NCBI GenBank assembly: GCA_026392155.1
Contig: JAPLCP010000134.1
Coordinates: 1 to 37,703 of the forward strand
From: Armatimonadota bacterium
GTDB taxonomy: Bacteria > Armatimonadota > Armatimonadia > Armatimonadales > Armatimonadaceae
Reading direction: 5' to 3'
Length of the DNA stretch: 37,703 bases
Positions 1-37,703 of the stretch are shown piece after piece. Below the pieces are notes generated by a model, which saw only the letters and a list, made by a program, of their open reading frames with translations, had not been told where the DNA came from and made no database searches. The position numbers and the translations under genes were made by a program. Numbering within the stretch: the stretch's first letter is position 1; every line of letters starts with the position of its first letter.

Positions 1-1
1 C

Positions 2-220
2 ACCGGCTCCGTCACTGTCTTTGACAGTACCAACCATGACTTCTTACGCAACCTACCCGCACAGATGCAAGCCGATAGCTCTGCCATCTTCATTTGGATC
101 GCCGATGCAGCATCTGAGCCACTTTTGGCGGCACTCCATGACTTTGGCGGAATGCTACTAAGAACATCACTTCCGAAGAGCAAGGTCGCTCTGTTAAAAG
201 AAACACTCGCAGCACCATAA
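2..220 (+). CDS. DUF1269-like membrane protein, C-terminal fragment
   Basis: This is the last 72 codons of a gene whose start lies before the window; the frame is open from base 2 to the TAA at 218-220. The visible part reads VTVFDSTNHDFLRNLPAQMQ, then a segment SSAIFIWIADAASEPLLAAL, then GGMLLRTSLPKSKVALLKE. This resembles the C-terminus of DUF1269 proteins, small membrane-associated proteins in which a 'D..F..EL...L.PGSSALF.LV' block precedes a 'GG.VL.TSL' block. The function of that family is unknown. The gene converges on the small-protein pair on the minus strand, 66 bases away. The family call rests on recalled motif layout only. Confidence 0.55.
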   Translation, partial: TGSVTVFDSTNHDFLRNLPAQMQADSSAIFIWIADAASEPLLAALHDFGGMLLRTSLPKSKVALLKETLAAP

Positions 221-286
221 CTTCCGAAAAGACAAATGCCAGACGAACTCTGGTACAGCCTCTGTCAGCTCATCGAGGTCTTGCCC

Positions 287-556
287 CTAGTGATAATGTT
301 TCTTCTCTTCCTCGGAAGGGTAAATCCCCTCGTACTCGGACACATCGTACTCCTGCCCACACCGCTCGCACTTGATGCACCGGTATCCCTCTTGCAGTGG
401 CTTCTTGGGCGCTGGAGATGGTGATGGGGCAGAGGCCGCACGCTCCCAGCATCGGCCCGTGGTAGCTCCCCAGGGCCGGGCGGCGATCAGACTCCCCAGC
501 CCCATAGAGGCCGCGACACCTAGCAGAGTTAAAGTGATTTTCTTTGGTCGGTTCAT
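287..556 (-). CDS. Small membrane-anchored Cys-rich protein (89 aa)
   Basis: The family is not recognised. The N-terminus MNRPKKITLTLLGVAASMGL is a short basic stretch followed by a hydrophobic segment, so it is a signal peptide or a single membrane anchor. After a Pro/Ser-rich linker (residues about 42-53) comes a small Cys cluster, YRCIKCERCGQEYDVSEYEG, with CxxC and CxxCG spacing like half of a zinc ribbon. The tail is acidic and ends in KKHYH. The ATG overlaps the TGA of the upstream small gene in an ATGA arrangement, so translation is probably coupled to it. Transcription most likely starts at the promoter at 754-782. The hydrophobic start and the exact gene junction argue that it is real. 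Confidence 0.6.
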   Translation of the reverse strand: MNRPKKITLTLLGVAASMGLGSLIAARPWGATTGRCWERAASAPSPSPAPKKPLQEGYRCIKCERCGQEYDVSEYEGIYPSEEEKKHYH

Positions 557-747
557 GGTTTCTCTGTCCTCTTGGCGGACTGGCTACAGGTATCGTCGTA
601 GATGCCTGCTTTATCGTAACAGTCTTTCATGAGAAAACGGTCAAGTAAACAAAGGGCCAGAAGCCCCGTCGCCAACCCTCCAATGCCACCGACGATGCAT
701 CGAAAGACATTGTAGGCTATATGTTTGGGCGCTTCATAATTTCCCAC
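553..747 (-). CDS. Small one-pass membrane protein (64 aa), GTG start
   Basis: The family is not recognised. The open frame continues upstream into the tRNA-Glu gene, but a strong promoter (TTGACA, 17 nt, GATAAT) sits at 754-782. The first usable start after it is GTG at 747-745, six bases after the -10 box, which implies a leaderless message. From that start the protein is 64 aa: a short polar N-terminus with EAPKHIAYNVF, one membrane segment (CIVGGIGGLATGLLALCLL), then a polar tail with DCYDKAGIYDDTC. The stop overlaps the ATG of the next small gene by 4 bp, so the two form a bicistronic unit, perhaps making partner membrane proteins. Confidence 0.55.
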   Translation of the reverse strand: MGNYEAPKHIAYNVFRCIVGGIGGLATGLLALCLLDRFLMKDCYDKAGIYDDTCSQSAKRTEKP

Positions 748-753
748 GACTTC

Positions 754-782
754 ATTATCGGAGGGAAGCCGAGGGCTGTCAA
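754..782 (-). promoter_or_regulatory. Promoter of the two small membrane-protein genes
   Basis: On the minus strand, TTGACA (782-777) is followed after 17 nt by GATAAT (759-754), nearly a perfect sigma70-type promoter. The -10 box ends six bases before the GTG at 747, so the predicted transcript begins at or next to the start codon. Confidence 0.75.
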
Positions 783-804
783 GCAAAACGCGAAGAGGAA
801 ACTC

Positions 805-838
805 AGAAAAACAAAAGCCTCCGCAGGATACGGAGGCT
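805..838 (-). terminator. Rho-independent terminator of the tRNA operon
   Basis: On the minus strand, AGCCTCCG, a 7-nt loop and CGGAGGCT form a perfect 8-bp stem directly followed by TTTTGTTTTT. It lies just after tRNA-Glu and before the next promoter, and so closes the tRNA transcript. Confidence 0.85.
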
Positions 839-840
839 GA

Positions 841-914
841 TAGCCCGTATGGGATTCGAACCCATGATCTCCTGGCTGAGAACCAGGCATCCTGGACCCC
901 TAGACGAACGGGCC
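841..914 (-). tRNA. tRNA-Glu (CTC)
   Basis: The minus strand folds as a complete cloverleaf. It has acceptor GGCCCGT against ACGGGCT, a D arm with TCGTCTAGGGGT, anticodon stem CCTGG/CCAGG with loop TTCTCAG (anticodon CTC, reading GAG), and a T arm with GGGTTCGAATCCC. The discriminator base is A and no CCA is encoded. It is the last gene of a three-tRNA operon. Confidence 0.93.
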
Positions 915-937
915 ACAAGTGTTTTGGGAAAAACACA

Positions 938-1011
938 CGGAGATGACGGGGCTCGAACCCGCGACCTCTGCCTTGACAGGGCAGCGCTCTAACCGACTGA
1001 GCTACACCTCC
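938..1011 (-). tRNA. tRNA-Asp (GTC)
   Basis: The cloverleaf is complete. Acceptor GGAGGTG pairs with CATCTCC (one G-U), the D arm holds TAGCTCAGTCGGTTAGA, the anticodon stem CTGCC/GGCAG closes loop CTGTCAA (anticodon GTC), and the T arm holds GGGTTCGAGCCCC. The discriminator is G, as expected for Asp. No CCA is encoded. Confidence 0.94.
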
Positions 1012-1041
1012 ACAAAACTACCAAACCGCTATCTTCTCAAA

Positions 1042-1113
1042 TGGGCGAAGAGGGATTTGAACCCCCGACCACCTGTTTGTAAGACAGGCGCTCTACCGCT
1101 GAGCTATTCGCCC
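1042..1113 (-). tRNA. tRNA-Val (TAC)
   Basis: Acceptor GGGCGAA pairs with TTCGCCC, the D arm holds TAGCTCAGCGGTAGAG, the anticodon stem CCTGT/ACAGG closes loop CTTACAA (anticodon TAC), and the T arm holds GGGGGTTCAAATCCC. The discriminator is A and no CCA is encoded. It is the first gene of the operon. Confidence 0.94.
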
Positions 1114-1132
1114 TCAAGCAGATGCAGGGGAG

Positions 1133-1161
1133 ATTGTAGCATGCAGAGACGGAGTTGTCAA
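1133..1161 (-). promoter_or_regulatory. Promoter of the Val-Asp-Glu tRNA operon
   Basis: On the minus strand, TTGACA (1161-1156) is followed after 17 nt by TACAAT (1138-1133), about 20 nt before tRNA-Val. This near-consensus promoter fits a stable-RNA operon. Confidence 0.85.
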
Positions 1162-1183
1162 GCTAGATTGCTCACCGCGCGAG

Positions 1184-1471
1184 TATAATCTTTTTGGGAG
1201 GTCGTTTCAATGGAGAGTACTTCGTCTTGGCAACTGCAGCAGGCCAAGCTCCTCACGTAGGCACAGCGGGTCAAGATCCGTGCCCAGGTCGCGCTCCAGA
1301 AAAAGAAGCTGGATACCGCGATTGTCTGGCTGGAGTCCTCGAGAAGCCGGCCTCACCTACCTACTTTCTAGCGCCTACGGCACGATGGATCCGCCGCAGT
1401 TTGACACGGCGATCTCGCTGCTGGAGCAGGCACAAGCGCTGGGCCACGAGCCAGGCAAGTCAGGCAAGTAA
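1184..1471 (+). pseudogene. Decayed short gene of unknown family
   Basis: A TATAAT (1184-1189), a GGGAGG ribosome site and an ATG at 1210 look like an intact gene start. The frame reads MESTSSWQLQQAKLLT and then hits TAG at 1258-1260. The same frame continues with a helical VKIRAQVALQKKKLDTAIVW. A +1 shift near 1335-1345 then joins a good C-terminus in the next frame (GLTYLLSSAYGTMDPPQFDT, then AISLLEQAQALGHE) that ends at TAA 1469-1471. Read across both lesions, it looks like a protein of about 85 aa inactivated by a nonsense mutation and a frameshift. A sequencing error could explain only one of the two. The family is not recognised. Confidence 0.5.
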
Positions 1472-1484
1472 GACGAAAATGCCG

Positions 1485-1490
1485 TACACT
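1485..1490 (+). promoter_or_regulatory. -10 box, leaderless-type start of the 1497 gene
   Basis: TACACT ends six bases before the ATG at 1497, and no Shine-Dalgarno site is visible. The spacing matches other leaderless-type starts in the window. No good -35 box is seen. Confidence 0.4.
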
Positions 1491-1496
1491 TAGAGC

Positions 1497-2336
1497 ATGT
1501 TACGTCTCTCTGTGATTACCGATGAGATTGCGCAGGACCTCTCCCACGCCCTCGCCGTTATGGCGGAGTATGGCCTCAAGGAAGCGGAGCTGCGCAATGT
1601 CTACGGCAAGTATATTGTGGATGCCGATGAAGAGCTACTCGTGCGTGTTGAGCAGGATCTAGCGGCAGCAGGCTTTACGGTCCCCTGTATTGATACCCCT
1701 CTGTATAAGTGCGCTCTGGGAGGCGCCGAAGAGGCCATGGGGGCTACGCACAATGCCCAGGAGCGCACTCTGGCCGACCAGCTCCCTCTGCTAGAGAAGA
1801 GTATCGCGCTGGCCAAGCGCTTCAACGCGCCCTACATCCGTATCTTTGCCTTCTGGAAGCGTGGGCCACTGACCCCGCAGATAGAGGACCAGATCGCCGA
1901 GGCACTCGCGCCTGCTTGTAAAGTGGCAGAAGCGGCGGGCGTGACGCTGCTCCTGGAGAACGAGCACGCGTGCTACTTAGGCACCGGGGCAGAGACAGCA
2001 CGCATGGTGGCGCGGCTAAACTCTCCCGCACTCAAGATGCTCTGGGATCCGGGCAATGCACTCTGCGCGGGCGAGCTGCCTTTCCCCACGGGCTGGGAGG
2101 CCGCCAAGCCCTACACCGCGCACATCCACGTCAAAGATGCCAAGCAGCTCGAAGACAACAAGCAGCAGTGGGTGGTGGTAGGCGAGGGAGATATTGACTT
2201 CAAGGGCCAGTTCGAGGCTCTTAAAACCAGTGGCTTCTCCGGCGTGATTGCGTTGGAGACACACTACAAGCACCCTGATGGCCCCGAGGCATCGTCGCGG
2301 CCCTGCCTGGAAGGAATGATCAAGCTATGTCGTTGA
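1497..2336 (+). CDS. Sugar phosphate isomerase/epimerase (AP endonuclease 2-like TIM barrel)
   Basis: The 279-aa protein belongs to the xylose isomerase-like TIM-barrel superfamily (sugar phosphate isomerases/epimerases such as IolE and hydroxypyruvate isomerase). Barrel strands end in the usual metal-site residues: Glu in LLLENEH (about 151-157), Asp in LWDPGNA (about 184-190), His in HIHVKD (about 210-215), and the final Glu in IALETHY (about 251-257). Members use a divalent metal to move a carbonyl group on sugars or sugar acids in the cytosol; the substrate here cannot be read from sequence. The start follows a -10-like box by 6 nt. The stop overlaps the next ORF by 10 bp, so the PPIase gene is probably co-transcribed, although the functions look unrelated. 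Confidence 0.8.
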   Translation: MLRLSVITDEIAQDLSHALAVMAEYGLKEAELRNVYGKYIVDADEELLVRVEQDLAAAGFTVPCIDTPLYKCALGGAEEAMGATHNAQERTLADQLPLLEKSIALAKRFNAPYIRIFAFWKRGPLTPQIEDQIAEALAPACKVAEAAGVTLLLENEHACYLGTGAETARMVARLNSPALKMLWDPGNALCAGELPFPTGWEAAKPYTAHIHVKDAKQLEDNKQQWVVVGEGDIDFKGQFEALKTSGFSGVIALETHYKHPDGPEASSRPCLEGMIKLCR

Positions 2337-3859
2337 TGGGAATGAAGCAGCGGATTCAGAAGTTCGCGATCCCGGTGAGTATCGTGATTGCTGTCAGTAT
2401 GCTGGCAGGCACCTTCATGAGCATGGGGCGGACTCCCGCAACCTCGCGCGCTCGTCAAGAGGCGCAGGCAGAGGTCAGTGTCGCCAAAGTGGGAACCGTG
2501 GATGTTAGCCAGCGCATGCTGGATCGCCTGGTAGATCAGCAGGTGCAGCAGTTTGCCATGTTCGGAATGCCCAAGCCGCCCGCCGAAGCGCTCGATAGCT
2601 ACCGGCTCCAAGCCATTGAAGGAATCAAGTCCCAGCAGGCCCTTGTCGCGGCGGCCCAGAAAGCCGGGCTCAGTGTCAGCGAGGACGAGCTGAAAAAAGG
2701 CATTGATGATGTCTGGGATAAGCAGGGACGAGCCAGTATCGCGCAGCAGCTCAACCTCGATCCTAAAGCAAGTGACAAAGAGATCTCCGCCGAGCTTACC
2801 AAGCAGGGAGCCAATGTGAGTGTCGAGAGTCTCAAGCAGCAGCTTATTGTGCCTGATGCGGTTAAGATAAAGCTCTACAACGACAAGCTCACCAAGCTCC
2901 AAGCCGATAAAGTGACCCTGCAAACCTACAAAGTGCGCCATATCTTGGTCAAATGGGATGGCAAGACGACCACGGAGGCCGCCGCTAAGACCAAGGCCGA
3001 GAAACTTCTCGCCGAGGTCAAGGCAACCCCCACCAAGTTCGCCGCTATCGCCAAGGCCAATAGCGACGATCCCGGCTCAAAAGACAAGGGTGGGCTCTAC
3101 GAGTGGAAAAAAGAAGAGCTTGCAGGCCTCGTTCCCGAGTTTAAAGCCGCCGTGGAGAAGCTCAAGGCGGGTGAGACCACCCCTGAGCTCGTGCGCCATG
3201 CTGATGCCAAGGGGCAGGGCTATAACGGCTTCCATATCATCCATCTGGATGCGATAGATCAGGCTGGCCCCGAAAAGCGTGAGGAGGCCGCCAAGGGTGA
3301 GATAACCAAGCTCGTGGATGCAGCGGCACCGGGCATCAAAGTAGATCTTCTTGCTCCTGGTCTCCTGGCCGCGAAGCTGGTTCAGGATGGCTCCAAAGAC
3401 CCGAAAAAGCCCAACGAGAAGCTCCTGACGCAAGCACTCGCAGAACTGGACAAGATCAAGCCGGAGGACGACACCACAGGATCGGTGCTCCTGCGAAAGG
3501 CGACGGTTTTCGAGACTCTCAAGCAGCCGGAGAAAGCTATTGTGGCTCTGGAAGAAGCGGTTAAGAACAACGATAAAGTCGAGACCCGGATTCGCTTGGC
3601 GACCCTTCTGGTAGACAAAGCCAACAAGCCCGAAGCGATCAAGCAGCTTGCCTCAGCAGAGAAACTAGCCCTCCCTGAGCCTCAGATCTGGATGCAGCTA
3701 AGCCAGCTCTATACCAGAGCAGGCGATAAAGAGGCGGCAACCCGCACGATGCTGAAAAACCAGGAGTACACTCTGCGCCAGCAGCAGCTCATGGCCAAGG
3801 AGCAAGCCGCTAAGTCCGGGGGGATCAAGCTCCCTGGCGCTGAGCCTGAGAAAAAGTGA
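2327..3859 (+). CDS. Parvulin-type peptidyl-prolyl isomerase with TPR-like C-terminus
   Basis: The 510-aa protein is predicted to be anchored or exported. Residues about 13-33 (FAIPVSIVIAVSMLAGTFMS) are an uncleaved anchor or signal peptide. A SurA/PpiD-like helical chaperone region follows (about 45-195). A PPIC rotamase domain covers about 202-308 (VRHILVKWDG, SDDPGSKDKGGLYEW, and a G-F-H-I-I-H-L ending). Residues about 360-490 are helical repeats of TPR type (AIVALEEAVKNNDKVETRIR, then YTRAGDKEAATRTM). The tail is Lys/Pro-rich. Known relatives (PrsA, PpiD, SurA) fold or chaperone exported proteins, and the TPR part may bind partners. ATG 2327 overlaps the previous gene by 10 bp; two further in-frame Met codons follow within six residues. 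The stop overlaps the rsmI GTG in a GTGA junction. Confidence 0.85.
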   Translation: MSLMGMKQRIQKFAIPVSIVIAVSMLAGTFMSMGRTPATSRARQEAQAEVSVAKVGTVDVSQRMLDRLVDQQVQQFAMFGMPKPPAEALDSYRLQAIEGIKSQQALVAAAQKAGLSVSEDELKKGIDDVWDKQGRASIAQQLNLDPKASDKEISAELTKQGANVSVESLKQQLIVPDAVKIKLYNDKLTKLQADKVTLQTYKVRHILVKWDGKTTTEAAAKTKAEKLLAEVKATPTKFAAIAKANSDDPGSKDKGGLYEWKKEELAGLVPEFKAAVEKLKAGETTPELVRHADAKGQGYNGFHIIHLDAIDQAGPEKREEAAKGEITKLVDAAAPGIKVDLLAPGLLAAKLVQDGSKDPKKPNEKLLTQALAELDKIKPEDDTTGSVLLRKATVFETLKQPEKAIVALEEAVKNNDKVETRIRLATLLVDKANKPEAIKQLASAEKLALPEPQIWMQLSQLYTRAGDKEAATRTMLKNQEYTLRQQQLMAKEQAAKSGGIKLPGAEPEKK

Positions 3860-4698
3860 GTGCCGGAGTCCTCTACCTGATCGCTACCCCGATTGGGAAC
3901 TTAGAGGACATCACGGCCCGCGCTCTTCGGCTCCTGCGTGAGGTGGATGTTATCGCGGCGGAGGACACACGGGTCACCCGCAAGCTTCTCGCGCACTTTG
4001 ACATCCACACGCCTCTGATCTCCTACCACGCGCACTCATCGGCAGGGCGGCAAGATGCTCTGGTAAGCCGCTTGCTTGCCGGAGAGTCCGTGGCTGTGGT
4101 CTCCGATGCGGGCACGCCTTGCATCTCGGATCCGGGCGCAGAGCTGGTGGCAGAAGTAGCCGCCGCCGGAGTTCGCATTGACCCGATCCCCGGAGCCAGC
4201 GCGCCCCTCTGCGCTTTGATTGCCTCGGGGCTGCCCACGGGGCGCTTTGTCTTCGAGGGTTTTCTCCCGCGCACCAAGCCCGACTTCCGCGAGCGCGTGC
4301 GCCAGCTTGCCAAAGAAGAGCGCACGACGGTGCTCTTTGAAGCCCCGCCCCGCCTGATCGAGACGCTCAAAGCGCTGGCGAGTGCGTGCGGCGACGACCG
4401 CCCCGCCTCCGTGGGGCGCGAGCTGACTAAGAAGTTCGAGGAGCACGTCCGCGGCTCTCTCGCCGAGGTTATCGCACACTTTCAAGAGACACCCCCGCGT
4501 GGTGAGTGCGTGATCGTGGTGGGAGGTGCATCGCCCCAGCCTGAGGAAGCACCCAACCCAGACGCTCTGCTCCTCAAGGCCCTCGCCGATGGCAGCTCCC
4601 CCAAAGACGCCGCCCGAAGTGTCTCTGTCGCTACCGGGCTTGCCAAGAACGCCCTCTACCAGCGCGTGCTGGAGCTACGGGATCAAGACCCCACGTAG
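3856..4698 (+). CDS. rsmI: 16S rRNA (cytidine-1402-2'-O)-methyltransferase
   Basis: The 280-aa tetrapyrrole-methylase-fold enzyme uses SAM to 2'-O-methylate C1402 in the ribosomal P site. The family signatures are intact: LYLIATPIGNLEDIT (6-20), AAEDTRVTRKLL (34-45), SYHAHS (56-61), VVSDAGTPCISDPG (81-94) and PGASAP. The usual small C-terminal helical domain is present. The start is GTG at 3856, overlapping the PPIase stop as GTGA, which suggests translational coupling. The 3' end overlaps the convergent PHP gene by 16 bp, so both stop codons lie inside the other gene. Confidence 0.95.
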   Translation: MSAGVLYLIATPIGNLEDITARALRLLREVDVIAAEDTRVTRKLLAHFDIHTPLISYHAHSSAGRQDALVSRLLAGESVAVVSDAGTPCISDPGAELVAEVAAAGVRIDPIPGASAPLCALIASGLPTGRFVFEGFLPRTKPDFRERVRQLAKEERTTVLFEAPPRLIETLKALASACGDDRPASVGRELTKKFEEHVRGSLAEVIAHFQETPPRGECVIVVGGASPQPEEAPNPDALLLKALADGSSPKDAARSVSVATGLAKNALYQRVLELRDQDPT

Positions 4699-5975
4699 AT
4701 CGGGTTGGTAAAGGCCCACGGCCGCGCCCCGACAAAAAGCGGCCCACGCTGTGCCCCGACGAGGTAGGCTTCGATCCGATAGGCACCGGGCTTGTCGGCG
4801 ACATAGCTCAGGCTCCCTTTGCCCGCCGCCACAATGCCCTCTCCGGCCCTGTAGAGCCGCAGAAGCGCCGTCTCCGGCCCCGTCGCGATCAACATCGAGC
4901 CTAGCGGGGCATCGTCGCCCATGATGGCCCTCCTCCCCCCTGCCCCCCGGGTACCCTCTGGGTGCCAATCCTGGGAGGCAGGATTGGGAGAGGGGGAGAG
5001 AGTTGCGGAGAAGTCGAGGGCTATTTCCCCGAGGCAGTCGTAGGCGAAGTAGCAGTGCCCGGCGCGGAGGGCCTGGTGAACCGCCAAGATTTCCCCCCTC
5101 CTTCCCTCTCCTCCCAGGATTGGCACCCAGAGGGTACCCGGGGGCTGGGGGAGGAGGGCATGGGTGGTCACGGCTCGAAACGAGTTTTCGTAGCTGGGGA
5201 GGGGGTGCTTCTTCTTGCCGATCTTCATGAGCGCGTGGGCATCGAGTGCGCCGAGCCCAATCTGCTTCTTGCCCTGCGCCAGTAAGCGATCCCAGCTCGC
5301 CAGCGAGGCGTCGGGGCGGGTGCAGATCGCCCTGAGCACGGCCAGCTCGCCTTTGAGCTTCCAGAGCGGCAGGAGCCAGGCCAGCGAGAGCAGGTTGATG
5401 TGCTCGCGCGCCACGGTCGAGAGGTTCAGCGCCTCTAACCCCTCACAGCCCGTGGCGTCCCAGGCGTCCCAGGGGTGCTTCATGTCATCGGGGAGGGAGA
5501 CCAGCGGGAGTCCCCCGGCGGCCAGAATCGCGTCTATGGCGACTTGTGGGTCTTGCCCCGGCGCGAACTCGAAGTCACCCGGTAGGTCCAGCGCGAGAAG
5601 AAATGCGCCGCCTTTTACGGTAATCTCGTCGCCCACAATCAGAAACGGAGTCTGCCCCGCGTAGCGCTCCTCCAAGCCATCGGCCTTGGGGCGCATGGTG
5701 TTGTGGTCGGTGAGGAGCACGAAGTCCACACCCGCTGCCTTGGCAGCCTCCATCACTTCTTCGATGGTGCCCGCGCCATCGGAGTAGGTGCAGGTGTGGA
5801 CATGGAGGGCGCCGCGAAGGCAACCTCCCCCCGCCGCTGAGACGGCGACCCCCTCCGGCTTCGCGAAGGGGGTTAGGGGTTGCCATAAGAAACGCCCGGC
5901 GAGCGCGTCCCAGAACCCACGTGCGCCCAACACGGTGGTGGCGATTCGGAGCTTAGTGCGAAGCGATGAGGCCAT
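4683..5975 (-). CDS. PHP-domain metal-dependent phosphoesterase with three repeat-encoded inserts
   Basis: This is a PHP-superfamily protein of about 430 aa. Metal-site motifs are ALHVHTCTYSDG (57-68) and LLTDHNTM (88-95), then a GDEIT motif near 118, SLPDDMKHPWDAWD and GALDAHAL. PHP enzymes hydrolyse phosphoesters; the substrate is unknown. The ATG at 5975 is preferred over an in-frame TTG three codons upstream. Three stretches look alien and low-complexity, and coincide with palindromic DNA: residues about 31-52 (element F), about 272-294 (element B, containing PPGTLWVPILGG) and about 325-349 (element A, containing SQDWHPEGTRGAGG). The frame stays open through all three. The C-terminal part forms a beta-rich domain (SYVADKPGAYRIEAYLVG). 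Whether the protein is still active is unknown. Confidence 0.75.
   Translation of the reverse strand: MASSLRTKLRIATTVLGARGFWDALAGRFLWQPLTPFAKPEGVAVSAAGGGCLRGALHVHTCTYSDGAGTIEEVMEAAKAAGVDFVLLTDHNTMRPKADGLEERYAGQTPFLIVGDEITVKGGAFLLALDLPGDFEFAPGQDPQVAIDAILAAGGLPLVSLPDDMKHPWDAWDATGCEGLEALNLSTVAREHINLLSLAWLLPLWKLKGELAVLRAICTRPDASLASWDRLLAQGKKQIGLGALDAHALMKIGKKKHPLPSYENSFRAVTTHALLPQPPGTLWVPILGGEGRRGEILAVHQALRAGHCYFAYDCLGEIALDFSATLSPSPNPASQDWHPEGTRGAGGRRAIMGDDAPLGSMLIATGPETALLRLYRAGEGIVAAGKGSLSYVADKPGAYRIEAYLVGAQRGPLFVGARPWAFTNPIYVGS
4928..5000 (-). repeat. Palindromic element copy A, inside the PHP gene
   Basis: Read on the minus strand, this is a C-rich/CCCAG arm, the core CACCCAGAGGGTACCCGG (4964-4947) and a G-rich GGGGGGAGGAGGG arm. 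The orientation is the same as the gene. It encodes QDWHPEGTRGAGG-like residues without a stop. Confidence 0.8.
5092..5160 (+). repeat. Palindromic element copy B, inside the PHP gene (opposite orientation)
   Basis: This has the same core as copy A, CACCCAGAGGGTACCCGG (5124-5141), flanked by CTCCTCCCAGGATTGG and by GGGGCTGGGGGAGGAGGG. It is inverted relative to copy A and to the PHP gene, yet the antisense reading (PPGTLWVPILGG) is also open. Confidence 0.8.
5819..5884. repeat. Nested palindromic element F, inside the PHP gene
   Basis: The ends are GGCAACC and GGTTGCC. Inside are a CCGCCG...CGGCG hairpin and a CCCCCT...AAGGGGG hairpin followed by TTAGGGG. It encodes the alien N-terminal stretch QPLTPFAKPEGVAVSAAGGG just before the PHP motif. 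It is not the same sequence as A-C but has the same style, and it shares the AGGGGGTTAGGGG-like flank with element E. Confidence 0.6.
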
Positions 5976-5987
5976 AAAAAACAAATT

Positions 5988-6034
5988 CCCACCCCCTTTT
6001 TGGTTCCCCCGTTGGACGGGGGCTAGGGGGTGGG
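5988..6034. repeat. Nested palindromic element E between PHP and Gfo/Idh genes
   Basis: The outer 10-bp arms CCCACCCCCT (5988-5997) and AGGGGGTGGG (6025-6034) are perfect inverted repeats. They enclose a second hairpin, CCCCCG, TTGGA, CGGGGG. The same CCCCCG(G)TTGGA(G)CGGGGG hairpin recurs at 32085-32105. Confidence 0.7.
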
Positions 6035-6050
6035 CAATGGGGGAGGAGGG

Positions 6051-7127
6051 CTAGAACGTCACCGTCTGGCCGGTCTCGCTAGACTTGTAGATCGCCTCCA
6101 GAACCTCAGAAACGACGCAGGCTTGCTCGGGGGTGACGATCAGCTTGCCGTTGCCGCGAACCGCCTCGATCCAGACACGAGCCTCGACATCCTCGGCCTT
6201 CGATGAGGCACCGTCGTAGAATGCGACCCCACCTGCATCGGTCTGAACCTTGGTGTCGTAGAGGCGCGAGTGGTGCTCGCCGTTGATCCAGAGGCCGCCG
6301 TTCATGTCCGAGCCCGCCTCGGTGCCAAAGAGCGTACACTTGGCCTCGCCTGCCTCGCGGACATTGAGCGCCCAGCTGGACTCTAGGTAGATGGTCGCGC
6401 CGTTCTTGAGCTTGATAAAGCCAAAGGCGCTGTCCTCAACCGTGTACTCCTTCGGGTTCCACGGGCCCCAGGCATTGGCGGCGTTCTCGCGGTCGGCCAG
6501 CTTGCGGAAGACCGAGCCGGTCACCGATGCCACTTCATAGTTGCCCATCAGCCAGAGCGTGAGGTCGAGTGCGTGGGTGCCGATGTCGATCAGCGGTCCG
6601 CCGCCCTGCTTCTCTTCGTCCAAAAAGACACCCCAGGTCGGGACGGCGCGGCGACGAACCGCGTGGGCCTTGGCCATGTAGATCTCGCCCAGCTCACCGG
6701 CATCGATGCGCTGCTTGAGGGCCTGGCTGTCGGCGCGGTAGCGGGACTGGTAGCCAATGGTGAGCAGCTTGCCGCTCTTCTTGGCCGCTGCGACCATCGC
6801 GCGGGCACCATCGGCGGTCTTGGCCATGGGCTTCTCGCACATCACGTTAAGACCGGACTCTAGCGCCGCGATTGCGATCTCATGGTGCGAGCTATTGGGC
6901 GTGCAGACATGCACAGCATCCAGGCCACCCGCATTGATCAGCTCGGTGTAGTCTGTGTAGGTCTTAGCACCCGCTGTACCGTACTCTTGGGCAGCTTTCT
7001 CCGCCTTCTCACCCACAATGTCGCAGAACGCGACCATCTCGACACCTGGCACCGTCTTGAGGCTAGGCATGTGCTTGCCATTGGCAATTCCGCCGCAGCC
7101 GATAATTCCAACTTTGGTAGTGGACAT
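6051..7127 (-). CDS. Gfo/Idh/MocA-family NAD(P)-dependent sugar dehydrogenase
   Basis: This 358-aa oxidoreductase is predicted to be cytosolic. The N-terminal Rossmann motif is VGIIGCGGIANGKHMPSL (6-23), the family Lys-Pro motif is in MCEKPMAKT, and the C-terminal half has the usual GPLIDIGTHALDLTLWLMG block with the catalytic Asp/His pair. Members oxidise or epimerise sugars, inositols or related ring alcohols with NAD(P); the substrate is not predictable here. ATG 7127 is preferred to an upstream in-frame codon at 7169 because GGGGAGAAT sits just before it. It lies between the PHP gene and the GH51 gene on the same strand, which loosely suggests carbohydrate metabolism. Confidence 0.9.
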   Translation of the reverse strand: MSTTKVGIIGCGGIANGKHMPSLKTVPGVEMVAFCDIVGEKAEKAAQEYGTAGAKTYTDYTELINAGGLDAVHVCTPNSSHHEIAIAALESGLNVMCEKPMAKTADGARAMVAAAKKSGKLLTIGYQSRYRADSQALKQRIDAGELGEIYMAKAHAVRRRAVPTWGVFLDEEKQGGGPLIDIGTHALDLTLWLMGNYEVASVTGSVFRKLADRENAANAWGPWNPKEYTVEDSAFGFIKLKNGATIYLESSWALNVREAGEAKCTLFGTEAGSDMNGGLWINGEHHSRLYDTKVQTDAGGVAFYDGASSKAEDVEARVWIEAVRGNGKLIVTPEQACVVSEVLEAIYKSSETGQTVTF

Positions 7128-7256
7128 AGATTCTCCCCGAATTTTTTTGATGTTTCCACGCGACGACAACGCCGCGCACGTTATCGCCTATGGTACCCAG
7201 AAAAAATTCGCTTGGCTACCCCGTAAAACTAACTCTCCCAGACTCTGGTAAACAGC

Positions 7257-7283
7257 AAGCGCCGAGGAGAACTCCCCGGCGCT
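7257..7283 (-). terminator. Hairpin downstream of the GH51 gene
   Basis: AGCGCCG and CGGCGCT arms flank a short GA-rich loop shortly after the GH51 stop codon. The following bases contain only TTT runs, so it is a weak intrinsic terminator or a 3'-stabilising hairpin. Confidence 0.45.
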
Positions 7284-7294
7284 TGAGATATCGC

Positions 7295-9520
7295 CTACCG
7301 GGTTTTCAGCCGCAGGATGCTCACGGAGTAGGCGGGCGCGGGATAGGTAAAGCTTGCCGAGACGCCACTAAGCGGCTTGGTGACCGGGACAATCTTAGTG
7401 GGCTGGGCGAAGGAGTTCTCCTCGTTGGGGCCACTGCCTGTCAGCACCGTCGCGGTTCCCTGGCCGGTGAGCTTGCCGACATTTTTCAGCGTGATCGCGG
7501 CCACTCGGTCGCTCTTGCCACCATTGACGAGCTTGACGAGAATATCGCCGGTCTTCTCGTCGCGGGTGCTCACGGCGTGGACATGGGACGGCGGCGGTGG
7601 GAGCGTGACATCGTGCAGGAGCTTGCCATCTAAATAACACTTGATGCGTGGGCCAACGCACTCGATCTTCACATCGTACCAGCGGCCCGTCTCGATCTTG
7701 CCCTGCACTTGGGGACGCAGAAGAGAGCTTTTCCCACCGCCCACCGAGCGCTCGATCTCGTGGCGGGTGTTGCCCCAGCCGCCCAGGTTCCACCAGAGAA
7801 AGTCTCCGGCGCTGCGGTTGTAGAACATCACCAGAAAGCCCTCGTCGCCGCCGTTTTTCTTGGCCTTGAGCGTGAGCGTGTAGTTGCTCGCGTTCGGGTC
7901 GCCGCCCGTGGCGCGGAAGTCCTCGCCTTTTGCGTTGGTCTGGCGCAGGCCACCGTCGTCGGTTTTTACCCAGCTTCCCTTCCCGGGAGTGAGGCTGACG
8001 GGCGTGCCATCCACCGCAATGTCTTTGTACTCCGCATCGGTGAGCCAGGTGCCCACTCCCACGCCGCCCTTGGTTTCTGCAGAGTCTGTCTCGCGGACAG
8101 CAGGCTGGGTGAGCGCTGTCGGGAGCACGATATCGCCACGGTTGGTGGAGAAGAGCTGCTGCACCCAGTAGCTTGGGGTGCCAAATGCCTGGCTGGAGTT
8201 AAAGACAATCGCATCCGGGTTCCAGGCGCGGTTGTTGGCATTGACAAAGAGCGGGGCGTAGCTGGCCATCACCACCACATCGGAGTTGCGCTCCATGCCG
8301 GTGATAAACGCCGCCTCGCCCAGTGCCGCGATAAGATTTCCCTCGCCACAGCCTTGCGTCACAGCGTACTCGCCCACATAGACTTTATGCTTGCTTCTAT
8401 CGTAGCGATCGTAGCGGTTGGCCTGCTCGAAGAAAAACTGCGGGTTGTTGTAGTAGTGCTCATCCACGATTTCTATAGGCGCAGAGGTTGGTAGTCCTCC
8501 CCAGTCGTTAGCAATCGTGCGCACATAGGGATGTTTTGCTTTAATCGCATCAAAGAGCAGCTTGTAGCGCTCGTTGTAGCGCGGGCCGCCGTTCTCATTG
8601 CCAATCTCGATCAGCTTTAGCCCGAACGGCTTAGGGTGGCCGTTCTTAGCCCGCTCGCGTCCCCACTTGGTGGTGCGTGGGTCGCCATTGGCGTACTCCA
8701 GCGCGTCTAGTGCGTCTTGGATCACGGTATCCATCTGGCTAAGCGGCGTGACATCTTTATGGCTCATGCCGCAGTTGATCACAAAGAGTGGCTCCGCCTT
8801 AAGATCGTCGCACCAGAGCAAGTACTCGTGGAAGCCGAGGCCATTGGTAGCCTTGTAGCCCCAGATGCATTGGGTGCCGCCACGCTGATTCACCTCGCCG
8901 AGCGATGTTTTCCAGATAAAGCGATCCACGATACGGTCGCCTTCGACATAGCAGCCACCGGGGAAGCGCACAAAGCTGGGCTTCATCCCCGCCACGAAAC
9001 TTGCCAAGTCTTTGCGTAGCCTCGCCTGGCCATGCGTGTCGGCAGGCATCAGCGACGGGTTCTTGAGTACAGTAGGAAACGCGATGGGTCGCAGCTCCAG
9101 GCGAGCATCGGGGCAGGAGGCGCTGGGGGTTAGCGTGGCGCTATTCTTGCCAGCCTTCAAACTCACCTTTGCCAGCACGGCACCACTTGTCGTTACCAGA
9201 GCTGCCGCTAGAGGGTTAGTGGCCTCCAAAGAGAGTACCAGCTTCTTGCCACGCTCGACACCAATGCCCCAGTAGCCTTCGGTGCGAACCCCACCCGAGC
9301 CCATGATGGTGAGCGCGTCGCCCTCTGCGGTCGCTTTCGCACCACTGAACGCGTCCCAGTACTTTGGGCCCTCGGCAAAATTCCGGTTGCGCAGCTTCTC
9401 AGGGTAGAGGCCACCATCGCCGGCGTGGTTGATCTCCTCAAAGAAGATGCCATGAAGAAGGGGGGAGAGACGAGGGCCGGGACGTGCGCCGTCCACGGTA
9501 AGGGTCATGTCAGCTTGCAT
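7295..9520 (-). CDS. GH51 alpha-L-arabinofuranosidase with inserted LamG-like domain
   Basis: This 741-aa retaining glycosidase releases L-arabinofuranose from arabinoxylan-, arabinan- or arabinogalactan-derived oligosaccharides. After an N-terminal beta region (HGIFFEEINHAGDGGLYPEK, 23-42), the TIM barrel carries VRFPGG (184-189), the acid/base Glu309 in IEIGNENGG and the nucleophile Glu384 in YVGEYAV. The C-terminal arabinofuranosidase beta-domain is interrupted at about residues 480-650 by a jelly-roll module of LamG/DUF1080 type (FLVMFYNRSAGDFLWWNLGG, then GRWYDVKIEC and CYLDGKLLHD). There is no obvious signal peptide, so it is probably intracellular. TATAAT ends six bases before the ATG, so the message is probably leaderless. 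A second Met four codons later (MTLTVDG) is an alternative start. Confidence 0.93.
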   Translation of the reverse strand: MQADMTLTVDGARPGPRLSPLLHGIFFEEINHAGDGGLYPEKLRNRNFAEGPKYWDAFSGAKATAEGDALTIMGSGGVRTEGYWGIGVERGKKLVLSLEATNPLAAALVTTSGAVLAKVSLKAGKNSATLTPSASCPDARLELRPIAFPTVLKNPSLMPADTHGQARLRKDLASFVAGMKPSFVRFPGGCYVEGDRIVDRFIWKTSLGEVNQRGGTQCIWGYKATNGLGFHEYLLWCDDLKAEPLFVINCGMSHKDVTPLSQMDTVIQDALDALEYANGDPRTTKWGRERAKNGHPKPFGLKLIEIGNENGGPRYNERYKLLFDAIKAKHPYVRTIANDWGGLPTSAPIEIVDEHYYNNPQFFFEQANRYDRYDRSKHKVYVGEYAVTQGCGEGNLIAALGEAAFITGMERNSDVVVMASYAPLFVNANNRAWNPDAIVFNSSQAFGTPSYWVQQLFSTNRGDIVLPTALTQPAVRETDSAETKGGVGVGTWLTDAEYKDIAVDGTPVSLTPGKGSWVKTDDGGLRQTNAKGEDFRATGGDPNASNYTLTLKAKKNGGDEGFLVMFYNRSAGDFLWWNLGGWGNTRHEIERSVGGGKSSLLRPQVQGKIETGRWYDVKIECVGPRIKCYLDGKLLHDVTLPPPPSHVHAVSTRDEKTGDILVKLVNGGKSDRVAAITLKNVGKLTGQGTATVLTGSGPNEENSFAQPTKIVPVTKPLSGVSASFTYPAPAYSVSILRLKTR

Positions 9521-9526
9521 GCTTCT

Positions 9527-9532
9527 ATTATA
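9527..9532 (-). promoter_or_regulatory. -10 box of the GH51 gene (leaderless type)
   Basis: On the minus strand, a perfect TATAAT ends 6 nt before ATG 9520. No Shine-Dalgarno site fits in the remaining space. Confidence 0.6.
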
Positions 9533-9568
9533 ATCTGATTTTCTAAAGAATGCTTACCATAGAATAAG

Positions 9569-9582
9569 CCGTTATCTAACGG
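9569..9582. promoter_or_regulatory. Palindrome CCGTTA-TC-TAACGG in a divergent promoter region
   Basis: This perfect 6-bp inverted repeat with a 2-bp spacer lies between the divergent GH51 and Gly-rich lipoprotein genes, directly abutting the TAGAAT -10 box of the latter. It is a candidate operator, inferred from position and symmetry only. Confidence 0.35.
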
Positions 9583-9588
9583 TAGAAT
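9583..9588 (+). promoter_or_regulatory. -10 box of the Gly-rich lipoprotein gene (leaderless type)
   Basis: TAGAAT ends 6 nt before ATG 9595. The spacing is identical to that of several other genes in the window. Confidence 0.45.
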
Positions 9589-9594
9589 GTCAAG

Positions 9595-10584
9595 ATGGAA
9601 ACTCCAATAGCTCCCCGGCCTTTCACGCGAGGCGGCTTTCTGACAGCACTGGCGCTCTCGGTGACAAGTGCGCTGGGCATCTTGCAAGGCTGTGGGAGCA
9701 GTGGGAGTGCTTCCGATCCAACCCCCTCGCCTACCCCAACCCCCTCTCCGGTTCCAACCGCTACCCCTAGACCCACCGCGACTCCGGTTCCCACCCCGAC
9801 CCCGACTCCGCGTCCCACGATCAAGCAAGTCTTCCGCTACACAGGAGCCAACCAGAGCTTCGTGGTGCCCACAGGTGTCACGTCTATTACCGTAAAGCTC
9901 TGGGGCGCAGGCGGCGGCTATGCAGGTGGTGGCGGGGCTTTTGTCACGGGGAACCTTGCCGTCACACCCAGAGCCACCCTCACGATTATTGTGGGAGGTG
10001 GCAATACCAGCAGCGGCGTGAACGGTGGCGGCGGTTTTGGTGGCGGTGGCGCGGGCTACAGTGGTGGCGGCGGACGGTCCGCGATCCGGCTGAGCGCGAA
10101 CCTTGCTGTAATTACGGATGAAAAAGTGACGGCGGCAGGTGGCGGTGGTGGTCCCAGTGGCGGCGGCGGCGGATTAACATCGGGCACGAGCGGCAGTGTC
10201 AATGGGAGTTTTGGTGGTGGCGGCGGTGGCACGCAAACGGCAGGTGGCGTCAATGGCGCAGGCGGCTTCGTGGGTACCTCAGGAAGCCAGTTCAAAGGTG
10301 GTGAAGGCTTCAGTGGCGGCGGTGGTGGTGGCTACTGGGGTGGAGGCAGTGGTAGTGGAAGCGGTTTTAATGGTGGTGGCGGTGGCGGCGGGTCATCGCT
10401 GACCTCCAATCTCACCTCGTCGAGTGCCAGCGCGGCGGGAGCCTCGGGGAGCCTAGGAAAGGCCAGTGGCGCACTGCCAGGTGGGAGCACTGATGCAGAC
10501 TACGTTGCTGGCGTGGGCGTCGGTGGGACCAGCAGTACGCTAGGCGGCAACGGCCTAATCGTGATCGCGTACTTGGGGCCATAG
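9595..10584 (+). CDS. Gly-rich putative lipoprotein with Thr-Pro linker
   Basis: This 329-aa exported protein starts with a Tat/Sec-like signal (TRGGFLTALALSVTSALGIL) ending in a lipobox, LQGC, near residue 33. Next comes a Pro-Thr linker (residues about 42-78) made of PTPTPTP-type repeats, as in cell-wall-spanning stalks. Residues about 80-125 look like a Gly-rich surface domain (FVVPTGVTSITVKLWGAGGG). The remaining 200 residues are mostly Gly with GGGGG runs, ending in the conserved-looking GGTSSTLGGNGLIVIAYLGP. It is related in style to bacterial glycine-rich domain proteins found on cell surfaces; the role is unknown. It lies 1 bp from the following SGNH remnant. Confidence 0.7.
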   Translation: METPIAPRPFTRGGFLTALALSVTSALGILQGCGSSGSASDPTPSPTPTPSPVPTATPRPTATPVPTPTPTPRPTIKQVFRYTGANQSFVVPTGVTSITVKLWGAGGGYAGGGGAFVTGNLAVTPRATLTIIVGGGNTSSGVNGGGGFGGGGAGYSGGGGRSAIRLSANLAVITDEKVTAAGGGGGPSGGGGGLTSGTSGSVNGSFGGGGGGTQTAGGVNGAGGFVGTSGSQFKGGEGFSGGGGGGYWGGGSGSGSGFNGGGGGGGSSLTSNLTSSSASAAGASGSLGKASGALPGGSTDADYVAGVGVGGTSSTLGGNGLIVIAYLGP

Positions 10585-10585
10585 C

Positions 10586-10992
10586 ATGACGTCCCAGCAA
10601 CGCACCGAGCCGCTCGCGGCCTTCACACCCGACTCCCGCATTCTCTTCCAGGGCGACTCCATCACCGATGGCAACCGGGGCCGTAGCGCCGACCCGAACC
10701 ATATCCTGGGCCACGGCTACGCCTTTCTTATCGCCGCCAAGTACGGTGCGGCTTTTCCCGAGCGCAAGCTGGTCTTTCTGAACCGGGGCATCAGCGGCAA
10801 AAAATCACGGCGCGGCTGGCAAAAAAACACGGTGCGGTGCTGGTGCCCTGCCAGCGCATCTTCACCGATGCCTGCAAGCGTGCGAGCGCGGACTACTGGA
10901 TCTGGGATGGCATCCACCCCACCTACTCCGGCCACCAGCTGCTCGCGGATGCTTGGATAGAGGCGGTACGAAAGGCAAAATGGGGCAAGTGA
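10586..10992 (+). pseudogene. SGNH/GDSL hydrolase remnant (internal deletion plus frameshift)
   Basis: The first 70 codons match a GDSL-type esterase: ILFQGDSITDGNRG holds the Ser of block I, followed by ILGHGYAFLIAAKYG and LVFLNRGISG. At about 10795-10805 (an A-rich run) the text jumps, in another frame, to the family's C-terminus: ITARLAKKHGAVLVP, then YWIWDGIHPTYSGHQLLADA, which includes the catalytic Asp and His (DGIHP). It stops at TGA 10990-10992. About 90-100 residues that should carry the block II Gly and block III Asn (GxND) are gone. The gene is therefore dead, or would make only a truncated protein. Its end overlaps the start of the LOG gene. Confidence 0.8.
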
Positions 10993-11561
10993 AGGCAGTT
11001 TGTGTGTACTGTGGGTCGTCATCGAAGGCAAAGTCGGTGTATTTCGAGGCGGCCCAAGGCCTGGGAGCGGCGCTGGCGGCGCGCGGCTGGAGCTTGGTCT
11101 ACGGTGGGGCGAGCTGTGGGCTGATGGGGGCCGTGGCCGATGCGACTCTGGCGGCAGGCGGTAAAGTCATCGGGGTGCTTCCGGATTTTATGGAAGACCG
11201 CGAGCTGGCCCACACAGGGATCACCGAGCTGCACATTGTGGGCTCCATGCACGAGCGCAAGGCGAAGATGGCCGAGCTCGCCGATGGCTTTATCGCGCTT
11301 CCCGGTGGCTTTGGGACCCTCGACGAGATGTTCGAGGTGCTCACCTGGGCACAGATCGCAATCCATACCAAGCCCTGCGCGTTCTACAATGTCAGCGGTT
11401 TCTACGACCCGCTCTTTGCTTTTCTCGATCACATGGCAGGCGAAGGCCTCCTTCGACCACACCACCGCGAGCTGCCCCTCATCCACCCCGAGCTGGAGCC
11501 ACTTCTCGATCTCATCGCTGCCCACGAAGGCAGAAGCGATGATAAATGGGATCAAGTATAG
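10980..11561 (+). CDS. LOG-family phosphoribohydrolase (TIGR00730)
   Basis: This 193-aa Rossmann-like cytosolic enzyme has the LOG signature PGGFGTLDE (108-116) and the upstream GSMHERKAKM block (88-97). Characterised members hydrolyse cytokinin riboside monophosphates or other nucleotide 5'-monophosphates to free base and ribose 5-phosphate; the physiological role in most bacteria is not settled. The start at 10980 (MGQVKAVCVYCGSSS) is preferred because the family begins there; a start 9 codons upstream would lie inside the SGNH remnant. The ATG lies inside the end of that remnant, suggesting an old operon. Confidence 0.9.
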   Translation: MGQVKAVCVYCGSSSKAKSVYFEAAQGLGAALAARGWSLVYGGASCGLMGAVADATLAAGGKVIGVLPDFMEDRELAHTGITELHIVGSMHERKAKMAELADGFIALPGGFGTLDEMFEVLTWAQIAIHTKPCAFYNVSGFYDPLFAFLDHMAGEGLLRPHHRELPLIHPELEPLLDLIAAHEGRSDDKWDQV

Positions 11562-11593
11562 CCGTTTCCTATCGTTTCGATAAAAACAATCCG

Positions 11594-11623
11594 TTGGACA
11601 CGGGGCAAGTGGAGGCCTACAAT
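11594..11623 (+). promoter_or_regulatory. Promoter in front of the methyltransferase remnant and leuD
   Basis: TTGGAC (11594-11599), 18 nt, TACAAT (11618-11623), with ATG 6 nt later. The coding sequence it served is gutted, so its main remaining target may be leuD 200 bp downstream. Confidence 0.5.
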
Positions 11624-11629
11624 AGCAGC

Positions 11630-11820
11630 ATGAACACCCCTAAGTCCACCGTCGAGGAGATCCGCGCCCGCGTCGATGCCGATGTCGAGCGTTTTTCGAA
11701 CCTAGAGACCGGCCCCGTCCGCTGCTCTGGCAGTGTGATTTATTGCAGCATGTCGGTTTTTCCCGTGTGGACATTCTCCATAAAAATGGCCCCTTTGCCG
11801 CCTTTGGTGCGGTAAAGTAG
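11630..11820 (+). pseudogene. SAM-dependent methyltransferase remnant (ends kept, middle deleted)
   Basis: The first 27 codons read MNTPKSTVEEIRARVDADVE, then RFSNLET, the characteristic N-terminus of a class I SAM methyltransferase family. The last stretch, in a different frame, reads LLQHVGFSRVDILHKNGPFA, then AFGAVK and a stop at 11818-11820, which is the matching C-terminus of that family. Only about 10 codons separate them, so some 170-200 residues including the whole SAM-binding core are missing, and the frame is shifted. The promoter upstream is intact. The family match is from memory of its two ends. Confidence 0.65.
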
Positions 11821-11832
11821 AGAGTAGAACCT

Positions 11833-12432
11833 ATGAAACCTTTTACGAAAATTACCGGAGTTGCGGCCCCTATGGACCGCGTGAATGTGGACACCGATCA
11901 GATCATCCCCAAGCAGTTCTTAAAGCGCATCGAGCGCACGGGCTTTGGGGAGTTTCTGTTCTTCGACTGGCGCTACGAGGCCGATGGTAAGACCGACAAT
12001 CCGTCCTTTGAGCTCAACGACCCGAAGCTCTCTGGGGCACAGATCTTAGTGACCGGCAAGAACTTTGGCTGCGGCTCCAGCCGCGAGCACGCGCCGTGGG
12101 CGCTAGAGGACTACGGCTTTCGCAGCATTATCGCACCGAGTTACGCCGACATCTTCTACAACAACTGCTTCAAAAATGGCATGCTCCCGATTGTCTTGCC
12201 TGAGGAGACAGTCTATGACTTGATGGCACGCTTGCAGAAAAACCTAGGTGCGGAAGTGACCGTGGACTTAGAGACCCACACTATCACCGGCCCCGATGGC
12301 TTCACGGCAACTTTCACCGTGGACGACTTTCGCCGTCACTGCCTGCTCAATGGTCTGGATGACATCGGCCTCACACTGCAAAACGAGGCGGACATTACTG
12401 CATTTGAGGCCAAGCGAGCGGTCGCCACTTAG
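11833..12432 (+). CDS. leuD: 3-isopropylmalate dehydratase small subunit
   Basis: This 199-aa aconitase-swivel-domain protein pairs with LeuC to isomerise 2- to 3-isopropylmalate in leucine synthesis. Diagnostic blocks are [20 protein letters not shown] (15-34), [35 protein letters not shown], and the C-terminal [17 protein letters not shown]. The length is normal for the long LeuD form. leuC is not adjacent in the window. There is no good Shine-Dalgarno before the ATG; transcription may come from the promoter at 11594-11623. Confidence 0.95.
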
Positions 12433-12671
12433 ATTCGAAGGGCCTGACGCACGGGGCTATCTTCGGGGGCGTTTTGTCGCAGAGCGTCTATTCACTGTGC
12501 TTATCTCGTCCCAGCGCACGGTACTTTGTTTACCCCAGAAGGTCATCGCAGCCACGCAAAGAGTATCTCAAAGACAAACTGCCCTAGAAATACCTCCGAA
12601 ACGAGCGCTGCCTTTGTGCTTGGATCTGCATGAAGTCTTAAACGCCGTTTCGAGTGCTTTGGTTGCGGTCA
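12433..12671. other. Gene-free spacer of 239 bases
   Basis: This lies between the ends of leuD and the convergent glycosyltransferase gene. I see no convincing gene, RNA or clear terminator hairpin. Confidence 0.5.
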
Positions 12672-13814
12672 CTACTGCTTTTGAGCAAGCTCTTCGTAGA
12701 GGCCGTAGTACTGCTTACCGATCTTTTCCCAGGACTGCTCGGAAGCATGCGCTCGCGCGATAGACTGCATCCGTGCTCGTTGCTCGGGTTGCTGCACCAA
12801 AGCTTTAAGTGCTCCTGTCAATGCCTTGATATCATTAGGATCGTCAATAAGAAGGCCTGCACCAGGGGCGATCACTTCCGCTCCCCCCGTGGTGCGTGAG
12901 GAGAGAATGGGAATGCCCGAGGCGGCTGCCTCAGAGAGCACTAGGGCGCAGGCTTCGTAGCGTGAGGGGAAGACGAAGAAGTCGCTGGCACGAAAGATAG
13001 CGGCGATATCACGGCGAAAGTCGAGAAAGTGCACTCGCTTTGTCAACCCGAGCTGCTCCGCCAGCGCTGGGTAGGGACTGCCCTCCAGCCGCCCCACTAC
13101 TGCTAGGTGGAAACCTTCGACTTGTGCCATGGCTTTTAGCACCGAGTCAAGATTTTTACGCGGCGTGCGGATATCCCCCGCAAAAACGCCCAAAACAACG
13201 TTCTCAGGAAGCTCCAATCCCGTGCGATCTGGCGTCTCCCCCTCAGGTAACGGGTAGAACTCATTCAGATCGGCTCCATTGTTAATCACTCGCAGGCGAT
13301 CTTCGGGAACGCCAACAAGTGTCTTGAGCTCCTCGCGAACAGTTCCTGAGGCCGCCACTACCACGCGGGCTTGGTGGTAGGCATGGCGCTCCCAGTGGGC
13401 ATTGCTCTGGGTATAGAGCCACTGGTACGCTCCGTAGAGATTACGGTTGGTGCGCGATGTGTGGAAGGTAGACTGAGCCCAGGCGGCATGAACATACTGC
13501 GAAGTATTAATGTCGTGGGGGAGGCTTGTACAGTAACCGTAGTTGTGCAAGATATCCGGCTTTTCTGTCCAACTCTGGATAATACGGTCTGCCCGATGTG
13601 CAAAAATGGCGACTTTAGGAAGATTTATCTTATGTGTCCAGGAGGGAAGGGGAACACGGTAGACCTCAATATCGGGGAGCAGATCTTCCGCAATGGCATC
13701 AGCGACCACACGAACGCGCGCCCCTTGTTTCAGGGCATACTTGACAATCTCGTAGTTTGCGCGTCCCTGACCATCGCCAGGAAGAATGTTGTGGGTAACG
13801 ATCCCGATATGCAT
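12672..13814 (-). CDS. GT4-family glycosyltransferase
   Basis: This 380-aa GT-B enzyme transfers a sugar from a nucleotide-sugar donor to an unidentified acceptor, probably in polysaccharide or glycolipid assembly. The N-terminal domain starts MHIGIVTHNILPGDGQGRAN with the acceptor-side Gly loop. The C-terminal donor-binding domain has VINNGADLNEFYP, GVFAGDIRTPRKNLDSVLKA, and the E-x7-E motif in FPSRYEACALVLSEAAASG. There is no membrane segment. A TATAAT ends 8 nt before the ATG and faces the promoter of the divergent HDAC-like gene within a 33-bp gap. Confidence 0.92.
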   Translation of the reverse strand: MHIGIVTHNILPGDGQGRANYEIVKYALKQGARVRVVADAIAEDLLPDIEVYRVPLPSWTHKINLPKVAIFAHRADRIIQSWTEKPDILHNYGYCTSLPHDINTSQYVHAAWAQSTFHTSRTNRNLYGAYQWLYTQSNAHWERHAYHQARVVVAASGTVREELKTLVGVPEDRLRVINNGADLNEFYPLPEGETPDRTGLELPENVVLGVFAGDIRTPRKNLDSVLKAMAQVEGFHLAVVGRLEGSPYPALAEQLGLTKRVHFLDFRRDIAAIFRASDFFVFPSRYEACALVLSEAAASGIPILSSRTTGGAEVIAPGAGLLIDDPNDIKALTGALKALVQQPEQRARMQSIARAHASEQSWEKIGKQYYGLYEELAQKQ

Positions 13815-13822
13815 AACGCCCC

Positions 13823-13842
13823 ATTATACCCAGAGGTATAAT
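13823..13842. promoter_or_regulatory. Two overlapping divergent -10 boxes
   Basis: The minus-strand TATAAT (13828-13823) serves the GT4 gene and the plus-strand TATAAT (13837-13842) serves the HDAC-like gene, ending 8 and 5 nt from the two ATGs. Polymerases at the two boxes would collide, so expression may be mutually exclusive. Confidence 0.55.
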
Positions 13843-13847
13843 TTACT

Positions 13848-14921
13848 ATGCCCCGAAAGACTGCCTTTCTCTACACCGATGATTTTCTCGCCTACGACCT
13901 GGGGGGGAAGCACCCGCTTCAGCAGTGTCGGCTTCAGCTTGTGGATCAGAAGCTCGCAAGCTTGGGGTCTTTTGAGGCTATCACACGCCTTGCTCCGACA
14001 GCCATTGACGAAGCCCTGTTAGGGCGCGTGCACACGGCGGAGTATCTCGAAGTTGTGCGGCGGGCGAGCAAGCCAAACCATGGGCTAGATCTTCGCCGCT
14101 TTGGGCTAGGGCCGGGCGATACGCCTGCGTTTCCGGGGATGTGGGAAGCGTCCAAGCTCTACGCGGGCGGAAGTGTGGACGCGGCAAAGCGGGTGCTCTC
14201 GGGGGAGGCGGAGATTGCGTTTAATGTGGCCGGTGGCCTGCACCACGCCCACCCGTGGAAAGCCTACGGCTTCTGCGTCTTCAATGACCTCGCGCTGGCG
14301 ATCACGACGTTTTTAGAGTCTGGGCTGGAGCGGGTGATGTATGTGGATATCGATGTCCACCACGGTGATGGCGTGCAGGTCTGCCACTGGGACGACCCGA
14401 GGGTGCTCACGCTCTCGCTGCATGAGTCCGGGCGCTGGCTCTTTCCAGGCACGGGAGGCGTGGAAGAAACCGGCGGCGAAAAGGCACCAGGAAGCGCGAT
14501 CAATGTTCCGTATGCCCCCTACAGCGGCGATGAGGTCTGGTGGCACGGCTTTGAGCAGGTCGTCCCGGAGGCGTTTGAGCGCTTTTCTCCGCAAGCCTTA
14601 GTGCTCCAGCTCGGGGCCGATGCCCACTTCGCCGACCCACTGGCGCACCTGCAAGTGACCTCGCGCACCTGGATGCGAGCCGTGGCAAAACTCTTCGAGC
14701 TGGGCCGTGACATCCCGATCGTGGTGACGGGGGGCGGTGGCTACAATATCGCCACGGTCGAGCGGCTTTGGACTTTAGTTGCTCTTACCTGCGCGGGGCT
14801 TCCTTGTCCTGAGAGCCTTCACGACACAGAAGCGCCCACACTCGATGCCGAGCAGCAACGCACTGCACGCGCCTACTTGGATACGCAGCTTGATGCACTC
14901 CGGGGAGCGCTAGGGTGGTAG
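13848..14921 (+). CDS. acuC: Histone deacetylase-family (AcuC-like) deacetylase
   Basis: This 357-aa zinc amidohydrolase of the arginase/deacetylase fold removes acetyl groups from lysine (AcuC acts on acetyl-CoA synthetase) or from small acetylated amines. The active site is complete: the His pair H132-H133 in GGLHHAHPW, zinc ligands Asp169 and His171 in YVDIDVHHGDG, Asp258 in LQLGADAH.ADPLAHL, and the transition-state Tyr299 in TGGGGYN. The length fits AcuC. A TATAAT box ends 5 nt before the ATG. The stop overlaps the GTG of the next gene by 7 bp. The true substrate is unproven. Confidence 0.85.
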   Translation: MPRKTAFLYTDDFLAYDLGGKHPLQQCRLQLVDQKLASLGSFEAITRLAPTAIDEALLGRVHTAEYLEVVRRASKPNHGLDLRRFGLGPGDTPAFPGMWEASKLYAGGSVDAAKRVLSGEAEIAFNVAGGLHHAHPWKAYGFCVFNDLALAITTFLESGLERVMYVDIDVHHGDGVQVCHWDDPRVLTLSLHESGRWLFPGTGGVEETGGEKAPGSAINVPYAPYSGDEVWWHGFEQVVPEAFERFSPQALVLQLGADAHFADPLAHLQVTSRTWMRAVAKLFELGRDIPIVVTGGGGYNIATVERLWTLVALTCAGLPCPESLHDTEAPTLDAEQQRTARAYLDTQLDALRGALGW

Positions 14922-16054
14922 AGCCAACTCTTGAAGAAGAGGCGCTGGCGGCGGAGGCGGCGGCGCGGGATGCCTTTGCGGCGTTTTACAGTGGCCTGAC
15001 CGGCGGTGAGGATCAGAACGCGCTCCCCCCGGAAGTCACGCTTGCTCTGGCACGCTGGGTAGAGGCCCGCAAGCGCTGGGAGCTGGCCCAGACCGAGACA
15101 AAAGTGCCTTCCATGCCGCGTCTTGGCCTCAAGCCGCCTGCCTCGGTGATGCTTCCCTCTTCGTTGCCTGCTCGGGATGCCCTTGCCGCGCTCTTTGCCC
15201 CGCAGCTCTGGCAGACCGAGGCATCAGGGCTAGCCATGGTTGCTAAGGTCAGTGACACGGCGCAAGTGCGCGTGGAGTTTGATGAAGTCTTAGGTTTTGG
15301 CCCAGAGCAGGCCATCCGACAGATCGCCCGCTCGGGCCCCGCCGCCGCCCAGACCTTTCTGGCGCTGGCGAGCCTCTGGATGGAGCGCCTCGCAGGGCAA
15401 CCACACGAGACTTATCTCACGCTGGCGGCATCGGACTTACTCCGTTTTCAGGGAAAGAAAGCCACCCCAAAAGGCGGCTACCACCGGGACGATATTATCG
15501 CCAAGGGCCGTGATCTCTATCTCCTCAGCCGGATCACCGTACCCCATGCCATGGGAAGCGAGAGCATGGCCCTGGGGCGCTTGCTCTCCCTAGAAGCCCT
15601 AGAGGCGGGCCAGAGCGACGAGGGCCAGAGCATTATGCGATTTCGCTACCACCTAGGACAAGAGGCGCATGGCTGGATGCAAGAGAGTGTCGCCCAAGTC
15701 GCGCCTCGCCTGCTGTCCTACCACCCCGTTCGACAGAAATACCAGATTCTTTTGGGGTTCTGCCTGGCCTGGCATATCGGCAACCATCCGGAAGAGACCG
15801 AGCTCTCTCTGCCACATCTGCTAGAGCTGGCCGCGATTCCGATGCCGGAGAAGCGCCTCTCAGAGTTTCTTACCAGTGTGGAGGACGCGCTGTCGGAGCT
15901 GGCCTCTGATGGGATTCTTCCGGGAGTGAAGCTCCTCAAGCCACAAGGCTGGCACGAGCTCCTTGCCTCTCGCCAGACACGTCTCTTGCTCCAGAAAAGC
16001 TGGGTACAGATAGAAAAGCCCCGGCCAGAGCTTGCTGGCCGGGGCACACACTAA
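14915..16054 (+). CDS. Uncharacterised protein, possibly a replication-initiator-like winged-helix protein
   Basis: This 379-aa protein starts at GTG 14915 inside the end of the HDAC-like gene. The N-terminus is acidic and Ala-rich. The middle has LTLAASDLLRFQGKKATPKG followed by GYHRDDI, then MRFRYHLGQEAHGWMQES, HPVRQKYQILLGFCLAWHIG, LSLPHLLELAAIPMPEK and LSELASDGILPG. This order (a 'LL..RG.K....GGY' helix pair, a 'Y...R..YE..L...LAW' helix, then a helix with D-G-(V/I)-(I/L)) recalls the tandem winged-helix initiators of some bacterial plasmids and integrative elements. That is a resemblance, not proof. The last residues (KPRPELAGRGTH) are encoded by the neighbour's terminator hairpin. Confidence 0.5.
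   Translation: MVEPTLEEEALAAEAAARDAFAAFYSGLTGGEDQNALPPEVTLALARWVEARKRWELAQTETKVPSMPRLGLKPPASVMLPSSLPARDALAALFAPQLWQTEASGLAMVAKVSDTAQVRVEFDEVLGFGPEQAIRQIARSGPAAAQTFLALASLWMERLAGQPHETYLTLAASDLLRFQGKKATPKGGYHRDDIIAKGRDLYLLSRITVPHAMGSESMALGRLLSLEALEAGQSDEGQSIMRFRYHLGQEAHGWMQESVAQVAPRLLSYHPVRQKYQILLGFCLAWHIGNHPEETELSLPHLLELAAIPMPEKRLSEFLTSVEDALSELASDGILPGVKLLKPQGWHELLASRQTRLLLQKSWVQIEKPRPELAGRGTH
16014..16045 (-). terminator. Terminator of the Spy-like gene, inside the neighbour's coding end
   Basis: On the minus strand, GCCCCGGCC, a 10-nt loop and GGCCGGGGC form a perfect 9-bp stem followed by TTTT. It lies 19 bp past the Spy-like stop and overlaps the last codons of the convergent 14915 gene. 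Confidence 0.75.
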
Positions 16055-16063
16055 GCCTGCGGC

Positions 16064-16684
16064 TTAGTTGCCACCACCACGGCGACCACCGCCTTGCATC
16101 AGGGCGGCGCGCTCTTTGGCTGCCTTCTCTAGAACGGCCATCTGTGCAGGGGTCAGGTTCAGATCCGCTGCGTACTGGAGCAGGCCGAACTGCTGCATGA
16201 TCTTCCAGCCCGGCATCGCTGCCTTAAGCGCGGCTGACTGATCCGGAGTCAGCATGGCCTCGATTGCCTTGCTGTTCTTGGTCTCCTCGTTGCGGAGCTG
16301 CTCCTGCTTGGCACGCATCTCTTCCATCATCTGCTGCATCGCTTCACGGTCAAAGCCGCCACCGCCTGCGCCACCCGCACCACCGCCAAAACCGGCAGGA
16401 CGCATTGCCTTACGGGCAGCATCGAGCTTGTCTTGCATGCCCTTGATCTTGGATGACTGATCTGCCGTCAGCTTCAGTGCTGGGGTCAGGACGGTAACCG
16501 GAACCTGAACCACGCTCAGCTCTCCGCCGCCCGGACGGCCAAACTGTCCGCCGCCGAAGCCGCCGCCGAAGCCGCCTCCACCGAAGCCTCCGCCACCCTG
16601 GCCACCACCACGTTGAGCAAAGGCAGGCACGCTCATCATCATTAATGCCGCCAGAGTGGCAGCTACTCGCATCGTCTTATGCAT
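16064..16684 (-). CDS. Spy/CpxP-like secreted LTxxQ protein, Gly-rich
   Basis: This 206-aa periplasmic protein has a clear signal peptide (AATLAALMMMSVPAFAQ, cleavage near 24). A Gly-rich stretch follows (GGGFGGGGFGGG, 26-47). A helical domain carries three LTxxQ-type motifs: LTADQSSKIKGMQ, LTPDQSAALK and LTPAQMAVLEKA, plus an internal Gly loop and a QQMMEEMRAKQEQLRNEE helix. Spy and CpxP are periplasmic chaperones or stress sensors; related repeat proteins are common in this phylum, but their clients are unknown. GGAGG precedes ATG 16684 by about 10 nt. It has its own terminator at 16014-16045. Confidence 0.75.
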   Translation of the reverse strand: MHKTMRVAATLAALMMMSVPAFAQRGGGQGGGGFGGGGFGGGFGGGQFGRPGGGELSVVQVPVTVLTPALKLTADQSSKIKGMQDKLDAARKAMRPAGFGGGAGGAGGGGFDREAMQQMMEEMRAKQEQLRNEETKNSKAIEAMLTPDQSAALKAAMPGWKIMQQFGLLQYAADLNLTPAQMAVLEKAAKERAALMQGGGRRGGGN

Positions 16685-16733
16685 GGAAAAAAACCTCCAG
16701 CTACCATCTTGCCACTCATTTCTGAAGAAAGGA

Positions 16734-17621
16734 TTAAAGTGAACTTAGTGGCATTAGTGAGAGCTGCCTGCCCTCTGTTTCGAGCAGGATTGCGCCTTGT
16801 TGATCCGTCCGAAAGGGCTGGACGTGAGATTGTTGTAGCCGTGTTAGTGTCTCTTGGTGAGGGTGCCCAAAGCGGTTTTTTCGTCCGCAGGAGAGAACTG
16901 CCATTTTAGGACTCACCGCGCGTAGAAAACGCGCACTCGTCGAGCCACGGGAGCCGTGGTGGCCGACTTTTAGTACATCGGCGGAGAGATCAAGCCCAGA
17001 CTTAAGTAAGCTCTCTTCGGCCTCTCCCTCAGCATCGGCGGTGAAGAGGATGCGGGCCTTGCCATAGACGAGCCGCGCGACAATGGCGTTGTTGTTGTCA
17101 TCGCTGCGCGTGCCGCTGAGGAGGGGCTCGGTAGGGTGGAGGATCTCTAGCCGGACACCGCCTCCCAAGTCAAAGCTCTGGCCGCGCTTGGCCGTGTGAA
17201 CCGTGATGCCGCGTGCTTTCCAGGCGGCTCGTAGCTGCTCCATAGGCGAGCCTGACACGGCAGATAGCCCGGAGTCGAGTGCCGCACGCACCGCCAGCCG
17301 CTCCGTGACGGCCCGAAGCCCCTGGACATGGTCGTCATCGGGGTGGGTGGCGATCAGCAGGTCAATGGTGGAGATTCCTCGGCTCCGCAGAAACGGCACG
17401 ACAATGCGCGTCCCCGGATCTGTCCCCGCCTCAGGAGCGGATGGATCGCTGGGAATCCCCCCGCCGTCTATCACCACCACTTTCCCCGAGGGGGTCTCGA
17501 TGACAGCAGAGTCGCCCTGTCCCACATCGAGAAAGGTCACCCGGAGCTTTTTAGGGGCCTGATGGCACCCCGCCAGCAGGCCCAGAGCCGCCAGCGCTAG
17601 TGCTTGATCTCGCCGATCCAC
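16734..17621 (-). CDS. ComEC/Rec2-like metallo-beta-lactamase lipoprotein
   Basis: The 295-aa protein has a lipobox (LGLLAGC, Cys19), so it is a membrane-anchored extracytoplasmic hydrolase. The metallo-beta-lactamase fold resembles the soluble C-terminal domain of ComEC: LRVTFLDVGQGDSAVIET (25-42), VVIDGGG, ATHPDDDHVQGL (91-102), LFTADAEGEAE, VLKVGHHGS and KNRFGHPHQETL. The ComEC nuclease-like domain is thought to degrade the non-imported DNA strand; free-standing versions are largely uncharacterised. The start is GTG 17621, overlapping the upstream gene by 25 bp, so both are probably one operon. Confidence 0.85.
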   Translation of the reverse strand: MDRRDQALALAALGLLAGCHQAPKKLRVTFLDVGQGDSAVIETPSGKVVVIDGGGIPSDPSAPEAGTDPGTRIVVPFLRSRGISTIDLLIATHPDDDHVQGLRAVTERLAVRAALDSGLSAVSGSPMEQLRAAWKARGITVHTAKRGQSFDLGGGVRLEILHPTEPLLSGTRSDDNNNAIVARLVYGKARILFTADAEGEAEESLLKSGLDLSADVLKVGHHGSRGSTSARFLRAVSPKMAVLSCGRKNRFGHPHQETLTRLQQSHVQPFRTDQQGAILLETEGRQLSLMPLSSL

Positions 17622-18082
17622 GGGTTGGTGTAGTTCGTCGGCTTGTTGCCCTTAACGCCTCGGCCTGCGATCTGCACCGCCCCGTTTTGTGCCACCAAGA
17701 TCGCCTCCGCAAGGTTCTCACAGAGGTTACGGTCCGAGTTGCTGGGGCCACCTGCGATCAACCGATAGACGAGGCGCGGATGGCGCACGGCACGCTTAAG
17801 AAGATAGTCGTCGGGCATGGGCTCCGAGTCGGCAGTATGAAGCGTGATCGTGCAGCCATCGCCCTTGGACGACGAGAGGCTAAAGAAGCGCCACGCGGGG
17901 CCATCCACGGAGAACTGCGCCCCTGCGAGGCCTGCCTCCGCGTGAATGGTTCCCGCTTCATCCAAGACACCGGGCACAAAACCACGCTCCGATAAAAAAT
18001 CCGCAAGCTCTGCAGGAGTGAGTGGCTCGGTGGCATGAGTCCAGACATGGGCGATAGCGACGCCTCGGGGAAGTTCAGTCAT
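17597..18082 (-). CDS. Hypothetical cytosolic protein (161 aa)
   Basis: The family is not recognised. It has no signal or membrane segment. Visible features are HVWTHATEPLTPAELADFLS at the start, AWRFFSLSSSKGDGCTITLH in the middle and NLCENLAEAILVAQNGAVQI near the end. It looks like a compact alpha/beta protein, perhaps an immunity- or SMI1-type fold, but this is only a guess. TATAAT (18094-18089) ends six bases before the ATG and overlaps the stop of the upstream STN-like gene, so it likely has its own leaderless transcript. It overlaps the downstream lipoprotein gene by 25 bp. Confidence 0.6.
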   Translation of the reverse strand: MTELPRGVAIAHVWTHATEPLTPAELADFLSERGFVPGVLDEAGTIHAEAGLAGAQFSVDGPAWRFFSLSSSKGDGCTITLHTADSEPMPDDYLLKRAVRHPRLVYRLIAGGPSNSDRNLCENLAEAILVAQNGAVQIAGRGVKGNKPTNYTNPWIGEIKH

Positions 18083-18088
18083 ACAGGC

Positions 18089-18094
18089 ATTATA
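18089..18094 (-). promoter_or_regulatory. -10 box of the 18082 gene, on the upstream stop codon
   Basis: A perfect TATAAT on the minus strand ends 6 nt before ATG 18082 and overlaps the TAA of the upstream gene. It separates this gene from the sigma-factor operon. Confidence 0.5.
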
Positions 18095-18695
18095 CAGGCA
18101 CTGGCGTCGCCGTCAGCGTGACGGTGGCGCTGCCCCACTTAAATGAGATCGGTTCCCCAAACGCAACCTGGCGGAACGTGACTGCCAGTTCGTTTTCTTG
18201 ATCCTGTACACCTGCCTTGGCACTGCCCCAGTTGATGACCACCAGATCGTCGCGTATCGGAATGCTGACAAAGAACGAGACACTTCCCCCGCTATCGATA
18301 TGGGGAACGACATCCAGTGAGTACGACTTCCCCTCCGACCGCACACTCAGACGTGCCTGCTTGTTGTTCTGAACCTGAACTCTTGCCTGAGAGTCACCGA
18401 TGTTTAGGCACATCACGACCTCTTTGGTCTTCACATCCAGAAGCCGCAGCAGTGCCACCAGCTCATCCAGCGCTCCCGACTTGGCCTGCACTGTGATCTC
18501 TTGCTTCAGATTATCGGGCGAGAGGCTTACCACTCCTCTGGGCAGAAGTGTCCGCACAGGCTCTTTTGGCCGGGGAGATTTGATATTAGGGTTTATGTAG
18601 TTGTAGGTGGGATCGGCGAGCAAGGCCACAAAGTCTATGGGGAGGATATATCGGAGCTTCAAAACTCGGGTTTCAAGACGGCGCATGGGATTCAT
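18090..18695 (-). CDS. Secretin N-domain-like protein, last gene of the ECF operon
   Basis: The start is placed at ATG 18695 (MNPMRRLETRV), just past the upstream stop; an ORF start at 18728 would overlap that gene. The first 100 residues resemble a secretin N1-type domain: LKLRYILPIDFVALLADP, then LLPRGVVSLSPDNLKQEITV, then LDELVALLRLLDVKTKEVVM. In secretins this fold ends with '...RL.D....V'. The remaining 100 residues are beta-rich (ARVQVQNNKQARLSVRSEG, VSFFVSIPIRDD, ATVTLTATPVPV). There is no visible signal peptide and no secretin barrel domain. It is co-directional with, and abuts, the STN-repeat gene; the role is unknown. Confidence 0.55.
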   Translation of the reverse strand: MNPMRRLETRVLKLRYILPIDFVALLADPTYNYINPNIKSPRPKEPVRTLLPRGVVSLSPDNLKQEITVQAKSGALDELVALLRLLDVKTKEVVMCLNIGDSQARVQVQNNKQARLSVRSEGKSYSLDVVPHIDSGGSVSFFVSIPIRDDLVVINWGSAKAGVQDQENELAVTFRQVAFGEPISFKWGSATVTLTATPVPV

Positions 18696-18702
18696 TCTTT
18701 CG

Positions 18703-20046
18703 TTATTTTTTTGGCGGCACTTCGCCACGCTTGCGGATTGAGAGAAACGCGCTGCCTTTGCTGTCGCGCTCCAGGCTCCAGGTCACATTGTAGCTGTCGC
18801 AGACCAGATTCAGGGCACTACTAAGGCTAACGCTCTCAAAGCGAAACGAGCGCTTGAGCGTGCTGGTCTCGGGCGAGAGCTCCAGCTGACGGTTTGTAGT
18901 GCGCAAAAGCGATTCAAGTGTAGTTCGAATGCTGGCACTTTCGACCTCCAACGAGACCATCTCTTTTAGGTAGGCGGTAGGTGGTGTCTGCACGAGGGGT
19001 GTGGCCTCACGAGGAAGCTGCTCCGCGATGGCATGGATGGTGTCGAGGGAGTCTCTCAGGACTTTGATGGGGCTTGGCGTGCTCTTGAGGCGCACAATGC
19101 GAATCAGTGTCCTGCCGCCTTGGGCCTCTGCCGTCCACCCGACGCCGAGCGACTGTGTGAGCATGTCCAGCGCGGTAGGAAGCGCTACCCCGTTGGCCTT
19201 GATCGTCACTTTCTGCAGCCGTAGCCCAGGGTAGCTCCACTCCGGATCGCGTGCCTGAAGTGCCTGAATGTCCGCGACGAGAAAGCTATTAGACTTCCCC
19301 AGAGAGAGCTTGAGGCTCGGGTCGAACTGGTGGTCTACGCGTGCATCCAGCAGCGCCATCAGCGCCCCGACCCCATTGCGATCTATCAGGTTCACATTGA
19401 CCCGAATCCCCTCCAGTTGCTTGCGCATTGCCTCAGAAACGGAAACGCTCTCCGGGTAAGACTGCGAACTCTCGGTAGGCAAGCCCGCCCAGGCCGATTC
19501 ATAGAGAAAGGACTCAGGAGCGGGAGTGGTTTTGAGTCGGACAAATCGAACGATTACCTCGCCGTTGTCCTCACGTGCCGTCCAACCGACCTTGGCGGAC
19601 GCTGCGATTTTGTCCAGAAAATCTAGAAATGTTAGCTCCGCTGGCTCGCATTGAACAGTCCCATGTTGGATTCCCATAGGAATACCAAGTACTACTCGCA
19701 TACCAAGATTGCTCAGTTGCTCGTTAAGGTTTTTAGGTGTCCTTATCAGCTTTAAGGGATAGAGAGAATCCTCGAACTCTATAAGATGCTCCAGGTTGAG
19801 GGTTTTATTGTTATTCAGAACTTGCTGATAACTGACCACACTGGAAATTCGTGGAATATCTTGTCTTACTTCGGGAATAGCGAGATTGTACTTTTTTAGT
19901 TTTGCGCGAAGCTCTGCGGGTACGGTGACTTTTTCAGGGTAGACGGTTTGGACACCTGTTTGGGAAGTGGATTCGTCGGCGCTCTGAGCAAGGGCAGCTA
20001 TCGTAGGGCAACTGAGTAGTGTCGCAAGCAGTATCAGGGTTTTCAT
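18703..20046 (-). CDS. Exported protein with three STN-like (secretin/TonB short N-terminal) repeats
   Basis: The 447-aa protein has a signal peptide (MKTLILLATLLSCPTIAALA). Three related units follow, each ending in a strand-turn-strand block with an aromatic: AASAKVGWTAREDNGEVIVR near 155, TQSLGVGWTAEAQGGRTLIR near 300, and VCDSYNVTWSLERDSKGSAF near 425. The first two blocks are followed by VRLK[TS]TP. This is the layout of STN domains, which in FecA-type receptors and secretins bind partner proteins. There is no beta-barrel here. The ATG overlaps the previous stop (ATGA). The position after an ECF sigma gene and a membrane protein suggests a periplasmic signalling partner. Homology is inferred from the pattern only. 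Confidence 0.6.
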   Translation of the reverse strand: MKTLILLATLLSCPTIAALAQSADESTSQTGVQTVYPEKVTVPAELRAKLKKYNLAIPEVRQDIPRISSVVSYQQVLNNNKTLNLEHLIEFEDSLYPLKLIRTPKNLNEQLSNLGMRVVLGIPMGIQHGTVQCEPAELTFLDFLDKIAASAKVGWTAREDNGEVIVRFVRLKTTPAPESFLYESAWAGLPTESSQSYPESVSVSEAMRKQLEGIRVNVNLIDRNGVGALMALLDARVDHQFDPSLKLSLGKSNSFLVADIQALQARDPEWSYPGLRLQKVTIKANGVALPTALDMLTQSLGVGWTAEAQGGRTLIRIVRLKSTPSPIKVLRDSLDTIHAIAEQLPREATPLVQTPPTAYLKEMVSLEVESASIRTTLESLLRTTNRQLELSPETSTLKRSFRFESVSLSSALNLVCDSYNVTWSLERDSKGSAFLSIRKRGEVPPKK

Positions 20047-20570
20047 GGGGTTTGTAGCTCCTGTCGCAGCTCATCGGGGGTGATGGGGCGGACGGCGATG
20101 ACGATCATTTCACCCGTCTCTCTCTCGTCTGGAAGAGAAATCTTTGGCTTTTCTTGTATGATCTGTCGTTTTTCTCTCGCGACATGCAATCTTCTGACCA
20201 CTACCAATGACCTCCGTCGGAAAATGCCTGGTTTTCTTAGTGCGATGTGTGATTTTTTGATAGTGACGTGTGGTTTTTCTCTGTCAATGTCAGATTTTCT
20301 TTGTCCGACGTCTGATTTTATAAAGGCAATGTCTGATTTTTTTATCGCGACATCTGATTTTTCTCTGACGACGCTTGTTTTTGAGCTTGCTATCCACCAT
20401 ATCCCCGCCAAAACCAGTGCCATCAGAGGCAAGACAAGTCCTCGTGTTGCTCTTTTTAGTGAACTTGGCACCGCGATAGTGCCCTCGCCCTCTAAATACT
20501 CTAAGCCCTTCAAGGGATCGGCAGCGCGGATCAGCTCTGTGAGGCGGCGCTCACGCTTAAAAAAGATCAT
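20043..20570 (-). CDS. One-pass membrane protein with eleven 7-residue repeats, putative anti-sigma partner
   Basis: The start at ATG 20570 (MIFFKRERRLTELIRAADPL) is chosen because AAGGAG lies 6 nt before it; it overlaps the sigma-factor stop by 14 bp. The 175-aa protein has a basic cytosolic N-terminus of about 40 aa and one membrane helix (GLVLPLMALVLAGIWWIASS, 44-63). Residues 68-144 are eleven consecutive exact heptads of the type [x][x][K/R]K[S/P][D/H][V/I] (VREKSDV, AIKKSDI, AFIKSDV, GQRKSDI...). The tail is short and acidic, with MIVIAVRPITPDELRQEL. Position and topology suit an anti-sigma factor, but the cytosolic part shows no zinc HxxxCxxC motif. The family is not recognised. Confidence 0.65.
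   Translation of the reverse strand: MIFFKRERRLTELIRAADPLKGLEYLEGEGTIAVPSSLKRATRGLVLPLMALVLAGIWWIASSKTSVVREKSDVAIKKSDIAFIKSDVGQRKSDIDREKPHVTIKKSHIALRKPGIFRRRSLVVVRRLHVAREKRQIIQEKPKISLPDERETGEMIVIAVRPITPDELRQELQTP
20139..20369 (-). repeat. Eleven tandem 21-bp coding repeats
   Basis: The period is exactly 21 bp across 231 bp. The best-kept units read, on the plus strand, as variants of TCTGATTTTNTNNNNNCGAC. The upstream (N-terminal) copies are most alike and the distal copies have diverged, which suggests expansion by slippage followed by drift. Confidence 0.85.
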
Positions 20571-21078
20571 GAGGAAGCTCCTTACGAAGGCGCTTTCGAG
20601 CGGCGAAGAGGCGCGAGAGGACGGTGCCAAGAGGCAGCTCCAGGGTCTCGGCGAGCTCGCGGCAAGAGAATCCTTCCCAGTAGTGCAGGATTAAGGGGGT
20701 GCGGAGGGTCTCCGGAAGCGCCTCGATGGCACGCTGCACCTGAGCCGCCGCATCGCGCTGGAGGGTAGTTGCCTCCGGGCCAGAGTCCGGGGAGAGGAGG
20801 GCACTATCGAGAAGCGTGGCCTCGCGCTTTTGTTGTCGCCATCGCAAAGCAGCATGTACCGTCAGCTTCGTCAGCCACGCCGGGCCAGACTCTAGCCGAC
20901 GGAGCCCTGCAAATGCCTGCGCCGCCCGAAGCCCCACTTCTTGTGTCAGATCATCGGCAGCGTCCGCACTCCCCGAGACACGTACTGCCAGCCGCCACAG
21001 CCGGGGCCGCTCCGCCTCCCAGAGCCGCGCAAAAACCGCGTCACTGCAAAGCGACGATCCCACGGGCTGACTCAGCAT
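20557..21078 (-). CDS. ECF-type RNA polymerase sigma factor
   Basis: This sigma-70 family protein is about 173 aa. Region 2 covers DAVFARLWEAERPRLWRLAV and DAADDLTQEVGLRAAQAFAG (the DDLTQEV motif is the -10 recognition helix region). A short linker follows. Region 4 is RAIEALPETLRTPLILHYWE, then GFSCRELAETLELPLGTVLS, then RLFAARKRLRKEL (helix-turn-helix). It directs transcription of an unknown regulon, probably including its own operon. The start is uncertain: ATG 21078 (MLSQPVGSS) is preferred; GTG 21087 and a TTG at 21129 are also possible. The 3' end overlaps the membrane repeat gene by 14 bp, the usual sigma/anti-sigma arrangement. Confidence 0.85.
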   Translation of the reverse strand: MLSQPVGSSLCSDAVFARLWEAERPRLWRLAVRVSGSADAADDLTQEVGLRAAQAFAGLRRLESGPAWLTKLTVHAALRWRQQKREATLLDSALLSPDSGPEATTLQRDAAAQVQRAIEALPETLRTPLILHYWEGFSCRELAETLELPLGTVLSRLFAARKRLRKELPHDLF

Positions 21079-21139
21079 TGCCTCCACAGCTATAAAAGAT
21101 ACCGGAGAAGCCCATCTTATTTGAGGCAAGCCCTACTTT

Positions 21140-21769
21140 TTATTCCCAGCCGCTCTCCCAGTCTGCACCGAGCGAGGCTTTGAGGCGCTCCCGATACGCA
21201 TTGGTCTTGACCTTGCAGCGCCAGTCGCCCTTAAGCCCTTTGCAGACCACGCCCTCAGCCACTCCGAACTTGCCTTTTCGCATATCGTCGGTGAACTGCC
21301 CGGTGAGCTTTCCCCGGTAGACGATGCGTGGGATCGGCAGGTGCCCGAAGGCTTTGACAAAGTTCTCGGGTGCGACAAACGCTTCTCTGGGAAGCGCCAG
21401 GTCAAAGAAGATCAGCCGCTTGGGTTCGTTAGTTTTATGCTGGCCCGCAAACGAGCCCTGACCGAGAAATTCACAAAACGCCGTGGCTTCGTCGGTTTCG
21501 TAGCCTTCGAGCACGTCGCCAAGTCCCGCCGCGAGCGTCGCCTGAAAGACTTCGGCGGCCTCGGCAAGCTCGGGGTGCGCGTTGGCAAACTCGGCGATTC
21601 CATGCTCCGTAAGATTAAACCGATCCCGGCGTGTCCCGAACGCATGCCAGCCAAACCCGCGCTCCCAGCAGAAGTGCAGGTTCGTGCCATCGAGTTTTTC
21701 AAAGGCAATGCAGCGCTCGCCAAGAACAAGAGCTTTCTCGCTGCTGGGCATCTTAGGGTAGTAAAGCAT
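21140..21769 (-). CDS. RNA ligase (nucleotidyltransferase family), ligase A
   Basis: The start is placed at ATG 21769 (MLYYPKMPSS), with GGAG 6 nt upstream, giving 209 aa. The covalent nucleotidyltransferase motifs are all visible: motif I FEKLDGTN with the AMP-accepting Lys25; a motif III-like FFDLALP preceded by CEFLGQGSFAGQH; motif IV GVAEGVVCKG; motif V WRCKVKTNAY. It should adenylate itself with ATP and seal RNA 5'-phosphate/3'-OH ends. At about 210 aa it is a bare catalytic domain, lacking the extra C-terminal domain of Rnl1/Rnl2. It overlaps the HD-Pnk gene by 17 bp and is the last gene of a three-gene repair operon. Confidence 0.85.
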   Translation of the reverse strand: MLYYPKMPSSEKALVLGERCIAFEKLDGTNLHFCWERGFGWHAFGTRRDRFNLTEHGIAEFANAHPELAEAAEVFQATLAAGLGDVLEGYETDEATAFCEFLGQGSFAGQHKTNEPKRLIFFDLALPREAFVAPENFVKAFGHLPIPRIVYRGKLTGQFTDDMRKGKFGVAEGVVCKGLKGDWRCKVKTNAYRERLKASLGADWESGWE

Positions 21770-22847
21770 ACTCAACTCCGTGGGCCTCAATAGTTGTGGG
21801 CACTTCCCAGCGATCCAGGTACTTGTGCATCACGGCTTCGGGGACGGCGGTGGTGCGGTTGCGATTCTGCGTAAAGAGCCGGGCATGGGGCGCTTCTTTG
21901 TAGATAATTTTAATGCGGAAGCCGTAGTCGGCAGCGAGGCCTAGCGGGCGAGCGCGTAGCTCGTGGCGCAGGTTGGTGGCGTTCCAGACAAAGTCTTGTT
22001 TCTGGCGCAAATACACCCGTGCCCGCTCCAGCGCCGCCATGGCCACGGGCTCCTGCGGGTCGGTGGGGGCGATTCCCAGCTCTTTGCGAAGCACGTCTAA
22101 GCTCACCACCGGCAAGTGCGAGAGATGATTCTGGATATACGTGTCCTTCCCCGAGCCCGGCAGACCGCTCATCAGGATCAGCTCGCCCTTGGTGTCGTCG
22201 TAGGCCTCATAATTTCGATCACGGCCCGGTGTGCGGAAGTAGACAAAGCGGCTGTGGCTGTTGGCGAAGGCGTAGGGGGTATCCCAGATACCAAGCTCTT
22301 TGCAAAGCTCGCCAAATAAACCAACACGCACCAGCGCATCTTCCGTGTTCGGCGCGATCCGGCCCCGCGTGTCGGCCTCCGCAAGGAGCGTCAGCCAGTC
22401 GCAGTGGGTGGTCTGGGCAATTGTGATTGCCGTGCGCTCGGGATCGTCGCTGTCCAAACAATAGCCAGGGCGCATGTGCCAGCGGACCAAAGCGCAGACT
22501 GCCTCACGCTCGGTGAAGTCAAACCCCTGCTCCCAGAGTAGCCGCCGTGCGATATACGCCCCGATCCGCGCGTGGCCGTTTGACGTAATCCGTCCGCTCT
22601 CTTCCTGCTTGGTTGTGGCGGGCTTGCCGCAGTCGTGGAGCAGCGCCGCCAGCCGCAGAATCCGCCGGGCAGACGCGTCCAAATCCACAAAGCGCGGGTC
22701 GGCTTCGAGTGCCTCGATCACCATGCGGGTATGCTTGGCCACATCGCCCTCGCCATGGTGGCGTGGGTCTTGCGGGCACGCCGTCATTGCCTGCCACCAG
22801 GGAGTCGCCTCTATTTTATTCCAATCGAGTCCGCTCTCCGCTACCAT
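21753..22847 (-). CDS. HD-Pnk: HD phosphohydrolase fused to polynucleotide 5'-kinase
   Basis: The 364-aa two-domain enzyme has an N-terminal HD phosphoesterase with His39, His71-Asp72 (ALLHDCGKP), His92, His124 and a late Asp159. The C-terminal P-loop kinase has LMSGLPGSGKDTYIQNH (225-241), a general-base/substrate motif LDVLRKELG (Asp251, Arg254), FVWNATNLRHELR (287-299) and an Arg-rich lid RNRTTAVPEAVMHKYLDRWE. This is the architecture of bacterial HD-Pnk, characterised from Runella, which removes 2',3'-cyclic or 3' phosphates and phosphorylates 5'-OH ends to prepare broken RNA or DNA for sealing. ATG 22847 overlaps the upstream ligase stop by 7 bp and the downstream ligase starts inside its end, so all three are coupled. 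Confidence 0.88.
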   Translation of the reverse strand: MVAESGLDWNKIEATPWWQAMTACPQDPRHHGEGDVAKHTRMVIEALEADPRFVDLDASARRILRLAALLHDCGKPATTKQEESGRITSNGHARIGAYIARRLLWEQGFDFTEREAVCALVRWHMRPGYCLDSDDPERTAITIAQTTHCDWLTLLAEADTRGRIAPNTEDALVRVGLFGELCKELGIWDTPYAFANSHSRFVYFRTPGRDRNYEAYDDTKGELILMSGLPGSGKDTYIQNHLSHLPVVSLDVLRKELGIAPTDPQEPVAMAALERARVYLRQKQDFVWNATNLRHELRARPLGLAADYGFRIKIIYKEAPHARLFTQNRNRTTAVPEAVMHKYLDRWEVPTTIEAHGVEYALLP

Positions 22848-23542
22848 AAATCCACCCCTTCGGCGAGCTGGTTGGGGACGAGTGGGCGGTCTTTCCAGTG
22901 CGATCCGGAGTCCAGAATCGTCTGCAGAAACCCGGCGCGTACAAATTTATAGCGCCCCTTCACCTCGCCGTTCTCTTCCCACTTTAAATACAGCCCCTCA
23001 CTGACACCGCCATCAGACTTGTACAGCGACGGCCCGACGAGCTTGGTGATATCGGTTAGTTTGCGAAAGATGCCCTCTTTGAGCACGGGCACGGAGACCA
23101 CGGGGCCACCCGCGAGAATTTCCCGGCGCTTTTCTGTCGAGAGGAAGCAATCGGTGTGCGTGTCTAAGATATCAAACTCGAAGAAGTAGTGCGGCAGGCG
23201 GTCGTAGAAAACGGTGTGGCAGGCATAGAGCCACTCGCCGTAGAGGATGTGGCGCGTTCCCAGCCGCTCCCAGAGCCAGCCTTGGTGGGTCTGGGCCCAG
23301 GGTTTTAGGAGCGCGAACTGCGCCTCGCCGGGGCCGCCCGTGAGGTAGTGCCCGCGACACTGGAGCTGAAGCGCCCCGCGCTCGTCAAACGAGATTCCCG
23401 TGTTCGCCCCATCGAGCTTCTCCTCCACCACGAGAAATTTCTCCCGTAGCAAGACAAACGGCATCCGGTCCGGGTCGTCGCCTTTTTGTAGGCCACTGCC
23501 TTCGAGGTGCTGGGTTCTCGGGTACTTTCGGATGCTGTCCAT
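22841..23542 (-). CDS. RNA ligase (PF09414-like), ligase B
   Basis: This 233-aa covalent nucleotidyltransferase has motif I VVEEKLDGANTGISF with Lys42, then an aromatic CRGHYLTGG, motif III/IIIa LYGEWLYACHTVFYD and YFFEFDILD, motif IV SEGLYLKWEENGEVKG and motif V YKFVRAGF. These fit RNA-ligase-family enzymes that seal nicked or broken RNA with ATP. It differs clearly from ligase A (GEWLYACHT block, longer motif IV loop), so the pair is not a recent duplication. It is the first gene of the repair operon. The ATG at 23542 is preceded by a TACGGT 7 nt upstream, and the divergent glycosyltransferase promoter lies in the same 46-bp gap. Confidence 0.85.
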   Translation of the reverse strand: MDSIRKYPRTQHLEGSGLQKGDDPDRMPFVLLREKFLVVEEKLDGANTGISFDERGALQLQCRGHYLTGGPGEAQFALLKPWAQTHQGWLWERLGTRHILYGEWLYACHTVFYDRLPHYFFEFDILDTHTDCFLSTEKRREILAGGPVVSVPVLKEGIFRKLTDITKLVGPSLYKSDGGVSEGLYLKWEENGEVKGRYKFVRAGFLQTILDSGSHWKDRPLVPNQLAEGVDLW

Positions 23543-23577
23543 AATGGCTACCGTATCGCTTTCGTGGCCGAGTGCGC

Positions 23578-23583
23578 TAAAAT
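23578..23583 (+). promoter_or_regulatory. -10 box deciding the GTG start of the glycosyltransferase
   Basis: TAAAAT ends 5 nt before GTG 23589. The long in-frame extension upstream (to 23400) lies antisense to RNA ligase B and is not needed. Confidence 0.4.
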
Positions 23584-23588
23584 GGCCC

Positions 23589-24878
23589 GTGAGGATTCTT
23601 TTTGTTTACCCCAGCCAGGCCGATGATGCCACCAACCGCTACCGCTGTGTGCATCTCTGTGAGGCGCTGATCGCGGCAGGCCATACGGCGGAGCATGTCT
23701 CAGCGGGCCAAGACGCGGTGCGAGTGGCGCACGATATTGTGGTGCTCCACCGCATGCCCTGGGGCGGCCCCGGAAGCGCGTTTGCGGTGGCGGCAAGAGG
23801 CATTGGTGCCAAAGTTATCTATAGCGCCGACGATCTCATTTTCGACCTAGAGCACGCCCGCCACACCGGAACACTCTTCCCCGACGATCCCCTGCGCTAT
23901 CGCCACAGCAAGCGCGAGGCCGAGGCAAACGCACAAACCCTGCAAAACGCCGATGCCGCACTCTTTAGTACCGAGTTTTTGGCGACCCTCCTCCCCCAAC
24001 CCCTCCTCCCGAAAGCCACGGGAGGAGGGGAGCTGTCTCCCTCCTCCAACCCTCCTCCCAGGGTTGGCACCCAGAGGGTACCCGGGGCTGGGGAGGAGGG
24101 TGTGATCCGAAACTTCTTGGGCACGGAGCTTCTGTCGCTCTCCCAAGCGGCGCGTGAGCGCCGCGAGGCGTTTGGTAAACAGCGCCAGGACGACAGAGTC
24201 ACGCTGGGCTATCTCTCCGGCTCCCCGACCCACGATGCCGATCTCGCCGATATTGCGCTGCCGCTGGCCGCGACGCTGGAGCGTTTTTCCCACGCACGAC
24301 TTCTGGTGGTCGGAACGGTGGCGCTGCCGGGCCCGCTTCGGCGCTTTGAACAAAACGGACGCGTTCGTCGGCACCCGTATGTGCCGTGGCGCGAGCTGCC
24401 GGGGCTGATTGCACAGGTGGACATTAACCTTGCGCCGCTGGACCTGACGCAGATCTTTAACCACGCCAAGAGCGAGATCAAGTTCCTCGAAGCCGCCGCT
24501 GTGGGGGTGCCGACTATCGCGGCTCGCTCGGCGGCGCTGCTCGAAACCGAGGGCGCTCTGCTCTGTGGCACCGACGCAGAATGGAGCGAGGCACTGGCAA
24601 GCTGGCTAAGCGAGCCTAGCAAGCGCCAGGCCGCAAGTGAAGCGGCTCTTGCGGCGCTGGAGCAGCACCAGGCAAGCATCTCGGTGGAGAGTCTCTTTAC
24701 GGCGTGGATGCCCGAGAAAGCCGTGACGGGAAGTGCGACCGTGGCGCGGCCCCGTAAGTCTAAGCTCGTCGGGACTATTTTCCAGACCGAGCAGAAATTC
24801 TTGCGCCGCTGGCACTACCTGCGGCGCCACTGGCGGCTCGCCAACGAACAAGAGCGCCATGGCGGAGGCACGGCTTGA
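23589..24878 (+). CDS. GT-B glycosyltransferase with a repeat-encoded loop insert
   Basis: The start is placed at GTG 23589, where the family's first strand begins (VRILFVYPSQADDATNRYRC), giving about 429 aa. The N-terminal domain has VVLHRMPWG and KVIYSADDLIFDLEHARHTG. The donor domain has VTLGYLSGSPTHDADLADIA, LLVVGTVALPG and SEIKFLEAAAVGVPTIA with the E-x7-type donor motif. It transfers a sugar in surface-glycan assembly; donor and acceptor are unknown. Residues about 134-171, Pro/Gly-rich with PRVGTQRVPGAGEEG, correspond exactly to two palindromic DNA elements. They sit where relatives have a short loop between 'FSTEFLATLL' and 'VIRNFLGTELL'. The stop overlaps the next gene as TTGA. Confidence 0.82.
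   Translation: MRILFVYPSQADDATNRYRCVHLCEALIAAGHTAEHVSAGQDAVRVAHDIVVLHRMPWGGPGSAFAVAARGIGAKVIYSADDLIFDLEHARHTGTLFPDDPLRYRHSKREAEANAQTLQNADAALFSTEFLATLLPQPLLPKATGGGELSPSSNPPPRVGTQRVPGAGEEGVIRNFLGTELLSLSQAARERREAFGKQRQDDRVTLGYLSGSPTHDADLADIALPLAATLERFSHARLLVVGTVALPGPLRRFEQNGRVRRHPYVPWRELPGLIAQVDINLAPLDLTQIFNHAKSEIKFLEAAAVGVPTIAARSAALLETEGALLCGTDAEWSEALASWLSEPSKRQAASEAALAALEQHQASISVESLFTAWMPEKAVTGSATVARPRKSKLVGTIFQTEQKFLRRWHYLRRHWRLANEQERHGGGTA
24000..24030. repeat. Perfect 12-bp hairpin inside the glycosyltransferase gene
   Basis: CCCCTCCTCCCG (24000-24011), a 7-nt loop AAAGCCA and CGGGAGGAGGGG (24019-24030). It directly precedes element C and is read through in frame. Confidence 0.75.
24047..24101 (+). 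repeat. Palindromic element copy C, inside the glycosyltransferase gene
   Basis: The CCCTCCTCCCAG arm, the core CACCCAGAGGGTACCCGG (24068-24085) and the CTGGGGAGGAGGG arm are in the same orientation as the gene. It is read in a different frame from copy A (VGTQRVPGAGEEG rather than DWHPEGTRG). Confidence 0.8.
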
Positions 24879-26068
24879 GACAGAGAGGTTGGTGGCCAAC
24901 ACTTGCGGCGCTATTACTGGGACTGGCGTGGGTCTTTAACGTCCCCGTGGTGAGCGGCCTGAGCGATCCCTATGGCAACTGGCACCCCGATGAAGTGAGC
25001 CACGTTCTCACGACGCGCTGGTGGGCGGAGCACTTTTGCCTGCCGACTTACAACTCCGACTACGCCGTCTCGGTGCACCCGGCGTTTTATCATATAGTCG
25101 GAGCGCTGTTTTGGAAGCTGGGGGGGGCGCTGGCGGTGCGGATTTTCTCGGCACTCACTGGCGCGGCGACAGTCTGGTTTACGTTCCGGGCGGCACGGGC
25201 ACTCTACGGGCGGCAGGTGGGGGAGCTGGCGGCATGGCTCGTGGCGCTGGTGCCGATGCGGGCATCGCTCTCCGGAGGGATCAATAACGAGAACTTGGCG
25301 GCACTTGCGGCCACGGCAGCGCTGGCGGTACTGGCGGAGCTGCTCCGAGGGCGTCGGCGGCGAACCCTTGAGCTTGCGTTCTGGTGCGCGGTGGGAGTTG
25401 GGAGCAAGCTGACGTGCCTGGGACTGTTTCCCGCCATTTTTTTGGCGGTGGGCTGGCGCTTTGGCTGGCTGCGGGCATTCAAGACGACTCTGGTTGCGTT
25501 GCTCACCACACTCGTTAGTATGGGCTGGTGGTTTGTGGGAAATATCAGCCGGTGTGGGGACGCTCTCTGTAAAGAGACCTCAGATAAGCTCTGGGATGTC
25601 GCTCAGCCCGGCTATCTCCACTACAAAGCCACCCGAGGCTTCTCACCACCGCGCTATCTTTTCTCGATTGCGGCCTTTGGGTGGCGCTCGTTCTGGGGAA
25701 CCTTTGATGGTCTCCAGAAGCATCTGCCCATGCCTCTTTTTCTGACACTGATGGTGTGGCAGGCAGCGGCGCTCTGGGGAGCCTGGCAAAGAGGCAAGAG
25801 AGCAAGACGAGTCCGGCAGGCATGGCTTCTGGCGGTGCTGGTTCTAATGAGCACCACGACACTAATCTATATTTTATACAACTGGCGGCACTACACGCCG
25901 CAAGGCCGTTATTTTTATGTAATGCTTGCGCCGTTTGGTGCGATTAGTGGATATGGCTTTCTCGCTCTCTTGCCACCGGCACGGCGACGAGGGGCTGCGC
26001 ATGGGCTGGTGATCACGCTGGCGGCACTGAATCTCTGGTGCCTCTGGTACTACCGGCCTGGCAATTAG
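24875..26068 (+). CDS. GT39/PMT-like polytopic glycosyltransferase
   Basis: This 397-aa integral membrane protein has about nine hydrophobic helices and the acidic motif NWHPDEVSH (Asp39-Glu40) in the first extracytoplasmic loop, as in dolichyl-phosphate-mannose-type (PMT_2/ArnT) glycosyltransferases that use polyprenyl-phosphate sugars. Other visible blocks are ISALTGAATVWFTFRAARAL-like helices, SGGINNENLAALAA and LYNWRHYTPQGRYFYVM near the C-terminus, a usual R-Y-F substrate loop. The start is TTG 24875, which overlaps the previous stop as TTGA, with GGAGG 6 nt upstream. Together with the preceding GT it forms a two-gene glycan unit. Confidence 0.8.
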   Translation: MRQRGWWPTLAALLLGLAWVFNVPVVSGLSDPYGNWHPDEVSHVLTTRWWAEHFCLPTYNSDYAVSVHPAFYHIVGALFWKLGGALAVRIFSALTGAATVWFTFRAARALYGRQVGELAAWLVALVPMRASLSGGINNENLAALAATAALAVLAELLRGRRRRTLELAFWCAVGVGSKLTCLGLFPAIFLAVGWRFGWLRAFKTTLVALLTTLVSMGWWFVGNISRCGDALCKETSDKLWDVAQPGYLHYKATRGFSPPRYLFSIAAFGWRSFWGTFDGLQKHLPMPLFLTLMVWQAAALWGAWQRGKRARRVRQAWLLAVLVLMSTTTLIYILYNWRHYTPQGRYFYVMLAPFGAISGYGFLALLPPARRRGAAHGLVITLAALNLWCLWYYRPGN

Positions 26069-26133
26069 TTTCGTTGTCACTTGCTTAATCGTGTCTCGTC
26101 ACTCATCCACGTTGGTTTAAAGGAAGGTTTGAA

Positions 26134-26830
26134 AATGTCTCGTACACGACATGTCTTCACACTGATTGAGCTTCTCGTCGTCATTGCTATCATCGCGATC
26201 TTAGCCGCGATTCTTTTTCCTGTCTTTGCCCAGGCCCGTGAGAAGGCCCGCGGAGCCGCTTGTCTCTCTAACACCAAACAGATCCTGACGGGTGTGATGA
26301 TGTACCTCCAAGTTCATGCCCACGGGGGCGGGCTCTTTCCGGCCCTGGATGGAGCTGGTAGATCCGTATATTAAAAACACTCAGGTCTGGCTCTGTCCCT
26401 CTGCGCTCAAAGAGCCTGCGGGGTATGCCTCTATCTTCGGGGCCACGCCTGCGGGGGTGAAAGTGACGGCCCACTATGTCTGGACACCGTTTAACCGGTT
26501 CTCCTACTACGGTGGCTGGGGCGGGTCAACCAAGCTTGCGGGCTATCCCAACCCAAACCCTTTTGACTGCCGCGCAGGGCAGTTTGCGGAGCGCCGCTGC
26601 AAGGGCATTGCGCTTCTCGGTCGTCCTGCGGAGACGGCGTTCTTGAATGTGGGCTTTGCCGATGGTCACGCCAAGTTCCTTCCTGTGGCTCGCTTCCATG
26701 GCGATGCCAGTGCGGTGCGTGGCGCAGGGGTGGGAGCGGGCTGTCGCAAGCCGGAAGAGGCGACCCCAACCCCGGTACCAAGTACTGTCGCTTCCTCCAC
26801 CACCTGGATTTACCCCCAAGTAGTGGGCAC
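26134..26830 (+). pseudogene. DUF1559 pilin-like protein, frameshifted
   Basis: AAGGAAGG precedes ATG 26134. The N-terminus ([20 protein letters not shown], then [20 protein letters not shown]) is a type II/IV pseudopilin signal followed by [17 protein letters not shown]. At about 26311 the frame shifts and the protein continues as [34 protein letters not shown], and the family block NVGFADGHAKFLPVARF. A second shift near 26755-26770 is needed to reach the expected ending GTKYCRFLHHLDLPP. Two lesions make this a pseudogene. The intact paralogue follows at 27023. The remaining open frame to 26936 runs past the natural end. Confidence 0.8.
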
Positions 26831-26839
26831 GGGGCAAGG

Positions 26840-26859
26840 CCCCGAGACGACTCTCGGGG
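26840..26859 (+). terminator. Hairpin after the DUF1559 pseudogene
   Basis: CCCCGAGA, CGAC, TCTCGGGG: a perfect 8-bp stem within an AAGG...TCTT context. It marks the natural 3' end of the broken DUF1559 gene. It is not followed by a long T-tract. Confidence 0.5.
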
Positions 26860-26914
26860 TCTTGTCGGAAGAGTCCCTGTTGTTAATTATTTCACTTGAC
26901 CTTAAAAACAAGGC

Positions 26915-26944
26915 TTGCCTCAGAGCGGAAATCTAGGGTATAGT
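26915..26944 (+). promoter_or_regulatory. Promoter of the intact DUF1559 operon
   Basis: TTGCCT (26915-26920), 18 nt, TATAGT (26939-26944), 78 nt before ATG 27023. This leaves a 5' leader of about 70 nt with a GAGGT ribosome site, unlike the leaderless genes elsewhere in the window. Confidence 0.45.
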
Positions 26945-27022
26945 AGGTAAATCTGAACTCGTACTGTGTTGCACTAAGTTGTCTTTCCTCAGAGGGTTTA
27001 GATAAAACTAAGTGAGGTAATT

Positions 27023-27868
27023 ATGTTTCATCTTAAACCGCGTCAGCGTGGCTTCACGCTGATCGAACTTCTCGTCGTGATCGCGATTATCGCAATCCTA
27101 GCGGCGATTCTCTTCCCTGTTTTTGCTCAAGCTCGTGAGAAGGCTCGTTCCATTTCCTGTCTCTCCAACATGAAGCAGATGGCGCTTGGCGTGATGATGT
27201 ATGTACAGGACTATGATGAGGTCATGATCCCAAGCACCATCACTTACACAGGGCAAGCATTCCCCAACGACCGACGCTTCTGGCCGGAGCTGATTCAGCC
27301 CTACCAGAAGAACTGGAACATTGTCCGCTGTCCGAGCGATCCGACAGATCCTTTTGGTATTTTCAATGGTTCCAATGCTAATATCAAGTGGTACTACAAC
27401 TGGATGCGCTGGCCCCAGTACGGTCTGAACTGGAACTACCTAATGCCCTCCCCGACCTGTGCCCCGTTCCCAGGTCTGCCTGTCGCGATGGCCGGTATTG
27501 CACAGCCTGCTGCAACGGTTCTCATGACCGATACCAAGAACGTCGGTAGCTCAGCGGGTTTCTACACCTCTGAGCATGTGGACAGCCCCGCCGCCATCTG
27601 GGCTCCTGACTGCTGTACATACTCCAACGGTGGCTGGGGGACGGGAGCTTGGGGCGATACGATTAACTACGCTAGCAAGCCAACCTTCACGGGGTCTTTT
27701 GCTCCACGGCACAACAGTGGTGGTAACGTTTCCTTCTGTGATGGCCATGCGAAGTGGTTCACCCCTGGTGGGCTCGCTGTTGGTACCAACTGGCGTACAG
27801 GAACGGGACAAGCCAACAGTGCTATTCAGATCACCGACCGCAATACCTACATGTGGGATCTGCAGTAG
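27023..27868 (+). CDS. DUF1559 pilin-like secreted protein
   Basis: The 281-aa protein has the pseudopilin N-terminus [20 protein letters not shown] followed by [15 protein letters not shown] (prepilin peptidase would cut after the Gly). The family blocks are [34 protein letters not shown] and the C-terminal [23 protein letters not shown]1559 proteins are highly duplicated in Armatimonadota and Planctomycetes; they are thought to be exported by a type II/IV-pilus-like system, and the function is unknown. GAGGT precedes the ATG. A small lipoprotein gene follows after 26 bp, apparently in the same transcript, which ends at the hairpin at 28108-28135. Confidence 0.92.
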
Positions 27869-27894
27869 GCTAGTTAAAAACAAGGAATCAAACT

Positions 27895-28095
27895 ATGCGC
27901 ATTTTGACTGTTTTAGTAATCCTGGTGTCTATCATGGCATTAGCCGGTTGCTCTTCGGAAGATAAGACGGTTGGGGCTGCACCTCCCCCCAAGGCGGATG
28001 CACGTCCTGAAACAATGGGAGGACAGCCCAAGGCTGCTCCCCAGAATACGACCTCCAGCATGCAGGGAGCGGCAGTCAAGCCAGCAGGCATGTAG
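27895..28095 (+). CDS. Small lipoprotein (66 aa)
   Basis: A short basic start is followed by a hydrophobic stretch (RILTVLVILVSIMALAGC) with lipobox LAGC, Cys19, so it is a lipid-anchored exported protein. The mature part of about 48 aa is Ala/Pro/Gln-rich and looks disordered (PPPKADARPETMGGQPKAAP). AAGGAA precedes the ATG by 8 nt. It sits directly after the DUF1559 gene and before a strong terminator, so it probably accompanies the DUF1559 protein. Family not recognised. Confidence 0.75.
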   Translation: MRILTVLVILVSIMALAGCSSEDKTVGAAPPPKADARPETMGGQPKAAPQNTTSSMQGAAVKPAGM

Positions 28096-28107
28096 TTTGT
28101 CAAACTA

Positions 28108-28145
28108 CCCCCCGCCCGAGAGCTCGGGCGGGGGGTTTCTTTTTG
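28108..28145 (+). terminator. Strong rho-independent terminator
   Basis: CCCCCCGCCCGA, loop GAGC, TCGGGCGGGGGG: a perfect 12-bp GC-rich stem (28108-28135) followed by TTTCTTTTT. It ends the DUF1559-lipoprotein transcript. Confidence 0.92.
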
Positions 28146-28162
28146 GAAAGGTGGTTTATCCT

Positions 28163-28627
28163 ATGAAAATAAAGATGGGTATTCTCTGCTGCTTAGCTGG
28201 GATCATCATGACTCTGGTGATGGCTCCTGTGCCTGCTCTTGCACAGGGCGGATCGGCAATGGGAAGTGCATCAGGAGACCCCCTTAGCCTGACTGCGGCC
28301 CAGCAGATAAAAATGAGTGAAATCAATGCGAAGTATTTCGCTCAACTGCAAGCTGTTCGCAAGAAATATAAGCCGCAGGCAGATGCAGTTCGTGCCAAAC
28401 ATGCTCCGCTCTTTGTGGCCCTACGAGCCAAAAAATTAAAGCCTGAAATCTATACTGCCGAGATGATTAAGCTTCAAGCAAAAATGCAAGCGGAGGTTGG
28501 TCCGATCACGAAGAAGATTCAGCTTGAGCAGAAACCAATCGAAGATAAGAAAAATCAAGAAATCCTCACGATTCTCGATGCGAAACAAAAGGGACTTTTT
28601 AAGGCACAGATCGCAGGGAAAAAATAA
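28163..28627 (+). CDS. Spy-like secreted helical protein
   Basis: The start at ATG 28163 (MKIKMGILCCLAGIIMTLVM) is chosen over an upstream in-frame start at 27971, which would run back through the terminator and the lipoprotein gene; AAAGGTGG lies upstream. The 154-aa protein has a signal peptide cut near PALAQG. A highly charged helical mature part follows: LTAAQQIKMSEINAKYFAQL, VRKKYKPQADAVRAKHAPLF and IEDKKNQEILTILDAKQKGL. The LTxxQ motif and the final 'L...QK..F' resemble the Spy/CpxP family of periplasmic chaperones. It stands alone between two transcripts. Confidence 0.7.
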   Translation: MKIKMGILCCLAGIIMTLVMAPVPALAQGGSAMGSASGDPLSLTAAQQIKMSEINAKYFAQLQAVRKKYKPQADAVRAKHAPLFVALRAKKLKPEIYTAEMIKLQAKMQAEVGPITKKIQLEQKPIEDKKNQEILTILDAKQKGLFKAQIAGKK

Positions 28628-28633
28628 CGCGAG

Positions 28634-29773
28634 ATGATGATCAATGAACCACGCCTGTTAGAGACGTTTTTGACGCTGGTGAACTTCAATACTCCCTCGC
28701 GCCACGAGAAGCCTGTCTCCGAGTGGGCGGCGCAGTATCTGGAGACGTTAGGGTTCTCCGTCGAGTTTGACGATGCCCATGAGCGGCTTCCGGGTGAGAA
28801 GGGGACGGTTGGGAATCTCATCGCCTTCAAGAAAGGCACCGTGGAAGGCGCTCCAGGGATCTTTTTCTCGTCGCACTTTGACACGGTAGAGCCGACGCCC
28901 GGCTTAGAAGTCAAGATCGACGGGGATAGGATTTCTTCCGCCTCGGACACGATCCTGGGAGCCGATGACAAGTGCGGTATGGCCCCGATCCTAGAGGCGA
29001 TGGCGCAGCTTGCTGAGTCGGGGGAGGCGCACGGGGACATCCAGCTGCTCTTGATGATCTGTGAGGAGATTGGGCTGGTCGGGGCACGGCTGCTGGATCC
29101 GAAGCGCATCAAGGCAAAGTACGGCTTTGTGCTGGATGCGGGGCCGCCCGTGGGAACCATGACCTACGCCGCGCCTGCTCAGAACTCGTTTCGCGTGACG
29201 ATCACGGGCAAGCAGTCGCACGCCGGAGCCGCGCCGGAGCTGGGGATCAGCGCGATTGTTGCGGCCTCGAATGCGATCTCCAAGATGCAGCTCGGACGCA
29301 TTGATGCGGAGACGACGGCCAATATCGGCACCATCCACGGAGGGCTGGCCCGAAATATCGTCCCCGGTGAGGTGGTGATTATCGCCGAGGCACGCTCACG
29401 GGTTCAGGAAAAGCTCGTGGCCCAGACCGCGCACATGAAAGAGGTCTTTGAGCGCGAGGCGGCGGCACTGGGCGCGAGTGCCCATGTCGAGGTGATCGGT
29501 GAGTACCCGGCGTATCGGCTCGATAAAGAGAGCCCTGTCTTGCAGCTGGGCGCACGTGCCGCCGAAGCCGCCGGGCTCACCCCAGGCTACGCCGAGTCGG
29601 GAGGGGGCTCGGATGGTAACCACTTCAACGCCTACGGGGTTCCGACGACCGTGCTGGCCACGGGCATGCAAGACGTCCACACCCACGACGAGTTCTGCAC
29701 GCTCTCTGAGATGGTGCTCGATACCCGCTGGATCATCGAGATCGTCCGCGCTGCCGCTCAGAGTGCGCACTAA
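28634..29773 (+). CDS. PepT-like M20 metallopeptidase
   Basis: This 379-aa cytosolic aminotripeptidase-like enzyme has two zinc-site blocks: SSHFDTVEPTPG (79-90, His81 and catalytic Asp83) and GADDKCGMAP (109-118, Asp111). The general base pair Glu144-Glu145 is in LMICEEIGLVG, and a late ESGGGSDGNHFNAYG holds the last His. The dimerisation lid is at about 180-290 (TITGKQSHAGAAPELGISAI). The family (TIGR01883-like, PepT homologues) removes N-terminal residues from short peptides. It starts six bases after the Spy-like gene. The oligoendopeptidase that follows suggests peptide recycling. Confidence 0.9.
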   Translation: MMINEPRLLETFLTLVNFNTPSRHEKPVSEWAAQYLETLGFSVEFDDAHERLPGEKGTVGNLIAFKKGTVEGAPGIFFSSHFDTVEPTPGLEVKIDGDRISSASDTILGADDKCGMAPILEAMAQLAESGEAHGDIQLLLMICEEIGLVGARLLDPKRIKAKYGFVLDAGPPVGTMTYAAPAQNSFRVTITGKQSHAGAAPELGISAIVAASNAISKMQLGRIDAETTANIGTIHGGLARNIVPGEVVIIAEARSRVQEKLVAQTAHMKEVFEREAAALGASAHVEVIGEYPAYRLDKESPVLQLGARAAEAAGLTPGYAESGGGSDGNHFNAYGVPTTVLATGMQDVHTHDEFCTLSEMVLDTRWIIEIVRAAAQSAH

Positions 29774-29833
29774 GAGCATGCCTTAATGAAACGTGGCTAC
29801 TTTACGTTGTTTTTAAAGACCGGGCTTCTTGGG

Positions 29834-29839
29834 TACAAT
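29834..29839 (+). promoter_or_regulatory. -10 box of the pepF gene inside an inverted repeat
   Basis: TACAAT lies between CCGGGC (29820-29825) and GCCCGG (29840-29845), with ATG 11 nt downstream. The flanking 6-bp arms could form a hairpin over the start site or an operator. Confidence 0.4.
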
Positions 29840-29850
29840 GCCCGGTAACT

Positions 29851-31656
29851 ATGTCTAAATACGATGCTTTACTTCCGCGCTGGGATCTTTCGCCGCTTTT
29901 TACCGAGCTAGACACCCCCGAATTTACGGCCGCTTTTGCTGATGTTCTGACCCAGACCAAGGCTCTGGAGACGCTCTTTAACGAGAAAAATATCATCGCT
30001 CGTCCCTCAGGCCCTCTCACTGACGAGGATATTGCGGCCTATGAGGCGGCAACGGAGGCATTTAACACGCTCTACTCGGAGCTGCGGCGCGTTCGGGCCT
30101 ATCTCTCGCTTCGGATCTCGACGGACTCGCGCGATGCGGCGGCGCAGGCCAAGCTGAGTGAGCTGCGTGGGGCTCTGATTCCGCTTTCCAGCTTGGGGAC
30201 ACGCTTCACGGCCTTTATGGGCTCGCTCGATAGTGAGGCCCTGATCACAAAGTCCGAAGTGGCGGCAGCGCATGCCTACAGTGTCCGTGAGGCAAAAATC
30301 TACGCGGAGCACCAGCTTCCTTTGGAGCAAGAGGAGCTGGTTGCCCATCTTTCGCTCTCGGGCAGTAGCGCCTGGGCACGACTGCACAGCGATCTCACCA
30401 GCCAGCTCATGGTAGATTTTAAGGGCGAGCCCACCCCGATGAGTGTCATCCGCACCCTCGCCACCGACGAAAACGCCGAGACACGAAAAAGCGCCTACGA
30501 GGCTGAGCTGCAAGCCTGGAAGGGAGTCGCTCTGCCCCTCGCATTTGCGCTGAACGGCATCAAGCACGAGACGCGCCTGCTCGCCGAGCGCCGGGGCTGG
30601 AGCGAGGTCTTAGAGCGCTGCTGCAACGACAACTCCATCACCCGTGCGACTTTAGATGCCATGCGCGCCGCCGCCGAGAAGTCGTTTCCGGACTTCCGCC
30701 GCTACTTAAAAGCCAAGGCAAGAAAAGTCAGCAACGCCGAGGCGCTTCCCTGGTGGGATCTCCTTGCGCCGCTGAGTGTGGAAGGGAATGAGGCGAGCGA
30801 CTGGAGCTGGAGTGAAGCGGAGCGCTTTATCGGGGAGAACTTCGATGCCTACTCGCAAAAAATGGGAGACTTCGCCCGCAAGACTTTCTCCGAGCGCTGG
30901 ATAGATGCCGAGCCGCGCCCTGGCAAGCGCGACGGTGCGTTCTGCGCCAGTGTCGGGCCGGGTGAGTCGCGGATCATGCAGAACTACCGCCCCAGCTTCG
31001 ATGGGGTCAGCACGCTCGCCCATGAGCTGGGTCATGCCTACCATAATCTCTGCCTGAAAGACCGCACGATTCTCCAGTCCGGCACCCCGATGACGCTGGC
31101 GGAGACGGCGAGTATCTTCTGTGAGACCATTGTCAAGCACGCGGCCCTCAAGAGCGCCGCGCCCGCCGAGCGCCTGGCGATCTTGGAAGCCTCGCTTCAG
31201 AACTCCTGCCAAGTGGTAGTAGACATTGATAGCCGTTTCCGTTTTGAGCAAGCCGTGATCGAGAAGCGAAAAGAGCGCGACCTCTCCGCGGATGAGCTGT
31301 GCGAGCTGATGCTCACGGCCCAGCGCGAGACCTACGGCGACGGCCTCGATAGCAATGCGCTCCATCCGTACATGTGGGCCGTCAAAGGCCACTACTACGG
31401 CTCGGCGTTCTACAACTTCCCCTACATGTTCGGCTTCCTCTTTGGCCTGGGACTCTACGCCCAGTACGAGCAAGACCCCGAGAGCTTCCGCGCCGCCTAC
31501 GACGACTTGCTCTCTCAGACCGGAATGGCCAACGCCACCGAGCTGGCGCAGCGCTTCGGGCTCGATATCGAGAGCGAGGCGTTCTGGAGCGCGTCGCTGG
31601 ATGTGGTTCGTGCTGAGATAGACCAGTTCGTGAGCCTGCTGGAAGACAAGGGCTAG
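29851..31656 (+). CDS. pepF: Oligoendopeptidase F (M3 family)
   Basis: This 601-aa zinc metallopeptidase cleaves short cytosolic peptides of about 7-17 residues. The zinc motif HELGHAYHN (His391, Glu392, His395) is preceded by FDGVSTLA, and the third ligand Glu lies in LAETASIFCE. The N-terminal M3 domain begins LPRWDLSPLFTELDTPEFTA. The YGSAFYNFPYMFGFLFGLGL block near 510-530 is typical of PepF substrate-binding helices. Length and motif order match the family. A -10 TACAAT lies 11 nt before the ATG. The stop is followed after 5 nt by a small gene. Confidence 0.95.
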   Translation: MSKYDALLPRWDLSPLFTELDTPEFTAAFADVLTQTKALETLFNEKNIIARPSGPLTDEDIAAYEAATEAFNTLYSELRRVRAYLSLRISTDSRDAAAQAKLSELRGALIPLSSLGTRFTAFMGSLDSEALITKSEVAAAHAYSVREAKIYAEHQLPLEQEELVAHLSLSGSSAWARLHSDLTSQLMVDFKGEPTPMSVIRTLATDENAETRKSAYEAELQAWKGVALPLAFALNGIKHETRLLAERRGWSEVLERCCNDNSITRATLDAMRAAAEKSFPDFRRYLKAKARKVSNAEALPWWDLLAPLSVEGNEASDWSWSEAERFIGENFDAYSQKMGDFARKTFSERWIDAEPRPGKRDGAFCASVGPGESRIMQNYRPSFDGVSTLAHELGHAYHNLCLKDRTILQSGTPMTLAETASIFCETIVKHAALKSAAPAERLAILEASLQNSCQVVVDIDSRFRFEQAVIEKRKERDLSADELCELMLTAQRETYGDGLDSNALHPYMWAVKGHYYGSAFYNFPYMFGFLFGLGLYAQYEQDPESFRAAYDDLLSQTGMANATELAQRFGLDIESEAFWSASLDVVRAEIDQFVSLLEDKG

Positions 31657-31661
31657 CGCAC

Positions 31662-32081
31662 GTGCCGACCGTCGCGGGGGGCTGGCTAGGAGAGTACCAC
31701 TTCGACCATAACCTTGGTCAGCCCTGCGGCTTCGAGGCCACTTTCTCCGCCGCCGGCCCTGATGGCATGTTCCACGGCACGATCCTCGATGACAGCCCTC
31801 TAGGCGAAGCCGTAATTCACCACGCCCGGCAGGTTGGCGATGAGGTGATCTTCACCAAGATCTACCGCCTGAAGAAGCGCTCGCTCGCACCAGTGCGCTA
31901 CGAGGGCAAGCTCCTCAACGACGGCAAGCTCCTGCGCGGCAAGTGGGCCATTGTCCACAGTAAGTACGGCACCACCGGCTGGTGGGAAGCCCACCGCACC
32001 TGGGAAGAGCTCGAAGTGGGCTTCGCCGATGAGGAGACCGAAGCCCACAAAGAGAGCCGTGAGCTGGTTACCGCTAGTTAG
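31662..32081 (+). CDS. Hypothetical beta-rich protein (139 aa)
   Basis: It starts with GTG five bases after pepF and is probably in the same transcript. The family is not recognised. The sequence reads like a small beta-barrel: GGWLGEYHFDHNLGQPCGFE, then GMFHGTILDDSPLGEA, DEVIFTKIYRLKKR, RYEGKLLNDGKLLRGKWAIV and TGWWEAHRT. It has no signal peptide, membrane segment or Cys motif. It resembles lipocalin/avidin-like 'G.W.G.Y.........F......F.G...D..G' proteins, but that is a guess. Element D follows immediately after its stop. Confidence 0.65.
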   Translation: MPTVAGGWLGEYHFDHNLGQPCGFEATFSAAGPDGMFHGTILDDSPLGEAVIHHARQVGDEVIFTKIYRLKKRSLAPVRYEGKLLNDGKLLRGKWAIVHSKYGTTGWWEAHRTWEELEVGFADEETEAHKESRELVTAS

Positions 32082-32082
32082 C

Positions 32083-32251
32083 CTCCCCCGGTTGGAGCGG
32101 GGGAGCTAGAGAGCCTCGTTCCTCGGCTACAAAGGGCCACCCAGAGGGTACCCGGCCCATAAAGCCCAGTATGGCCCGAAGCGGCCTTCGTAGCTTTAGC
32201 TCTCCAGTCCCGCCGCTCCAACCGGCGGGACATATAACCGGCGGGACACTC
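32083..32251. repeat. Composite palindromic element D between genes
   Basis: From left to right: a CTCCCCC/GGGGGAG hairpin with loop GGTTGGAGC; the core CACCCAGAGGGTACCCGG (32138-32155) without its usual G-rich arms; a GGCC-rich spacer; then a TCCCGCC/GGCGGGA hairpin whose loop GCTCCAACC is the reverse complement of the first loop; then CCGGCGGGAC twice as a direct repeat. The whole is an imperfect inverted repeat filling the 3' ends of two convergent genes, with its end touching the phytanoyl gene's stop. Confidence 0.65.
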
Positions 32252-33045
32252 TACCCACGCGCCGCTTTGGCGCGTGCTTCACGAGGCGTCTCTTTGACCT
32301 CGTTCCAGGGGAAGCGACGAGCTACGCCTTGGCGAGGCTTGTTGGGCAGACCCGCTCCGAGAATCAGCGCCCGGCGCGGAATCGCAGATATATTGGGCCC
32401 GGCATAGTGCGCGGTTCGGTTTCGATGGATCGTGATGCCGCCTGCGGGCAAGGGGCAGGCGATGGCGTCTTTGGCGAACGATGTATCCAGCATTTCGAGG
32501 CCGTGAATGCGCACATCTCCCCCGATGGGCTGGTGCGGCTGGACATCCCACTCGTGGCTCCCGGGCATGAACCAGAGGCAGCCATTCTCAAGAGTCGCTT
32601 CTTGCAGCGGCATCCAGATCGAGACATTTTTGTACTGCCACTGCGGGTCCCAGTAGGCCTCGTCCTGGTGCCACGGCGTTGGGGCGCCCGGGTACCCGTT
32701 TACGGGTGCTGCGGGCTTGAAGATGGCGTGCGCAACACCCGCCGAGACCTCGGGGCCAAGCAGCTGCCGCACGATCTCGGTGGCGACGCTGAGATACTTG
32801 CCGTCTCTGAGCTCGGGGGCGTACTTGGCGGGATTAAGAATCTGCGGAAGCGCCTCGGTCTTGCCATCTTCATCGGTGCCGCCGAGATCAAACTGATCGC
32901 CCGACTCGCGCCCGGCTCGCTCGGTAAAGATCCGGTCGTAGACGTCGCGCATCCAGGCAAGCTCGGTATCATCGGTGATGGGCGTATCAATCGCGAGAAA
33001 ACCGTTGAGGTGAAAGAAGCGAATCTGGTCTGTCGTCAGTGTCAT
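32251..33045 (-). CDS. Phytanoyl-CoA dioxygenase-family Fe(II)/2-oxoglutarate oxygenase
   Basis: The ATG at 33045 is preferred to a TTG three codons upstream, giving 264 aa. The facial triad is visible: HQDEAYWDP with His126 and Asp128, and the distal His213 in IHRNRTAHYAGPN followed by RRALILG (2-oxoglutarate-binding Arg). The N-terminus FFHLNGFLAID and the block YKNVSIWMPLQEATLENGCL with MPGSHE are typical. PhyH-family bacterial enzymes hydroxylate small metabolites such as ectoine or lipid-like substrates; the actual substrate is unknown. It is divergent from rmlB; the rmlB -35 box lies within the first few bases upstream of this gene. Confidence 0.88.
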   Translation of the reverse strand: MTLTTDQIRFFHLNGFLAIDTPITDDTELAWMRDVYDRIFTERAGRESGDQFDLGGTDEDGKTEALPQILNPAKYAPELRDGKYLSVATEIVRQLLGPEVSAGVAHAIFKPAAPVNGYPGAPTPWHQDEAYWDPQWQYKNVSIWMPLQEATLENGCLWFMPGSHEWDVQPHQPIGGDVRIHGLEMLDTSFAKDAIACPLPAGGITIHRNRTAHYAGPNISAIPRRALILGAGLPNKPRQGVARRFPWNEVKETPREARAKAARG

Positions 33046-33048
33046 GGC

Positions 33049-33077
33049 TTGCAATTTCCTTCTCGTGAGCCGATAAT
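33049..33077 (+). promoter_or_regulatory. Promoter of rmlB
   Basis: TTGCAA (33049-33054), 17 nt, GATAAT (33072-33077), with ATG 11 nt later. The -35 box lies immediately in front of the divergent phytanoyl start. Confidence 0.65.
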
Positions 33078-33088
33078 CCTTCTGAACT

Positions 33089-34093
33089 ATGAAACGCTTT
33101 CTTGTGACCGGTGGGGCCGGGTTTATTGGCTCTAACTTTGTGCGCTACTTTCTGAGCAAGTACCCCGACTACACGGTCTGGGTGCTCGATGCCCTCACCT
33201 ACGCCGGGAATACAGACAACTTCCACGACCTCTGGGACAACCCCCGCTTTGCGTTTTTCCAGGGCCGGATCGAGGACGCAGCGCTAGTCGAGAACCTGGC
33301 ACGCAACGTGGACTGCATCATCAACTTCGCCGCCGAGAGCCACAACGATAGAGCGATCCTAGACCCCGAGACGGCGCAGAAGACCAACTTTAACGGCGTG
33401 GGGGTGCTCTTGGAAGCCGCGCGAAAGCACAAGCACATTAGATTTCATCAAGTATCAACAGATGAAGTTTACGGCAGTACCGATGGCGAGTTTAAAGAGG
33501 GTGATCCGCTGGAGCCCAACCAGCCGTACTCGGCGGCTAAGGCGGGCGGTGAGCTTTTAGTCCGTGCCTACAATGTCACGTTTGGCCTGAACACGATCGT
33601 GACGCGTGGCTCGAATACGTTTGGTCCGTACCACTACCCCGAGAAGCTGATTCCCCTGATGATTACCAATGCCATGCAGGACATTCCGCTGCCAGTCTAC
33701 GGCGATGGCAAGCAAGAGCGCGACTGGATGTGGGTTCTGGATCACTGCATCGGAGTGGATATTGCACTCCATCAAGGAACACCTGGCGAGATCTACAATG
33801 TCGGGGGCGGCTCGGAGCGGCACAATATTGACGTGGTCAAGGGAATTCTCGCCGCGCTTGGTAAGCCGGAGAGCCTGATTCGCTACGTCACCGATAGGCC
33901 CGGCCACGACCGACGCTACAGCCTCAACACCGACAAGATGCAGGCGCTCGGTTTTGCTCCCCGCCGCGACTTTGAGGTGCTGCTGGAGCAGACCGTGAAG
34001 TGGTACGTGGACAACGAGCCCTGGTGGCGCAAGATCAAGGCCAGCGATGACTACCAGAGCTTCACCAAAAAATGGTACGGCGACCGAAAATAG
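33089..34093 (+). CDS. rfbB: dTDP-glucose 4,6-dehydratase
   Basis: This 334-aa short-chain-dehydrogenase-fold enzyme converts dTDP-glucose to dTDP-4-keto-6-deoxyglucose, the first committed step to rhamnose and other deoxysugars. NAD site: VTGGAGFIGSNFVRYFL (6-22). Active site: STDEVYG (133-139, Thr134-Asp135-Glu136) and the YSAAKAGGE motif (Tyr157, Lys161). Substrate side: TRGSNTFGPYHYPEKLIPLM and VYGDGKQERDWMWVLDHC. The length is normal. The other rml genes are not in the window; the nearby glycosyltransferases may use the product. Confidence 0.95.
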   Translation: MKRFLVTGGAGFIGSNFVRYFLSKYPDYTVWVLDALTYAGNTDNFHDLWDNPRFAFFQGRIEDAALVENLARNVDCIINFAAESHNDRAILDPETAQKTNFNGVGVLLEAARKHKHIRFHQVSTDEVYGSTDGEFKEGDPLEPNQPYSAAKAGGELLVRAYNVTFGLNTIVTRGSNTFGPYHYPEKLIPLMITNAMQDIPLPVYGDGKQERDWMWVLDHCIGVDIALHQGTPGEIYNVGGGSERHNIDVVKGILAALGKPESLIRYVTDRPGHDRRYSLNTDKMQALGFAPRRDFEVLLEQTVKWYVDNEPWWRKIKASDDYQSFTKKWYGDRK

Positions 34094-34096
34094 CCG

Positions 34097-34225
34097 CCGA
34101 TTGAAATCGGCATCTGCAGTAGCCTTTGGCTGCAAAGCCCGTGCCGGGCTGGGGAACAAAATTGGGAGCCCGGCACGGGCTTTGCGGCGCGTCGTGCCAT
34201 TGTTGATGCCCAATTCCATTGGGCA
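34097..34225. repeat. Hairpin cluster with a perfect 19-bp inverted repeat
   Basis: Three hairpins follow rmlB. GCCGATT-GA-AATCGGC lies at 34097-34112. A perfect 19-bp stem has arms at 34132-34150 and 34167-34185 (GCAAAGCCCGTGCCGGGCT and its complement) around a 16-nt loop. TGCCCAAT-TCC-ATTGGGCA lies at about 34207-34225. None has a long T-tract. The first may help terminate rmlB; the second looks like a mobile REP/MITE-type palindrome. The 230-bp gap to the next gene is otherwise empty except for an A-rich leader. Confidence 0.75.
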
Positions 34226-34323
34226 GAATTATTTAACGAACGCTTAATAACGCATGTCTTCCGTGGCGGGTCTCAACCATTGAAAGAGAACGAAACGAAA
34301 AAACAAAAAGGAAAACAAAAAAC

Positions 34324-35109
34324 ATGCGAAACAACAACACAACACACTATCAACAAAATCCACTCTGGCAGAAGCTTGCGGAGCTTCCCCTGGAAACTGG
34401 CTTTGTGCAGCGCCTCGCTCGTGAAAACGAGTGGGGCGTTTTGTTTACGGAGCAGGTGATCGGGGAGTACCGGCGCTTTCTCTATCTGACGCAGGTCGCT
34501 GAGCACGCCGTGACTCCCTCGAAAGCCGTGGACGAAGCCTGGCACCTGCACTTGCTCTACACCCGCTCCTACTGGGAGGTGCTCTGTGGGGAGATTCTTG
34601 GCAAGCCGCTCCACCACGAGCCTGGCACGGGCAAGCCCGAGGATTCGGTGCACTTTGCAGCACAATATGCCAGGACGCAGGAGAGCTACCAGCAAGTCTT
34701 TGGCGAGGAGCCACCGAGCCGTGTCTGGGGGACGACGAAGCCGCAAAAGGCGGGAAGCCTAGGGCGGAAGCGGGCACGAGGCTGGCTGGCGACGGGGCTG
34801 GGAAGCGTGGCTCTGGCGGGAGCGAGTGGTGACCCGGCAGCGGGCATCTTGATTATCGCGCTGATTTTTGGGGTGATCATCCTGGTCGCGATTCTTAGCG
34901 CGAACGATAAGCGCCGCAATGGGCGCAGAGACTCGCACGGCGATAGTGGCGGGGGAAGCTGTGGAGGGTTCTTTATCGCATCAAGCTGTGGCAGTGGCGA
35001 CAGTGGAGGGGATGCAGGCGGTGGAGATGCAGGAGGAGGCGACGGCGGCGGCTCCTCCTGCGGTAGTTCCTGTGGCGGTGGTGGATGTGGCGGCGGGGGC
35101 GGTGACTGA
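34324..35109 (+). CDS. Membrane protein with GRDP/TIGR04222-like domain and Gly/Cys-rich tail
   Basis: The ATG follows AAAGGAAAA and a very A-rich leader. The 261-aa protein has an N-terminal soluble domain with EYRRFLYLTQVAEHAVTPSK and VDEAWHLHLLYTRSYWEVLC, with the W-H-x-H motif seen in glycine-rich-domain (PF07173-like) and TIGR04222 proteins. A basic linker follows (LGRKRARGW). A membrane helix lies at about residues 178-196 (AGILIIALIFGVIILVAILS). The tail is low-complexity: Gly, Ser, Asp and five Cys, ending CGSSCGGGGCGGGGGD. The function is unknown; Cys/Gly tails in TIGR04222 relatives are unexplained. It converges on the tricorn-like gene, 10 bp away. Confidence 0.75.
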   Translation: MRNNNTTHYQQNPLWQKLAELPLETGFVQRLARENEWGVLFTEQVIGEYRRFLYLTQVAEHAVTPSKAVDEAWHLHLLYTRSYWEVLCGEILGKPLHHEPGTGKPEDSVHFAAQYARTQESYQQVFGEEPPSRVWGTTKPQKAGSLGRKRARGWLATGLGSVALAGASGDPAAGILIIALIFGVIILVAILSANDKRRNGRRDSHGDSGGGSCGGFFIASSCGSGDSGGDAGGGDAGGGDGGGSSCGSSCGGGGCGGGGGD

Positions 35110-35119
35110 GAGCACTGCT

Positions 35120-37703
35120 CTAGCGCCGCTTCGGGAAGGCTTTGTTGGGGTACGGCGGTACTTTGAGCTTCGGAATGGGGTTCTTCTCTAGCTCCCTGAG
35201 CAAGTGCTGGATTGCTGCGTCGAGCTGCGTGTCTTTGCCGTCGTAGGTGGCGCGGGGGAGGTTGTCCACGACAATGTCGGGCTCGACGCCCTGGCCTTCA
35301 ACAAGCCAGTTGCCCTCGGGGCCGAAGACGCCAAACTCTGCCGCCGTGGCGATTCCCCGGTCTACCAGCGTGTTGGAGGAGGTCAGCCAGACCTCGCCGC
35401 CCCAGGTGCGGGTTCCGATCACTTTGCCCAGCCCCAGGCGCTTGAAGCCCTCGGCAAACGCCTCGCCATCGGAGGCGGTGCTCTCGTCGCACAGCACCAC
35501 GAGCTTGCCACGGAAGGCGTACTGCATGTTCCAGTAGGGGGCACCAACCGGGGCTTTCCAGAACATCCAGGCCTTGCGCATGAGTTTTTCTAAGATCCAG
35601 CTATCAATATTGCCCCCGTTGTTGTGGCGCACATCAATAATCAGCCCATCGCGGTTGAAGACCGGATAGAACTCCCGCTCCCACTGCGCAATATCATCGC
35701 TCCCCATCGCCCGGAGATGCACATAGCCGAGCTTGCCCGGTGCGGCCTTCTCGACCATTTGCCGTCGGGAAAGCTCCCAGTCGCTGTAGCGCAGGTCCCA
35801 CTCCTGGCTACCCGAGATCGCAGTGACGATCACATCGCGGGCTTTGCTGGCGTCGCCGCCGGGGTAGAGGCGCAGGCGCACTTGCTTATTCGTCTGAGCA
35901 CGCAAGAGCTGCGCCGGATCGTCCACGGAGAGCGTCGGAACACCGTTGAGCTGTGCAATCACATCGCCCTCGCTTGCCTCCACGCCCGGCTTGAGCAATG
36001 GCCCTAGCTTCTCGGGCATGTCCGGGTCGGTGCGCCAGAGCCGGGTGATTCGCCAGCCGCCCTTGGCTTCATCGCGCTCCCACTCCGCACCGAGCGTCCC
36101 CACGCCAATGCTATCTGTGCCGGGACGCTGGTCGCCGCCATAGACAAACGTATGCAAGACCGAGAGCTCGCCCATCAGCTGCGCCAGTACATCGGAGAGA
36201 TCGGCGCGGCAGGCGATTCGTGCGGCCAGCGGGCGATATTTTTCGCGCAGGGCTTTCCAGTCAACACCGTGCATATTGGGGTCGTAGAAGTAGTCGCGGT
36301 GGAGACGCCATGCCTCCTCGTACATCTGCTTCCACTCCTCTTTGGGATCGAGAGAGAAGCTCCAGCGGTCGAGAAGTGAGACATGGCTCTTGGCCGGATC
36401 GGGGCCGCCCGCCGCATCGAAGACCGAGATCGTCTCACCTTGCTGGATCAGAATCTTCTTGCTATCTGCACTCAGCTCATAGCCGCTGACATTACTGGCG
36501 ACAGGCTCCAGCTTGATATCCTCGCTCCGGATGGAAATGGCCGAGAGGCTGCCTGAGCTGAGCAGAAAGAGCTTCTTGCCGTCGGTCTTGAGGCCGCTGT
36601 AGCTGCCCGCCGGAACGGGAATCAGGCTCAGGCGCTTGGCGATTCCCTCAGTGGCTATTTCGGGAAGCGGAGCCTCGGGCTTTTTCTCCTCGGGTTTCTT
36701 CTCCTCGGGTTTCTTCTCTTCTGCTTTTTTCTCCTCGTCCAGCTCATCGGAGGGTAAAAACGGCGAGTGGTTACCGGGCTGGAGGCTTAGTGAAAAGACT
36801 TGGGTCTGGTTCTCGAAGAACGGCTCTGGCTGGCGCGGCCCCCACGGCGAGCCGACTTTGGAGTGGAACGCGCGGTCCGACAGAAAATACAGAAACTTGC
36901 CATCGGGGGAGAACGTGGGGTCGGAGCAGTCGTAGCGGTCCGTGGTCAGCTCGGTCGTGGTGCCCGTCTTGGTATCGTAGAGCCGGAGCTGACTAAACTG
37001 GTTGGCGCAGGGGTAGCTAAAGGCGATATAGCGGCTATCGGCGGAGAAAGCGACACTGCCGATATTGCCATCATCGCTGGTGGCGATGACTTTTGTGGTC
37101 TTGGTGGTCGTGTCGGTGAGGTGCAGGCGGTAGAACTTATCGGTGTGGGCGATCCACTTGCCATCGGGTGAGGGAGTCGTGTCCCAGCGCAGCACCTGAC
37201 CGTCTTTGGTGAGCTGCTCACGGGGGGCATTAATCTCGCCCGTGGGCGGCAGCTTCCAGAGCTCGACCTCGCCCGACTCATCGGAGAGCGCGACAAGGCC
37301 CTTGCCATCGGGGAGAAAGCGCGCCTCGCGGTAGCGCACGCCCAGCTTGCGAGTGGCCTCGACAATGCGCCCGGTCTTGCCCGTAGGCACCACATAGACC
37401 TGGCCCCGCGCCGTCAGCACCACCTTATCGCCGCTGGGCGAGAGATGCGCTGCTGTCACCCACTCCAGTGGTTTGGTGATCCAGCGCTCGCGCATTTGGT
37501 CAAAGTCCGAGCTGAGCTGGATAGAGAGTTTCTGGGATGCACCCGTTGTGGCATCCGCGACCAACAAATCCGCGCCGTGCTGGTAGATTAACTTGCCCGT
37601 GCTCGCATCAAGCTGGGGATTCTGGACATCGAAGCCTGCCTCATGTGTCACTTGCTTAAGGCCTTTGCCATTTCTGTCCATGCTCCAGACATTCATCACT
37701 CCG
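35120..37703 (-). CDS. Tricorn-like S41 peptidase, 5' end outside the window
   Basis: The frame is open to the window edge, so the N-terminus is missing (the family is about 1050-1100 aa; about 860 are here). In order: WD40-like propeller blades (NVWSMDRNGKGLKQVTHEAG, SPDGKWIAHTDKFYRLHLTD, FSPDGKFLYFLSDRAFHSKV), a Lys/Glu/Pro-rich linker with KPEEK repeats, then a second beta part. Next comes a helical C1 region (WKQMYEEAWRLHRDYFYDP), a PDZ domain (VIAQLNGVPTL) and the S41 catalytic domain, with IIDVRHNNGGNID and the Ser-bearing STASDGEAFAEGFKRLGLGK, then GTRTWGGEVW. Tricorn proteases degrade oligopeptides. The usual ending PDIVVDNLPRATYDGKDTQL is present, so the 3' end is intact. Confidence 0.9.
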   Translation of the reverse strand, partial: GVMNVWSMDRNGKGLKQVTHEAGFDVQNPQLDASTGKLIYQHGADLLVADATTGASQKLSIQLSSDFDQMRERWITKPLEWVTAAHLSPSGDKVVLTARGQVYVVPTGKTGRIVEATRKLGVRYREARFLPDGKGLVALSDESGEVELWKLPPTGEINAPREQLTKDGQVLRWDTTPSPDGKWIAHTDKFYRLHLTDTTTKTTKVIATSDDGNIGSVAFSADSRYIAFSYPCANQFSQLRLYDTKTGTTTELTTDRYDCSDPTFSPDGKFLYFLSDRAFHSKVGSPWGPRQPEPFFENQTQVFSLSLQPGNHSPFLPSDELDEEKKAEEKKPEEKKPEEKKPEAPLPEIATEGIAKRLSLIPVPAGSYSGLKTDGKKLFLLSSGSLSAISIRSEDIKLEPVASNVSGYELSADSKKILIQQGETISVFDAAGGPDPAKSHVSLLDRWSFSLDPKEEWKQMYEEAWRLHRDYFYDPNMHGVDWKALREKYRPLAARIACRADLSDVLAQLMGELSVLHTFVYGGDQRPGTDSIGVGTLGAEWERDEAKGGWRITRLWRTDPDMPEKLGPLLKPGVEASEGDVIAQLNGVPTLSVDDPAQLLRAQTNKQVRLRLYPGGDASKARDVIVTAISGSQEWDLRYSDWELSRRQMVEKAAPGKLGYVHLRAMGSDDIAQWEREFYPVFNRDGLIIDVRHNNGGNIDSWILEKLMRKAWMFWKAPVGAPYWNMQYAFRGKLVVLCDESTASDGEAFAEGFKRLGLGKVIGTRTWGGEVWLTSSNTLVDRGIATAAEFGVFGPEGNWLVEGQGVEPDIVVDNLPRATYDGKDTQLDAAIQHLLRELEKNPIPKLKVPPYPNKAFPKRR
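36670..36745 (-). repeat. Short tandem KPEEK-coding repeats in the tricorn-like gene
   Basis: About four 15-bp units encode KKPEE within a Lys/Glu/Pro linker between the propeller and the next domain. This looks like a slippage-prone, probably disordered linker. Confidence 0.7.

Follow-up and report, generated by a model that had tools for sequence, protein, structure and literature searches.

Three overlapping genes in a contig of an Armatimonadota bacterium can, with some confidence, be read as an RNA break-repair operon in which HD-Pnk would heal broken ends and two minimal ATP-dependent ligases would seal them, the second ligase being a later addition at the level of the genus. This reading draws on the genes present, their overlaps, their intact active sites, the predicted folds, the distribution and the signs of purifying selection, with the reactions carried over from characterised homologues. 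In the proposed mechanism the HD domain would hydrolyse 2',3'-cyclic phosphate or 3'-phosphate ends, the kinase domain would phosphorylate 5'-OH ends, and the ligases would join 3'-OH/5'-PO4 ends through enzyme-AMP and then RNA-AMP intermediates. Ligase 1 and HD-Pnk represent an old and widespread pair of the type formed by DRB0100 and DRB0098 of Deinococcus radiodurans, for which DRB0098 kinase activity and DRB0100 auto-adenylylation have been measured (PMC1997131). Ligase 2, whose family occurs chiefly in tRNA-rich huge phages, would probably broaden the range of sealed substrates, broken tRNAs being the likeliest.

Organisation of the locus

The window, that is, the whole stretch of 37,703 nucleotides analysed (contig JAPLCP010000134.1), carries the genes on the minus strand in the order ligase 1, HD-Pnk, ligase 2, each overlapping the next:

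22841..23542 (23542-22841), minus strand: ligase 1, 233 amino acids, PF09414 (RNA_ligase), E=5e-34
21753..22847 (22847-21753), minus strand: HD-Pnk, 364 amino acids, PF01966 and PF13671
21140..21769 (21769-21140), minus strand: ligase 2, 209 amino acids, PF09414 E=8e-7, phrog_548 E=3e-10
22841..22847, minus strand: 7-nt overlap of the ligase 1 stop with the HD-Pnk start, read from the sequence and also present in the sister species G001
21753..21769, minus strand: 17-nt overlap of the HD-Pnk end with the ligase 2 start, read from the sequence and also present in G001
23543..23588: 46-nt gap between the divergent ligase 1 and glycosyltransferase genes, read from the sequence

Only homology-based gene calls were used, since automatic calling around high-GC loci yielded antisense ORFs. 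Of the two candidate starts for ligase 2, ATG 21769 (209 amino acids) was preferred to TTG 21790 because the bacterial relatives start M-L-x-Y-P. An earlier note on this DNA had described three overlapping genes at 21140-23542 forming a complete healing-and-sealing set; its coordinates were right, with the ligase 2 start moved to the internal ATG, and the Pfam domains and motifs of such a set are present. Three genes with intact motifs and conserved overlaps lie far beyond chance.

The arrangement makes translational coupling probable at both overlaps. The operon promoter presumably lies in the 46-nt gap, where a search for a sigma-70 consensus upstream of the operon found none. The operon is flanked by the glycosyltransferase gene and, close behind its downstream end and on the same strand, by an ECF sigma factor gene. 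A PADLOC search returned no specific defence match, only a Cas3-type HD similarity. RtcB, also encoded in this genome, could act on part of these breaks as well.

In the sister species the order of the trio and both overlaps (7 and 17 nt) are identical, with amino-acid identities of 91, 86 and 84% for ligase 1, HD-Pnk and ligase 2, respectively. The corresponding dN/dS values were 0.08, 0.11 and 0.07. Values of 0.07-0.11, together with the retained order and overlaps, indicate that selection maintains all three genes, ligase 2 as much as the other two. The gene downstream of the trio in G001 does not match the ECF sigma factor gene of the window.

Beside that sigma factor gene, at 20043-20630 on the minus strand, lies a gene for a predicted membrane-anchored protein, in which 21/42-bp tandem repeats encode a run of heptad-like units (KSDVAIK...). 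A run of three tRNA genes occupies 841-1113 of the window, also on the minus strand.

Healing and sealing enzymes

The N-terminal half of HD-Pnk matches the HD phosphoesterase family (PF01966, residues 48-128, E=6e-10) and the C-terminal half a P-loop kinase (AAA_33, PF13671, residues 223-350, E=4e-23). Across 81 HD-Pnk sequences, H39, H71-D72, H92, H124 and D159 of the HD half are invariant, as are G228, G233-K234 (P-loop GLPGSGK), D251, R254, R298 and R331 of the kinase half. The protein thus has the HD and Pnk fusion of an HD-Pnk end-healing enzyme, with invariant metal ligands and kinase residues, and the earlier description of its active sites as intact is upheld. It is predicted to act as a 2',3'-phosphoesterase and a 5'-OH polynucleotide kinase. 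Which RNA ends HD-Pnk acts on is known from the Runella enzyme. HD-Pnk/ligase pairs like that of Runella slithyformis, reportedly described by Munir and Shuman, resemble the present operon in the HD and Pnk fusion accompanied by an ATP-dependent ligase gene, but no second ligase was found in the Runella operon (locus L058 of the GTDB sample). To our knowledge, the substrates on which HD-Pnk operons act in living bacteria are unsettled.

The bacterial Pnkp1-Rnl-Hen1 system likewise consists of separate healing and sealing proteins encoded together, which fix ribotoxin-cut tRNA (PMC4411300), but it differs in its kinase-phosphatase architecture, its Hen1 methyltransferase and its single ligase. 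No Hen1 methyltransferase gene is present in the operon described here, among either the three overlapping genes or the two flanking ones.

Both ligases belong to PF09414, with scores of 118 bits for ligase 1 and 29.7 bits for ligase 2 (cut-off 27), and PHROGs labels the ligase 2 family RNA ligase (phrog_548). Both have a KxDG motif I and intact motifs III, IIIa, IV and V. In ligase 1, K42, D44-G45, E103, E182-G183 and K199 are invariant among 33 family members; in ligase 2, motifs I (K25, D27-G28), III (E100), IIIa (D123), IV (E172-G173, K177) and V (K186, K188) are invariant among 43. Searches of PDB sequences with each ligase as a single query gave nothing relevant; matches were obtained instead with the ligase 1 profile and with both predicted folds. 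AlphaFold models (AF2), built from within-family alignments, reached pLDDT 94 for ligase 1 and 95 for ligase 2. The top PDB folds in Foldseek were NgrRnl, TbREL1 and T4 Rnl2 for ligase 1, and NgrRnl (Naegleria), T4 Rnl2 and archaeal Rnl for ligase 2. In the models the T4 Rnl2/TbREL1-type domain that follows the NTase domain is absent from both proteins: ligase 1 ends approximately 30 residues past motif V, ligase 2 with motif V and one helix. On their sequences and models, both are minimal, NTase-only RNA ligases of ATP type. Approximately 30 residues present before motif IV in the ligase 1 of G008 and G024 (at SLYKS-DGG) are missing in this genus.

Two other identities for ligase 2 were considered and rejected. 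The earlier note had named an NAD-dependent or DNA ligase as the outcome that would count against its reading, and on fold and domain content neither ligase is one. For both models DNA ligases rank behind RNA ligases in the PDB, LigA folds far below them; no Pfam match to a LigA-type domain (Ia, OB, zinc finger, HhH or BRCT) was found in either; and the 41 (ligase 1) and 24 (ligase 2) residues preceding the catalytic lysine leave no room for a Ia domain. Nor is ligase 2 a recent duplicate of ligase 1, since the profiles match weakly (hhalign probability 72%). The description of two clearly different RNA ligases with all nucleotidyltransferase motifs stands, and the two families are only distantly related.

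The operon might alternatively mend broken DNA, the role originally suggested for the radiation-induced operon of D. radiodurans. The Runella HD-Pnk is said by Munir and Shuman to work on DNA as well as RNA. DRB0098 phosphorylates 5'-OH DNA, and irradiation induces its operon; however, no DNA ligation was obtained with DRB0100 (PMC1997131). Both ligases fall in an RNA ligase family with RNA ligases as their best folds, no DNA-binding domain was found in the operon proteins, and a role in DNA repair is considered very improbable.

A more serious rival concerns the autonomy of ligase 1. As an NTase-only enzyme it may depend on a partner, which could be HD-Pnk, ligase 2 or a further protein; ligase 2 would then supply or activate the missing step, and the trio would work as one complex rather than with two ligases in parallel. 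This is unlikely, yet it has to be taken seriously because DRB0100 self-adenylylates without any ligation being seen, with or without DRB0098 and DRB0099 (PMC1997131), because T4 Rnl2 deprived of its C-terminal part shows strongly reduced self-adenylylation while retaining step 3 (PMC3514331), and because tRNA repair by Pnkp1-Rnl-Hen1 requires all three proteins (PMC4411300). The conserved overlaps of the trio also suggest coordinated production. Against this, both ligases have kept the full motif set, and in most genomes ligase 1 and HD-Pnk occur with no second PF09414 ligase nearby, so that ligase 2 is not a general requirement.

Distribution of the pair and of the trio

Scanning GTDB with the HD-Pnk alignment yielded 322 relatives, and the analysis used the best 80. 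By their titles these loci come from Actinomycetota, Bacteroidota, Myxococcota, Acidobacteriota, Pseudomonadota and others. In 74 of these best 80, the gene immediately upstream of HD-Pnk encodes a ligase 1 homologue; ligase 2 stands beside HD-Pnk in none of them. No second PF09414 ligase was found near the first in 47 of these genomes, searched whole for this Pfam family. Ligase 2 was likewise not found in 42 HD-Pnk genomes, by a search with no built-in positive control, nor in plasmids. Within the phylum, HD-Pnk occurs in five of 291 genomes and ligase 2 in four, two of which (G004 and G060) have ligase 2 and no HD-Pnk. In G004 (L041 4026-6480) the neighbours of ligase 2 are an APH-type kinase gene on one side and, on the other, a DUF433/DUF5615 (PIN-like) pair resembling a toxin-antitoxin module.

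Ligase 1 and HD-Pnk thus form a known and widespread pair, which is not new. Ligase 2 adjoins HD-Pnk solely in this genus, and the trio is therefore known only from it; ligase 2 is the unusual element, added at the genus level, and an RNA end-repair kit containing it is a real but modest variation. The expectation in the earlier note that the genes stay together in relatives holds across phyla for ligase 1 and HD-Pnk, but for ligase 2 only within the genus.

Three lineages were found to have two ligases near one HD-Pnk, and the second enzyme differs in each. The sister genus (G008 and G002, the G002 copy being split over two contigs) has the order ligase 1, Rnl2-like ligase, HD-Pnk, in which the additional gene is:

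L043 3368-4426, plus strand: sister-genus second ligase (L045/L218 in G002), Rnl2/REL1-like, between ligase 1 and HD-Pnk

The two operons are alike in holding two PF09414 ligases and one HD-Pnk in a single cluster. They differ in that the second ligase of the sister genus (352 amino acids, TbREL1 E=2e-14) is of Rnl2/REL1 type, has the C-terminal region and occupies the middle position. In D. radiodurans the ligase 1 HMM matched DR_RS15960/DRB0100 (E=5e-36), and DRB0098 is the HD-Pnk homologue (E=4e-60); both stand in one operon, as here, but a macro/PARG gene (DRB0099) separates them, in place of the 7-nt overlap. A different, characterised RNA ligase, DRB0094 (DraRnl), which DR_RS15930 is taken to be from position and annotation, lies 2.1 kb from HD-Pnk. 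Unlike ligase 2, it is on the opposite strand and has a long N-terminal region, and the ligase 2 profile gave no significant match to it.

With two-ligase loci in three lineages, the arrangement that the earlier note had called unusual has precedents in D. radiodurans and the sister genus; what remains particular to this genus is the trio that ligase 2 completes. This recurrence of non-orthologous second ligases is the most informative result of the analysis. It also bears on a further alternative, that ligase 2 is a captured gene serving as a mere backup of ligase 1, with no special substrate. Its presence beside HD-Pnk in one genus only, and its sporadic occurrence elsewhere in the phylum, would fit such a capture, but its low dN/dS and conserved start overlap would not, and the gain of a second ligase in the sister genus and the presence of another near the HD-Pnk of Deinococcus suggest a repeated benefit. 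Little credence is accordingly given to the backup role.

Relatives of ligase 2 in huge phages

Among phages, tblastn with ligase 2 matched huge phages, Lak phages and XacN1. At least 121 relatives are present in IMG/VR, the best with 40-46% identity and on contigs of up to 0.5 Mb; 80 of these loci were kept, many on contigs >200 kb. The phrog_548-type ligases of huge and jumbo phages belong to the same minimal family as ligase 2 (approximately 28-50% identity), but mostly lack a ligase 1-type gene or HD-Pnk nearby. In a tree the four bacterial copies cluster with nine viral ones (SH-aLRT 99), the root and the direction of transfer not being fixed by it. Ligase 2 probably came from the phage gene pool, and the operon suggests that huge phages and bacteria have exchanged RNA-repair genes.

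tRNA genes lie within approximately 6 kb of ligase 2 in 32 of 53 viral loci, and each of 20 viral records searched whole contains 19-68 of them. In 20 locus windows 73 tRNA genes were counted by hand, compared with approximately 31 expected from the mean density, an excess that is only suggestive as tRNA genes cluster. Since huge phages are tRNA-rich anyway and their tRNA genes clustered, the association argues only weakly for a tRNA substrate; the setting fits a role of ligase 2 in tRNA repair, without amounting to proof. Any link of the operon to ribotoxins or phages is indirect, running through these relatives.

For the favoured reading, that of a break-repair operon extended by ligase 2, a division of labour between the two ligases, which the earlier note illustrated with tRNA anticodon breaks versus other RNAs, is a plausible possibility of which the sequence itself gives no sign, and specialisation of co-occurring RNA ligases has already been proposed for jumbo phages (PMC7824862). 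A more specific version, that ligase 2 is a captured counter-defence tRNA-repair ligase of huge phages sealing breaks that ligase 1 cannot (e.g. in anticodon loops), the sister genus having filled that need with another ligase, is tentative and rather doubtful. With a DRB0100-type ligase coupled to a second one under strong purifying selection, the operon is well suited to testing whether ligase 1 depends on a partner and what each of the two enzymes seals.

Around some of the viral copies a 2H phosphoesterase-like gene or a gene for a T4 Rnl1-type ligase is found; in 11 huge-phage loci (L183, L184 and nine others) a small gene near ligase 2 weakly matches PF22547 (2H-phosphoesterase). Ligase 1- and ligase 2-type genes lie near each other in the huge phages LR756502 and LR745206 (L124 5980-8240 and L126 4158-6642), accompanied in both by a histidyl-tRNA-synthetase-like gene. 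A viral scan with HD-Pnk as sole query gave nothing, whereas tblastn gave one match, in a huge phage. In the huge phage LR756500 (L123 4868-7071) a ligase 1-type gene, whose product has an N-terminal extension resembling an HNH domain, is followed directly by a full HD-Pnk gene.
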